A DNA stretch of 51,556 nt from Cetobacterium sp. ZOR0034 (GTDB lineage Bacteria > Fusobacteriota > Fusobacteriia > Fusobacteriales > Fusobacteriaceae): positions 1 to 51,556 of the forward strand of contig NZ_JTLI01000013.1 in the NCBI RefSeq assembly GCF_000799075.1, read 5' to 3'. This document shows positions 1-51,556 of the stretch, piece by piece. The translations under genes were made by a program, and so were the position numbers. Position 1 is the stretch's first letter, and the number at the start of each line of letters is the position of its first letter. The notes under the pieces were generated by a model. It was not told the origin of the DNA. It did no database searches and saw only the letters and a program-made list of their open reading frames with translations.

Positions 1-81
1 TACAAATTAATAGCCAAGAAGGTAAAATATATATATTCAATTTTTACAATTTACACTAAATTTGGGAAACCCTCAAAAATT

Positions 82-122
82 AAAAAAAGAGAGATGCTAT
101 CAGATTCTAATGGCATCTCTCT
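82..122 (-). terminator. Intrinsic terminator after nusB
   Basis: A perfect 10-bp inverted repeat (AGAGAGATGC at 88-97 with GCATCTCTCT at 113-122) is followed on the minus strand by seven T (complement of 82-88). It lies just past the nusB stop and closes the asp23-amaP-DUF2273-nusB run. Bases 1-80 hold nothing I can assign. Confidence 0.85.
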
Positions 123-128
123 AATCTA

Positions 129-536
129 TTAATTATTTTTCTCTGCTACAACTTTTGCTAAAACTCCGTTTATAAATTCGTGAGATTTCTCATCTCCATA
201 TTTTTTAGCTAACTCTACAACTTCATTTACAACAATCTCTGCTGGAACATCTTCGAATAGAATTTCATACGTAGATATTTTTAATAACGCTTTTTCTACA
301 TTTCCAATTCTTTCTAAGCTCCATCCTGTTATATTATTTTTTAAAGTCTCTACAACTTTCTCATCGTTTAATGCCATACCTTTTGAGTATTTTACAATAA
401 ACTCCTTTTCATTTGTATTTAAGTTAGTTTCATCTCTTAGCATGTAATTCTCTAAAGTTTCGTCTATTTTAACTTCTGTTAACTCCGATTCAAAAACTAT
501 TTTAAATAACTCTTCTCTTGCTACTCTTCTACTCAT
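129..536 (-). CDS. nusB: Transcription antitermination factor NusB
   Basis: NusB binds boxA RNA together with ribosomal protein S10 and helps RNA polymerase read through in rRNA operons. The 135-residue all-helical sequence has the family's normal length, an N-terminal start MSRRVAREELFK and the characteristic C-terminal stretch ending in FINGVLAKV. The start has a clear AAGGAA ribosome site. It is the last gene of a minus-strand run after the Asp23/AmaP/DUF2273 genes, 13 bases beyond the DUF2273 stop, and is followed by an intrinsic terminator. An asp23-nusB linkage is known from Gram-positive genomes, which supports both assignments. Confidence 0.95.
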   Translation of the reverse strand: MSRRVAREELFKIVFESELTEVKIDETLENYMLRDETNLNTNEKEFIVKYSKGMALNDEKVVETLKNNITGWSLERIGNVEKALLKISTYEILFEDVPAEIVVNEVVELAKKYGDEKSHEFINGVLAKVVAEKNN

Positions 537-549
537 TACTGTTTCCTTT

Positions 550-762
550 CTAATCCTTTAATCTATTTAATATTTGTTTTTTTAACTTCTCCTGAAAATC
601 TCTATCTCCTAGTTTATATCCTACAAACGCTAAAATCAATATAAATATTGTTTTTAAAACTCCATACTCAACTAAAAGAATTCCAGATATTAATCCTAGA
701 ACAGCATAAAGATATCTTTTAAAATTAAGAATAAAGTTTTCAATAATTTTTTCTAACATCAT
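550..762 (-). CDS. DUF2273 small membrane protein of the Asp23/AmaP module
   Basis: This 70-residue protein has two hydrophobic segments (about residues 15-32 and 34-48) followed by a charged tail (RDFQEKLKKQ). This is the DUF2273 pattern, a family found with Asp23 and AmaP in envelope-stress operons of Gram-positive bacteria. Its biochemical role is unknown; a partner of AmaP at the inner membrane is a reasonable inference. It sits 11 bases after amaP and 13 before nusB, so co-transcription is likely. Two adjacent ATG codons follow the GGAGGA site, so the start could be one codon later. Confidence 0.8.
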   Translation of the reverse strand: MMLEKIIENFILNFKRYLYAVLGLISGILLVEYGVLKTIFILILAFVGYKLGDRDFQEKLKKQILNRLKD

Positions 763-773
763 TTTTGCTCCTC

Positions 774-1283
774 CTATTCAATTACATCCCTTTTTATTGA
801 TAATCTGGAAATTTTTACCTCTATATAATCAACCTTTAAATCTAGTTTTTCTTCTAAGTTACTCTTTATTAAATTCTGTATATCTACAGTTTTTGTTGAT
901 AAATTATTATTTGAAATCATATCTAAATTTAATTTAATAAAGTATTTGCTACCTCTATTCCCACAATCGATTTTTAATCCCTTTATATCACTATCTCTTG
1001 ATAGTATCTCTCTAATTAGATTTTTTACTGTATCTGTTGATATATGTACTGCACCATGTTCATTTTTTATAACATAATCTTTTTCTTTTGAAAATTTTGA
1101 TAATAATTTTAATACTGATATACATATGTAAGCTAAACATATATTAAAAAACACTACTTTAAATATAAGTGAGCTTGTATCTATTGTTGAAAAATATTGT
1201 GGCATTGTTATATAACCAATCCCTGCTACAGCCATAGTAAATATTCCTATCCATGCAAAGAAAAATATTATTTTTTTTATCAA
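774..1283 (-). CDS. amaP: AmaP-like membrane anchor for Asp23
   Basis: In Staphylococcus, AmaP anchors the abundant Asp23 protein to the cell membrane. Here the N-terminus holds two hydrophobic segments (about residues 4-26 and 38-58) and the cytosolic C-terminal half carries an Asp23/Gls24-like repeat beginning with GAVHISTDTVKNLI. I chose the TTG at 1283 because AGGGG lies eight bases before it; an in-frame GTG at 1292 has no properly spaced ribosome site. A hairpin separates it from asp23 upstream, and DUF2273 follows 11 bases downstream. The assignment rests on fold pattern plus context. Confidence 0.8.
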   Translation of the reverse strand: MIKKIIFFFAWIGIFTMAVAGIGYITMPQYFSTIDTSSLIFKVVFFNICLAYICISVLKLLSKFSKEKDYVIKNEHGAVHISTDTVKNLIREILSRDSDIKGLKIDCGNRGSKYFIKLNLDMISNNNLSTKTVDIQNLIKSNLEEKLDLKVDYIEVKISRLSIKRDVIE

Positions 1284-1308
1284 GAAACTCACCCCTGTAA
1301 GAAAGATT

Positions 1309-1330
1309 AGAGGCGTATCAAAACGCCTCT
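1309..1330. terminator. Hairpin between asp23 and amaP
   Basis: Perfect 8-bp stem AGAGGCGT/ACGCCTCT with loop ATCAAA. The T-rich run lies on the plus-strand side, so on the minus strand, where both neighbours are transcribed, it is not a classical intrinsic terminator. It may instead protect the 3' end of asp23 mRNA or partly attenuate transcription so that Asp23 is made in excess over its anchor. Confidence 0.5.
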
Positions 1331-1337
1331 TTTATTA

Positions 1338-1715
1338 TTATACTATCTCAATATCTTCGTGTCTATCCTCAAACTCTTCTGTTAAAATTTTAACATCTTG
1401 AACAAAAACATTTACCTCTACAACTTTTAAACCAGTCATTGTACTCACTGCTGTTAAAACACTCTTTTGAACATTTTGAGCTACTTCTGAGATTTGGTAT
1501 CCGTATTCTACTATTATATAGATTTCTACGCTACACTCTTTCTCTCCTACCTCAACTTTAACACCATTTGTAAGTCTTTTCTTTCCTAGCATTTTACTAA
1601 CTTCATCTGCTACTCCACCTGCTAGTTTATAAACTCCAGAAACATCTTGTGCTGCCTTTGCTGAAATCGTCTTTACTACATCATCTGCTATTTTTATATT
1701 TCCTAACTCGTTCAT
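1338..1715 (-). CDS. Asp23/Gls24 family envelope stress protein
   Basis: Asp23/Gls24 proteins are abundant cytosolic proteins held at the membrane and linked to alkaline or cell-envelope stress. The 125 residues cover one full domain: MNELGNIKIADDVVKTISAKAA, the GVYKLAG segment, a glycine-rich turn, then VEIYIIVEYGYQI and a C-terminal VVEVNVFVQDV strand, all typical. The start follows a strong GGAGGTG site. It is the first gene of the module with amaP, DUF2273 and nusB, with a probable promoter at 1734-1762. The unusual part is the context: a chiefly Gram-positive system in a cell that also encodes LPS machinery. Confidence 0.9.
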   Translation of the reverse strand: MNELGNIKIADDVVKTISAKAAQDVSGVYKLAGGVADEVSKMLGKKRLTNGVKVEVGEKECSVEIYIIVEYGYQISEVAQNVQKSVLTAVSTMTGLKVVEVNVFVQDVKILTEEFEDRHEDIEIV

Positions 1716-1733
1716 AAAAACACCTCCGTAGAT

Positions 1734-1762
1734 ATTATACCTATATTATTACATTTATTTAA
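1734..1762 (-). promoter_or_regulatory. Probable promoter of asp23 operon
   Basis: On the minus strand TTAAAT (1757-1762) and TATAAT (1734-1739) are separated by 17 bases. The -10 is perfect, the -35 weak. It lies just upstream of the asp23 ribosome site. Confidence 0.5.
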
Positions 1763-1781
1763 ATTTTTTCCTAGCTATTTA

Positions 1782-3128
1782 TTAATTTTTTTCAAAATTT
1801 TCTTCAATAAACTTAGTTGTAACTTTTCCACTTCTATATACTTTATTATCTAGAACTTCTAAATGGAATGGAATTGTAGTATCAATTCCCTCTATAATAA
1901 ACTCATTTAATGCTCTTTTCATCTTTTCAATTGCTTCTTCTCTAGTAATTCCGTGAACTATAAGCTTCCCTATCATAGAATCATAATATGGTGAAATCTC
2001 ATATCCTGCGTATGAATGAGAATCAACTCTTACTCCTGGTCCACCTGGAACGATATAAGTTTCTAACTTTCCTGGTGAAGGTAAAAATCCAGCTGTTGTA
2101 TCTTCTGCATTTATTCTGCACTCTATTGCATGACCAAATAACACAACATCTTCTTGAGATATATTTATTCTCTCTCCTTCAGCAACTTTTATTTGTAACT
2201 TAATTATATCTATTCCTGTTACCATCTCTGTAACTGTATGTTCAACTTGAACTCTTGTGTTCATCTCCATAAAGTAGAAGTTATCATCCTTATCCACTAA
2301 GAATTCTAAAGTTCCAGCTGAATCATAACTTATTGATTTAGCTAATTTTACTGCTGCTTCTCCCATAGCCTTTCTAACTTTAGAAGGTAACTTATAAGAT
2401 GGAGCTTCCTCTATTAGCTTTTGATGTCTTCTTTGAATCGAGCAGTCTCTTTCTCCTAAGTGAATTACATTTCCATGTTTGTCACCTATAATTTGAATCT
2501 CAACGTGTCTAGGATTTTCAACAAACTTTTCTATATACACATCTGGATTTCCAAACGCTGATTCTGCTTCTGTCTGAGCTGCGATGATTTTGCTTTCTAA
2601 CTCTTCTGGAGTTCTAGCAAGCCTCATTCCTTTTCCGCCTCCGCCCGCAGTGGCTTTTATCATAACAGGGTATCCGATTCTCTCTTCAACCTCTTTTCTT
2701 GCATCTTCTATGCTTCTAATTATTCCTGTTCCATTTGTCAATGGAACTTCATTTTCAATAGCAGTTTTTCTTGCTGTAGCTTTATCTCCCATACTTTCAA
2801 TCGCTTCTGGACTTGGTCCTATGAAAGTTATATTATGAGTTTGACATATTCTTGCGAATCTAGCATTTTCAGATAGGAATCCATATCCTGGATGGATTGC
2901 ATTTGCTCCTGTTATCTCAGCTGCAGCTAATATATTTGGTATTTTTAAATACGACTCTGTACTTAAAGGCCCCCCTATACATACAGCTTCATCTGCTAAC
3001 CTCACATGTAAGCTATCCTTATCCGCTTCTGAATAAACAGCAACTGTTTTTATTCCAAGCTCTTTTGCTGCTCTTATAATTCTAACAGCGATTTCACCTC
3101 TATTAGCAATTAATATCTTTTTAAACAT
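1782..3128 (-). CDS. accC: Biotin carboxylase (acetyl-CoA carboxylase subunit AccC)
   Basis: AccC uses ATP and bicarbonate to carboxylate the biotin carried by a BCCP, the first half-reaction of acetyl-CoA carboxylase in fatty-acid synthesis. At 448 residues it matches AccC length. It shows the N-terminal [16 protein letters not shown] motif, the ATP-grasp glycine loop GGGGKGMR, the [11 protein letters not shown] stretch and the catalytic [10 protein letters not shown] segment, so it should be active. It begins 13 bases after accB and shares its promoter. No carboxyltransferase subunit genes (accA, accD) are in the window. Its adjacent BCCP-like partner lacks the biotin lysine, so its real carrier may be encoded elsewhere. 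Confidence 0.96.
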
Positions 3129-3141
3129 AAAATCCTCCCGA

Positions 3142-3555
3142 TTATCTTGCTGTAGCCTTAACTTTTAATAAAACTTTACCATAATCAACTACTCCACCAT
3201 CTTTTACAGTTATCTCTAACACCTCTCCAGCTACAGTTGCTTTTAAAGGAGTTTTTAGTCCCATTACATGGATATAACCTAAATCTTGTCCAACTTTAAT
3301 TTTATCTCCAACTTTAACTGAATTTTCATAGAAATATTTTCCTATTCCTGTTGATAAGATATTTTTTACATTGTCCTCTTTTTTTGAAACTTCTTTAATC
3401 GGCTGTACAACCTCTTTTGGTACTACAACTTTTCTTTGTGGAGATTTCTTTATTTTTATTTTTAAATTTTCATTTTCCTCATAACTAATCTCTGTAAGTC
3501 CACACTCACTAAGTACGCTAATTAAATCTTCTATTTGAAACTCGTCTTTCTTCAT
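3142..3555 (-). CDS. accB: AccB-like carrier protein lacking the biotinyl-lysine motif
   Basis: The N-terminal 40 residues ([18 protein letters not shown]...) match the start of acetyl-CoA carboxylase BCCP, and residues 66-134 have the biotinyl-domain fold pattern ([15 protein letters not shown] ... [21 protein letters not shown]). At the hairpin where BCCPs have E-A-M-K-M, this protein reads H96-V-M-G-L-K101: the modified lysine is glycine (G99) and the nearest lysine is two residues later. The codons, read on the minus strand at 3253-3270, are unambiguous. The Pro/Ala-rich linker is short (residues 38-65). It is the first gene of an accB-accC pair with its own promoter. It may be a non-biotinylated regulator or scaffold of AccC, comparable to plant BADC proteins, or a diverged carrier. 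BCCP ancestry is clear; function is uncertain. Confidence 0.85.
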
Positions 3556-3582
3556 AGCTCCTCCATCAGTTTTTTATCACTT

Positions 3583-3611
3583 ATTTTAACATAATTTAAA
3601 AAATCATTCAA
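3583..3611 (-). promoter_or_regulatory. Probable promoter of accB-accC
   Basis: TTGAAT (3606-3611) and TAAAAT (3583-3588) on the minus strand are 17 bases apart and stand about 30 bases before the accB start. Confidence 0.6.
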
Positions 3612-3632
3612 GGTTACATTACAAGTGTAATT

Positions 3633-6600
3633 TTATCTAATTACTATACTTTTTTCACCCAATAACTCTTCAATTTTTCTTATTAAAGTTGGCGTTATTT
3701 CTACAGTTATTTTAGAATTTTTAACCTCTTTATTACCATCTATGTCGATAGCAAAACTTAAAGGTACCTCTCCTTTACTATTTAAAAGAAGCTCTTTCAA
3801 ACGACTATATTTATCTTTTGATTTTTCATTTATCAATATATACATCCGATTTCTTTTTGTAAATTCTATCGAATTCAGTGATTTTATATCTTTTACAACT
3901 ATTTTTTTATTTTCATTTCCATTAAAATAATCTACCTGAACTGTTCCATCTATTAAAACGGCTTTTCCTTCTAAATCAATATTCATCAAATCTCTATACT
4001 CTCTTGGAAAGATTATTCCCGATATTTGTTCATAATAGTCCTCTAAAATAAAGGTACACATCGTTTCTTTCGTTTTTTTAGTGAGTATTTTTTTCACATC
4101 CCTTAGTATACCATAAGTTTTTACTGTATGCTGAGAATTTTCTAATTTTACCTCTGAAATCTTATTCATTTTATAATTTTTTAATAACCACTCATATTTA
4201 TCTAAGGGATGAGCACTATAATAAAAACCTAAAAATTCTTTTTCTTTATCCAATTTTTCATCTGCTGTGAAATCAGATAGATCTGGTAAAACAAAATTTA
4301 CCATTTCAGATTTCGCTCCACCAAATAGGTTCATCTGCTGAATATCATCCTCTTTTATCTTTTTATTAGCATAATCTATAACTTTTTCTATCGATTCTAT
4401 TTTCTGTTTTCTATTTCCGGGAAGCGAGTCTAGTGCTCCTGAGTATATTAGAGCTTCTATATTTTTCTTATTTAAACCTTGCCCTCTCAATCTATAAATA
4501 AAATCTTCGTATCTTAAAAAATTTCCATTTTCTTCAAACTCAAATTTTATTTTTTCTGCTAAACTTTCTCCAACATTTTTTATAGCAGCTAAAGAAAATC
4601 TTATCCCGCCATTTTCAACTGTAAATTTAGAAACTGGATTATTCACGTCTGAAAGTTTTAAATCGATTTTATGAGCTTTCGCATCCTCTATATAAAATGC
4701 TACATTTTCAACATTACTTTTTTCTGATGTCATTATAGATGCATAGTATTCCTCTGGATAAAAATATTTAAAGTAAGCTGTCCAGTAAGCTATAAGAGCA
4801 TATGCCGCTGAATGGGATTTATTGAATCCATATCCTGCAAATTTATCAATTAAGTAGAATATCTCCTCAGCTTTTTCTTTTGTATATCCATTCTCAATAG
4901 ATCTCTGAACAAATTTCTCTCTATTTTCATCCATTATAGAAGCCTGTTTTTTTCCCATGGCTCTTCTTAATAAATCTGCTTCCCCTAATGAATAGTTAGC
5001 CATTATATTCGCTATTTTCATTACCTGCTCTTGATACAGAATAACACCATAAGTTTCCTTTAAAACTTTCTCTAAACTTTCATGTGGATACTTTATCTCC
5101 TCTAAGCCATTTTTACAATTTATAAAACTTTCTACCATTCCTGATCCTAAAGGACCCGGTCTATACAATGCTAATAAAGCTATTACATCTTCAAATCTTT
5201 CTGGTTTTAATTGAATCAAAATCTTTCTTATTCCTGTTGATTCTAATTGAAAGACACCTAGACTATCTCCTCTAGAAAGCATATCATAAACTTCTTTTTC
5301 GTTTAAAGATATTTTCTCTAAAGTTATATCTTTTCCTCTACTCTCTTTTATATACTCGATTGTTCTTTGAAGGTTTGTTAAATTTCTCAAACCTAAAAAG
5401 TCCATTTTTAATAGACCCAACTCCTCTAACTCTTTCATCTGATATTGAGTTGATACAGTATTATCTTTATTATCTCCATATAAAGGAACAACATCCATTA
5501 ACGGATCTTTAGTTATTACTACTCCTGCAGCATGTATTGAAGCATGTCTAACTTTATTTTCTAATCTTTGAGATAAATCAATCAAATTTCTAATCTCAGA
5601 GTCTTCAGAATAAATCTCTCTCAACTCAGAATTTTCTCTCAAAGCTTCTGCTAACGTTGAAAATGCTGGGATCAACTTAGCTATCTTATCAACCTTTGCC
5701 AAATTTACATCTAAAACCCTCCCAACATCTCTCAAAGCTGCTCTAGCTTTCATTCTTCCAAAAGTTATAATCTGAGCAACTTTATCCTCTCCATACTTTT
5801 TAGTAACATAGTCTATAACTTCACTTCTTCTCTCTTGGCAAATATCTATATCTATATCTGGCATTGAAATTCTCTCTGGATTTAAAAATCTTTCAAAAAT
5901 CAGATTATATTTTATTGGATCTAAATCTGTTATTTTCAATGCATATGCAACCAAACTTCCTGCCGCCGAACCTCTTCCAGGTCCAATTGGAATATTTTTA
6001 CCTTTCGCATAAGCTATGAAATCCCATACAACTATAAAATATTCCTCATATCCCATTTTCAAAATAACTTCTAACTCATATTCTACTCTTTTTAATAACT
6101 CTTCACTTAGTCCTGCTGGATACCTTTCAGCTAATCCTTTATAAACAATCTTTCTTAAAAATTCAGCAGAATTTTTTACACAACTAGGTATTTCATATTT
6201 AGGAAACTTAAGCTCTCCAAATTCTAAACTCAAATTACATCTATCTGCTATCTCCTCTGTTGTATCAATTGCTTCGATATATTCATCTCCTAAAGAACTT
6301 ATCATCTCCGCTCTACTTTTTAAAAATAACTCTTTTGTTTCGATCTTCATTCTATTATTATCTGCAACTTTTGCTCCAGTTTGAATACAGATAACTAAAT
6401 CTTGAAGAACATGATCTCCTTCATAAACATAATGAGTGTCATTAGTTGCAGCACATTTTAAACCATGCTTTTTGGCATATCTATTTAGCTCTCTATTTAG
6501 TTCTATTTGACCTTCAACTCCATTACCTTGAAGTTCAATATAAAAATTTTCTTTTCCAAATATATCTATATACTCATTTATCTTATTATCTATAATCTCT

Positions 6601-7049
6601 TCGGGTTCATTTCCTAAAATAGCTCTAGATATCTCTCCCTGCATACAAGCGGATAAAGCAATTATCCCCTCACTATGTGCTTTTAAAAACTCTTTATCTA
6701 TACGCGGTCTATAATAAAATCCCTTCAAAAATCCCGTCGATGATATCTTTAAAAGATTTTTATATCCCGTTAAATTTCTAGCTAATAATATAAGATGAAA
6801 ATTCCGCCCCTCTTTCTTATCCATAGCAAATTCAGAAACATAAGCTTCTGTTCCTATTATCGGCTTTATTCCTCTACTCATTGCACTTTTATAAAACTCA
6901 ATAGCTCCAAACATATTTCCATGATCTGTTATCGCCATTGCCCTCATATTCAATTCTTTAGCTCTATCTAAATATTCATCTATCTTTCCAACCCCATCTA
7001 GAAGACTGTACTCTGTGTGTAGATGCAAATGAACAAAATTTTTACTCAT
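3633..7049 (-). CDS. dnaE: DNA polymerase III alpha subunit DnaE
   Basis: Replicative polymerase catalytic subunit, 1138 residues, close to the E. coli length. Order: PHP domain (1-270), polymerase core with GPGRGSAAGS (355-364) and the catalytic PDIDID (396-401) and KMDFLGLRNL segments, helix-hairpin-helix region, then an OB domain (VKTYGILRDVKKI ...). The PHP domain keeps the metal-ligand pattern of Thermus DnaE: H9, H11, D42, E68, H85, C135, D204 and H206, several of which are lost in E. coli. It may therefore have metal-dependent 3'-5' exonuclease activity. The start overlaps the stop of the upstream MFS gene (ATGA), so translation is probably coupled. Confidence 0.97.
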   Translation of the reverse strand: MSKNFVHLHLHTEYSLLDGVGKIDEYLDRAKELNMRAMAITDHGNMFGAIEFYKSAMSRGIKPIIGTEAYVSEFAMDKKEGRNFHLILLARNLTGYKNLLKISSTGFLKGFYYRPRIDKEFLKAHSEGIIALSACMQGEISRAILGNEPEEIIDNKINEYIDIFGKENFYIELQGNGVEGQIELNRELNRYAKKHGLKCAATNDTHYVYEGDHVLQDLVICIQTGAKVADNNRMKIETKELFLKSRAEMISSLGDEYIEAIDTTEEIADRCNLSLEFGELKFPKYEIPSCVKNSAEFLRKIVYKGLAERYPAGLSEELLKRVEYELEVILKMGYEEYFIVVWDFIAYAKGKNIPIGPGRGSAAGSLVAYALKITDLDPIKYNLIFERFLNPERISMPDIDIDICQERRSEVIDYVTKKYGEDKVAQIITFGRMKARAALRDVGRVLDVNLAKVDKIAKLIPAFSTLAEALRENSELREIYSEDSEIRNLIDLSQRLENKVRHASIHAAGVVITKDPLMDVVPLYGDNKDNTVSTQYQMKELEELGLLKMDFLGLRNLTNLQRTIEYIKESRGKDITLEKISLNEKEVYDMLSRGDSLGVFQLESTGIRKILIQLKPERFEDVIALLALYRPGPLGSGMVESFINCKNGLEEIKYPHESLEKVLKETYGVILYQEQVMKIANIMANYSLGEADLLRRAMGKKQASIMDENREKFVQRSIENGYTKEKAEEIFYLIDKFAGYGFNKSHSAAYALIAYWTAYFKYFYPEEYYASIMTSEKSNVENVAFYIEDAKAHKIDLKLSDVNNPVSKFTVENGGIRFSLAAIKNVGESLAEKIKFEFEENGNFLRYEDFIYRLRGQGLNKKNIEALIYSGALDSLPGNRKQKIESIEKVIDYANKKIKEDDIQQMNLFGGAKSEMVNFVLPDLSDFTADEKLDKEKEFLGFYYSAHPLDKYEWLLKNYKMNKISEVKLENSQHTVKTYGILRDVKKILTKKTKETMCTFILEDYYEQISGIIFPREYRDLMNIDLEGKAVLIDGTVQVDYFNGNENKKIVVKDIKSLNSIEFTKRNRMYILINEKSKDKYSRLKELLLNSKGEVPLSFAIDIDGNKEVKNSKITVEITPTLIRKIEELLGEKSIVIR

Positions 7050-8239
7050 TCAATCCCTCCTCTTAATGGTTTTTTTTCTGCTTTAAAACTTCTATAAAAA
7101 ATAACGGTTCCTATTAAATATAATATTACTGTTATATAATATGGCGCTGTATACGAAACATTTTCCATTAAATATCCAGCTACTATCATACTTAAGGCTC
7201 TTGTTGCATTAGATGACATAGATATAACACTACTCATCAAAGCTCTATTTTCATACTCTACAGTTTCTAGAGATATATTCTGAATAAGTGGTTGATTTAA
7301 ATTCATTAATGTTGATCTTAAAAAAAATGATAAACCCATCACAAAAATCCCTTGCGGAAATGCTATCGAAATTAAAAATGGAATTGATAATAGCTGACAA
7401 ACAACAACCGTCATTTCTCTTCCAAGAAGTTTAGATATATACGGTACTAAAAATCCCCCTAAAACCAACCCTAATTGTGATAACCCCATTATAATTCCAA
7501 CTTTTTCATTATCTATATTAAGTGCGAATTTTAAATAGACACTGAAAAATGGGATTACTAAGCCTGCTCCAAATCCTATAACAGTATTGTAAACTACAAA
7601 TTTCAATGCATTTCCACTCATTACCTCTTTAAAACCTTTAAAAAAATTTCTCTCTTTATTTTTTTTTAACTTATCAATATCATTTAATCCTAATAATGGA
7701 TAAAATCCTAATAAAATTATAAAAACACATAGTAGATAAAGCAGTGGAATTGCCTTATCTATGGCAAAAATCTTTCCAAAAGTCTTAATCAAAATTCCTG
7801 CAAAATAACTTGCAAAAACCGTTCCCAAGCTTTGAACAATAAAATTCTTACTAAAAACCTTTACTCTTTCATTTTCAACTGAGTTTTCTATCAATAAAAC
7901 ACCAATTGATGAAAAAGGAAATCCATAACCTATTCCCATTAAACTAGAAAATATTTTTATAAAAAATGGATTTTTTATGAATCCAACTCCTAAAATACCT
8001 ACTGACATCAAAGCTAAACCAAAAGAAATAGTTTTTTTCAAACCAACTTTTGAACTAAAGTACGCATTCAACATCGATCCAACAGCTATCGATAAACTTC
8101 CTAAAGATAAAACCTGACCAATAACACTTTCTCCATAGCCCAACGTTTTTATATGAATACCTGTAAATACATTATAAACCCCTAAAACTATCGACGATGT
8201 TAATAAATTAATAAAAATTATTCTTTCTATCTGTTTCAA
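7046..8239 (-). CDS. Major facilitator superfamily transporter
   Basis: A 397-residue protein with about twelve hydrophobic segments in two halves joined by a charged loop around residues 190-205 (DIDKLKKNKERNF), the usual MFS layout. Twelve-helix carriers of this size often export drugs or small metabolites; the substrate cannot be read from the sequence. The start is TTG at 8239, behind a strikingly strong AGGGGGGG site; no in-frame ATG is better placed. Its last codon overlaps dnaE by four bases, making a two-gene unit. The upstream gap ends in the rlmA terminator. Confidence 0.85.
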   Translation of the reverse strand: MKQIERIIFINLLTSSIVLGVYNVFTGIHIKTLGYGESVIGQVLSLGSLSIAVGSMLNAYFSSKVGLKKTISFGLALMSVGILGVGFIKNPFFIKIFSSLMGIGYGFPFSSIGVLLIENSVENERVKVFSKNFIVQSLGTVFASYFAGILIKTFGKIFAIDKAIPLLYLLCVFIILLGFYPLLGLNDIDKLKKNKERNFFKGFKEVMSGNALKFVVYNTVIGFGAGLVIPFFSVYLKFALNIDNEKVGIIMGLSQLGLVLGGFLVPYISKLLGREMTVVVCQLLSIPFLISIAFPQGIFVMGLSFFLRSTLMNLNQPLIQNISLETVEYENRALMSSVISMSSNATRALSMIVAGYLMENVSYTAPYYITVILYLIGTVIFYRSFKAEKKPLRGGIE

Positions 8240-8321
8240 CTTTAATCCCCCCCTAAAATTGACCTAATATATTATACAATATAAATTTACAAAAAAAAAT
8301 AGCAACAACCTATTTATTAAA

Positions 8322-8364
8322 TACAAAAAAAAGAAACGGCCTTCTAGGGGGGATAGAAGGCCGT
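8322..8364 (-). terminator. Strong GC-rich intrinsic terminator after rlmA
   Basis: A perfect 11-bp stem (ACGGCCTTCTA at 8336-8346 with TAGAAGGCCGT at 8354-8364) closes a seven-base loop of G6A (TC6 in the minus-strand RNA). On the minus strand it runs into a T-rich tract. It ends the rlmA transcript and insulates the MFS-dnaE pair. The other ~190 bases of the 8240-8483 gap hold a second, weaker hairpin near 8441-8474 and no gene. Confidence 0.85.
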
Positions 8365-8483
8365 CTACAGGGGGGGATTAAATAATACTTTTATTAAGTA
8401 TAAAGTCTTTTTTGTAATTAAAAACTTACTATTTTCTAATTACACTTTTTTGACGCGAGTCTTCTCAAAAAAGTTTTATTTTT

Positions 8484-9308
8484 TTATTTTTTTTCAAAAA
8501 TATCTATATTTACCTCTACTGTTGTTTTTAATTTATTTAAAAGAAATAATTTCTCAACACCTTTTTGTGGACTTCTCCATCTATATGGTGTCATATTGAA
8601 AAGATTTTCAATACTCTCTTGCTCTAATATTTCTGTTTGATACTTTACATTCACTTTTTCTAAATGAGAGAAAATATTTAAATCTTCAATCGGTGAATAA
8701 AACTCTTTTCTAACAACATCATAAACTACCTCTTTCAATTCTAAAAGATGATTTTCTCCTGTCGAAACTATTATTAGCTTTCCACCTTTTTTCAAAGTTC
8801 TCATTTTTTCTTCTGGGATTATTTTAGCAAACATACATATTATAAAATCTAAAGATTCATCTTCTATTGGTAAAGAGCTTGCACTAGCAACAATCCATTC
8901 TATATTTTTATATGATTTTGCTGCAGATATAACAGCCTCCTTTGATATATCTATTCCCACTATCTCATTTTTTACACCTAGATCATTTAAAAAATTTTTT
9001 AATCTATTTGTGTAATAACCTTCTCCACAACCTATATCTAAAATTTTTATATCTTTCTTTTCTCCGAGTTCTTTTTTCACTATCTCATTTACTCCATTTG
9101 ATATACCTTCATAATAACCTTTCTCTAAGTAGTTTTTTCTACTTAAAACCATCTCTTTACTATCTCCTGGAAGCTTACTATTTTTTTGATTAGACAATAA
9201 TAAATTTACATGTCCAAATTTCGAGACATCAAAGTTATGATTTCCTTCACATATATATTTTCTTTCAATCTTTTGCATTTTCTTATTACAAACTGGACAA
9301 ATTATCAT
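8484..9308 (-). CDS. rlmA: 23S rRNA (guanine-N1) methyltransferase, RlmA family
   Basis: RlmA-family enzymes methylate N1 of a guanine in helix 35 of 23S rRNA (G745 in E. coli, G748 in TlrB-type members). The N-terminal zinc module is C4, C7, C20, H24, nearly the E. coli numbering. It is followed by the family signature NHNFDVSKFGHVNLL and LPGDSKEMVLSRKNYLEKGYY, then a class I SAM-binding domain with KILDIGCGEGYY. Length 274 is normal. Single gene: divergent from the unknown gene at 9400 and closed by its own terminator. Whether it modifies G745 or G748, which affects macrolide response, cannot be told here. Confidence 0.9.
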   Translation of the reverse strand: MIICPVCNKKMQKIERKYICEGNHNFDVSKFGHVNLLLSNQKNSKLPGDSKEMVLSRKNYLEKGYYEGISNGVNEIVKKELGEKKDIKILDIGCGEGYYTNRLKNFLNDLGVKNEIVGIDISKEAVISAAKSYKNIEWIVASASSLPIEDESLDFIICMFAKIIPEEKMRTLKKGGKLIIVSTGENHLLELKEVVYDVVRKEFYSPIEDLNIFSHLEKVNVKYQTEILEQESIENLFNMTPYRWRSPQKGVEKLFLLNKLKTTVEVNIDIFEKK

Positions 9309-9361
9309 TTTATATACCTCACTAATTTTTTTATCTTCTATATATTATATCATAGATTTTA

Positions 9362-9370
9362 TGTTATAAT
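9362..9370 (+). promoter_or_regulatory. Extended -10 promoter element of the 9400 gene
   Basis: TGTTATAAT, an extended -10 (TG-N-TATAAT), lies about 30 bases before the start at 9400. No good -35 is present, consistent with an extended -10 promoter. Confidence 0.5.
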
Positions 9371-9399
9371 ATCTAAAAAATGATGGTGGTGATTATATT

Positions 9400-10017
9400 A
9401 TGAAAGAAAACTTTTTCAACAACTTTATTGTTAATTTCTATGACAAAATTGAAACTGAATTCGAATCATTAATGAAAAAAGAAAAGGCAAAAAAACTATC
9501 TGTCTTAAATTTAGAGGTTGATGCTATCGACTATTTAGACGGTAGTAAAACTCCAATTATAGAAACAATAAAAGAGGGAGAACACGGTATCGAGATTTTT
9601 TTAAAAAATAAAGATATGGTTCCTTCGGCTTATAGCATTGAAGATATTTTCCATTCATTCTCTTTAGCTGTTTTAGCTGATAAACTTATAAAAAAAGATA
9701 GATATGTTAAAATTTTAGAAGATTTTTATGTGCAGTCTGAAGAATTAGTTAAAGATCACCTTAAACATTTAAATGTAAAAACTTTATCTATTACAGAGGA
9801 TGAATACGAAGTTTTAGCTATTTCTAAAGCTTCTGGAGCATATAAAGTTGGAGCCGGAATTGTAAAAGAGATTTTCCTTAACAATGATAGAGTTTTCTTT
9901 AATATTGATGGATATGATGAAGAGCTTATAACAGCTCATATTGTTGAGTGTAGTGCTGCTGATTTAGCAATGCTTTTAAACAATATTCTTTTCCCTGAAA
10001 ATGTAGAAGAAATATAA
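9400..10017 (+). CDS. Unrecognised cytosolic protein
   Basis: I do not recognise this 205-residue protein. It has no signal peptide and no membrane segment. The N-terminal third is charged and helical (NFYDKIETEFESLMKKEKAK). The middle alternates strands and helices, and the C-terminal region has a KASGAYKVGAGIVKEIFLNN segment and ends HIVECSAADLAMLLNNIL. It has a good start (GGTGGTGATT site), its own extended -10 promoter and a terminator shared with acyP, so it is a real single-gene unit. It runs opposite to its neighbours rlmA and acyP. It may be lineage-restricted, but that needs a database search. Confidence 0.75.
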   Translation: MKENFFNNFIVNFYDKIETEFESLMKKEKAKKLSVLNLEVDAIDYLDGSKTPIIETIKEGEHGIEIFLKNKDMVPSAYSIEDIFHSFSLAVLADKLIKKDRYVKILEDFYVQSEELVKDHLKHLNVKTLSITEDEYEVLAISKASGAYKVGAGIVKEIFLNNDRVFFNIDGYDEELITAHIVECSAADLAMLLNNILFPENVEEI

Positions 10018-10018
10018 A

Positions 10019-10046
10019 AAAAAGCGATAGATTTCTATCGCTTTTT
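10019..10046. terminator. Bidirectional terminator
   Basis: GCGATAGA (10024-10031) and TCTATCGC (10034-10041) pair across TT, flanked by A and T runs on both sides. It serves both the 9400 gene and the convergent acyP. Confidence 0.85.
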
Positions 10047-10314
10047 AATATTTACTTTTGAACTCTTCAAACTTTTCAGTATCCAAAATAGATTCCTCGA
10101 TACTCGTAACTTTACTCATTATCGAACCTATTTTTAAATACTTTTTAAAGTTTTGAATAATAATATCCTCTCCCTGAGCAAAAACTTCCACGTCACCATT
10201 AGATAAATTTCTTACAACACCCTTAACTCCAAGTCTTTGAGCATTAAGCTGAGTAGTTATTCTATATCCAACACCTTGAACCCTACCTTTAACTAAAAAA
10301 TGATATGTTTTCAT
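10045..10314 (-). CDS. acyP: Acylphosphatase
   Basis: Hydrolyses acyl-phosphates such as acetyl- or carbamoyl-phosphate. The 89 residues match the family length. Signature 1, GRVQGVGYR, carries the phosphate-binding arginine (R18), and signature 2, GVVRNLSNGDVEVFAQG, carries the catalytic asparagine (N36). It follows pepT by 16 bases and is probably co-transcribed with it, ending at the bidirectional hairpin at 10019-10046. Confidence 0.95.
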   Translation of the reverse strand: MKTYHFLVKGRVQGVGYRITTQLNAQRLGVKGVVRNLSNGDVEVFAQGEDIIIQNFKKYLKIGSIMSKVTSIEESILDTEKFEEFKSKY

Positions 10315-10330
10315 TTTTCCTCCTCGAATA

Positions 10331-11554
10331 CTATCTCGTCATAATTTCTACAATTTTTAAAATTACTTGTACTGATTTCTCCATAGATTGGAAAGGTATA
10401 AACTCAAATTTTCCATGGAAATTATGTCCACCTGTAAATATATTTGGACAAGGTAATCCTTTGAACGATAATCTAGCTCCGTCAGTTCCACCTCTAATTG
10501 GCTTTATAATCGGCTTTACTCCAACTTCTAACATAGCTTCTTTGGCTAAATCCACAATATGATAAACTGGTTCTATCATCTCTCTCATATTATAATAGCT
10601 ATCTGTCATTGTTAAAATAAGCTCAGCATCAGAATATTTTCCTGCTAAATAGTTTACTGCGTTCTCTATCAAACTCTTCTTTTCTAAGAACTTCTCTTTC
10701 GAATGATCTCTTATTATATAATCTATCTCTGTTAACTCAATTGTTCCTTTAAAATTTGTTAATAAGAAGAATCCTTCATATCCTTCTGTATATTCTGGTC
10801 TTTCACTAACAGGAAGCATCGCATTTAATTCCATAGCTAATAACATCGCATTTATCATTTTGTTCTTTGAAGCTCCTGGATGTATATCTCTTCCTTTAAT
10901 AACTATATTTGCTGAAGCTGCATTGAAATTCTCAAACTCTAATTCTCCAATTTCTCCACCATCAATCGTATATGCAAACTTTGCCCCAAATTTTTCTACA
11001 TCAAATAGATTTGCTCCTCTTCCAATCTCTTCATCAGGAGTTATTCCTATTTTAATCTCTCCATGCTCAATCTCTGGATTATCTTTTAAAAATTTTAAAG
11101 CTGTCATAATCTCTACTATTCCAGCTTTATCATCCGCTCCTAAAAGAGTCGTTCCATCTGTTACAATTAAAGTTTGATCTATATATTTTTTTAACTCTGG
11201 AAAATCTTTAGTTTGCATAACGATATCTAATTCTTTATTTAAAACTATATTTTCTCCATCATATTTCTCTATTATTCTAGGTTTAACATCTGTTCCGTTA
11301 AACGATGGTGCTGTATCCATATGAGCTATAAATCCAATTGTTGGAATCTCTTTTTTCGAATTTGATGGTAGCGTCCCCATAATATATCCATTTTCATCTA
11401 ATGATATATCCACTAATCCAATCTCTTCTAAATCTTTAACTATTACTTTAGCTAAATCCCACTGAATCTCTGTACTCGGACATGTTTTACTCTTAGCATC
11501 CGCTGTTGTATCAATCTGCACATATTGTAAAAACTTTTCTAATAAAAAACTCAT
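10331..11554 (-). CDS. pepT: Peptidase T (tripeptidase)
   Basis: A cytosolic two-zinc aminopeptidase of the M20B family that releases the N-terminal residue from tripeptides. Metal-site segments are visible: FIAHMDTAP, the LLGADDKAGIVEIM stretch, and TPDEEIGRG. GGTDGARLSFKGLPCPN sits near the C-terminus. I start it at 11554 (MSFLLEKFLQYV), because GGGAGGAAAG precedes that ATG; the frame is open eleven codons further upstream without a ribosome site. This gives 407 residues, the usual PepT length. It suits an organism that lives on peptides and amino acids. Confidence 0.95.
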   Translation of the reverse strand: MSFLLEKFLQYVQIDTTADAKSKTCPSTEIQWDLAKVIVKDLEEIGLVDISLDENGYIMGTLPSNSKKEIPTIGFIAHMDTAPSFNGTDVKPRIIEKYDGENIVLNKELDIVMQTKDFPELKKYIDQTLIVTDGTTLLGADDKAGIVEIMTALKFLKDNPEIEHGEIKIGITPDEEIGRGANLFDVEKFGAKFAYTIDGGEIGELEFENFNAASANIVIKGRDIHPGASKNKMINAMLLAMELNAMLPVSERPEYTEGYEGFFLLTNFKGTIELTEIDYIIRDHSKEKFLEKKSLIENAVNYLAGKYSDAELILTMTDSYYNMREMIEPVYHIVDLAKEAMLEVGVKPIIKPIRGGTDGARLSFKGLPCPNIFTGGHNFHGKFEFIPFQSMEKSVQVILKIVEIMTR

Positions 11555-11629
11555 CTTTCCTCCCAAAACCTCTTTATTGTTTAACATATATATAAATTAA
11601 CATAATTTGTCCAAAAAAAATAGTCTCTT

Positions 11630-11658
11630 TTGCAAAAATATCAAAAATATGTTACCAT
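11630..11658 (+). promoter_or_regulatory. Possible promoter of rsuA
   Basis: TTGCAA (11630-11635) and TACCAT (11653-11658) with a 17-base spacer, about 40 bases before the rsuA start. Confidence 0.4.
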
Positions 11659-11698
11659 CTTATGATAGAAAATAAAATTTGTGAGGTTGAAATTAAAG

Positions 11699-12391
11699 TT
11701 GAAATTAAGATTAGAAAAATACTTAGTTGAATGTGGTGTGGCTAGTAGAAGAAAGATAAAGAAAGCTGTTGCTGAAGGCAGAGTCACTGTTAATGGGTTA
11801 GTTGAGGTAAATGATGCAACTGAAGTTGAATGGGGAATAGATACCATTACTTTCGACGGAGTTATTCCTAAGAAAAAAGAACTAAAATACTATATTATGT
11901 ATAAAGTTGCTGGTTACATAACCGCAATGGAGGATATGAATAAAAAAACTGTTGCTGAACTTCTCCCTGACTTTATAGATAAAAGATCTGTCTCACCTGT
12001 TGGAAGACTCGATAAAGATACTGAAGGACTTTTGCTTTTTACAAGTGATGGTGATTTAAGTTATACAATGGCTCACCCAGATAAAAAGATGGAAAAAACA
12101 TACTATGTCGAATTAGATAGAGAAATTTCTGAAGAAGATATTTTAGCTCTTGAAACAGGAGTAAAATTAGATACTGATTATACATCTCTTCCAAGTAAAG
12201 TTGAGTATTTAACTTCTAAAAGTATTCATTTAACAATTACAGAAGGAAAATATCATCAAGTAAAAAAAATGCTTAAAGCTGTAAAAAATAAAGTTATCTA
12301 TCTAAAAAGAGTTCAATTTGGAAATTTAACTCTCGACGGAATGAATCCAGGAGATGTAAAGGAAATTTTTAGAGAAGATATTGATATATAA
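11699..12391 (+). CDS. rsuA: 16S rRNA pseudouridine synthase, RsuA family
   Basis: Isomerises a uridine in 16S rRNA (U516 in E. coli) to pseudouridine. An N-terminal S4 RNA-binding domain (LRLEKYLVECGVASRRKIKKA) leads to the catalytic domain with the active-site segment GRLDKDTEGLLLF (aspartate after L) and the EGKYHQVKKML motif. At about 230 residues it is RsuA-sized, shorter than RluB. The start is uncertain. TTG at 11699 gives the natural S4 N-terminus but is 12 bases from GAGG; GTG at 11681 has no ribosome site. The first codons contain an imperfect 12-base tandem repeat of TTGAAATTAAAG. RluB/RluE-like targets are not excluded. Confidence 0.88.
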   Translation: MKLRLEKYLVECGVASRRKIKKAVAEGRVTVNGLVEVNDATEVEWGIDTITFDGVIPKKKELKYYIMYKVAGYITAMEDMNKKTVAELLPDFIDKRSVSPVGRLDKDTEGLLLFTSDGDLSYTMAHPDKKMEKTYYVELDREISEEDILALETGVKLDTDYTSLPSKVEYLTSKSIHLTITEGKYHQVKKMLKAVKNKVIYLKRVQFGNLTLDGMNPGDVKEIFREDIDI

Positions 12392-12418
12392 AAAAGCTGG
12401 AAATTTATCCAGCTTTTT
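12391..12418. terminator. Bidirectional terminator rsuA / permease
   Basis: AAAAAGCTGG (12391-12400) pairs with CCAGCTTTTT (12409-12418) around an eight-base loop, with T runs on both strands. It lies between the convergent rsuA and GntP-family genes. Confidence 0.9.
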
Positions 12419-12425
12419 TTACACT

Positions 12426-13670
12426 CTATCCTATTACTAAATATGTTAAAAATGAAGATAAAGCTAATACAAATCCAATTGCAGATTCATACGGTATTAG
12501 CTTTAATCTCTCTTCTAATTTCATACTGCACGCTCCACCTGTACTATGGAAAAATGACCCATGAGGTAGATGGTCTAAAACTGTTGCTCCAGAGTTCACC
12601 ATTGCCGCACCCCAAACAGCACTAACCCCTGCTGCTAAAATTGCACCCGAGAAAGTTGCTGATGCTATTGTTGCTCCTGCTGTTGTTGATGCCGTCGCTC
12701 CAGACATTAATGCCCCTGCTATCGGTGCAATAAGTCTATCGCTTATATTAGCTTTTCCTAACAGAGAAAGTATAACATCTTTCAATGTAGAGTTTTTAAT
12801 TATTCCAGCTACCGTTCCTGTTCCTACTAAAAGAATTGCCACTCCAGACATTTTTTGAAGTCCATACTCCATAGATTCCTTTAATTTCGCTGTTTTTCCC
12901 ATGAAAACTATTCCAACTAAACCACCTACTGGTAAAGCAATAAGAGGATCTACATTTATACCAGCTATCGGTCTTAGAGCCAGTAAAGTTATTGTCACAA
13001 GAGGTCCTACAATACTTCCAAAGAATGATGGCAACTCTCCTTTTTCTTCAATATTTTCTATCTCTATAACTTTTTCTCCTTTTTCAACCAACAAATTTGC
13101 TATTAAAATCGTTGCAATTAAACCTATCAATGCTGGAACTATATTTACCCACATAACTGACGAAAGTGAAGCCCCAAAATTTTCAGCTGATGCTATTGTA
13201 TTCGGATTTGGAGATATTATATTTCCACATTTTCCTCCTCCAATCATAGCTAATAGCATGGCCATTTTTGACATTTTCAATCTTCTTGCTATAGCTAAAG
13301 CTATTGGTGACACTGTTATAACAGCAACGTCAATAAATACACCTATTGCTGTTAATATAAGCGCTGATAACGCAAGTGCTAAGATTGCTCTTTTTTCACC
13401 TAACTTATCTATTATTGTTTCCGCTATTTTTGTTGCTGCTTCTGTTTTTATAAGTATTCCTGCTAATATACCCGCTGTTAAGATTCTAACAATCGCTGGA
13501 GTAACATCCTTTACTCCACTTATCATTAAATTTACCGTTTCAGGAAGAGATACTCCTCCTGCTAACCCACCTATAACGGCTCCTAATATCAAGCTATATG
13601 CTGGATTAGCTTTTCTTATAATTAAAATTATTGCAATTATTAGTCCTAATACTGCTCCAAATGCTGTCAT
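12426..13670 (-). CDS. GntP-family permease, probably for glycerate
   Basis: A 414-residue, very hydrophobic protein with about 12 membrane segments and the GntP/gluconate:H+ symporter features: the N-terminal YSLILGAVIGGLAGG, the GGGKCGNIISPNPNTIA loop and the C-terminal HLPHGSFFHSTGG motif. It starts 12 bases after the glycerate kinase stop and is almost certainly co-transcribed with it. From that pairing I infer uptake of D-glycerate, since the family also carries gluconate and other sugar acids. The sequence alone does not fix the substrate. Confidence 0.85.
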   Translation of the reverse strand: MTAFGAVLGLIIAIILIIRKANPAYSLILGAVIGGLAGGVSLPETVNLMISGVKDVTPAIVRILTAGILAGILIKTEAATKIAETIIDKLGEKRAILALALSALILTAIGVFIDVAVITVSPIALAIARRLKMSKMAMLLAMIGGGKCGNIISPNPNTIASAENFGASLSSVMWVNIVPALIGLIATILIANLLVEKGEKVIEIENIEEKGELPSFFGSIVGPLVTITLLALRPIAGINVDPLIALPVGGLVGIVFMGKTAKLKESMEYGLQKMSGVAILLVGTGTVAGIIKNSTLKDVILSLLGKANISDRLIAPIAGALMSGATASTTAGATIASATFSGAILAAGVSAVWGAAMVNSGATVLDHLPHGSFFHSTGGACSMKLEERLKLIPYESAIGFVLALSSFLTYLVIG

Positions 13671-13682
13671 TTTTCCTCCCTA

Positions 13683-14834
13683 CTACTTAGAATATTTTTT
13701 CTCACAAACTTTAATCAATCTAAATATCTCTTCTGAATTTCCTTTTACAAATTTATATGCGATCTCTTTTTTCATAGCTTCTTCTAATAAAATTGGATAA
13801 TTTATTATTGAAAAGAAACTATCTATTCCTTTTTCATGAGTTTGAACAGCATCATCTGTTAATCCTCCAGCTAAAGCTATAACTGGTATATCAAATTTTT
13901 TAGCTATCTTTGCTACACCTACAGGAGCTTTCCCCATTGCTGTTTGAAGATCTAATCTTCCTTCACCTGTTATCACAAAATCTGCATTTGATAACTCTTG
14001 CTCTAATCCAACTTTTTCTAAAATCATATCTATTCCAGGAGATAATTTTCCGTTTAAAAATGCAACTAGTCCTCCTCCTAATCCTCCCGCAGCTCCTGCT
14101 CCAGAAAGATTTGATACATCGATTCCTGTTTCTTTTTTTATAACTTCAGATAAATCTTTTAATCCTTTATCTAAATCTTTAACCATCTCTTCTGTGGCAC
14201 CTTTTTGTCTTGAATATATCTCTGCTGCACCTCTTGGTCCGTAGAAAGGATTATCTACATCACATGCAATTAGAAATTTACAATCATCTAGCTCTTTCAT
14301 TTTTGATGATGAATCAACAAATCTAACTTTTGATAAAATCTCACCACCAAAACCTAATTCGTTTCTATTTTCATCTAAAATCTTAAAACCTAAAGCTTGA
14401 AGCATACCTAGCCCGGCATCATTTGTTGCGCTTCCTCCAATTCCTATGACAAATTCACGACACCCTTTTAATATAGCATCTTTTATCAATTCTCCAGTTC
14501 CATATGTTGTTGTCTTCATAGGATTTCTTTTCTCTGTTGGAATAAGTGGTAATCCTGAAGCTTCAGCCATCTCTATAACTGCAGTTCCATCTCCCATTAT
14601 CCCATACTTTGATTCTATTTTTTCCATCAGCGGATTATTAACTAAAACTTTAACAATTTTTCCATCTGTTCCTTCTACTAATGAAGAAACTGTCCCCTCT
14701 CCACCATCAGCTATTGGAACTTTAACTATCTCTGCATCCGAATATACTTTTCTTACTCCTTCTTCTATTGCACTCCCCAGTTCAAAAGAACTTAAACTAC
14801 CTTTAAAAGAATCTATCGCAATAACTACTTTCAT
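13683..14834 (-). CDS. Glycerate kinase (GarK/GlxK family)
   Basis: Phosphorylates D-glycerate, in characterised members mostly to 2-phosphoglycerate, feeding it into lower glycolysis. The 383-residue sequence begins MKVVIAIDSFKGSLSS and contains VPIADGGEGT, GIGGSATNDAGLGMLQALG and the C-terminal VITGEGRLDLQTAMGKAP, all family hallmarks. The start follows TTAGGAGGAAG. It is the first gene of a two-gene unit with the GntP-type permease, so uptake and activation of glycerate are linked. Nothing else of a glycerate or glyoxylate pathway lies nearby. Confidence 0.93.
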   Translation of the reverse strand: MKVVIAIDSFKGSLSSFELGSAIEEGVRKVYSDAEIVKVPIADGGEGTVSSLVEGTDGKIVKVLVNNPLMEKIESKYGIMGDGTAVIEMAEASGLPLIPTEKRNPMKTTTYGTGELIKDAILKGCREFVIGIGGSATNDAGLGMLQALGFKILDENRNELGFGGEILSKVRFVDSSSKMKELDDCKFLIACDVDNPFYGPRGAAEIYSRQKGATEEMVKDLDKGLKDLSEVIKKETGIDVSNLSGAGAAGGLGGGLVAFLNGKLSPGIDMILEKVGLEQELSNADFVITGEGRLDLQTAMGKAPVGVAKIAKKFDIPVIALAGGLTDDAVQTHEKGIDSFFSIINYPILLEEAMKKEIAYKFVKGNSEEIFRLIKVCEKKYSK

Positions 14835-14919
14835 ATCTTCCTCCTAAATTAAATTTTTCGTATGTATTTTACTCTCTTCATTCTGTATATCCTTTTTCTA
14901 ATTTTTTAGGAATAGATTA

Positions 14920-15624
14920 TTACTGTTCAAAAACTCCTAGATCTTTATTGTCTATCAATAACTCAACTCTTGGATCATCTTGTAGATGAGCATACTTTTG
15001 AATAAACCATTTTACTAACTCTTCATCTCTTTTTACTTCAGTTCCATTATTTATAAATATATTTATTGTTATACTTTTAAAATATTTCAATCCTAGTTCG
15101 ATATCTCTATCTATCATCTCTTTAGTTTGACCTTTAACACAGATTAGAAGACAAACAGAATATAATTTTTGACTTAAATCCTCTATTTCAACAGTTCCAA
15201 CTTTGAAATTTTTTCCGTAAGAGTGTATTCTAAAATCATTATCAAATGTTTCCATTCCCATTCTAAATCTTATATCTATCCCTTTGAAAAACTCTTTAAT
15301 CTCATTCAACCTATTTTTATATCCATAATAGATTTCAAAGTAAAGTAGTTTTATATTTTTTGCTAAAACAACCTCTCTTATCTTTTCTAAAGTTGATTCT
15401 GGAAGTTCAAATACAGAACCCGAATTAATAACCTCTAAGGCTCCAAATTCGCCTGTTACCTCTTCTAAAGTTTCTATATTCACTTTTTGAATCTCATCTA
15501 AATCTGTTGAGTTATCCTCTATATAGTTACAAAATTTACACTTTCCATACTTACAAGGCAATCCTTTTAACAAAACAATCTCTCTTTTATTTTTATTTTC
15601 AATCTTACTATATCTAATTCCCAT
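14920..15624 (-). CDS. Radical SAM protein with CX4CX2C cluster motif
   Basis: A short (234-residue) radical SAM protein. The cluster cysteines are C24, C29 and C32 in LPCKYGKCKFCNY, spaced CX4CX2C rather than the usual CX3CX2C. Downstream features fit a partial TIM barrel: EVINSGSVFELPE (SAM-binding strand region), YFEIYYGYKNRL, and the Elp3-like RMGMETFDNDFR. No extra Fe-S or RNA-binding domain is attached. It stands alone between the thrS terminator and the glycerate kinase gene. One candidate is queuine lyase (QueL), a small radical SAM enzyme described in clostridia for salvaging queuine; I cannot confirm this from sequence alone. Radical SAM membership is firm, function is not. Confidence 0.8.
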   Translation of the reverse strand: MGIRYSKIENKNKREIVLLKGLPCKYGKCKFCNYIEDNSTDLDEIQKVNIETLEEVTGEFGALEVINSGSVFELPESTLEKIREVVLAKNIKLLYFEIYYGYKNRLNEIKEFFKGIDIRFRMGMETFDNDFRIHSYGKNFKVGTVEIEDLSQKLYSVCLLICVKGQTKEMIDRDIELGLKYFKSITINIFINNGTEVKRDEELVKWFIQKYAHLQDDPRVELLIDNKDLGVFEQ

Positions 15625-15657
15625 TTCTCTCTCCTAATATATTTTTAAGTGGAAAAA

Positions 15658-15679
15658 GAGCAGGAAAAAATTCCTGCTC
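15658..15679 (-). terminator. Intrinsic terminator after thrS
   Basis: A perfect 9-bp stem GAGCAGGAA/TTCCTGCTC with a four-base loop, followed on the minus strand by CTTTTTCC. It lies directly after the thrS stop. Confidence 0.85.
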
Positions 15680-15688
15680 ATAATTTAA

Positions 15689-17602
15689 TTAGTTATTAAA
15701 TTTTGGTGTTGCTTCGTCTTTTATCATCTCTACGAAGCTTTCTAATGACATTGACTCTTGGTTTTGAGAACCAAATCTTCTAATGTTCACTTCTCTATTT
15801 TCAACTTCATTTTTACCAATAATTAATTGTACAGGTACTTTATATTTTCCGTTAGCTTCTCTAATTTTGTATCCGATAGATTCAGCTCTTGTATCTATTT
15901 CAACTCTGATTCCTTCAGATTTTAATATTGATACTAACTCTTTTGCATAAGGCACAACATCATCGTTTATTGTTAATACCTTAACTTGACATGGTGCTAA
16001 CCAAGTTGGGAATGCTCCTGCATAGTGCTCGATTAATATTCCCATGAATCTCTCTAATGAACCATAAACAACTCTATGAATCATTACTGGTCTATGCTTC
16101 TCTCCATCCTCTCCAACATAAGAGATATCAAATCTCTCTGGTAAGTTGAAGTCTAATTGGATAGTTCCACATTGCCAAGTTCTTCCGATAGCATCCTTTA
16201 TTTTGAAGTCTAGCTTCGGACCATAGAATGCTCCATCCCCTGGATTTAATTTATAATCTCTTCCTAACTTCTTTAAAGCTCCCTCTAAAGCTGATTCAGC
16301 TTTATCCCAAATCTCTTGAGATCCAATAGCTTTTTCTGGTCTTGTAGATAACTCGATTGCATATTCGAATCCGAATAGCCCTCTGTAGAATTTATCTATT
16401 AAGTTTACTACTCCAATAATCTCATCTTCGATTTGCTCTGGAGTCATAAATATATGAGCGTCATCTTGTGTAAAGTTTCTTACTCTCATTAATCCATGAA
16501 GTGCTCCTGAGAACTCATGTCTATGAACGATTCCTAACTCTCCAGCTCTGATTGGTAAATCTTTATATGAATGCATTCCATGCTTGTAAACTAAAACTCC
16601 ACCTGGACAGTTCATAGGTTTTATAGCGAATTCAGTTTCATCAATCTCTGATGTATACATATTCTCTCTATAGTTCATCCAGTGTCCTGAAGTTTCCCAT
16701 AACTCTTTATTTAACATGATAGGAGTTTGAATCATTTCATATCCAGCTTTCTCATGCTCTCTTCTCCATAAATCTGTTAATACATTTCTCATTTTCATAC
16801 CGTTTGGTAAGAAGAACGGGAATCCTGGTCCGAAGTCACTTGTAAAGAATAACTCTAACTCTTTACCTAATCTTCTATGATCTCTTTTTTCAGCTTCCTC
16901 TAAGAACTTTAAGTGAGCTTTTAATTGAGGTTCAGTTGCGAAAGCAAATCCATAGATTCTTTGTAACATTTTGTTATTAGAATCCCCTCTCCAGTAAGCT
17001 CCAGCTACTGACTTTAATTTGAAAGCTTTTAAGTAAGATGTAGATGGAACATGTGGTCCTCTACATAAATCGATAAAATCTCCTTGCTTATAGAATGTTA
17101 ACATTTCGTTAGCTGGAATACTCTCGATTATCTCAACTTTATAAGTTTCTCCAAGGTTTTTGAAGTGCTCAATAGCTTCCTCTCTAACCATTTCTATTCT
17201 TTCAACTTTTATATTTTCTTTAACTATTTTTTTCATCTCAGCTTCGATTTTTTCTAAATCTTCATCTGTGAATTGATTTTCAGGATCGAAATCATAATAG
17301 AATCCGTTCTCTATTGATGGACCTATTGCAACTTTTGTTCCAGGGAATAATCTTATAACTGCTTGTGCCAATAAGTGAGCAGTTGAATGCTTTATGATCT
17401 CTTCTCCATCCTCTGTTTCTGGAGTTATGATTTCAATATTAGCATCTCTATCTAATACGTAGCTCATATCTACTTCTTTTCCATCTACTTTTGCTCCAAT
17501 AGCTTTTTTAGCTAAAGAGTTACTGATTGATTTTGCAATCTCAAACATATTTACACTGTTTTCAAACTCTTTTATATCTCCACTTGGTAATATTACTCTC
17601 AT
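15689..17602 (-). CDS. thrS: Threonyl-tRNA synthetase
   Basis: Charges tRNA-Thr. The 637 residues carry the full bacterial set: TGS domain (1-60), the editing domain with HSTAHLLAQAV and a second histidine/cysteine pair (FIDLCRGPHVP), the class II core with zinc ligands in MNCPGG and motif 2 around HRHEFSGALHGLMRVRNF, and a C-terminal anticodon-binding domain. The start follows AAAAGGAGAAAAAC. It begins 32 bases after the lptD stop with no terminator between, so read-through from lptD is likely. No T-box leader is visible in that short gap. Confidence 0.97.
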   Translation of the reverse strand: MRVILPSGDIKEFENSVNMFEIAKSISNSLAKKAIGAKVDGKEVDMSYVLDRDANIEIITPETEDGEEIIKHSTAHLLAQAVIRLFPGTKVAIGPSIENGFYYDFDPENQFTDEDLEKIEAEMKKIVKENIKVERIEMVREEAIEHFKNLGETYKVEIIESIPANEMLTFYKQGDFIDLCRGPHVPSTSYLKAFKLKSVAGAYWRGDSNNKMLQRIYGFAFATEPQLKAHLKFLEEAEKRDHRRLGKELELFFTSDFGPGFPFFLPNGMKMRNVLTDLWRREHEKAGYEMIQTPIMLNKELWETSGHWMNYRENMYTSEIDETEFAIKPMNCPGGVLVYKHGMHSYKDLPIRAGELGIVHRHEFSGALHGLMRVRNFTQDDAHIFMTPEQIEDEIIGVVNLIDKFYRGLFGFEYAIELSTRPEKAIGSQEIWDKAESALEGALKKLGRDYKLNPGDGAFYGPKLDFKIKDAIGRTWQCGTIQLDFNLPERFDISYVGEDGEKHRPVMIHRVVYGSLERFMGILIEHYAGAFPTWLAPCQVKVLTINDDVVPYAKELVSILKSEGIRVEIDTRAESIGYKIREANGKYKVPVQLIIGKNEVENREVNIRRFGSQNQESMSLESFVEMIKDEATPKFNN

Positions 17603-17634
17603 GTTTTTCTCCTTTTCTATAAATATAAAATATT

Positions 17635-20600
17635 TTAATCCTCTAGATCATCTATCTTGATTCCATCAAATAGATATGTATCAGGGGATGTCTTTTTGTT
17701 TTTATCTGTTGTTGCTCCTAATCCAAAGATATTAGAATCTGGGAATGTTAACAATCTGAATTGAATTGCCATACTCCACTCGTAATCTTTGGTTCTGTAT
17801 GAATAATCTCTTTCATAAGCCACTGCCCATTCATAGTATCCAAACTCTTTTCCTATTTCCACTCCAAATCCATCAAATGTGCTTCTTCCTGTTTCTTCAG
17901 GTTGTCCACTCAACTGATCATAGAATTTAACATAAGCTTTCGTTCTCCAACCTTCACTAGGTTTTCCAACTTTTGCATGTAAGCTAAACTCATGCTCTAT
18001 CTCTGTATCTCTCCATTTTGCTGTATCTACATAGCTTTGGAAAGCTGATTTTTGGTTATAGACATACCCAAGTCCTATTCTATTGTATGAATAGAATAAT
18101 CTTCCCTCTAACTCTTCTAAAGACTTTAGGTAGTCTCCAGTTTGTTCATATCTCTTATCATTTCTTTGCATCATAAGAGATGTGTGGAATCCTCTTTTAT
18201 AATCTCCAAAATAAGTTCTATCATCCACAATTCTATTTAAATTAAATGTTCGAACTCTAGAGTTTTCTCTATCTTCTAAAACTTGTCTAATTCTATCAAT
18301 CTCAACTTGAGATAGTTGATCTGGTGTCTTTTTATATTCTGAAGCTGCATATGAAACTAACTCTGCATCTGTAAATCTCTTATCCTTATAAGTATAAGCT
18401 AAATAAACTACATCTGAATTATAGTTTGATAGTGAGTTATTCCAATCTCCTGCATTTTTGTAATCTTCGTAGCTAGCTTTATAAAGATGCTCTACATCTC
18501 CACCAACTAAGTATGATACTGAGTAAGTTTTATTCTTAGTATTAATTACTTTTGCATTCTCTTCATCTCTTTCATCTTTTCCTTCAATATACTCTAAGTT
18601 TAACTTATTTTTACCAAAGTCATAAGTGTATCCATAGACATCTTCTCTGATTCTTTCTTCAGCATCACTTACACCTTCAATATTCCAAATACTAGAATCT
18701 ATTCTACGATTTTTATAGTAGAAATAGTTATTAGAATATCTGTAGTTAGCACCATAGTTTTCAAATGTTAAATCGTTATGGTTCTCTTTTTCTGTGTTGT
18801 AATCTGTAAATCTTTTATCTATTCCATAATCTAAACCAAAACTATTCTCATCATCGATTAAGAACTCTAACTTTTGATTTAAGATTTCACCTTTTTTATT
18901 GTCATTACTTGCTCTTCTAACATCCTTATAATCAACCGTGTATATAGTTTGAGTGTTTCCTAAATCGAATGTTAAAGTATCTGATACTTCATTTACATTT
19001 TCTTTATGGAACATTCTTCTATCACTAGTCATCTTAGAATCAGAATCGTAAGAATAGTCTTGATACATATATGTCAATCTATTATTTAAAGCTAGATCTG
19101 TAACTCTATCTCTGTTATCACTATTATCAAATAGCGTCACATTATGAGCAAATCCAGCTCTAACTCTAGTTGATTTATCCTCTGTTGATAACTCTTTTGA
19201 TTTTTCATCATCATAACCTTTGTCATACTGATCGAATCTAAGGTTTCCGTATAACTCTAAATCTCCTAAAGCACCTAAAGAAAGTTTTTCATTAGATAAT
19301 CCAACTTCATAGAAATCTGATTCATTTACATAAACTCTATACGCTTCTCTACCCCAAGGAGTATCAAAATCAGAGTATGTATAGATTCCCTCTCTATCCC
19401 AAATCTCCTCTTTAGTGTTACCACCAGCTACAGTAAACTTATAGTTATCATACATAAAGTCTATGTACCCTCTATTTTCTGTAGTTTTATTATAGATTAT
19501 ATTCTCATATCTGTTGTATTGAGTATCTCTATAATTTTTTGTTCCTGGATTTAAAATATTAGTCTTACTATTTCTATATAATGCTTTTTCTCTAAATGGA
19601 TCACTTTCAAGACTTAATTTGTGTTCAAACTCACTATAATCATATCCAACTTTATAGAATACATCTTTATATAGGTGATACTCTCCCAGTGAAGTTTTTA
19701 AGTTTTTGCTATCATAGATATCATATTGTGAAACTGTCCAAGGAGTATAATCAAACTCTATTCCATAGAAACCTTTTCTATTTAATTTACTGAAATTTGG
19801 GTCTCTTTCCCAAGAGTTTAACTCTCTAAACTTATCTCCAGATTTATCATCATAAGATATGAAAATCTTATTCTCTTTATCATTGAAATTGAATCCAAAG
19901 TTTTCAGCTCTCGATTGTAAATCTTTTTTAGTCGATCCCGGATCCATATCATAAAGGTAGTTATAATAAGCACCCATCGAATATCTTTCATTCTCTTTTT
20001 GAATTGAGATATCACTTGTTAAATCATAGTCTGCTGAAGCTCCGTAATCCATATCGTCTAATTGCTCTGCAACAATAACACCGTAAGCTTTTTTATCTGA
20101 TACTAAATTTAACTTCGCCTTTAAGGTTATATCATTATTGCTTCCTAAATTTGTTAGCTCTGTATCTAAATTATAGAATCCTAAACTTCCACCCTTATCA
20201 GGTATACCATCTATATATTTCCAACCGTTATTGGTATTTTCTTTTCCACGGAAGTAGCTATCTATTCCATCATCCATAGTTGAAATCATATTGTATGTTG
20301 CATTTTGATAGTTCAGATTTAAATATCCATTTTCTCCTGAGTAATTATGAGTATAATTTACATCCCATCTATTGAAGTTTCTTTCAATCTCATCTTCATC
20401 AGCTTTTTTATGTACAAGCCAATCATTTATATTTAATTGTCCACTTCCATAACTACCTAGGTCATACCAATTTTCCATTCTTCCAATTAAAAGACCGATT
20501 CTATCTCCAAACTTTGGTGAAATTCCACCTTTAAACTTACTGTCTTTATCTCCCCAAAGTACTCCTGATGTTATATACCAACCATAATCATCATCTGATC

Positions 20601-21258
20601 CCCAGCTTGGGAATAAAGGTACTTCCGATCCTTGTCTTATATTAAATCTATACCATGGTAATGAAAATGGGATTATATCTGTATCTCCAATAAATAAATC
20701 AGTATTTCTAAAAGTTACCTGTTTATCAGGCTCTATTACAATTGTATCTGATTGCAAATGGTATCCAACTTCTGAAGGGTTTCTCGTTTCAATAATTTTA
20801 GGATCAGTTGTAAACCAAGCATTTCTTAAATAGGTTTTTCCATTTAAATATTCGGTTTTATCTCCACCGAAATATATTCTATCGTTTGGTTTTTCTGCTC
20901 CTGTAATCTGACCAACCTCTAGATATCCAAAACTTTTTCCAAAGCTTCCAGTATTTCCTTCAGTATCAAACTCTCCGTTAGATGAATCTATCTTTAACTT
21001 TCCGGTCGGTTCATCCGCCTCTAAGAAAAATTCTCCAGGAACATAAGCTCTATTTCTTTCTCTATCTACTCTTACTTCAAAAGCTTTTAACTTTAAAGAT
21101 CCATATCTAACATTTACTCCATCTGTTGAAGTCATAGTATTAGAGTTTAAATCTATTTCAACTTCATCCTGTGTATCTTTAAGCATCTCAGTTTGTGCTT
21201 TTAAACTACTCATTGCAACAACCATTAATGCTAAAATCAAATAGATTTTCCTTTTCAT
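17635..21258 (-). CDS. lptD: LptD/OstA-like outer-membrane LPS assembly protein
   Basis: LptD forms the outer-membrane channel that inserts LPS into the outer leaflet. This protein has a signal peptide (MKRKIYLILALMVVAMSSLKA, cut near residue 21), an OstA/LptA-like periplasmic domain (about 30-170: ...GVNVRYGSLKLKAFEVRVDRE...), and then a very long stretch of alternating aromatic beta strands. At about 1207 residues it is roughly half as long again as E. coli LptD (784). I use ATG 21258 after GGGAGGG; the frame is open four codons further. The extra length and low-complexity acidic loops suggest an enlarged barrel or extra surface loops. The partner LptE is not visible here. Confidence 0.85.
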   Translation of the reverse strand: MKRKIYLILALMVVAMSSLKAQTEMLKDTQDEVEIDLNSNTMTSTDGVNVRYGSLKLKAFEVRVDRERNRAYVPGEFFLEADEPTGKLKIDSSNGEFDTEGNTGSFGKSFGYLEVGQITGAEKPNDRIYFGGDKTEYLNGKTYLRNAWFTTDPKIIETRNPSEVGYHLQSDTIVIEPDKQVTFRNTDLFIGDTDIIPFSLPWYRFNIRQGSEVPLFPSWGSDDDYGWYITSGVLWGDKDSKFKGGISPKFGDRIGLLIGRMENWYDLGSYGSGQLNINDWLVHKKADEDEIERNFNRWDVNYTHNYSGENGYLNLNYQNATYNMISTMDDGIDSYFRGKENTNNGWKYIDGIPDKGGSLGFYNLDTELTNLGSNNDITLKAKLNLVSDKKAYGVIVAEQLDDMDYGASADYDLTSDISIQKENERYSMGAYYNYLYDMDPGSTKKDLQSRAENFGFNFNDKENKIFISYDDKSGDKFRELNSWERDPNFSKLNRKGFYGIEFDYTPWTVSQYDIYDSKNLKTSLGEYHLYKDVFYKVGYDYSEFEHKLSLESDPFREKALYRNSKTNILNPGTKNYRDTQYNRYENIIYNKTTENRGYIDFMYDNYKFTVAGGNTKEEIWDREGIYTYSDFDTPWGREAYRVYVNESDFYEVGLSNEKLSLGALGDLELYGNLRFDQYDKGYDDEKSKELSTEDKSTRVRAGFAHNVTLFDNSDNRDRVTDLALNNRLTYMYQDYSYDSDSKMTSDRRMFHKENVNEVSDTLTFDLGNTQTIYTVDYKDVRRASNDNKKGEILNQKLEFLIDDENSFGLDYGIDKRFTDYNTEKENHNDLTFENYGANYRYSNNYFYYKNRRIDSSIWNIEGVSDAEERIREDVYGYTYDFGKNKLNLEYIEGKDERDEENAKVINTKNKTYSVSYLVGGDVEHLYKASYEDYKNAGDWNNSLSNYNSDVVYLAYTYKDKRFTDAELVSYAASEYKKTPDQLSQVEIDRIRQVLEDRENSRVRTFNLNRIVDDRTYFGDYKRGFHTSLMMQRNDKRYEQTGDYLKSLEELEGRLFYSYNRIGLGYVYNQKSAFQSYVDTAKWRDTEIEHEFSLHAKVGKPSEGWRTKAYVKFYDQLSGQPEETGRSTFDGFGVEIGKEFGYYEWAVAYERDYSYRTKDYEWSMAIQFRLLTFPDSNIFGLGATTDKNKKTSPDTYLFDGIKIDDLED

Positions 21259-21295
21259 TAGCCCTCCCATTTTCCCATTTTATGTTAAGTTCAAT

Positions 21296-21324
21296 TATAC
21301 CATAAAACAAAAAAGGTTGCCAGT
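21296..21324 (-). promoter_or_regulatory. Possible lptD promoter
   Basis: TATAAT (minus strand, 21296-21301), with TGGCAA 17 bases upstream. The -35 overlaps the trxA terminator hairpin. Confidence 0.4.
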
Positions 21325-21335
21325 AGCAACCTTTT
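21311..21335. terminator. Terminator after trxA
   Basis: AAAAGGTTGC (21311-21320) pairs with GCAACCTTTT (21326-21335) around CAGTA, with a T run in the minus-strand transcript. It separates trxA from lptD. Confidence 0.85.
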
Positions 21336-21346
21336 TATTTATTATT

Positions 21347-21661
21347 TTAATAAGAATTCAATTTTTCTAAAAGCTCTGATTTTTGTCTTAATCCAACGAT
21401 TTGATCAACTTTAACTCCATCTTTAAAGATAATCATTGTTGGGATACTTCTAATTCCGTAATCTCCAGCTAAATCTCCACTTTCATCTACATTCACTTTA
21501 CATATCTTTGCAGAAGTTTCTCCTGAAAGCTCTTCTAAAATTGGAGCTAACATCTTACAAGGTCCACACCAGTCAGCCCAGAAATCCACTAATACAATTC
21601 CTTTTGATTCTGTTACTTCACCTTTAAAATTTGAATTATTTAAACTTAAAACTTTTCCCAT
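21347..21661 (-). CDS. trxA: Thioredoxin
   Basis: Small cytosolic disulfide reductase, 104 residues, with the active site W31-C32-G-P-C35-K in FWADWCGPCKMLAP, and the cis-proline loop RSIPTMIIFKDG. It has its own strong promoter in the gap after the flavodiiron fusion gene and its own terminator, so it is expressed independently even though it is next to an oxygen-detoxifying enzyme. No thioredoxin reductase gene is in the window. Confidence 0.97.
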   Translation of the reverse strand: MGKVLSLNNSNFKGEVTESKGIVLVDFWADWCGPCKMLAPILEELSGETSAKICKVNVDESGDLAGDYGIRSIPTMIIFKDGVKVDQIVGLRQKSELLEKLNSY

Positions 21662-21706
21662 TTTTTCCTCCTTAACACGGAAAATCTTCCTTTAAATTGT
21701 AGTTGT

Positions 21707-21735
21707 ACTTTAACATACCTAACTATTTTTGTCAA
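21707..21735 (-). promoter_or_regulatory. trxA promoter
   Basis: TTGACA (21730-21735, consensus) and TAAAGT (21707-21712) on the minus strand with a 17-base spacer, about 45 bases before the trxA start. Confidence 0.7.
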
Positions 21736-21749
21736 TTTTAATTTCTTAC

Positions 21750-24335
21750 CTATTTATAGAACTTTTTTAAAAGATTTCCTTTTTTCTCTTCATCTTTTAA
21801 TCCTTTTATGATTACTATTCCTTTTTCCACATCACCAATTAAAATTCCAGACATTAATTGAGAATTTTTAAAATTTAACTTTTTATAGATTAACTCTTCA
21901 AATATTGTTTCAGAAACTGAATCTCCTGTTTCTAAAACTCCTCCTGCTGAAAATATTTTTGTACCCATGCCTTCAAAAGTTACCGGTTGAATTTTATCTT
22001 CATATCTTTCATCTATTCCTAAAGCATTTAATGCGGCTACTTTTCCTTGATCTGATGAGATTTGCCAAAGTCCAATTATATTTCCTTTATACTCAGCAAC
22101 ATCTCCACATGCATATATATTTTCTTTAGAAGTTTGCATTTTTTCATCAACAACAATTCCTCTATTAGTTTTTATATCTGCAGATTGAGCCAACTCTTTG
22201 TTTGGAGTAATTCCAGAACTTATTATTACAATATCCGCTTTCACAAACTCTCCATTATCTAGATAAATTCCTTCAACGTCATTCGTACCTTTAAATCTTT
22301 CCGCTTTAGAGTTTTTGTATAATTTTACGTTACTTTTTTCTATACATTTTTCAAAAATCTTTGATCCATCTTCATCAAGTTGTCTTGGCAAAATTCTCTG
22401 CATCATCTCTACAACGGTAACTTCTAATCCCAACTTTTGTAATCCGCATGCTGATTCCAACCCTAAAACTCCTCCACCTATAACAACAGCTTTTTTCTTA
22501 CCAATACAATAATTTTTTATCTCATCAACATCATTTTTATCTCTAACAGTAAATATACCTTTAAGATGCGAATTCCCTATACTAGGAATCATTGCTTTTG
22601 CTCCAGTTGCTATTATTAATTTGTCATATTGTACTATGCCTTTAGATGTTTTTAATCTCTTACTCTCATGGTCTATATTTTCTACAACTGTATTTAATCT
22701 TACTTCTATTTTTTTATCTTCGTACCATTTCTCATTTTTTACTAAGAATTTATCCCTTTCAATACTTTCCCCTATCATTTCTGATAAAAGGGTTCTATAG
22801 TATGGATATTCATTTTCATTGGATAGGATTGTTATTCTCACATCTTCACTTCTTTCTCTAGCTGCTTTAGCTGCTGATAATGCCGCAACTCCTCCTCCAA
22901 CAATAACAATCATATCATCCGTTTCAACTTTCTTTAACTTCTCCTCTATTGGAGATGGAACAAAGAATTCTTTTCCAACACCACAAGCTGGACAAATATC
23001 TGGTGCGTCAATCTGATTGTAACTTTCACCACAAACTGTACAAGTCCACTTCATAAATTTTCTGTCTGGATTTAGATTTTCTACTTCCTCTGCCACAATT
23101 TTTTCTGGAATAGTTTTTAAAAACATATGCTTTGCAAAATTCTGTCCAAACTCGAAAGCTGAATCTAACTCTTTTCTTGATGCTCTAAAATTAATTTTTA
23201 TTCCATCGATAACGTTCATTCGAAGTTGATTTAATCTATCTAAAATATTTGGAACTGCTTCTCCGCTCCATCCATAACTTCCAAAAGCTGAAACATATTT
23301 TCCACCGTGAACAATTGGATTTAAAGATGTTAAAAGATTCCAAATAACTGGGAGTGTATCTCCATTTATCGTACAACTTCCAAATATTATTCCATCAGCC
23401 CATTGAAACTCTCTTAAAATTTCACCTTCTAATTTTCCAAAATTCTGTACATCCAAATCATAACTTTTTACATCTACTGTACTGTTATAATCTTTTATCC
23501 CTTTTTCTATCTCTTTTGCTAACTCTCTTGTGTATCCATAAGCTGTAGCATAAGGAATTATTACACTTTTAAATTCATTTGGATTTTTTACTGTTGACCA
23601 ATTTTTATATGTTTCAATAACTTTATCTATATCCACATCTAAAACTGGTCCATGACCAGGTAAAATCATCTCTATCTTTAAATCTTTTATCTTTTCAATA
23701 CCCTCTAAAACATATTTTCTAAATGGCGAGAAAATACACATATAATAATATCTTAAGGCAATCATATAATCTCTTTTTTTCTCTAATGGTAACTTTGAAA
23801 GCAAAATATCGTCAAAGCTATAGTGTGAACCAAAAGAGTCACACGTGACTAAAACTTTATCCTCTTCAACATATGTATAGATTGAATCTGGCCAGTGCAA
23901 AAACGGAGCTGAAATAAATTTCAAGGTTTTATCTCCTAAAGAGATTTTATCCCCGTGTTCTACAATAATATGAGGAAACTCTTTATTTAAAATTCCTTTT
24001 AAAAATTCAATCGTATTTTTTGATCCTACCACTTTTGCATTCGGAGCTAAATCTAATAATTTTCCTACGGATCCCGAATGATCAGGTTCTGTATGGTTTA
24101 AAACTATATAATCTATCAACTTTATATCATCTAAACATGTTTTGAGTCTCTCTAAAAACTCATTGAATTTAATCTCTTTTACTGTTTCAAAAATAGCAAT
24201 CTTTTCACTACCTTTTAATAGATAAGAGTTATAAGTTGTTCCAAACTGAGTTTCCATTATTACATCAAAAACTTTCAAATCAGGATTCAGTGATCCTACC
24301 CAATAGATATCATCTTTCAATTTAAAAGAGTTCAT
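21750..24335 (-). CDS. Class F flavodiiron protein: FDP-rubredoxin-NAD(P)H reductase fusion
   Basis: A single 861-residue chain that should take electrons from NAD(P)H to reduce O2 to water (or NO). The diiron beta-lactamase domain has H81, E83, D85, H86, H147, D166 and H228, nearly the numbering of E. coli NorV. A flavodoxin domain follows from about 258 (IPYATAYGYTRELAKE). Next is a rubredoxin module with C432, C435, C448 and C451, then an FAD/NAD reductase domain from about 475 (IVIVGGGVAALSAAKAA and VVIGGGVLGLESA). This order is called class F; the Clostridioides difficile homologue is an NADH:oxygen oxidoreductase. I start at 24335 after GAGGTGGG; the frame is open 20 codons further, into tsaB. 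It follows tsaB by 16 bases. Confidence 0.93.
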   Translation of the reverse strand: MNSFKLKDDIYWVGSLNPDLKVFDVIMETQFGTTYNSYLLKGSEKIAIFETVKEIKFNEFLERLKTCLDDIKLIDYIVLNHTEPDHSGSVGKLLDLAPNAKVVGSKNTIEFLKGILNKEFPHIIVEHGDKISLGDKTLKFISAPFLHWPDSIYTYVEEDKVLVTCDSFGSHYSFDDILLSKLPLEKKRDYMIALRYYYMCIFSPFRKYVLEGIEKIKDLKIEMILPGHGPVLDVDIDKVIETYKNWSTVKNPNEFKSVIIPYATAYGYTRELAKEIEKGIKDYNSTVDVKSYDLDVQNFGKLEGEILREFQWADGIIFGSCTINGDTLPVIWNLLTSLNPIVHGGKYVSAFGSYGWSGEAVPNILDRLNQLRMNVIDGIKINFRASRKELDSAFEFGQNFAKHMFLKTIPEKIVAEEVENLNPDRKFMKWTCTVCGESYNQIDAPDICPACGVGKEFFVPSPIEEKLKKVETDDMIVIVGGGVAALSAAKAARERSEDVRITILSNENEYPYYRTLLSEMIGESIERDKFLVKNEKWYEDKKIEVRLNTVVENIDHESKRLKTSKGIVQYDKLIIATGAKAMIPSIGNSHLKGIFTVRDKNDVDEIKNYCIGKKKAVVIGGGVLGLESACGLQKLGLEVTVVEMMQRILPRQLDEDGSKIFEKCIEKSNVKLYKNSKAERFKGTNDVEGIYLDNGEFVKADIVIISSGITPNKELAQSADIKTNRGIVVDEKMQTSKENIYACGDVAEYKGNIIGLWQISSDQGKVAALNALGIDERYEDKIQPVTFEGMGTKIFSAGGVLETGDSVSETIFEELIYKKLNFKNSQLMSGILIGDVEKGIVIIKGLKDEEKKGNLLKKFYK

Positions 24336-24351
24336 AATCCCACCTCGATTT

Positions 24352-25023
24352 TTATTTTGCCTCTTTTTCTCTTTCAGCTTGTGACTTTGTAACATAATAT
24401 GGTTCTAGTGTAAATAGATTATCCTCTTTCTCTACTGCTAATTCAGCTAACAGTGAAGCTCTAGAAACATTTATTGATTTTTTTATAAAAATAGCTTTAT
24501 CACCCAATCTATTTCTGATTAACTCTTCATAAACTACAGCTCCATCACCAACAAAAACTGTTTCCTCTTCAATAGAGTTTAAAATATTTTCTAACTCTTC
24601 TGCCATATAGTCACCTTCTAAAATAAAGGCTCCATTCTCTTTCTTATATACTCCAGCAAATACTCTTTCCTTTCTTGCATCTAACATAGCTACAACTTTT
24701 TTATCTCCAGTATAAGTCTGAGCCAGTAAATCTAGCTCATTTATTCCTGCAATTGATTTTTTTAAAGCATAGGCTAATCCTTTTGCTAGTCCAACTCCAA
24801 TTCTAATTCCAGTAAACGATCCTGGACCAATACTCACCGCAATCTTATCAATGGTTTTTTTATCCACACCTGTTAAATTAAAAAGTGTATCAATCGTTGT
24901 CATCGTTATCGCCGAGTGGTTTTGTTTTACGTTTAAAGTTATCTCTCCTACCAATCCTTTTTTATCATCATACAGAGCAACTGTCCCTATATTTGTAGAT
25001 GTATCAATAGCTAAAATCAACAT
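24352..25023 (-). CDS. tsaB: TsaB, tRNA t6A biosynthesis protein
   Basis: TsaB pairs with TsaD and TsaE to add threonylcarbamoyl to A37 of ANN-decoding tRNAs. The 223 residues show the ASKHA fold start LILAIDTSTNIGTVALYD and the conserved VSIGPGSFTGIRIGVGLAKGLAY. It overlaps the 3' end of tsaE by 20 bases, so the two are translationally linked; tsaD is not in the window. The order hldC-tsaE-tsaB is one run, and the flavodiiron gene follows 16 bases downstream. Confidence 0.95.
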   Translation of the reverse strand: MLILAIDTSTNIGTVALYDDKKGLVGEITLNVKQNHSAITMTTIDTLFNLTGVDKKTIDKIAVSIGPGSFTGIRIGVGLAKGLAYALKKSIAGINELDLLAQTYTGDKKVVAMLDARKERVFAGVYKKENGAFILEGDYMAEELENILNSIEEETVFVGDGAVVYEELIRNRLGDKAIFIKKSINVSRASLLAELAVEKEDNLFTLEPYYVTKSQAEREKEAK

Positions 25024-25480
25024 ATTTTAACATCTCCTCCTCTTTTTCTTTATCTCCAACATACTCTAAATTTACAGCTCTAACCTCTAAGTCATCGGTT
25101 TCTAAAGCATATTCAAACTCTATTCTTATATATTTTTTAGGCAGTTCACTTTCAATTATATTTGCCCACTCTATAAGAGCAACACCATCGTTATTTATAT
25201 AATCCTCATATCCTATCTCATAGATTTCGTCTGCACTCCCAAGTCTGTATACATCAAAATGATATAAAGGTAATCTTCCATCTAAATACTCCAATACATA
25301 ATTGAATGTTGGACTTTTTAAATTTTCCTCTATTCCCAACTCTTTTGCAAAGTTTTTTGTAAACGTAGTTTTCCCAGTACCTAAATCACCAATCAATGCT
25401 ACTACTGTATTTGGCAAAACATAGTCTGCTAACTTTTTAGCCAAAGCATTAATCTCTTCAAATTTTAATATCTTTCTCAC
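25004..25480 (-). CDS. tsaE: TsaE, ATPase of t6A biosynthesis
   Basis: P-loop ATPase that drives the TsaB-TsaD cycle. Walker A is GDLGTGKTTF (about residues 31-40) and the family motif SPTFNYVLEY follows, then LYHFDVYRL with the Walker B-like aspartate. Length 158 is normal. The start is GTG behind AGGTG. It begins 11 bases after hldC and overlaps tsaB by 20 bases. Confidence 0.95.
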   Translation of the reverse strand: MRKILKFEEINALAKKLADYVLPNTVVALIGDLGTGKTTFTKNFAKELGIEENLKSPTFNYVLEYLDGRLPLYHFDVYRLGSADEIYEIGYEDYINNDGVALIEWANIIESELPKKYIRIEFEYALETDDLEVRAVNLEYVGDKEKEEEMLKYVDFSY

Positions 25481-25491
25481 TAACTTTTCAC

Positions 25492-25953
25492 CTATCCTTG
25501 TATCTTGTTAACTATATTTGTTGTAGATTTCCCTTCAACAAATCCTAAAATTCTTACTTCTCCACCATTTTTTTCAACAATCTTTGTTTCTGGTAAATCA
25601 TCCTTTGTGTAATCTCCACCTTTTACATGAATTGATGGCTTTAATTCGTCTAAAAGCTCACATGGAGTATCCTCCTCAAAAATAACTGTATAGTCTACAG
25701 CTTTTAAACCACATAACATCTCTGCCCTATCTAACTCACTGTTGATTGGTCTTGATTCACCCTTTAATCTTTTCACCGAAGCATCCGAGTTAACACCTAC
25801 AATTAAGATGTCCCCCTGTCTTTTAGCTTCGTTTAAATAAGTCAAATGTCCAACATGTAAAATATCGAAGCATCCATTTGTAAATACTACTTTTTTATTT
25901 TGCTTTTTTAACTCTTCTATTAACTGTGCTGCCATAGCTCTTTTTAAAATCAT
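25492..25953 (-). CDS. hldC: D-glycero-beta-D-manno-heptose 1-phosphate adenylyltransferase
   Basis: Makes ADP-heptose for the LPS inner core. This 153-residue protein matches the C-terminal (nucleotidyltransferase) half of E. coli HldE: VFTNGCFDILHVGHLTYLN with the HVGH nucleotide-binding motif, VGVNSDASVKRLKG, and the C-terminal EGKSTTNIVNKI. The kinase half must be a separate gene elsewhere. I chose ATG 25953 because TTAGGAGAG precedes it, eight codons inside the open frame. It leads a run with tsaE and tsaB, and its presence supports a heptose-containing LPS. Confidence 0.92.
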   Translation of the reverse strand: MILKRAMAAQLIEELKKQNKKVVFTNGCFDILHVGHLTYLNEAKRQGDILIVGVNSDASVKRLKGESRPINSELDRAEMLCGLKAVDYTVIFEEDTPCELLDELKPSIHVKGGDYTKDDLPETKIVEKNGGEVRILGFVEGKSTTNIVNKIQG

Positions 25954-26068
25954 ATATCTCTCTCCTAATATCATCATTTTTGTTTTTATTATACCATAAT
26001 TTTTAAACTTATATACACCCGCTAGTTTTTTTTCTTTCTACATGTTAAACTAAAGCGAGGTGATTTTT

Positions 26069-26650
26069 TTGAGAATTTTAGGTATCGATCCAGGAACAGC
26101 TATTGTTGGATATTCTATTGTGGATTATAAAGAAAATAAGATTGTTCTTATAAAATATGGCTGTATTTTTACAGATAAAAATTTAGCTATGGAGGATAGA
26201 CTTCTTCAAATTTTTGATGAGCTAGAAGAGATTATAGATTTATACTCACCACAATTTATGGCGATAGAGGAACTTTTCTTCTTCAAAAATAATAAAACAG
26301 TTATCAGTGTTGGACAAGCTAGGGGAGTTATTGTTTTAGCTGGAAAAAGAAAAAATCTTCAAATTGAAAACTATACCCCTTTACAAGTGAAAATGGGAAT
26401 AACTGGATATGGAAAAGCTGATAAGAAACAGGTTCAATTGATGGTTCAAAAAATATTAAAACTTGATGAGATTCCAAAGCCAGATGATGCAGCCGATGCT
26501 ATCGCTGTTGCCATAACTCATATAAACTCATTAACAAACTCTTTATACTCACCAAAAGTTACTCTTACTCCTCCAACTAAAGTTGAAAAGGAGATAAAAA
26601 GTAATAGAATGACAGCAAAAGAGTTTCGTGAGCTTCTATTAAAAAAATAA
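26069..26650 (+). CDS. ruvC: Holliday junction resolvase RuvC
   Basis: Endonuclease that cuts Holliday junctions in the RuvAB complex. The first catalytic aspartate is in LGIDPGTAIVGYS, with further acidic residues in FMAIEELFFFKN and the DDAADAIAVAITH segment. I start at TTG 26069, eight bases after GAGG; the frame is open three codons earlier at a GTG that overlaps the ribosome site. Length 193 is slightly above E. coli RuvC (173) because of a basic C-terminal tail. Single gene, divergent from hldC; ruvA and ruvB are not here. Confidence 0.95.
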   Translation: MRILGIDPGTAIVGYSIVDYKENKIVLIKYGCIFTDKNLAMEDRLLQIFDELEEIIDLYSPQFMAIEELFFFKNNKTVISVGQARGVIVLAGKRKNLQIENYTPLQVKMGITGYGKADKKQVQLMVQKILKLDEIPKPDDAADAIAVAITHINSLTNSLYSPKVTLTPPTKVEKEIKSNRMTAKEFRELLLKK

Positions 26651-26657
26651 AAAAATT

Positions 26658-26684
26658 AGGTGTCAGAATATTTTTCTGACACCT
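26658..26684. terminator. Bidirectional terminator ruvC / aminotransferase
   Basis: A perfect 11-bp stem AGGTGTCAGAA/TTCTGACACCT with loop TATTT, flanked by A and T runs on both sides, between convergent genes. Confidence 0.9.
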
Positions 26685-26693
26685 TTTTTATAT

Positions 26694-27884
26694 CTACTTT
26701 GAATTATATTTTTTTAATCCTAACTCAATTATTTTTACAGCTTTTTCTAATCTATCTAAGTCTAGAGCATAAGATATTCTAACCTTATTTACTCCTAATT
26801 CCTCTCTTTGATAGAATCCTTTTGCTGGTGTTAACATAACAGTTGAGTTATCATATGAAAACTCTCCCAATAACCATTTTGAAAACTCTGTTGCATCCTC
26901 TACTGGAAGTTGAACAATACAATAGAAAGCTCCCTCAGGTTTATTTAATACTACACCCTCTATATTTTTTAATCCTTCATATAGGAAATCTCTTCTCTCC
27001 ATATACTTTGCATTTACAGCTTCATAGTAAGCTCTATCTTTACATCTATAAAGAGCTTCTGCTCCAACCATATCTAAAGTTGAAATAGATAGTCTTGATT
27101 GGCAAAGCTTTAAAATATATGCCATGAATTCTTTATTTTTATTTAAAATCGTTCCTACTCTAGCTCCACATGTTGAGAATCTTTTTGATATTGAATCTAT
27201 CAAAATAATTCTCTCTAAATTGTCACTAAATGTTCCGCAGCTAACTGTATCTTTTCCATCATAGATAAACTCTCTGTAAACCTCATCACTGATTAAAAAT
27301 AAATTTTTCTCCTTAGAAATCTCATTTAACATAAGCAGTTCATCTTTTGAATAAACTGAACCTGTTGGATTCCCTGGATTTGAAAACATTATTGCCTTTG
27401 TTTTCTCTGTTACTAAACTTTCGATAACCTCTTTTTTTGGCAACTTAAAGTTATCTTCGAATTGAGTTGGTATCCCCACAACCTTTATCCCTAACATTGC
27501 AAAGAAACTATTGTAATTTGCATAATATGGTTCTGGAATCAAAACCTCTTCTCCTGCATCAAAAAGTGTCATCAACGTAAATAGTAGTGCTTCACTTCCT
27601 CCAGCAGTTATTAAGATTTCATCACTGTTATAATCCATCCCTAAATTTTTATAATATCCTTTTACTGAGTCTATTAACTCTTTTCTCCCCGAAGAGTCTG
27701 AATACGCTATTGTTTCTTGTCCAAAATTCTCTATTGCTTCAAAAAACTCCTTTGGAGTTTCTAAATCTGGTTGTCCTATATTTAAATGTATAATGTCTAT
27801 CCCAGCTTCTTTAGCTTTTTTCGAGTATGGTATCAACTCTCTTACAGGAGATGTTTTTAAGTTTTGTATATTTTTTGAAAACAT
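26694..27884 (-). CDS. PLP-dependent aminotransferase, class I/II
   Basis: A fold-type I aminotransferase of 396 residues, of the aspartate aminotransferase family. PLP-site residues are visible: the Schiff-base lysine K234 in SISKRFSTCGARVG, N172 in SNPGNPTGSVYS, D200 and Y203 in ISDEVYREF, and R242. The GGSEALLFTLMTL loop binds the phosphate. The amino-acid substrate cannot be read reliably; aspartate, aromatic residues or alanine are possible. Single-gene unit with its own promoter (27912-27940), closed by the bidirectional hairpin shared with ruvC. Confidence 0.9.
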   Translation of the reverse strand: MFSKNIQNLKTSPVRELIPYSKKAKEAGIDIIHLNIGQPDLETPKEFFEAIENFGQETIAYSDSSGRKELIDSVKGYYKNLGMDYNSDEILITAGGSEALLFTLMTLFDAGEEVLIPEPYYANYNSFFAMLGIKVVGIPTQFEDNFKLPKKEVIESLVTEKTKAIMFSNPGNPTGSVYSKDELLMLNEISKEKNLFLISDEVYREFIYDGKDTVSCGTFSDNLERIILIDSISKRFSTCGARVGTILNKNKEFMAYILKLCQSRLSISTLDMVGAEALYRCKDRAYYEAVNAKYMERRDFLYEGLKNIEGVVLNKPEGAFYCIVQLPVEDATEFSKWLLGEFSYDNSTVMLTPAKGFYQREELGVNKVRISYALDLDRLEKAVKIIELGLKKYNSK

Positions 27885-27911
27885 CTGTCCCTCCTAAGCA
27901 AACTTTTTAAT

Positions 27912-27940
27912 ATTATACCAAGCTCTTGCCTTTATGTGAA
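27912..27940 (-). promoter_or_regulatory. Promoter of the aminotransferase gene
   Basis: TTCACA (27935-27940) and TATAAT (27912-27917) on the minus strand with a 17-base spacer, about 30 bases before the start. Confidence 0.6.
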
Positions 27941-27951
27941 GTTTTTTTTGA

Positions 27952-27980
27952 TTGAAGTGTAAACTAATCTTTGATATAAT
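27952..27980 (+). promoter_or_regulatory. Promoter of the DUF308 gene
   Basis: TTGAAG (27952-27957) and TATAAT (27975-27980) with a 17-base spacer. It lies back-to-back with the aminotransferase promoter, 11 bases apart. Confidence 0.65.
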
Positions 27981-28015
27981 TTCATCAACAACTATTCTTT
28001 AAGGGAGAATTTATA

Positions 28016-28567
28016 ATGAAGGTAAATTTCAAATCATTTTTCTTAACATTGGGGATTTTTTATGTTTTAATCGGAGCTCTTGGAATTAGCAATATGGGAT
28101 TTTTTAATAAAAATATTGAATATATTTTAAGTACCGTTCTATTTTTAAATGGAGCTTATCATATATTCTATTCTACAAGTAATAGAAAAAGTCCATACTT
28201 CCATTGGGGGCTTGTTTTAGCAGAGGGAATTATCGAACTTATCTCTGTTGCAATTATTCTTTTAAACACTTTTACCAGCCAGTTATTCTTTACAAGTTAC
28301 ATCGGTGTTCTTCTTTGTTTAAAGGGACTAATTTTAATCTTAGGAAGAGACAATAAATTTACTTCGTGGGAAAAAACAAATGCTAAAGTTAGAGTTCTCG
28401 TAATCGTAAAAGGACTTTTACATTTCCTTTTTGGATCTTTAATTGTAGTTTTACCTTTGCTTACTGACAAAGCTGTTTACATAGTTTTCGGATGGTATAT
28501 TCTATTTTTAGGAATCCACTTCTTAACAGAGGAATATATGGGTAACAAAAAAAGTGATGAAATCTAA
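28016..28567 (+). CDS. HdeD/DUF308-like membrane protein
   Basis: A 183-residue integral membrane protein with about five or six hydrophobic segments (for example FFLTLGIFYVLIGALGI, YIGVLLCLKGLILIL, LLHFLFGSLIVVLPLL and YIVFGWYILFLGIHFL). The repeated short helices with GW/G-rich turns fit the DUF308 (HdeD) family, whose E. coli member is linked to acid stress; no catalytic residues are known. Clear GGGAGA ribosome site and own promoter. Its last codons form one arm of the terminator shared with the convergent flippase gene. Confidence 0.7.
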   Translation: MKVNFKSFFLTLGIFYVLIGALGISNMGFFNKNIEYILSTVLFLNGAYHIFYSTSNRKSPYFHWGLVLAEGIIELISVAIILLNTFTSQLFFTSYIGVLLCLKGLILILGRDNKFTSWEKTNAKVRVLVIVKGLLHFLFGSLIVVLPLLTDKAVYIVFGWYILFLGIHFLTEEYMGNKKSDEI

Positions 28568-28580
28568 TCATCACTTTTTT
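28548..28580. terminator. Bidirectional terminator containing two stop codons
   Basis: A 13-bp perfect stem (28548-28560 with 28568-28580) around AATCTAA. The stop codon of the DUF308 gene lies in the loop and that of the flippase gene in the right arm. A and T runs flank it on both strands. Confidence 0.9.
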
Positions 28581-30082
28581 ATTTTATCCAATAGTTTCAA
28601 AATTGGAATTTGTGATTTCTCATAATCGTTTAATGCCATTATCCAAATTAATATTGAATATAAAATCGTATATATCCCAGTTTTAATTATAAAGTTTAGA
28701 TAATCTACATTATTTAAATAAGTATTTAAAATAATTCCAAAAAGCATTGTAATCCCAATTGGAATTGACATTTTAAATATATTTTTCCAAAATCTAATTA
28801 TATCCAATCCAACAACAACTTTATAATATATATTCATTATTATTATTTGACCTAATATAAAAGATATTCCTGTAGCGATAGCACAACCTATCGCTCCATA
28901 TTTTTTCACTAAAAAAATACTCATTCCTAAATTTAAAAATGCTATTATCAAATATACAACAGATCTAAATTGGTGCATATTTTTAGCTTGCATTATACTT
29001 ACACCGATACTCTGAATTAAAGGAACTGTAAGGGGTATCATTATCCATAAAGCTATTCTATATGCTTCTACATATTCTTTTCCTACCCAAAGAGTTATAA
29101 AATCTTTACCAAACAAAACAAACCCTGAAGATATCAATCCCAAAAGAATATATTGTAATCTTCCAACCTTTAAAAATAGTTCATCTATTTCAGTATGTCT
29201 TCCTTCTACAATTAATCTATTTATTCTTGGAAATAAAACTCCAGCTATAGCTGATGCAAAGCCAGTATAAAGAGTATTAAAAATAGCACCTACAGAATAT
29301 ACTGCTACTCCAGTTACTCCGATATACTTTCCTATTATAACTCTATCTGTCCCCCAATATATCTGGTCTATAAGAACATTTAAAAATATGAAAAATGAAT
29401 ATGTAAATATCTCTTTCAAAATATGAGTATCAAACCTTGAGAATCTTATTCTCATTCCCAATTTTATTGCATAAGCTATATCAAAAAAATATGAAGTTAT
29501 TGCAAAGAACAGTGTTGATAGTGTCACACTGATCAATCCAAATCCATTTATCATTAGTAATGCACCTACAATTGGATTTAATATCATTGTCAATAACTTT
29601 AATCCTCTTTGATATATAAACTTCTCTTTAGAAGCTATATTTGTTGAAAAAATAGTCAATGGAAATGATAGAATTACATTCAAAGACAGTATTATAAAAA
29701 CCATTTTTGTTTTTTGTAATTCAATTGTTGTAAATCTCTCTCCAAAAAATGTTTCTATATTAATATATATATAACTTCCTATAACTATTGCCAAAGTCAT
29801 AAGAATAGAAAAAATTAATAAAAACATTCCATTTAAAGATTTTTCCTCTTCTAATTTACCCTCTGTTCTATATCTAACAGTATATCTCAGCATTGTATTT
29901 CCAAGTCCTAAATTCAAAATAGAAATATATCCCATTATAGATTGAACCAAAGAGTTTATTCCATAGTCTGCCGGACCTAAATATCTCATGTATAGTGGTG
30001 TATATATAATCTGAATTAAAGAACTCATTATAATTGTTAGCATTGATAATACTGTTCCTATTTTCAACTCATTTTTTACCAT
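28571..30082 (-). CDS. Oligosaccharide flippase (Wzx-like, MOP superfamily)
   Basis: A 503-residue protein with about 14 membrane segments and the Wzx/RfbX pattern at its N-terminus (IIYTPLYMRYLGPADYGINSLVQSIMGYISILNLGLGNTML broken by loops). Such proteins flip lipid-linked oligosaccharide units across the inner membrane. It is last in a three-gene run: glycosyltransferase, pyruvyl transferase, flippase, with gaps of 11 and 8 bases. The product is therefore likely to be a surface glycan, though no polymerase or initiating sugar transferase is next to it. Confidence 0.9.
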   Translation of the reverse strand: MVKNELKIGTVLSMLTIIMSSLIQIIYTPLYMRYLGPADYGINSLVQSIMGYISILNLGLGNTMLRYTVRYRTEGKLEEEKSLNGMFLLIFSILMTLAIVIGSYIYINIETFFGERFTTIELQKTKMVFIILSLNVILSFPLTIFSTNIASKEKFIYQRGLKLLTMILNPIVGALLMINGFGLISVTLSTLFFAITSYFFDIAYAIKLGMRIRFSRFDTHILKEIFTYSFFIFLNVLIDQIYWGTDRVIIGKYIGVTGVAVYSVGAIFNTLYTGFASAIAGVLFPRINRLIVEGRHTEIDELFLKVGRLQYILLGLISSGFVLFGKDFITLWVGKEYVEAYRIALWIMIPLTVPLIQSIGVSIMQAKNMHQFRSVVYLIIAFLNLGMSIFLVKKYGAIGCAIATGISFILGQIIIMNIYYKVVVGLDIIRFWKNIFKMSIPIGITMLFGIILNTYLNNVDYLNFIIKTGIYTILYSILIWIMALNDYEKSQIPILKLLDKIKK

Positions 30083-30090
30083 AGCACTAC

Positions 30091-31176
30091 CTATATCGAT
30101 AAAAATTCATCTAGCTTTAAGAAGTGTTTTTCTCCATTTTCAGAGGCTTTCGCTAAAACTTCATCCGATAATGCTAAATTTTCTTTATATTTTTCATAGT
30201 TCAAATTCTTTAAATTATCTAGCGATGCAAAATTTCCTTTAAACTCTATATCCTCTAAAACATTTGTCATTTTTTTACTATATGTTATTGGGAAGACAGG
30301 CTTCTTAAAAATAAATCCTAGTATCATTGCATGGAATCTTGTTGCAACCACACTCTCAGCTTTATTAATTATATCTAGAGCCTCATTTATATCCCCTCTA
30401 TAAAGATACTTTGTAATATGCTTATGTTGCTCATTCGGAATCATATTCAGTAATTTATTTATCGCTTCTTCATCTTTTTCGCCTTGGCAGAACGACATAA
30501 ACTTAACTTTTTTACCAGATTTTATAATATCTAACGTTAAGGTTTTTAATCTATTGAAGTATTCAGATTCTATTCCTGTGAACCCAGGTCTTCCTGAAGG
30601 TAATACTATTGAGAATAAAACATAGTTCTCAGCTTCTACAGGTTCTATTTTTAAACTAAATACAATATCATTTCCATACCTAACATTTTCTAAATCTTCA
30701 AAAATTTCATATGAATATCTCTCTCTGAAACAAACATCTTTACAACTTTTGAAAAATTCGTGATACATATCTCTAAATGCTTCATTTTTATATGGACCAA
30801 AATTTGCTCCTAATATAAAATAATTTTTTCCGAAATCTAAGTTTCTCTCTCTGACTTTAAAATCTTCCTCTGAAAAATCATTTTCTATAAATATAGAACC
30901 TCCTATATTCACTACACCATCTAACTCTCTCGCCTTCAAATCTTCTAATATATTTGGAACTCCAAATTTTCTTCCTAAACGAAATAAAATTTTCTTAGCA
31001 AATGTATTGTTATAAAGTATATTCAAATTATTACTATCTATACCTTTCAATCTTTCATACTCTGGTGTTGCATAAAGATAAAATTCTGTATCTTTATATC
31101 TTTCACAAAGCATTTTTATAAAAAGGTCATCACCTAAATTCAACTGGGCATACGCCTTTATTAATATTTTTTTCAC
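30091..31176 (-). CDS. Polysaccharide pyruvyl transferase family protein
   Basis: Members of this family (CsaB, WcaK, EpsO and relatives) transfer pyruvate from phosphoenolpyruvate to sugars as a ketal. The 361 residues begin KKILIKAYAQLNLGDDLFI, the family's N-terminal motif, and the C-terminal half has ESVVATRFHAMILGFIFKKPVFPI (quoted with the conserved RFHA core), typical of the GT-B-like fold. The start is GTG at 31176 behind GTGAGGG. It lies between a family 2 glycosyltransferase and a flippase, so it probably decorates or helps build the same glycan. Some family members are annotated only by fold, so true pyruvylation is inferred. Confidence 0.82.
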   Translation of the reverse strand: MKKILIKAYAQLNLGDDLFIKMLCERYKDTEFYLYATPEYERLKGIDSNNLNILYNNTFAKKILFRLGRKFGVPNILEDLKARELDGVVNIGGSIFIENDFSEEDFKVRERNLDFGKNYFILGANFGPYKNEAFRDMYHEFFKSCKDVCFRERYSYEIFEDLENVRYGNDIVFSLKIEPVEAENYVLFSIVLPSGRPGFTGIESEYFNRLKTLTLDIIKSGKKVKFMSFCQGEKDEEAINKLLNMIPNEQHKHITKYLYRGDINEALDIINKAESVVATRFHAMILGFIFKKPVFPITYSKKMTNVLEDIEFKGNFASLDNLKNLNYEKYKENLALSDEVLAKASENGEKHFLKLDEFLSI

Positions 31177-31187
31177 TTTCCCTCACC

Positions 31188-32141
31188 CTATTTTTTTGTT
31201 AGTATCTTCTTATACTTTTTTAAACCCATCATTTTCAATCTAAAAATTCTAAAAGAATAGTAAAGTCTTATTTCAAAAGTTTTTAATTCTGAAAATCTTC
31301 CTATCTCTTCTTTTATTTTTAAATAAAACTTTTTCCAGTCTTCGACTTTATTTTCACTTAATCTTTGTAAAACGTCAAATGGATACATTATACCATGATA
31401 CTTAAAGCATTCTCTAACTTTATCTATATTCTTCTCATATACTTCATTTTTTTTATAAAAAGCTATAAGTTCATCTATAACTAAATATATATCTGTTCTA
31501 TTCTTATAATTATTTGATACAGAACCACTGTTCATAAAATAATTATAATACGGTTTATCAATAGAAACAACTTTTTTACTGAAGAAAAAACACATAAAGT
31601 TAAAAAACATATCCTCTCCTGTATAAATATCTAATAAAAATTGAATATTATTTTTTTCAATCATCTCTTTTTTGTAAATTTTATTACAAGGAGATGAAAA
31701 CCACTCTGTAGTACAATCTGTATATCTATCCTTGTCATCTCTTTCTGGAACTTTAACTTTTGATAAAACACTTCCCGATTCATCTAATTTTTTAAATCCA
31801 CAAATTACAATATCTGCTCTCTCTTTTTCTGCTACGTTCACCATATCTTTGTACATATTTTCATCTATCCAATCATCTGAATCTAAAAATGCAACGTATT
31901 TATTTTCTACTAAAGAAAGACCTAAATTCCTAGCTGCACTACATCCACCATTTTTCACTTTTTTATAACTTATATTTAAATTTTGCTCAGCTAAGTTTTC
32001 ACAAATTTCTGAAGTGCTATCTTTTGATCCATCATCAATAATGATTATCTGAATCCCTTTTAAAGTTTGATTCAAAACAGATTTTACACATCTCTCAATA
32101 TATTTTTCTACATTATAAGCTGGAATTATAACACTTAACAT
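31188..32141 (-). CDS. Family 2 glycosyltransferase
   Basis: A 317-residue GT-A enzyme that adds a sugar from a nucleotide-sugar donor. The N-terminus reads MLSVIIPAYNVEKYIERCVK, followed by IIIIDDGSKDST, the NGGCSAARNLGL loop and the metal-binding FLDSDDWI (DxD-type). The CxDxDxD-like acceptor region (LDIYTGEDMFF) is also recognisable. No membrane segment, so it is cytosolic or peripheral. It heads the three-gene glycan run; GGAGGG precedes its ATG. Donor and acceptor sugars are unknown. Confidence 0.9.
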   Translation of the reverse strand: MLSVIIPAYNVEKYIERCVKSVLNQTLKGIQIIIIDDGSKDSTSEICENLAEQNLNISYKKVKNGGCSAARNLGLSLVENKYVAFLDSDDWIDENMYKDMVNVAEKERADIVICGFKKLDESGSVLSKVKVPERDDKDRYTDCTTEWFSSPCNKIYKKEMIEKNNIQFLLDIYTGEDMFFNFMCFFFSKKVVSIDKPYYNYFMNSGSVSNNYKNRTDIYLVIDELIAFYKKNEVYEKNIDKVRECFKYHGIMYPFDVLQRLSENKVEDWKKFYLKIKEEIGRFSELKTFEIRLYYSFRIFRLKMMGLKKYKKILTKK

Positions 32142-32181
32142 CTTTTCCCTCCTCAGACTTTATCTCTATGAAAAATAAAAA

Positions 32182-32201
32182 GGGTGGACATAAGACCACC
32201 C
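32182..32201 (-). terminator. Terminator after upp
   Basis: GGGTGG (32182-32187) pairs with CCACCC (32196-32201), followed on the minus strand by CTTTTTATTTTT. It ends the upp transcript ahead of the glycan genes. Confidence 0.8.
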
Positions 32202-32209
32202 GTTTATAA

Positions 32210-32833
32210 TTATTTTGTTCCAAATATTCTGTCTCCACAGTCTCCTAAACCTGGATAAATATATCCGTTTGAATCTAAACCTTGGTCTATTTTAGCTGTA
32301 TAAATAGCAACATCTGGATGCGTTTGTAATACTTTTGCAATTCCTTCAGGTGCAGCTACTAAACACATAAATACTATATTTTTAACTCCAGATTGCTTTA
32401 AGTAATCAATCGCATATATAGCTGATCCTCCTGTTGCTAACATTGGATCTACTAATATAACTTGTTTATTTTGTACATCTACAGGAAGTTTGCAGTAATA
32501 GTATACTGGTTCTAGAGTTTCTTCATCTCTATAAACACCTATATGCCCTATTTTAGCTGTAGGAATTAATGAAACGATTCCATCTACCATCCCTAATCCG
32601 GCTCTTAAAATAGGTACAACTGCGATATTTGTTCCTAATGTATATCCAGTTGTTTTCATCAGAGGAGTTTGAACCTCTATCTCTTCTAGAACTAAATTCT
32701 TTGTTACTTCATAAGTCATTAACTTAGAAATTTCATTTAAGTTCTCTCTAAAAGACTTTGTGTCAGTCTCCTTATTTCTTAATATTGTTAATTTGTGTTG
32801 TATTAATGGATGATTTATCTCTATTACAGCCAT
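32210..32833 (-). CDS. upp: Uracil phosphoribosyltransferase
   Basis: Salvages uracil with PRPP to give UMP. The 207 residues include the N-terminal [18 protein letters not shown], the [13 protein letters not shown] segment, and the PRPP-binding loop [12 protein letters not shown], and the C-terminal [13 protein letters not shown] that binds uracil. GGGAGG precedes the start. It is bounded by a terminator on each side (after rpmE and after itself) and so is probably its own unit. Confidence 0.97.
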
Positions 32834-32858
32834 TTTAACCTCCCTGTTACTTATACTT

Positions 32859-32887
32859 TAAAAAAAAACAGGACATAGTCCCGTTTT
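32859..32887 (-). terminator. Terminator after rpmE
   Basis: On the minus strand ACGGGAC pairs with GTCCTGT (one G-U pair) around TAT, followed by nine T. The G-U pair makes it complete only in the minus-strand RNA. Confidence 0.8.
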
Positions 32888-32908
32888 CTTATTTCTTATT
32901 TCTTATTT
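32888..32908. repeat. Three 7-bp tandem repeats (CTTATTT)
   Basis: Three exact copies of CTTATTT lie between the rpmE terminator and the rpmE stop codon, so the minus strand reads AAATAAG three times and carries repeated TAA stops. It may be slippage-generated; no function is evident. Confidence 0.7.
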
Positions 32909-33118
32909 CTTTAATCCAAACTTCTTGTTGAATTGCTCTACTCTTCCAGCAGCGTCTACGAACTTAGCTTTTCCAGTGTAGAATGGGTGGCAGTTAGCAC
33001 ATACAGCTATTTTAAGCTCTGCGTCCTTTGCGTTCATTGTTGATCTTGTTTCGAACTTGTTTCCACAAGTACAGTCAACAGTAATTAATTTGTAATCAGG
33101 ATGAATTCCTTTTCTCAT
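32903..33118 (-). CDS. rpmE: 50S ribosomal protein L31, zinc form
   Basis: Ribosomal protein at the 50S/30S interface. I start it at 33118 ([10 protein letters not shown]), the family N-terminus, three codons inside the open frame, with GGAAGGTGA before it; this gives 71 residues. The zinc-binding set C13 and C15 (DCTCGN) and C34 and C37 (CANCHPF) is present, so this is the C+ type rather than the zinc-free paralogue. Own promoter and own terminator. Confidence 0.96.
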
Positions 33119-33157
33119 TATTGTCACCTTCCTATAATCTTTCTATTTATCGTAAAG

Positions 33158-33186
33158 ATTTTATCATAATTTTTTGACTTTTGCAA
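33158..33186 (-). promoter_or_regulatory. rpmE promoter
   Basis: TTGCAA (33181-33186) and TAAAAT (33158-33163) on the minus strand with a 17-base spacer, about 40 bases before the rpmE start. Confidence 0.6.
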
Positions 33187-33268
33187 CATTTTTTTGGCCT
33201 CAACATAAAGTTTTTTATTTTTATAAAATTTTATGATAAAATATTATAAAAAAGATAAAAGGAGAGTT

Positions 33269-33889
33269 ATGGCTACTAAATATTATGCTTTTATTATAGA
33301 TAATGAAAAATACTCTTCCATTGTTACTTCTTGGCCAGAATGTCAACAATTAACAAAAGGAAAGAAAGCGAGATATAAATCTTTCAAAACAGAAAAAGAA
33401 GCTAAAGAGTGGCTTGCTCAAGGTGGAATCTACGAAGATAAAAAACAGAAACTAAAAGAAGCTAAAGAAAAACTTATCGAAGGAATCTATTTTGATGCTG
33501 GAACTGGAAGAGGAATTGGTGTTGAAGTTAGAGTAACAGATATCAAAGGAATATCTCTTCTTGATAACATCATGCCAGAACATATGATAAATGAATTTGG
33601 AAACTATTTAGCACCAGAAGGAAGTACTAATAACTATGGTGAATTAATAGGAATATATCTAGCTATCGATATCGCAATTAGAAGAAACAATTTAAAAATT
33701 TTTGGAGATAGCAAATTAATTATTGATTATTGGTCTAAAGGGCATTATAATAAATCGTCATTAAATGAAAAAACAGTAAACCTTATCAAAAAAACCGCTG
33801 CAAGAAGAGAACAGTTCGAAAATATTGGTGGAAAAATTGAACATGTCTCTGGTGATATCAATCCTGCAGATTTAGGTTTTCATAAATAA
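33269..33889 (+). CDS. rnhA: Ribonuclease H with N-terminal viroplasmin-like domain
   Basis: Cuts RNA in RNA-DNA hybrids. The N-terminal 45 residues (KYYAFIIDNEKYSSIVTSWPECQQLTKG...) form the caulimovirus viroplasmin/RNase H1 hybrid-binding domain, usual in eukaryotic RNase H1 and some bacteria. The catalytic domain follows: D in GIYFDAGTGRG, E in NNYGELIGIYLA, D in KIFGDSKLIIDYW, and a last D in the SGDINPADLG segment. The start is ATG 33269 after AAAAGGAGAG; the frame is open 12 codons earlier without such a site. The YwaF-like gene follows 15 bases later. Confidence 0.9.
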   Translation: MATKYYAFIIDNEKYSSIVTSWPECQQLTKGKKARYKSFKTEKEAKEWLAQGGIYEDKKQKLKEAKEKLIEGIYFDAGTGRGIGVEVRVTDIKGISLLDNIMPEHMINEFGNYLAPEGSTNNYGELIGIYLAIDIAIRRNNLKIFGDSKLIIDYWSKGHYNKSSLNEKTVNLIKKTAARREQFENIGGKIEHVSGDINPADLGFHK

Positions 33890-33904
33890 TACTAGGAGGA
33901 TTTA

Positions 33905-34588
33905 ATGGAGTTTGAACTATTTGACAAGCTACACTTTTTTTATCTTTTGGGATATTCGTTAGTTTTTGTTTTTCTTTATTTTGGAGTTAAATATAATCCA
34001 CAGCCTAAAAAAGTTATGAGAGTAATATCTTTAATTATTTTAATGATAAAATGTGGTGAACTTTTTATTAGATATAAGTTAATTGGAGAAGCTTGGTATT
34101 CTCTACTTCCACTACATCTTTGTAATATCACTCTTATTTTTGCAGTATTGGGTACTATTCTTAGATTTACTCCATTTTTATACGCAACATTCTTTTGGTC
34201 AATCGGAGCTGTGTTTGCACTACTAACACCTGAAGTTAGAGAAACTTTTCCACATTTCTTCAACATCAGTTTTTTCTCAACACACTGCTACATAATTTTT
34301 GTTGCTGTTACAGAATACAAAATTTTCAAATTGAGACCATCTCTAGAATCTTGGACAGGTTCATTTCTTGGTCTAAACATTATTGCTGCAGGCGTATTTC
34401 TTATAAATAATGTTCTTGGAACTAACTATTTATATATAAATAGAAAGCCTAGCTTCCAATCACCACTTCAGTATTTTGGAGAGTGGCCATACTATATAAT
34501 AGTTGTTGAATTTGCATATATCATTTTAACTTTACTGCTATTATTTTTATTCAGAAAAAAAGATTACAAAATAAAAGTAAACAGGTAG
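33905..34588 (+). CDS. YwaF/TIGR02206 family membrane protein
   Basis: A 227-residue integral membrane protein with about six or seven hydrophobic segments. The conserved features of the TIGR02206 family are present: WYSLLPLHLCNITLIF, GTNYLYINRKP near the C-terminus, and FGEWPYYIIVV. The family's function is unknown. It follows the RNase H gene with a strong AGGAGG site and shares its transcript. The last codons and stop lie inside the left arm of a very long palindrome that ends transcription in both directions. Confidence 0.85.
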   Translation: MEFELFDKLHFFYLLGYSLVFVFLYFGVKYNPQPKKVMRVISLIILMIKCGELFIRYKLIGEAWYSLLPLHLCNITLIFAVLGTILRFTPFLYATFFWSIGAVFALLTPEVRETFPHFFNISFFSTHCYIIFVAVTEYKIFKLRPSLESWTGSFLGLNIIAAGVFLINNVLGTNYLYINRKPSFQSPLQYFGEWPYYIIVVEFAYIILTLLLLFLFRKKDYKIKVNR

Positions 34589-34619
34589 AACTTTAAAGTT
34601 CTACCTGTTTACTTTTATT
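34570..34619. terminator. 50-bp perfect palindrome, bidirectional terminator
   Basis: 25-base arms meet at CTTT|AAAG (centre between 34594 and 34595) with no mismatch. It covers the last six codons and the stop of the YwaF-like gene and ends eight bases short of the yigZ stop. T-rich tracts at both ends make it a terminator for both convergent genes. The stem is unusually long for one. Confidence 0.9.
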
Positions 34620-34626
34620 ATATATT

Positions 34627-35202
34627 TTAAATTATAACCAAAATATCTTTTAACTCTCTTAGTTTTTCTAAAGTATCTTCTGACACTTTAACTCTATAAG
34701 TAACTCTCTCATTGAAATCTTTATTTAATAACTCATCGTTCCCAGATATTAATAACGAATCAATCTCATTTATTCTCTCATAAGAAAAATCTAAAAGGCA
34801 TTCATGACGCTCTATAAACTCTGCAATTTCTCCTTCTAAAACTGCTAATTTTGCTGTCTTGGCATAGTTTCTTACCAATCCTCCCGCACCTAATTTTATT
34901 CCTCCAAAATATCTTGTAGCCACAACTACAACATTATTTACATCCATATAAGTTAAAATCTCTCCCATAGGCTTTCCTGCCGTTCCACTTGGCTCTCCAT
35001 CGTCATCAGCTTTAAAATACTCTTGACCATTATCTATGACTCTATATACTGTACAATTATGAGTCGCATCTGGATGCATCTCTCTTATCATTTCTATGAA
35101 ATCTTCGGCTTCTTCTTTAGTTGAGATAGGCTTTGCATATCCTATAAACTTTGATTTCCTTTCTTCAAACTCTATTCTTACTGCTTTTTTTATGCTTTTC
35201 AT
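34627..35202 (-). CDS. yigZ: YigZ/IMPACT family protein
   Basis: The 191 residues carry the N-terminal IMPACT domain: FEERKSKFIGYAKPI, HPDATHNCTVYR, then DDGEPSGTAGKPM and ATRYFGGIKLGAGGLVRNY. A C-terminal DUF1949 ferredoxin-like domain follows. In eukaryotes IMPACT modulates the Gcn2 kinase; in bacteria the role is undefined, though nucleic-acid or elongation-factor binding has been suggested. It is the last gene of a six-gene minus-strand run, three bases after the M50 protease gene. Confidence 0.93.
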   Translation of the reverse strand: MKSIKKAVRIEFEERKSKFIGYAKPISTKEEAEDFIEMIREMHPDATHNCTVYRVIDNGQEYFKADDDGEPSGTAGKPMGEILTYMDVNNVVVVATRYFGGIKLGAGGLVRNYAKTAKLAVLEGEIAEFIERHECLLDFSYERINEIDSLLISGNDELLNKDFNERVTYRVKVSEDTLEKLRELKDILVII

Positions 35203-35205
35203 TCT

Positions 35206-35805
35206 TTAACTCCTAATTATTAAATCTACTACTCCTATTATAAAACTATAAATAGGCGACATTATTTTACTTAAAATACCAAAATAGCTAAGTCCTAATA
35301 TAAGAAATATTCCATAACTATCTATCGTAAATATTTTAATTCTATTTTCATCATTCAAAAATGAAGCTATAACTCTTGATCCATCTAACGGAGGAATTGG
35401 TAAAAGATTAAATGTTCCCAACGCCATATTTATTATAATAAAATATACTGATAAATCATTGAATGGAATTATATGAAATCTTATTAAAAGAGCTCCAATT
35501 ATCATCATTGAATAGTTTGTTAAAACTCCAGCTATAGAAACCAAAAACTCTCCAACTCTTCCATTTTTAAAAGCAAAATAATTTACTGGAACTGGCTTTG
35601 CCCAGCCAAAAACAAAATTACTACCACTTAAAAGCATTACAACTGGTATTAATGCCCCAATTGGATCTAAATGCTTCAAAGGATTCAAAGATAGTCTTCC
35701 TGAATATTTAGCTGTTTTATCTCCACAAAAAAGTGCCATATATCCGTGGGCTAACTCATGTAAAACCAAAGAAAATAGCAAAATTATAACCTTAAATACG
35801 AACAT
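35206..35805 (-). CDS. M50 (site-2) family membrane metalloprotease
   Basis: About 199 residues with four to six membrane segments. The zinc-binding H-E-x-x-H is in LVLHELAHGYMA near residue 20, and the second ligand site is NLLPIPPLDGSRV. It is the short, PDZ-less form (YwhC-like), whose substrates are unknown. I chose ATG 35805, eight bases after GAGG; a GTG and an ATG just upstream overlap the ribosome site. It lies between comEC and yigZ in a tight run. Confidence 0.9.
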   Translation of the reverse strand: MFVFKVIILLFSLVLHELAHGYMALFCGDKTAKYSGRLSLNPLKHLDPIGALIPVVMLLSGSNFVFGWAKPVPVNYFAFKNGRVGEFLVSIAGVLTNYSMMIIGALLIRFHIIPFNDLSVYFIIINMALGTFNLLPIPPLDGSRVIASFLNDENRIKIFTIDSYGIFLILGLSYFGILSKIMSPIYSFIIGVVDLIIRS

Positions 35806-35835
35806 TCTCATCACCTCACAAATAGATTATCATAT

Positions 35836-36954
35836 CTATAATTCTAAAGTCAAATACGGAATCTGATTTAATATTGTAACTACTTCTATTAAAAATATAT
35901 AACTTAAATTTAAAACAGGCATTATCAAAAATTCTAGATAAAAATTTGATAAAAAAAGAGCTATAAAACTAGTAATCACAACTAGCGAAGCTATTGGAAT
36001 TAAAATAATATTACTTAAAAACGAAAACAATGGTAAATTTTTAAAAAATAGATAAAATATTGGAGTCATACAAAGTTGAATTGTCAGACTCAATACCATC
36101 GCATTCAAAATTTTATTTACAAAATCTTTTTTAAATTTTTTTATTTTAGGTATTTTTTCATATATAAAAACTATTGAAAAGACCGCTATATAAGACATCC
36201 AAAAAGAAATCGTATAAATCCAAGTTGGATAGATTATCAAAGATAATATAAAAGCTATAAAAAATGATTTTTTTGTACTAGCTTTTTCATAGAATATATT
36301 ACTCAAAAGATATATAGAACCCATTATATAGGCTCGAAATACTGATGGTGATCTACCTATCCCTAAAACATATAGTGTTAATATTCCTAATGCTAAAATA
36401 TATCTTTCTCTTTTCGGAATGTTTAATTTTAATAGCATATATGTAACTCCTGAAACAATAACTCCTATGTGTAATCCTGAGATTACCAGTATATGAGCTG
36501 CTCCTGTATATCTGAACATCTCTTTTAAATCATCAGCTAATAAATATCCCTCCCCCAAAAGTATCGCTTTAAAAAAAAGAAGCAAATCTATCGAATATTC
36601 TTCTGTCATCTTGTTTACTCTATTTCTAAAAAAAACTTTAAAAAAATTTTCGTTTTCTATAACTTCTTCACTATTTAAATAATATGTCGCTCCCCATTTT
36701 GATATTTTTATTTTTTGTACCTCTCCCAAAATAACTTTGTGTCCATCTTCAACTTTATCAACGGTAAAAAATAGATTTTTTTTAGGATATTTTCCATTTA
36801 TCTTTTCAATTTGTCCTCTTCCAGCGTCTACTCGTGCAGTAATTTGAACTATATCTCCAACCTCAACTCTCTCTTTAAAAGTCATAAAATTTAACCTTAA
36901 AAAGAAAATTGAGGCAAAAACTATTATTAATGCCCCAATCCCTATTCGCTTCAA
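35836..36954 (-). CDS. comEC: ComEC/Rec2 family DNA-uptake channel, short form
   Basis: ComEC carries single-stranded DNA across the inner membrane in natural transformation. This 372-residue protein has an N-terminal membrane anchor, an OB-like domain (about 30-95: VGDIVQITARVDAGRG...), and the competence domain with the hallmark AAHILVISGLHIGVI and GIGRSPSVFRAYIMG, followed by several membrane helices. The C-terminal metallo-beta-lactamase (putative nuclease) domain of longer ComEC proteins is absent. The start is TTG directly after GGAGGAGAG. Other competence genes are not in the window. Confidence 0.88.
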   Translation of the reverse strand: MKRIGIGALIIVFASIFFLRLNFMTFKERVEVGDIVQITARVDAGRGQIEKINGKYPKKNLFFTVDKVEDGHKVILGEVQKIKISKWGATYYLNSEEVIENENFFKVFFRNRVNKMTEEYSIDLLLFFKAILLGEGYLLADDLKEMFRYTGAAHILVISGLHIGVIVSGVTYMLLKLNIPKRERYILALGILTLYVLGIGRSPSVFRAYIMGSIYLLSNIFYEKASTKKSFFIAFILSLIIYPTWIYTISFWMSYIAVFSIVFIYEKIPKIKKFKKDFVNKILNAMVLSLTIQLCMTPIFYLFFKNLPLFSFLSNIILIPIASLVVITSFIALFLSNFYLEFLIMPVLNLSYIFLIEVVTILNQIPYLTLEL

Positions 36955-36972
36955 CTCTCCTCCTAATTAAAA

Positions 36973-38265
36973 CTATTCACTATATTTAAAATAAAATATA
37001 TATGAGATTACAAAGGATACTGCTGAAAATATTGCCGCTGAGTAGATTCCAAACTTTGTTACCTCTCCAGTTCCACCTAAAACCAACATCAACGGTAGTA
37101 TCACTATCGACACTAAAAATGCCATTTTTAAAAAGAATCCTTGAATTCCAAAGCAAACTCCCTCAATTCTATTGTTAATTCTTTTACTAATCTTCTCACT
37201 TATATCACTCATCATAGCTGGTGGAAATATAAATGCTGCTCCAGATATTGGAATTCCTAAAAGCCCAAATATTAAAAAGCCATATTTTACTGGAATAACT
37301 TTTCCAAGAAGTGCTAATCCTATAGTTAAAACTATTAAAGCTATTAACGACGCCAACATAATTTTTCTATACCCAAATCTTCTTGACAATTTATTTACAG
37401 GATAGAAAAATAAAGCTGAGGCTCCAAATAACAGTGCCGAGGCTATTGTTATTGTTTCTTTTCCATATCCCATAATATCCTCTACATAATAGTTCATCAT
37501 TGCTCTCAACGAGTTAAATCCTACGAAGAAGAAGAGTAATCCTAAAAGATAGTACAAGAAATCTCTATCTTTTATAACTTCTTTTAATATCTCTTTTATA
37601 GCTCCTACATTTTCAACAGGTCTTGAATATTTTTTTTCAGGAACTAAAAAAACAGTCACAAAAAGTCCTAAGACACATAAGATACTCAATGAAATAACCA
37701 TTCCTCTAATTCCGACTAAAGTATCCCCTTTTCCAAAATACTTTATCAAAATTCCAGGTAATATCATAGCTATAGCACTGTATACTAATCTAAATACAGA
37801 TTGCCATGTCGATAGATTTAATCTCTCCTCTGAATTCTCTCCTATCTCTGGAATTAAAGCGTTATATGGAGCACCTACTATTGTATAAAAAGTAAAAAAT
37901 AACGATCCAACCATTGCTAGATATAAGAATGTAGATTTTTCACTGCTAAGCGGTGGATAGAAAAAAGCCACTGTTGCCAATCCTAGTGGAATAGCACCTG
38001 CTGCTATAAATGGAATCCTTCTCCCCCATCTGCTGTTAAACTTATCAGATAAATAACCTACCACTGGATCTGAAATCATATCTACAACTCTCGATATGGC
38101 TAAGGCTAGAGAAATTAATACTGGTGCTAAAAACGGTTTTAACCCTGAATTTTCAGGTGGTAAGTAAAAATATAGTATCCACTGTGCAAATATTTGATCT
38201 ACTATTGCATAACTAACTCCTACTCCATAAAATATCTGCGTTGACAAAGGTATTCTCGGTTTCAA
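36973..38265 (-). CDS. MFS sugar transporter of the GPH (glycoside-pentoside-hexuronide) type
   Basis: A 430-residue carrier with about 12 membrane segments. The family signature is clear: ISRVVDMISDPVVGYLSDKFNSRWGRRIPFI (conserved DPVVGYLSD and WGRRRP-like core). GPH proteins import glycosides or uronides with a cation; the substrate here is unknown, and no sugar-degrading enzyme is nearby. The start is TTG at 38265 within ATTGA, overlapping the cca stop by four bases, so translation is coupled. It is odd that a sugar carrier sits inside a run of RNA and DNA genes. Confidence 0.87.
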   Translation of the reverse strand: MKPRIPLSTQIFYGVGVSYAIVDQIFAQWILYFYLPPENSGLKPFLAPVLISLALAISRVVDMISDPVVGYLSDKFNSRWGRRIPFIAAGAIPLGLATVAFFYPPLSSEKSTFLYLAMVGSLFFTFYTIVGAPYNALIPEIGENSEERLNLSTWQSVFRLVYSAIAMILPGILIKYFGKGDTLVGIRGMVISLSILCVLGLFVTVFLVPEKKYSRPVENVGAIKEILKEVIKDRDFLYYLLGLLFFFVGFNSLRAMMNYYVEDIMGYGKETITIASALLFGASALFFYPVNKLSRRFGYRKIMLASLIALIVLTIGLALLGKVIPVKYGFLIFGLLGIPISGAAFIFPPAMMSDISEKISKRINNRIEGVCFGIQGFFLKMAFLVSIVILPLMLVLGGTGEVTKFGIYSAAIFSAVSFVISYIFYFKYSE

Positions 38266-39449
38266 TTTTTCTCCTCCTTTATTAATTTCATTAAATAATT
38301 TCTACTGTTAAATCTCGGATTTTGTAAAACACTCTCTAAACATCTCTCTAAATTCAATTTTATTTTTTTTCCATCAGTTACTCCTAAAGAGATAATATCT
38401 TTTCCTGAAATAACTAAATCTTTTAAAAATATTGGTTCATTATTTTCTAAAATCTCTTTTAAAAAAATCTCTAAATTCGAAATTTCTCTCTCTAGTTTTT
38501 CTAATACTAAAATATCTTTAAAATCCTCTAAACCAATAAGAGATATCATTTTTTTTACATCATATTTAGTTTTAATATTTTTAAAGTTTTCTTTTTGATT
38601 GATTATATTCAAAATTGATTTTTTACTTTTATTATCTAATTTTAATTTTGAAAGTTCCTCTTTAGATTTAAAAAATATAATTGCTAACTCTAAATTTAAT
38701 CTATCTATTTGTTTTATTTTATCTAAAACTCCGGTTAAATCCATTTTTTTAGAAGTTTCTGGAAAAAGTTCTTCAAAAATTTGAAGTTTGTTTAATAGAT
38801 AAAATGACTCTACTCTATTTTCACCCTTTAACATTTTAAAAATTTCATCTTGTACTCTCTCAATTGAAACTCTTTGTATCTCTTTTTTATTTTTAATCAT
38901 ATTGTCTTCAACACTCTTCAATATAAATAACTTTTTCTCTCCAGCAATTCGAATTCCTCTCAATATTCTTAGAGGATCCTCCTTTATTCTTTCTTCTCCC
39001 TCTCCTACAAATCTTAAAATTCGATTTTCAATATCTTTTAAAGATTCATTTGATGGATATATTATCCTCTCTCCATCAAATGCTATTGCATTAACTGTAA
39101 AATCTCTTCTTTTTAAATCCTCGTATATATCACTTACAAACTCGACCTCTACTACATTTCTATTCTCTGTAAATCCTATCTCTCTACGCAGTTTAGCTAT
39201 TTCATAACTTTTACCATTATATATAATCTGGATAATACCAAAAGCTTTTCCTATCTCTTTCGGTGAACACTCTGCAAAAATAACCTTCAATTTTTCATAA
39301 TCTATATCTGTACAAAAGTCACAATCTTTTGGTTCTATTCCTAATAGGTAATCTCTAATATAACCTCCGACAATATAACCTTTTCCATAACTATTCAATC
39401 TATTTAAAATCCATTTTAAATCATCTGTTATTTTTATTTTACTTTTCAT
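38262..39449 (-). CDS. cca: CCA tRNA nucleotidyltransferase / poly(A) polymerase family
   Basis: Adds or repairs the 3' CCA of tRNAs. The 395 residues include the nucleotidyltransferase motif GKGYIVGGYIRDYLLG with the metal-binding D-x-D in KDCDFCTD, then KRRDFTVNAIAF, EDPLRILRGIRIA and RVQDEIFKML (class II neck and body). The C-terminal body is rich in lysine and helices. A class II enzyme may do full CCA addition or share it with another; no second one is visible. It follows tmcAL by six bases and overlaps the transporter start by four. Confidence 0.9.
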   Translation of the reverse strand: MKSKIKITDDLKWILNRLNSYGKGYIVGGYIRDYLLGIEPKDCDFCTDIDYEKLKVIFAECSPKEIGKAFGIIQIIYNGKSYEIAKLRREIGFTENRNVVEVEFVSDIYEDLKRRDFTVNAIAFDGERIIYPSNESLKDIENRILRFVGEGEERIKEDPLRILRGIRIAGEKKLFILKSVEDNMIKNKKEIQRVSIERVQDEIFKMLKGENRVESFYLLNKLQIFEELFPETSKKMDLTGVLDKIKQIDRLNLELAIIFFKSKEELSKLKLDNKSKKSILNIINQKENFKNIKTKYDVKKMISLIGLEDFKDILVLEKLEREISNLEIFLKEILENNEPIFLKDLVISGKDIISLGVTDGKKIKLNLERCLESVLQNPRFNSRNYLMKLIKEEKN

Positions 39450-39455
39450 CTAATC

Positions 39456-40619
39456 CTACCTTATCATTATAGGGATTTTTCTATCTTCATACGGATTAAC
39501 CATTGAATATATTTTGCTTGCAATTTCGTTCATTTCTAATAATTTCAAGTTTTCCTCACTCAATATTCTCTGAATATTTTTAAGTGTTGTTAAAATTTCA
39601 ATATCTTTTTCTTTTAAAAACTTTAAATAGTTTTGCCCATCTTTTGTAAAACCTAAAACTCTAACATATGGAACATTATTTTTAACACTCTCCACATCAC
39701 TTTTTTTTATACCTAAAAGGATGTGAATAAGTATTCTTTGAGTTCTACCTATTGTAAATCTTTTACTTTGAATCTCTTTGAAAAATTCTTCAAAATCAAT
39801 ACATTTGAAAGCTGCTTCATATAATCTATTTTCATATCCATCCTCTATATCTTGAATATATTTCAAATTATATTTTTCCAATAAAATTTTATGCCTTATA
39901 AACGGATAGAAATCTTTTAATTTCGCAAATCTATTTTTTTCTAAAGCTTCTTTTAAAATATCATATGTCGTTAAAGGAACAACATCTTTTATCTCTTCAC
40001 CTTGCTCTAATTTTTTTCTAATTCCTGTAGCACTAGATATTCCATCTTCTATTCCTTCTGAATAATATCCACTTTTCTCTCTTTTTATTGCTACTGGTTC
40101 TATATCACTTTCCCAAAACTTCAAAGCTTTAATATATTCAACACCTAAAATATCATTTGAATTTAAATCTATCCCTTTATTTAATTTTCTTAAACTATTT
40201 GAATAAGCCGTTGGATATGAGTTTCCATCTTTAAGTTGCTTTTTTAACTCTTCTTTAAACTCATTCATCTCCTCTAACTCTGCTCTTTCTTTCAAGCTTT
40301 GAACATCTCCACTCTCTGATCCAAAAACTATCTTTTCTACTCCCATTAAATCTAATAGTCCAACTGCTCCTCTAGAAAATATCTCTGCACTCTGAGTTGA
40401 ATAAAATACTGGTAATTCTACCACTATATCCACCCCATTTCTTAAAGCTAGTTCTGCTCTATCCCATCTATTTATTAATGCTGGCTCTCCTCTTTGAACA
40501 TAATCTCCACTCATAACAGCAATAACTAAATCTCCGTGCTCTCTAGCTTTTAAGCAATGATATTTATGTCCATTGTGAAAAGGATTATATTCGACTACTA
40601 TTCCTACCGCTTTTTTCAT
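39456..40619 (-). CDS. tmcAL: tRNA(Met) cytidine acetate ligase TmcAL
   Basis: TmcAL makes N4-acetylcytidine at the wobble position of elongator tRNA-Met, using acetate and ATP. The nucleotidyltransferase-like N-terminus reads GIVVEYNPFHNGHKYH with the HNGH motif, then MSGDYVQRGEPALINRWDRAE and VELPVFYSTQSAEIFSRGAV; the 387-residue length fits. I chose ATG 40619, six bases after GAGG; the frame is open six codons earlier. It leads the run tmcAL-cca-transporter-comEC-protease-yigZ. It is divergent from coaX. Confidence 0.92.
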   Translation of the reverse strand: MKKAVGIVVEYNPFHNGHKYHCLKAREHGDLVIAVMSGDYVQRGEPALINRWDRAELALRNGVDIVVELPVFYSTQSAEIFSRGAVGLLDLMGVEKIVFGSESGDVQSLKERAELEEMNEFKEELKKQLKDGNSYPTAYSNSLRKLNKGIDLNSNDILGVEYIKALKFWESDIEPVAIKREKSGYYSEGIEDGISSATGIRKKLEQGEEIKDVVPLTTYDILKEALEKNRFAKLKDFYPFIRHKILLEKYNLKYIQDIEDGYENRLYEAAFKCIDFEEFFKEIQSKRFTIGRTQRILIHILLGIKKSDVESVKNNVPYVRVLGFTKDGQNYLKFLKEKDIEILTTLKNIQRILSEENLKLLEMNEIASKIYSMVNPYEDRKIPIMIR

Positions 40620-40681
40620 CTGACACCTCATATTCATATTTACTATATTATATGAAATTTTAATAATTTATCCGAGAAAAA

Positions 40682-40710
40682 TTTACATTTTTTTAATTAT
40701 AGTTTATAAT
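40682..40710 (+). promoter_or_regulatory. coaX promoter
   Basis: TTTACA (40682-40687) and TATAAT (40705-40710) with a 17-base spacer, about 35 bases before the coaX start. Confidence 0.75.
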
Positions 40711-40745
40711 ATGGATTATCTAAAATTTTATTAGGCGGTGATTAC

Positions 40746-41513
40746 ATGCTTTTAGCTGTAGATATTGGAAATACTCATATTGTTACTGGATTACTTAACC
40801 CCAACGGAGAGGTTTTACTTACTTTCAGAGTATCTTCAAACGAAAAATTAACTGAGGATGAATATTTTTCATACTTAAAAAATATATGTGATTTTAACGG
40901 AGTTGAAATTAAGGAGTTAAATGGAATCGTCATATCATCTGTTGTTCCAAACCTAATTGGAATTTTCCAATTCTTAGGTAGAAAATATTTTGAAATTGAA
41001 CCTATGGTTATAGATTTAAATCTAAATCTACCATTTACATTCTCTGAAACTCTTCAGATTAATGGATTTGGAGCAGATAGAATAATCGACATTGCACAAG
41101 CTGTTATCGATTATCCAAATAAAAATTTGGTTATTTTTGATTTAGGAACTGCAACTACTTACGAAGTTTTAAAAGATGGAGTTTATATTGGTGGTGGAAT
41201 TTTACCTGGAATAGAGATGTCTATCAATGCTTTATTTGGAAATACTGCTAAACTTCCTAAGGTTAAATTCAGCACTCCTGAAAGTGTTTTAGGTAGAAAT
41301 ACTGCCGAACAAATACAAGCAGGAATATTCTATGGGTATGCTGGACAATTAAAAAATATAATTCAAGAAATTAAAAAGATAGTTCCTGACCCATACATTA
41401 TTGCTACTGGTGGACTTGGAAAGATTCTTTTCGCTGAAATTCAAGAGATTGATGAATACTGTCCTGAACTTAGTATCAGAGGACTTTACACTCTTTATAA
41501 TATGAACAAATAA
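40746..41513 (+). CDS. coaX: Type III pantothenate kinase
   Basis: First step of coenzyme A synthesis, ATP-dependent phosphorylation of pantothenate. Type III features: LLAVDIGNTHIVTGLL at the N-terminus, GFGADRIID, VIFDLGTATTYEV and YIGGGILPGIEMS. Length 255 is normal. Type III enzymes are not feedback-inhibited by CoA. The start follows AGGCGGTG, and modA follows after 21 bases; no terminator lies between, so coaX-modA-modB may be one transcript. Confidence 0.95.
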   Translation: MLLAVDIGNTHIVTGLLNPNGEVLLTFRVSSNEKLTEDEYFSYLKNICDFNGVEIKELNGIVISSVVPNLIGIFQFLGRKYFEIEPMVIDLNLNLPFTFSETLQINGFGADRIIDIAQAVIDYPNKNLVIFDLGTATTYEVLKDGVYIGGGILPGIEMSINALFGNTAKLPKVKFSTPESVLGRNTAEQIQAGIFYGYAGQLKNIIQEIKKIVPDPYIIATGGLGKILFAEIQEIDEYCPELSIRGLYTLYNMNK

Positions 41514-41534
41514 TTTTTAGGGGGGGGAGGATTT

Positions 41535-42194
41535 ATGAAGATAGTTTTATTACTTTTTCTTATGGTTTTTCAACTCTCTTTTTCAAAAGAGCTGCTTCTA
41601 AGTGGAGCTGCTTCTTTAAAAGAGTATTTAGAAAAAAATATTGAAGAATACAAAAAAATAGAACCTGATTTCAATGTTACATTAAATCTAGGTGGTTCTG
41701 GTACACTTAAAAAGCAGCTTGAAAGAGGCGGCGATGTCGACATCATCTTTTTAGCTGATAGAGCCTATATGATTGATTTAAAAGAGAATAAATATATTGA
41801 AGATGAAGAGGTTATTTTAGAAAACTCATTAGCTTTAATTAAAAACAAAAAAGTAACATCAGAAAATGGAGTTTTAGCTATTGGAGATCCTAAATACGTT
41901 CCTGCAGGAGCATATGCTACTGAAGTTCTTGATAAATTACAGCCTAAAAACTACTCTTTCGTATACACCAAAGATGTTAGAAGTGTTTTATCGTATGTTG
42001 AGCTTGGTGAGGCTGATTTTGGTATAGTTTATCTAACTGATACTAAGCTTCTTAAAAACTCAGAGATTGTTAAAGTTTTTGATAAGAATCTCCACTCTCC
42101 AATCGAATATTCAATTGGAATAGCAGAGTCATCTAAAAATAAAGCTGAAGCCAGAAAATTTATTGAGTTCTTAAAAGGAAAAGATTGGGAATGA
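41535..42194 (+). CDS. modA: Molybdate-binding periplasmic protein ModA
   Basis: Substrate-binding protein of a molybdate (or tungstate) ABC importer. A short signal peptide (KIVLLLFLMVFQLSFS, cut near residue 18) is followed by the family motif LLLSGAASLKEYLEKNIEEY, then NLGGSGTLKKQLERGGDVDIIFLAD. There is no lipobox cysteine, so it appears to be a soluble periplasmic form, as expected for a diderm. The ribosome site is extreme (AGGGGGGGGAGG). Its stop overlaps the modB start by four bases. Molybdate versus tungstate preference cannot be told. Confidence 0.9.
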   Translation: MKIVLLLFLMVFQLSFSKELLLSGAASLKEYLEKNIEEYKKIEPDFNVTLNLGGSGTLKKQLERGGDVDIIFLADRAYMIDLKENKYIEDEEVILENSLALIKNKKVTSENGVLAIGDPKYVPAGAYATEVLDKLQPKNYSFVYTKDVRSVLSYVELGEADFGIVYLTDTKLLKNSEIVKVFDKNLHSPIEYSIGIAESSKNKAEARKFIEFLKGKDWE

Positions 42195-42841
42195 TTAATG
42201 CTTTAAAACTCTCTCTTTCTATCGGAACAATAGCTATAATTTTCAATCTTTTTTTCAGTATTTCACTTTATTTTATTTTTGAAAAAAAGAGAAAATCCAA
42301 AAAGATAGTTGAATTTTTACTTACTCTTCCAATTTTTTTACCACCATCTGTAATTGGATATATGTTGATTATAGGTTTAGGGATAAATAGTTTTATTGGA
42401 AGAATCTTCTATAGATATCTAGATTTCAGATTTATCTTCTCTTTTGAAGGTGCATGCTTAGCTGCAATTATAGTTTCTTTACCTATTTTATATCAAGGCA
42501 TCAAAGTAGCCTTCGAAACAATAGATAAAGTTTATATTGAAACAGCACAGTGTTTAGGAGTTTCTAAGTTTAATATGATTAGGTACGTCTATATTCCATT
42601 AGGTTATAGAAAAATCTTATCCGCAACTATTCTTGGAATTGGCAGAGCTTTTGGAGAATTCGGAGCAACTATTTTAATTGCAGGGAATATTCCTGGAAAA
42701 ACCAGAACACTTCCCTTAGCTCTATACTCTGCTATCGAATCCGGAGATTATTCTGAGGCTAATAAGATTTTAATTATTCTTTTAATTTTTAGTACAATCT
42801 TCTTATCTATATATATATTTGTAACAAAAAAAGAGAGTTGA
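42191..42841 (+). CDS. modB: Molybdate ABC transporter permease ModB
   Basis: Inner-membrane permease, about 216 residues with five or six membrane segments. The BPD-type EAA loop, which contacts the ATPase, is ETAQCLGVSKFNMIRYVYIPLG, with the following GIGRAFGEFGATILIAGNIPGKT typical of ModB. It starts at the ATG overlapping the modA stop (ATGA). The ATPase gene modC is not here: the strand switches right after modB at a terminator. The ATPase must be encoded elsewhere or shared. Confidence 0.9.
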   Translation: MINALKLSLSIGTIAIIFNLFFSISLYFIFEKKRKSKKIVEFLLTLPIFLPPSVIGYMLIIGLGINSFIGRIFYRYLDFRFIFSFEGACLAAIIVSLPILYQGIKVAFETIDKVYIETAQCLGVSKFNMIRYVYIPLGYRKILSATILGIGRAFGEFGATILIAGNIPGKTRTLPLALYSAIESGDYSEANKILIILLIFSTIFLSIYIFVTKKES

Positions 42842-42854
42842 AAAACTCTCTTTT
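42829..42854. terminator. Bidirectional terminator modB / frr
   Basis: An 11-bp stem AAAAGAGAGTT/AACTCTCTTTT with GAAA loop. The modB stop codon overlaps the stem. It serves both convergent genes. Confidence 0.9.
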
Positions 42855-42861
42855 AATTTAA

Positions 42862-43422
42862 CTATACAGTTGTGATCTCTTTTTCTTTTAAAGCTAAAAG
42901 CTCATCAATTGTTTTTATTGTTGCATCTGTTAACTTTTGAACTTCATCTTCAAATCTCTTTAAATCGTCCTCAGTTATCTCTCCCTCTTTTTCTAATCTT
43001 CTTAGAGAGTTGTTCATGTCTTTTCTAACATTTCTAGCTGCAACTTTTCCGTTTTCAGCTTCTGTTTTAGCAAACTTTACATACTCTTTTCTTCTATCAG
43101 CTGTTAACTCAGGAATCATAAGTCTGATAACTTTTCCATCGTTGTTTGGAGTTAATCCTAAGTTTGAAGTCATTATAGCTTTTTCTATTACAGGTATAAC
43201 TGACTTATCCCAAGGATCGATTACTAATAATCTAGCTTCTGGAGCTGATACTGATCCAACTTGGTTTAATGGCATTAAAGATCCATATTGCTCTACTTTT
43301 ATTCCATCTAACATAGAAACAGATGCTCTTCCTGCTCTTATTGAAGCAAACTTGTGCTTTGTTGAGTCTATTGCTTTACTCATTTTCTCTTTACATTCAT
43401 TAATTACTACTTGTGCGCTCAT
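42862..43422 (-). CDS. frr: Ribosome recycling factor
   Basis: Splits post-termination ribosomes with EF-G. The 186 residues cover the two-domain fold: three-helix bundle (KEKMSKAIDSTKHKFASIRAGRAS ... and a C-terminal helix ELTADRRKEYVKFAKTEAENGKVAARNVR) with the conserved RAGRAS and RNVRKD segments. It follows pyrH by 15 bases, the widespread pyrH-frr order. Confidence 0.97.
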   Translation of the reverse strand: MSAQVVINECKEKMSKAIDSTKHKFASIRAGRASVSMLDGIKVEQYGSLMPLNQVGSVSAPEARLLVIDPWDKSVIPVIEKAIMTSNLGLTPNNDGKVIRLMIPELTADRRKEYVKFAKTEAENGKVAARNVRKDMNNSLRRLEKEGEITEDDLKRFEDEVQKLTDATIKTIDELLALKEKEITTV

Positions 43423-43437
43423 TTTACCCTCCTAAAA

Positions 43438-44178
<741 letters not shown>

Positions 44179-44190
44179 TTATTTAGCTTA

Positions 44191-44217
44191 AAAAAAGGGG
44201 GTGCTAAGTCGCACCCC
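44191..44217 (-). terminator. Terminator after tsf
   Basis: GGGGTGC (44198-44204) pairs with GCACCCC (44211-44217); the minus-strand RNA then runs into CTTTTTT. It ends the rpsB-tsf unit and separates it from pyrH-frr. Confidence 0.88.
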
Positions 44218-44233
44218 TATAATTTTTGTTGTA

Positions 44234-45121
44234 TTACGCGTTAAGTTGAGCTGCAACTTCTGCTGCGAAGTCTACTTCCTCTTTTTCGATTCCATCTCCA
44301 ACTTTGTATCTTGCAAATGAAACTACTTTGATATCTCCAGCGTATTGTGCAACTGTTTCTTTGTTTTCAGCTTTTACGAAGATTTGGTCAACTAAACAGT
44401 TGTCCTCGTAGAATTTGTTCATTTTTCCAACTAATATCTTTTCGATAATTTGAGCAGGTTTTCCTTCAGCTTCTAATTGCTTTCTAGAAATTTCTCTCTC
44501 TCTATCTAAATCGTCAGTAGTTACAACTGATCTGTCTACGTATCTAGGATCCATAGCAGCAACGTGCATAGCGATATCTTTAGCTTTTGCTACGTTAGCT
44601 TCTGTAGCTTCTCCAGTCATTTCAACGATAACTCCTAATTTTCCTCCTAAGTGATTGTAAGTAGTTACAAATCCTTCAGCAGTTACTTTCTCGAATCTTC
44701 TTAGAGACATGTTCTCTCCGATTTTTGCGATTAAGTTAGTTATTGTTGTTTCAACTGTAGTTCCGTTTAAATCAGCAGCTTTTAAATCTTCAACAGTGTT
44801 GATTCCTGCAGTTAATGCAAGATCTACCATTGCTTGTCCTAAAGCTCTGAACTCGTCATTTTTAGCAACGAAGTCTGTCTCAGAGTTGAACTCTAATACT
44901 ACTGCTGTTTTGTTATCAGCAGAAACACCGTCGAATATTAATCCTTCTGCAGCTGTTCTTCCTGATTTCTTAGCTGCTTTAGCAATTCCTTTCTCTCTTA
45001 GTAAGTCTATCGCTTTCTCGATATCTCCGTTTGTTTCTCCTAATGCTTTTTTACAATCCATCATTCCAGCACCAGTTCTATCTCTTAGTTCTTTTACTAA
45101 TTTTGCTGTAATCTCTGCCAT
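44234..45121 (-). CDS. tsf: Elongation factor Ts
   Basis: Nucleotide exchange factor for EF-Tu. The 295 residues start [24 protein letters not shown], with the UBA-like N-terminal domain, then the two-part core with [15 protein letters not shown] (Tu-contact region) and [21 protein letters not shown] precedes the start. It follows rpsB in the classical order with a hairpin in the gap. Confidence 0.98.
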
Positions 45122-45168
45122 TTTTTCCTCCTAATTTTTTAGAATTCTTTCATATCTATATAGTACAA

Positions 45169-45195
45169 GGAATTGAGGGCTAAGCACTCAATTCC
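45169..45195 (-). other. Hairpin in the rpsB-tsf intergenic mRNA
   Basis: GGAATTGAG (45169-45177) pairs with CTCAATTCC (45187-45195); the inner GGCTAAGCA can add GCT/AGC. No T run follows on the minus strand, so it is not a simple terminator. It may set the rpsB:tsf ratio by processing or attenuation. Confidence 0.5.
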
Positions 45196-45212
45196 ATAAA
45201 TTCAAGTATTAA

Positions 45213-45956
45213 TTACTCAGCTGATCCTTCTTCAACAGCGATTTCGTCTGAAGCTACTGCAGCGTTTTCTTTTCCTTGGTTTCCTTCGATGATAGCGTTA
45301 GCCATTACAGAAGCGATTAATTTTACCGATCTGATAGCATCGTCGTTTGCAGGAATTGGGTAAGTTATTAAATCAGGATCTACGTTTGTATCGATCATAG
45401 CGAATACAGGGATTCCTAATTTAGCAGCTTCTACTACTGCTAAAGTTTCTTTCTTAACGTCTACTACGAATATAGCAGCTGGAACTTCTTTCATATCTTT
45501 GATTCCTGATAAGTTTTTAGAAAGTTTAACTAACTCTTTTCTGAAGTTAGCAGCCTCTTTCTTAGTGTAAGCTGTATCTAATGTTCCATCAGCTTCCATT
45601 CTTTCTAACTCTTTTAATCTCTCTACTCTAGTTTGGATAGTTTTGTAGTTTGTTAACATTCCACCTAACCATCTGTTGTTGATGTAGTACATTCCTGATC
45701 TTTCAGCTTGATCTTTAACAGCTTCTTGAGCTTGCTTTTTAGTTCCTACGAAAAGAACTTTTCCACCGTTAGATGCGATTTCTCTCATTACAGCGTAAGC
45801 TTCCTCTATTTTCTTTAAAGATTTGTGTAAATCGATTACGTGGATTCCGTTTCTCTCAGTGAAGATGTATCTTGACATCTTTGGATTCCATCTCTTAGCT
45901 TGGTGTCCGAAGTGAACTCCAGCTTCAAGTAATTGTTTCATAGTAATTACTGCCAT
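45213..45956 (-). CDS. rpsB: 30S ribosomal protein S2
   Basis: The 247 residues begin [26 protein letters not shown] and include [26 protein letters not shown] and [14 protein letters not shown], all S2 hallmarks. The C-terminal tail is acidic. It is preceded by a predicted structured leader and a near-consensus promoter, and leads the rpsB-tsf unit that ends at the terminator at 44191-44217. Confidence 0.98.
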
Positions 45957-45988
45957 TTTTAATTCCTCCTAGTTTTGGTTTTTTCTTC

Positions 45989-46044
45989 CATTGATCTCAA
46001 AACTAAACATCCCCTAAGGGCACCTTGTTTAGAAATAATCAATG
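45989..46044 (-). promoter_or_regulatory. Candidate structured rpsB leader RNA
   Basis: On the transcript (minus strand) three nested helices can form: CATTGAT/ATCAATG (plus-strand arms 45989-45995 and 46038-46044), CTAAACA/TGTTTAG (46003-46009 and 46026-46032), and an apical CCC-TTA-GGG. Internal loops separate them. The structure ends about 33 bases before the rpsB start. A leader of this size is what S2 autoregulation would need, but no S2 binding has been shown for it. Confidence 0.5.
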
Positions 46045-46063
46045 TGCATTTTATTAGCAAATT

Positions 46064-46092
46064 ATTGTACCACTATTCTCTAGAAATGTCAA
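46064..46092 (-). promoter_or_regulatory. rpsB promoter
   Basis: TTGACA (46087-46092) and TACAAT (46064-46069) on the minus strand with a 17-base spacer, nearly consensus. The -35 lies in the last codons of pgeF. The predicted start point is near 46057, giving a leader of about 100 bases. Confidence 0.8.
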
Positions 46093-46801
46093 CATATATA
46101 TATGCTCCATTTCTTCCTGAAAGTTCTTTTTCTCTTCTATGAGAATGAAAATTCCCTTCAAATGTACAAAGTTGAGTTTCTATAATATTTTCTGATTTTA
46201 TTCCAAAGTTTATCATCAAGTTATAATTAAACCTCTGATTATCAAAAAAATACTTTTCATCTATATTTAAAAATACTTTTTCTAAAATTTCATTTGAAAA
46301 CTCTAGTTTAAATTTTTCATAAAAATCTTTTGATACCTCATAATTTTTAGGAGAGATTCCTATTCCGAAAGCTACTATAAGGTCTTTTAAATCAGTTTTA
46401 AATCTCTTTTGTAAAAGCTGTACTGCTTTTACTCCTATCTTTTTAAAACTTCCTACCCATCCAGAATGAACACAGCCATAAGCCTTATTTTTTTTATCAT
46501 AAAAATAGATTGGCAGACAATCTGCATATTTAGTAAATATTACCACATCATCTCTATCTGTTAAAAAACCATCTGTATCCTCAGAATACTCTGGCGTTTC
46601 ACTTTCTATTATAACTATATTATCCGAGTGTGTTTGATAACCTGAATAGATTTTTTTATCCTCTATTTTTAATATCGAGATTATATTTTTTCTATCCTCT
46701 TCATTTCGAACATCTCCAAAAGTTTTAGTTGTATAAATAGCTTTTAAATTAAACTCTTTAAACTCCTCTAGCTCCCAATATTCTTTCTTATCTATAAACA
46801 T
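46073..46801 (-). CDS. pgeF: Peptidoglycan editing factor PgeF (multicopper-oxidase-like domain)
   Basis: PgeF (YfiH/YlmD) removes wrongly built muropeptide precursors; family members were earlier listed as polyphenol oxidases. Metal-site residues are in SGYQTHSDN, FTKYADCLPIYFYD and KAYGCVHSGWVGS. Length 242 is normal. Its ATG overlaps the last codons of aroF, so the pair is translationally linked. The end of the gene contains the -35 of the rpsB promoter. Confidence 0.92.
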   Translation of the reverse strand: MFIDKKEYWELEEFKEFNLKAIYTTKTFGDVRNEEDRKNIISILKIEDKKIYSGYQTHSDNIVIIESETPEYSEDTDGFLTDRDDVVIFTKYADCLPIYFYDKKNKAYGCVHSGWVGSFKKIGVKAVQLLQKRFKTDLKDLIVAFGIGISPKNYEVSKDFYEKFKLEFSNEILEKVFLNIDEKYFFDNQRFNYNLMINFGIKSENIIETQLCTFEGNFHSHRREKELSGRNGAYIYVDISRE

Positions 46802-47811
46802 TTCAAGCTCTCTTTAAATTCTAGTGTTTTCTTTAATTTTTTACAAAGTATTTCAAAAGCTTCAAAGCTTAAAGTCTGATCTGCATCTGATAAAGCGCAA
46901 CATGGATTTTTATGAATCTCTACCATTGCACCATCAGCTCCCGCTAAAACACATCCTAATGTCACAGGTTCTACCAGAGATCTTTTTCCTGTTCCGTGAC
47001 TTGCATCTATAATTATAGGAAGATGTGTCTTTTCTTTTAAAAGAGCTATTCCATTTATATCTACAGTATTTCTAGTCGCCGTTTCAAACGTTCTTATTCC
47101 TCTTTCACAAAGAATAATCTGTGTATTTCCAAAAGCTACAATATACTCTGCAGCCATTAAGAACTCTCTTACTGTACCGCTCAATCCTCTTTTTAAAAGT
47201 ACTGGTTTATCCGTTTTTCCAAGTTCTTTTAATAGACTAAAATTCTGCATATTTCTAGCACCAACTTGGAAAATATCTGTATATTTTGAAATCAACTCTA
47301 TATCTCTTGTATCCATTACCTCTGTTACCATCAAAAGATTATAAGTATCACAAGCTTCTCTCATATACTTAAGACCCTCTTCACCTAATCCTTGGAAATC
47401 GTACGGAGATGTTCTCGGTTTGAATGCACCACCTCTAAGATATTCTCCGCCATTTTCTTTTACAACTTTAGCTATCTCTAGTATCATATCTCTATCTTCA
47501 ATAGAACAAGGTCCTGCCATTAAAACTAAATCAGAGCTTCCAATTTTTCTTCCTTTTATTTCAATTACTGTATCTTCATTTTTAAACTCTCTACTCACAA
47601 ATTTAAAAGGTTTCCCAATCTGTAAAACATCACTAACTATATGAAACTCCTTTAAAGTTTCTTTTGTTAATCCACCTTTTTTACCCATAATACCAATTTT
47701 CTTTATACCACCATCTAGAATCTCTAAAGCCCCATGTCCTGTTTCTTCTATAAATTTTTTTAACTCTAAAATTTCTCCAGATGTAGCAGATTTTTTTAAT
47801 ACTACATACAT
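46792..47811 (-). CDS. aroF: DAHP synthase, type I-beta with N-terminal ferredoxin-like domain
   Basis: First enzyme of the shikimate pathway: PEP plus erythrose 4-phosphate to DAHP. The N-terminal FL-type regulatory domain (about 1-70: MYVVLKKSATSGEILELKK) precedes the catalytic barrel with VLMAGPCSIEDRDMILE, LRGGAFKPRTSPYDFQG, VLLKRGLSGTVREFL and IIIDASHGTGKRSL. At 339 residues it resembles the Thermotoga enzyme, in which the extra domain carries feedback inhibition. I chose ATG 47811 after AAGGTGATT. It follows the helicase gene by 24 bases and overlaps pgeF. Confidence 0.93.
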   Translation of the reverse strand: MYVVLKKSATSGEILELKKFIEETGHGALEILDGGIKKIGIMGKKGGLTKETLKEFHIVSDVLQIGKPFKFVSREFKNEDTVIEIKGRKIGSSDLVLMAGPCSIEDRDMILEIAKVVKENGGEYLRGGAFKPRTSPYDFQGLGEEGLKYMREACDTYNLLMVTEVMDTRDIELISKYTDIFQVGARNMQNFSLLKELGKTDKPVLLKRGLSGTVREFLMAAEYIVAFGNTQIILCERGIRTFETATRNTVDINGIALLKEKTHLPIIIDASHGTGKRSLVEPVTLGCVLAGADGAMVEIHKNPCCALSDADQTLSFEAFEILCKKLKKTLEFKESLKCL

Positions 47812-47835
47812 TCTAATCACCTTTTTTTATTCTTA

Positions 47836-50613
47836 TTATATCATATTTATACCAAAACAGTGCTTTTTAAATTCACATTTTAAACATTTTTCTTTCGAAG
47901 AACTTTTTTCAGAAAAATCACACTTACTTATACGTTCAGATATCGTATCAAACTCCTTTAAAATATTCTCCTCATCACCTAAATTATACTCAACTTCTAT
48001 TATCTTATTATTTTTAACAAAATAAATCTCCCCACCAATAATTTTTTTATCTGTATTTACAGATAAAAGATAACAATATAACCTTATCTGCTCTATATAC
48101 TTATTCATCATCTCTTCATTTAATTCATCTGAACCAGTTTTAAAATCTATAACTTTCAATTCTTCATTTTCCTCTATAATTAAATCTAGTGTTCCTTCTA
48201 TCGTATAGTTTTTTCTTAGAGCAAAAATATTTTTTTCTACATCTTTAAATTTTCTCTTAGTAAATTCACTTTTATAGTAATTTAGTATTTGAGAGAATCC
48301 CTTTTCCAAAATCTCTTTATTTAAGGATATATTATCCCTTTTTCTCATAGTTTCATATATTTCAAAATATTCTTTAGATAATTGACTGTCATCTAAATTT
48401 ATATTTTGTAAAATATATTTGTTTATATTTTCTAAAGTTTCATGTACTAATGACCCATAAAAATTATCAACAGTTCGCATATTTTGAAATTCTAAAATTT
48501 TATTAAGTCTATATTTATATGGACACTCTTTATACTTCAATAAATCTCCGGTATACGAATAGCTTTCTTTTATTTCAATACTATTTATATTTTCTATATC
48601 TAAATCATTAAAACTTAAATCGCCAGAAAGGATATCAGGAATACTTTCATAAACTCTTTTAAAAGGCAAAGACGGAACTTGTCTTTTACCTTTATTGCTT
48701 TCAATTGCAGTTAAGACTAATAAATTCTTAGCTCTTGAAAACGCTGTATAATATAATCTCCAAAAATCGAAATCTTTTATTCTGTAATCTGGTTCAAAAT
48801 CGTTATATGGAATATACATTCTTTCTAACTCTTCCTCTTCATTTCTGTCTCCCTCTGGAATACTTTCTAATGAACCAACTATAACAACAGGAAATTCTAA
48901 TCCTTTAGACTGATGAATTGTTAAAAATGATACTGCTCCTTCTGGAGCATATTCCTTAATATCCTCATATTCATCTACACCATTTTGTTTTAAAAATTTT
49001 AAATGCATAGTAAAAAAATAGTCTCCAACTTTTATTATATTTTCTTTTTTTATTTTTAAAACACCAGAAATATTATCTGCTTTTTGAACTATTTTCGAAA
49101 ATATTCCTAAATTATAAAGTTCTCTATTTTTTAAAACACCATTTAATTCTTTTTCAAAACTTTCTTTAAATATACTTAATCCAATAATTTTATAGTAAAG
49201 TTCTAGCAACGCTCCTTCATTTTTTTCTTGAAGATATTCATCTTTTAAATAATTAATTTCTTGTTTAAAAAGTTCATCAGATTTTATTTTTTTCTCCACA
49301 ATATTTAAACATTTTTTGTAATAATCTAAAATTTCCAATTTATATTCATTATTATAAATCTTGCTTTCAGGCCTAGCTAAAATATAAAGAAAAACTCCTA
49401 TTAAAAGTATAATCTCATCTCTATTAAAAAAAAGATTAGACCTCGGTGAATAGACTCCTATCCCTCTATACTCTAAATAATGCGCTAAAGATACAATTCT
49501 TTTATTTTTTACAGATCTAAACAAAAATGCAACTTGATTAAAATCATCAATTTTTTTTGAATTTTTTAAAAAAATTAAAAATTTAGCAATTCTGTCTTGC
49601 CATTTGCTTTCAGAGTCCTCAACCGATAATTTTACAACTCTGGTTTTCTCACTATTCTTTTCTTCAGGCACTACTAACTCTTTAGAGTGTCTAAACTTAT
49701 CCCAATAAAGACTATTTATCCATTCTTTACAAAATTTAACAATATCTTTTTCTGATCTGTAATTAACTTCTAATTTAATTACTTTACACTCTTTTCCTAT
49801 TCGTTCTTCAAATTGAAGTATATTTCTTATTGTCGCACCTCTAAATCTATATATCCCCTGGTCATCATCTCCTACAACACATATATTTTTATTTTCTCCG
49901 CCCATTAAAAAAATCAATTTTTCTTGAATTGTGTTTGTATCCTGATATTCGTCAATCATTATATATCTAATTTTTTCAGTGAATCTCTTTAAAATAACTT
50001 CATTATTTTTCAAAATTTGAAAAGCCTCTTTTTGAATCATTGAAAAATCAATTACATTCTCTTTGAAAAGAATCTCTTTATAGATTCTATATGCTTTTGA
50101 TAAGAAACTTTCATCATATAGTTCTAATCCCTCTTCACTAAATTTGTTAAACCACTTTATTAAGATTTCCCCAATTTTCCAATTACTCAAATATTCTTTC
50201 TTTTCAAAAAATTCATTAAATCCCTTAATTTCTTTAAAATATCTCAATTTCGAAAAGATAAAAAACTTTTGATCTATATTATCAAGCACTTTGTATCCTT
50301 TTTTTAAATTAGATATCTCTATATTTTCATCTATAATTTTTAAACAGATTGAATGCAGCGTTCCTATATACATTCCTTCTATATGAAATTTTTCATCTTT
50401 CAATCTATCCATAACTCTTGTTGATAGTTCTCTTGCTGCTCTCTCTGTAAATGTTGAAATTAAAAGTTCCTCTGGTTTTATATTTTTCTCTTTGATCATA
50501 TAAACCATTCTCTCTACTAAAGTTTTTGTCTTTCCAGAACCGGGTCCTGCTATTATTAACAATGGTCCGTTGATAGTTTCCACTGCTTCTTTTTGACTTC
50601 TATTTAAACTCAT
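47836..50613 (-). CDS. UvrD-like helicase fused to Fe-S PD-(D/E)XK nuclease
   Basis: A single 925-residue chain. Residues 1-650 are a superfamily 1A helicase: Walker A AGPGSGKT (K29), DEYQDTN (221), QGIYRFRGA, the NYRSE motif, FLTIHQSKGLEFPVVIVG and LYYTAFSRAKN. Residues 680-925 form a RecB/Cas4-type nuclease: H724 in LVHETLENI, D810 in GTLDLI, D823-x-K825 in VIDFKTG, Q842-x3-Y846, and four cysteines, C697 and C910-x2-C913-x5-C919, expected to hold a 4Fe-4S cluster. AddA lacks that cluster and AddB lacks an active motor, so this is not a plain AddA. It probably processes DNA ends in recombinational repair. No partner subunit is adjacent. Confidence 0.9.
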   Translation of the reverse strand: MSLNRSQKEAVETINGPLLIIAGPGSGKTKTLVERMVYMIKEKNIKPEELLISTFTERAARELSTRVMDRLKDEKFHIEGMYIGTLHSICLKIIDENIEISNLKKGYKVLDNIDQKFFIFSKLRYFKEIKGFNEFFEKKEYLSNWKIGEILIKWFNKFSEEGLELYDESFLSKAYRIYKEILFKENVIDFSMIQKEAFQILKNNEVILKRFTEKIRYIMIDEYQDTNTIQEKLIFLMGGENKNICVVGDDDQGIYRFRGATIRNILQFEERIGKECKVIKLEVNYRSEKDIVKFCKEWINSLYWDKFRHSKELVVPEEKNSEKTRVVKLSVEDSESKWQDRIAKFLIFLKNSKKIDDFNQVAFLFRSVKNKRIVSLAHYLEYRGIGVYSPRSNLFFNRDEIILLIGVFLYILARPESKIYNNEYKLEILDYYKKCLNIVEKKIKSDELFKQEINYLKDEYLQEKNEGALLELYYKIIGLSIFKESFEKELNGVLKNRELYNLGIFSKIVQKADNISGVLKIKKENIIKVGDYFFTMHLKFLKQNGVDEYEDIKEYAPEGAVSFLTIHQSKGLEFPVVIVGSLESIPEGDRNEEEELERMYIPYNDFEPDYRIKDFDFWRLYYTAFSRAKNLLVLTAIESNKGKRQVPSLPFKRVYESIPDILSGDLSFNDLDIENINSIEIKESYSYTGDLLKYKECPYKYRLNKILEFQNMRTVDNFYGSLVHETLENINKYILQNINLDDSQLSKEYFEIYETMRKRDNISLNKEILEKGFSQILNYYKSEFTKRKFKDVEKNIFALRKNYTIEGTLDLIIEENEELKVIDFKTGSDELNEEMMNKYIEQIRLYCYLLSVNTDKKIIGGEIYFVKNNKIIEVEYNLGDEENILKEFDTISERISKCDFSEKSSSKEKCLKCEFKKHCFGINMI

Positions 50614-50663
50614 CGGAACACCATCCTTTTTTCTTTAAGTATACAAAAAAATCAAAAAAAAAT

Positions 50664-50687
50664 AAAGCTTAGGTTTCCCTAAGCTTT
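50664..50687 (-). terminator. Terminator after ferredoxin
   Basis: A 10-bp stem AAAGCTTAGG/CCTAAGCTTT with TTTC loop, followed on the minus strand by ATTTTTTTTT. It ends the ferredoxin transcript ahead of the helicase gene. Confidence 0.88.
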
Positions 50688-50702
50688 AAAATCTAGTTAT
50701 AA

Positions 50703-50870
50703 CTATGCTGTTATTGCTGATACTGGGCAAACTCCTGCGCAAGCTCCACAGTCTACACAAGCCTCACCAATTTCATATTTTCCATTTGTGTCAGCTGATA
50801 TTGCTGATACTGGACAAGTTCCTTCGCAAGCTCCACAACCAATACAAGTGTCTTTATCTATTATATGCAT
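50703..50870 (-). CDS. 2[4Fe-4S] ferredoxin
   Basis: A small clostridial-type electron carrier of 55 residues. The two cluster motifs are C9, C12, C15, C19 (CIGCGACEGTCP) and C38, C41, C44, C48 (CVDCGACAGVCP), each followed by VSAI, showing the internal duplication of this family. It starts MHIIDKDTC behind AGGAGGT, and has its own promoter (50913-50941) and terminator. It would serve pyruvate:ferredoxin oxidoreductase, hydrogenase or Rnf-type enzymes; none is in the window. Confidence 0.95.
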   Translation of the reverse strand: MHIIDKDTCIGCGACEGTCPVSAISADTNGKYEIGEACVDCGACAGVCPVSAITA

Positions 50871-50912
50871 AACCAAATACCTCCTGAATTTTTATGTTTC
50901 TTTATACTATGT

Positions 50913-50941
50913 AATATACCTAATAAAATGGAAAAAGTCAA
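50913..50941 (-). promoter_or_regulatory. Ferredoxin promoter
   Basis: TTGACT (50936-50941) and TATATT (50913-50918) on the minus strand with a 17-base spacer, about 43 bases before the ATG. Confidence 0.7.
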
Positions 50942-51010
50942 GATATTTTGATTGGAAAAAATACATTTTTTTCACAAAATTTTGATTATCAAACAATATG
51001 TGGAGTTAAA

Positions 51011-51277
51011 TTAATTTTGATCACTACTACTTTTTATCATCTCTTGTCTTAATGCTTCATTATTTTTAAATTCTTGTTGCAGTTTTTGATAATATTTTTG
51101 AGCCGCTACTTCTATTGAAATATTATTACTTTCTGCGTAGGCTTCTATGTTTTTTTGATCTCTTTGATTTCTTTCCTCTAAGTTCTTTTGATAATCAAAT
51201 TCTACTTCTCTTTCTGCAAAAGCCATAGTTCCTATTAATAAACTTCCAATTAAAACCATCATATTCATTTTTTTCAT
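51011..51277 (-). CDS. Small exported protein of unknown function
   Basis: I do not recognise this 88-residue protein. It has a clear signal peptide (KKMNMMVLIGSLLIGTMAFA, cut near residue 22) with no lipobox cysteine. The mature part of about 66 residues is highly charged, with heptad-like helical runs (YQKNLEERNQRDQKNIEAY and KYYQKLQQEFKNNEALRQE), and contains no cysteine. It is probably a soluble periplasmic or outer-membrane-associated helical protein. AGGAGGAAAG precedes the ATG. The upstream 279 bases to the window edge (51278-51556) hold no gene I can support; they are AT-rich with a short GTTCA/TGAAC inverted repeat near 51408-51421. Confidence 0.75.
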   Translation of the reverse strand: MKKMNMMVLIGSLLIGTMAFAEREVEFDYQKNLEERNQRDQKNIEAYAESNNISIEVAAQKYYQKLQQEFKNNEALRQEMIKSSSDQN

Positions 51278-51556
51278 TTTTCTTTCCTCCTATTAATTGA
51301 GCATTTTTTATTACTAATATTTTACTAAATATTTGTGGCTAAAATATGTCTCATCTCTTTTTCATAAGTTATTTTAATCTATTTTGAAACAAATAAATAG
51401 ATGGAGTGTTCACCTATGAACTATTCACCCTTTTTATTTACTTTTCATAAAATAAAGAGTATTATAAATTATTAGATAAATATGAGACTAACTATATGAA
51501 GTCAAGTATATAATTTTGTTTTTTCTAAAATATTTTTTAGAATTTTTTAAAAAAAT

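Follow-up and report, generated by a model that had tools for sequence, protein, structure and literature searches.

A lysine-less BCCP paralogue encoded beside accC in Fusobacteriota, a candidate non-catalytic subunit of acetyl-CoA carboxylase

Introduction

Acetyl-CoA carboxylase, a drug target, catalyses the step that commits carbon to fatty acids. We analyzed a window of 51,556 nucleotides (contig C13 of the 2.74-Mb, 98.5% complete assembly of Cetobacterium sp. ZOR0034) in which an AccB-like protein, encoded next to biotin carboxylase (BC, AccC), carries glycine at the position where biotin carboxyl carrier proteins (BCCPs) hold the biotinylated lysine. The locus raises the question of what such a protein, referred to below as pBCCP, does next to AccC, and which protein carries the biotin in this organism.

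Sequence and predicted structure of pBCCP

The gene and the two parts of it on which the argument turns are the following:

3142..3555, minus strand: pBCCP, a lysine-less AccB/BCCP paralogue of 137 aa (open reading frame and translation, PF00364 match, BCCP fold in AlphaFold2)
3253..3270, minus strand: hairpin-tip codons H96 V97 M98 G99 L100 K101 (translation, alignment, AlphaFold2)
3439..3555, minus strand: N-terminal helix and beta-hairpin, aa 1-39 (least nonsynonymous divergence; AlphaFold2 with modest pLDDT)

Translation of the reverse strand assigns Gly99 to a GGA codon at 3259-3261 and Lys101 to an AAA codon at 3253-3255; the tip reads HVMGLK and the E-x-M-K-M biotinylation motif (AMKL/AMKM) is missing. 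When pBCCPs were aligned with real BCCPs, the biotinyl-lysine column held K in 20/20 real BCCPs and G in 31/31 pBCCPs, which confirms the replacement of the lysine (HVMGLK versus EAMKM) that an earlier note on this DNA had read from the sequence. The domain is detected by the PF00364 profile (40.8 bits, cut-off 22.1), and TIGR00531, the equivalog model for functional BCCPs, scores it at 50.2 bits, below the cut-off of 115.2. We infer from the motif that pBCCP cannot be biotinylated.

We then modelled the window pBCCP with AlphaFold2 using a 31-row alignment. The pLDDT of the predicted biotinyl domain exceeded 90, and its strands 91-97 and 100-105 flank a turn at Met98-Gly99. The N-terminus (helix 8-17, strands 20-26 and 32-37) was less certain, with a pLDDT of about 62 for the hairpin, and the linker was floppy, for a whole-model pTM of 0.51. 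Foldseek retrieved BCCP domains as full-domain matches, among them Arabidopsis BCCP1 and the E. coli BCCP of 4hr7, a crystal of BC with BCCP (TM 0.82 on target). The fold of the biotinyl domain and the N-terminal segment of functional AccB/BCCP are retained in pBCCP by profile match, model, structural matches and conservation, and the description of both as well kept in the earlier note stands. True BCCPs have a thumb insertion, which pBCCP lacks in the window species and in near relatives of it and has in a shortened form in other species, so that the contacts made by pBCCP may differ from those of a real BCCP.

Conservation across Fusobacteriota

Profile searches yielded strong pBCCP matches in 81 of 98 Fusobacteriota genomes and a partial match in 1 more. 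Ten genomes, nearly all small and of Leptotrichiaceae type, had no match to either carrier, and the 6 others without a clear pBCCP match comprised 3 from a single genus and 3 of 62-92% completeness. The ten small genomes without any BCCP-type match indicate that the two carriers are mostly retained or lost jointly.

The tip glycine is fixed among the aligned orthologues: it was present in 54/54 distinct Fusobacteriota orthologous ORFs and was encoded by all four glycine codons (GGA 35, GGT 13, GGG 4, GGC 2). In the phylum-wide alignment of 31 sequences, G72, G99 and G110 were the sole invariant columns. Values of dN/dS between 0.09 and 0.24 within the genus point to purifying selection, and constraint is strongest over the first 39 residues (mean pN 0.029, the lowest in the protein). 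The Fusobacteriota pBCCPs form a single clade in the tree (support 99/90), which places a single origin of pBCCP at the base of the phylum. In one single-contig genome (G070, L074 4037-4261), an open frame of 74 aa covers the C-terminal part of pBCCP alone, by frameshift, error or truncation.

Gene neighborhood and upstream sequences

The genes around pBCCP in the window are arranged as follows:

129..536, minus strand: nusB (TIGR01951 above cut-off)
550..762, minus strand: DUF2273 small membrane protein (PF10031, 39 bits)
774..1292, minus strand: amaP, membrane anchor of Asp23-type proteins (NF033218 above cut-off)
1309..1330, minus strand: terminator-like hairpin past asp23, symmetrical and called on both strands
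1338..1715, minus strand: asp23 family gene (YqhY-like), third in the presumed operon (PF03780, E=5e-34)
1782..3128, minus strand: accC, biotin carboxylase (TIGR00514), beginning 13 bp past the pBCCP stop
3583..3611, minus strand: promoter-like TTGAAT-17-TAAAAT with TG before the -10, upstream of pBCCP
3618..3631, minus strand: operator-like palindrome ATTACACTTGTAAT, 76 bp upstream of the pBCCP start
3633..7049, minus strand: dnaE, the usual upstream neighbor of pBCCP (NF005298 above cut-off)

AccC is intact, as had been noted from the sequence, with 725 bits against a TIGR00514 cut-off of 626.5. Every one of the 20 Fusobacteriota pBCCP loci that we inspected with long flanks had the order pBCCP-accC-asp23; dnaE lay upstream in most of these, and amaP, DUF2273 and nusB were commonly downstream. 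The terminator-like hairpin standing past asp23 suggests that the three genes form an operon like accBC-yqhY of Bacillus. The accBC-yqhY operon is known in Firmicutes and stated also for Fusobacteria in a 2017 paper that counted the pBCCP locus as accBC-yqhY (PMC5437119).

Promoter-like sites in the region are as numerous as expected by chance; the one at 3583..3611 is nearly invariant across 10 species of the genus. The palindrome occurs in the form ATWACRNNYGTWAT 71-89 bp ahead of pBCCP in 16/30 relatives, and 96 kb of the same loci contained no other copy of this form. In the window, ATTACANNTGTAAT at 3618-3631 is a conserved operator-like palindrome directly upstream of the promoter-like sequence of pBCCP-accC-asp23. 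The window's own genome holds seven palindrome sites, no more than a backwards control. Two of these sites stand in tandem directly upstream of a gene of the FabK/NMO (nitronate-monooxygenase) family (L287 1501-1529; G000:C44:74158-74186), which scores below the FabK equivalog cut-off; this placement would fit, and hints at, a fatty-acid regulon.

A working carrier elsewhere in the genome

We searched the whole assembly for biotin/lipoyl domains and recovered a normal BCCP with the motif VEAMKMMNEV on contig C6, which passes TIGR00531 (119.2 bits, cut-off 115.2); its gene, accB, is preceded by folD and an ACT-domain gene and followed by a HlyC/CorC-type gene. A second biotin carrier, on C35, is of the sodium-pump decarboxylase type (LEAMKMEN). 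There is a single accC genome-wide (one full TIGR00514 match), the gene beside pBCCP, as well as one accD with adjoining accA on C2 and two birA-type ligases. The suggestion that a pseudo-BCCP sits beside AccC with the true carrier encoded elsewhere is thus borne out, both the second BCCP with an AMKM motif and birA being present. A genome without a real carrier, also considered, is wrong given the EAMKM protein on C6. Since accC is single and a normal BCCP and accDA are present, the lone AccC presumably serves the C6 BCCP, and pBCCP would be an extra, subunit-like protein.

The same division was found in other Fusobacteriota, in which pBCCP-bearing genomes have a real BCCP with EAMK(M/L) at folD-(ACT)-accB. 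Besides pBCCP, the window's own genome encodes a functional BCCP at another locus, BC and carboxyltransferase (CT), as expected of a subunit like the BADC proteins of plants. The ACT-domain gene that separates folD from the real accB (L001 820-1260) is retained in most fetched Fusobacteriaceae loci. One genome (G024, L090) encodes a further BCCP, with EAMKV, adjoining a second accC-like gene.

Proposed role of pBCCP and alternatives

Our preferred reading, to which we assign a probability of about 0.68, is that pBCCP belongs to acetyl-CoA carboxylase as a non-catalytic subunit that works like plant BADC, binding AccC and co-assembling with the real BCCP as a scaffold, a throttle or both. Made alongside AccC, pBCCP would dock on it through the N-terminal helix and beta-hairpin, and these elements would mix with those of the real BCCP in a hairpin-barrel or clamp assembly of biotin carboxylase dimers. 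It would in this way keep the BC subcomplex together and set the number of biotinylated arms per AccC, acting as a scaffold and a stoichiometric throttle of malonyl-CoA synthesis. In Chloroflexus, the N-terminal hairpin of BCCP tetramerises BC and the biotin core does not (PMC11077971), and it is by analogy with this hairpin that we read aa 1-39 of pBCCP as BC-contacting.

Alternatively, pBCCP could be a dedicated inhibitor in competition with biotinylated BCCP for AccC, lowering acetyl-CoA carboxylase activity under some condition and having no structural role. BADC proteins have been described as inhibitory competitors of BCCP for BC (PMC7712654, PMC11926652), and a biotin-free carrier would fill the site unproductively. 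However, in every Fusobacteriota locus examined with long flanks the gene stands together with accC, and pBCCP is thus probably made at a constant ratio to AccC, which is odd for a conditional inhibitor, and we consider this explanation unlikely. A scaffold is somewhat likelier than a pure inhibitor because pBCCP is seldom absent and its gene is linked to accC.

A mainly gene-regulatory protein, for example one sensing AccC or BCCP stoichiometry to autoregulate the operon, would fit the strong constraint on the N-terminal 39 aa and the conserved palindrome upstream, and E. coli AccB has been reported to autoregulate its operon. Profile scans, however, recognised no DNA-binding domain in pBCCP, and the biotin-domain fold and Gly99, which such a role would not need, are conserved too; we therefore regard this role as improbable.

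The earlier note had also raised a lysine shifted by two positions and still modified, in which case pBCCP would remain a carrier biotinylated on Lys101 (tip +2). This lysine is found in most species of the window's genus, but in just 25/54 orthologues overall, the others having D, N, A, R, S, Q, E, V or L, and this lack of conservation makes a shifted site unlikely. In the AlphaFold2 model Lys101 lies on a strand, away from the hairpin tip, biotin ligases are strict about the position of the lysine in the hairpin, and the genome already has a normal carrier, so that we give this possibility very little credence. Finally, a decaying relic, a sequencing error or a local mutation, which the kind of protein annotated (normally requiring the lysine) might suggest and which a normal AMKM in close relatives would have implied, has a negligible probability and is ruled out by the intact frame, the purifying selection seen in dN/dS and the glycine fixed in all 54 distinct orthologues.

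Comparison with known carriers and accessory subunits

The closest parallel to the proposed subunit is found in plants, in which BADC proteins, BCCP relatives without the AMKL motif, bind both BC and BCCP and act as an assembly glue or an inhibitor; they have been called unique to the plant enzyme (PMC11926652). Like BADC1-3 of the chloroplast heteromeric acetyl-CoA carboxylase, pBCCP is a BCCP relative that lacks the biotinylation motif and coexists with a functional BCCP, and the biotin carboxylase subunit would be its expected partner. Unlike BADC, pBCCP is bacterial and its gene is fixed beside accC; the two are likened by motif loss and gene content. On these grounds pBCCP looks like a bacterial, phylum-wide counterpart of plant BADC, and it probably arose from a duplication of BCCP independent of BADC.

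With functional bacterial AccB/BCCP (TIGR00531; E. coli BCCP, 4hr7/1bdo), pBCCP shares the fold with its N-terminal helix and hairpin, and it has the same operon position as accB in accB-accC(-yqhY) of B. subtilis; it differs by the glycine in place of lysine, the loss of the EAMKM context, the shortened thumb and the sub-cut-off score. The AccE/epsilon subunits of actinobacterial acyl-CoA carboxylases resemble the proposed pBCCP in being non-catalytic assembly subunits of a bacterial biotin carboxylase complex, but are to our knowledge not BCCP homologues, unlike pBCCP. Noncatalytic "glue" subunits are mentioned in the literature (PMC11926652). In the BC-BCCP fusion of Chloroflexus aurantiacus, the BC tetramer is built by the N-terminal hairpin; that protein differs from pBCCP in being fused and biotinylated on Lys553 (PMC11077971).

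In literature searches covering open-licence papers, we found no description of a bacterial lysine-less BCCP. A lysine-less BCCP that is phylum-wide means that the four-subunit enzyme of the textbooks does not hold for all bacteria and that genes annotated as accB and adjoining accC can be non-catalytic. The question of whether BADC proteins are inhibitors or glue also becomes testable in a simpler bacterial system.

Lysine-less BCCPs in other phyla

We placed on the alignment the BCCP-like ORFs from loci found by an AccC search (n=77). The tip residue was K in 75/77, G in one (Leptotrichiaceae, L099) and R in one (Elusimicrobiota, L147). Among the best-scoring BCCPs sampled outside Fusobacteriota, lysine was present in 38/41 ORFs placed on the alignment, and the exceptions directed us to Spirochaetota.

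Spirochaetota were recognised by the flagellar sheath family FlaA, which we take to mark spirochaetes and which was detected in 19/20 genomes tested and in 0/14 controls. In this phylum (L219-L235, L241, L247), lysine-less BCCPs mostly adjoin accC and have Gly (RVLG, MGVIEK), His, Asn or Gln at the tip, and most of the genomes concerned encode an EAMK BCCP elsewhere. An Elusimicrobiota MAG (Proruminimicrobium) has VAMRV (Lys to Arg) beside accC (L147 4550-4978) and a normal EAMKV BCCP elsewhere (L262).

In the tree, the detached catalytic BCCPs of Fusobacteriota cluster with those of Spirochaetota (94/94). The lysine may have been lost once or several times, since a single origin of all lysine-less BCCPs was neither established nor rejected (AU p value of 0.335, on 144 columns and with long branches). 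We tentatively propose, at slightly less than even odds, that an unrecognised two-carrier type of acetyl-CoA carboxylase is common to Fusobacteriota, many Spirochaetota and some Elusimicrobiota; in it, a detached catalytic BCCP would be combined with an obligatory lysine-less BCCP as a core subunit of the AccC complex. If this reading were true, BADC-type subunits would be a general solution that has arisen in bacteria and in plants, possibly repeatedly. In one further genome (G239, L191 1983-2411), we observed a BCCP with EAMNI, that is with Asn in place of Lys.
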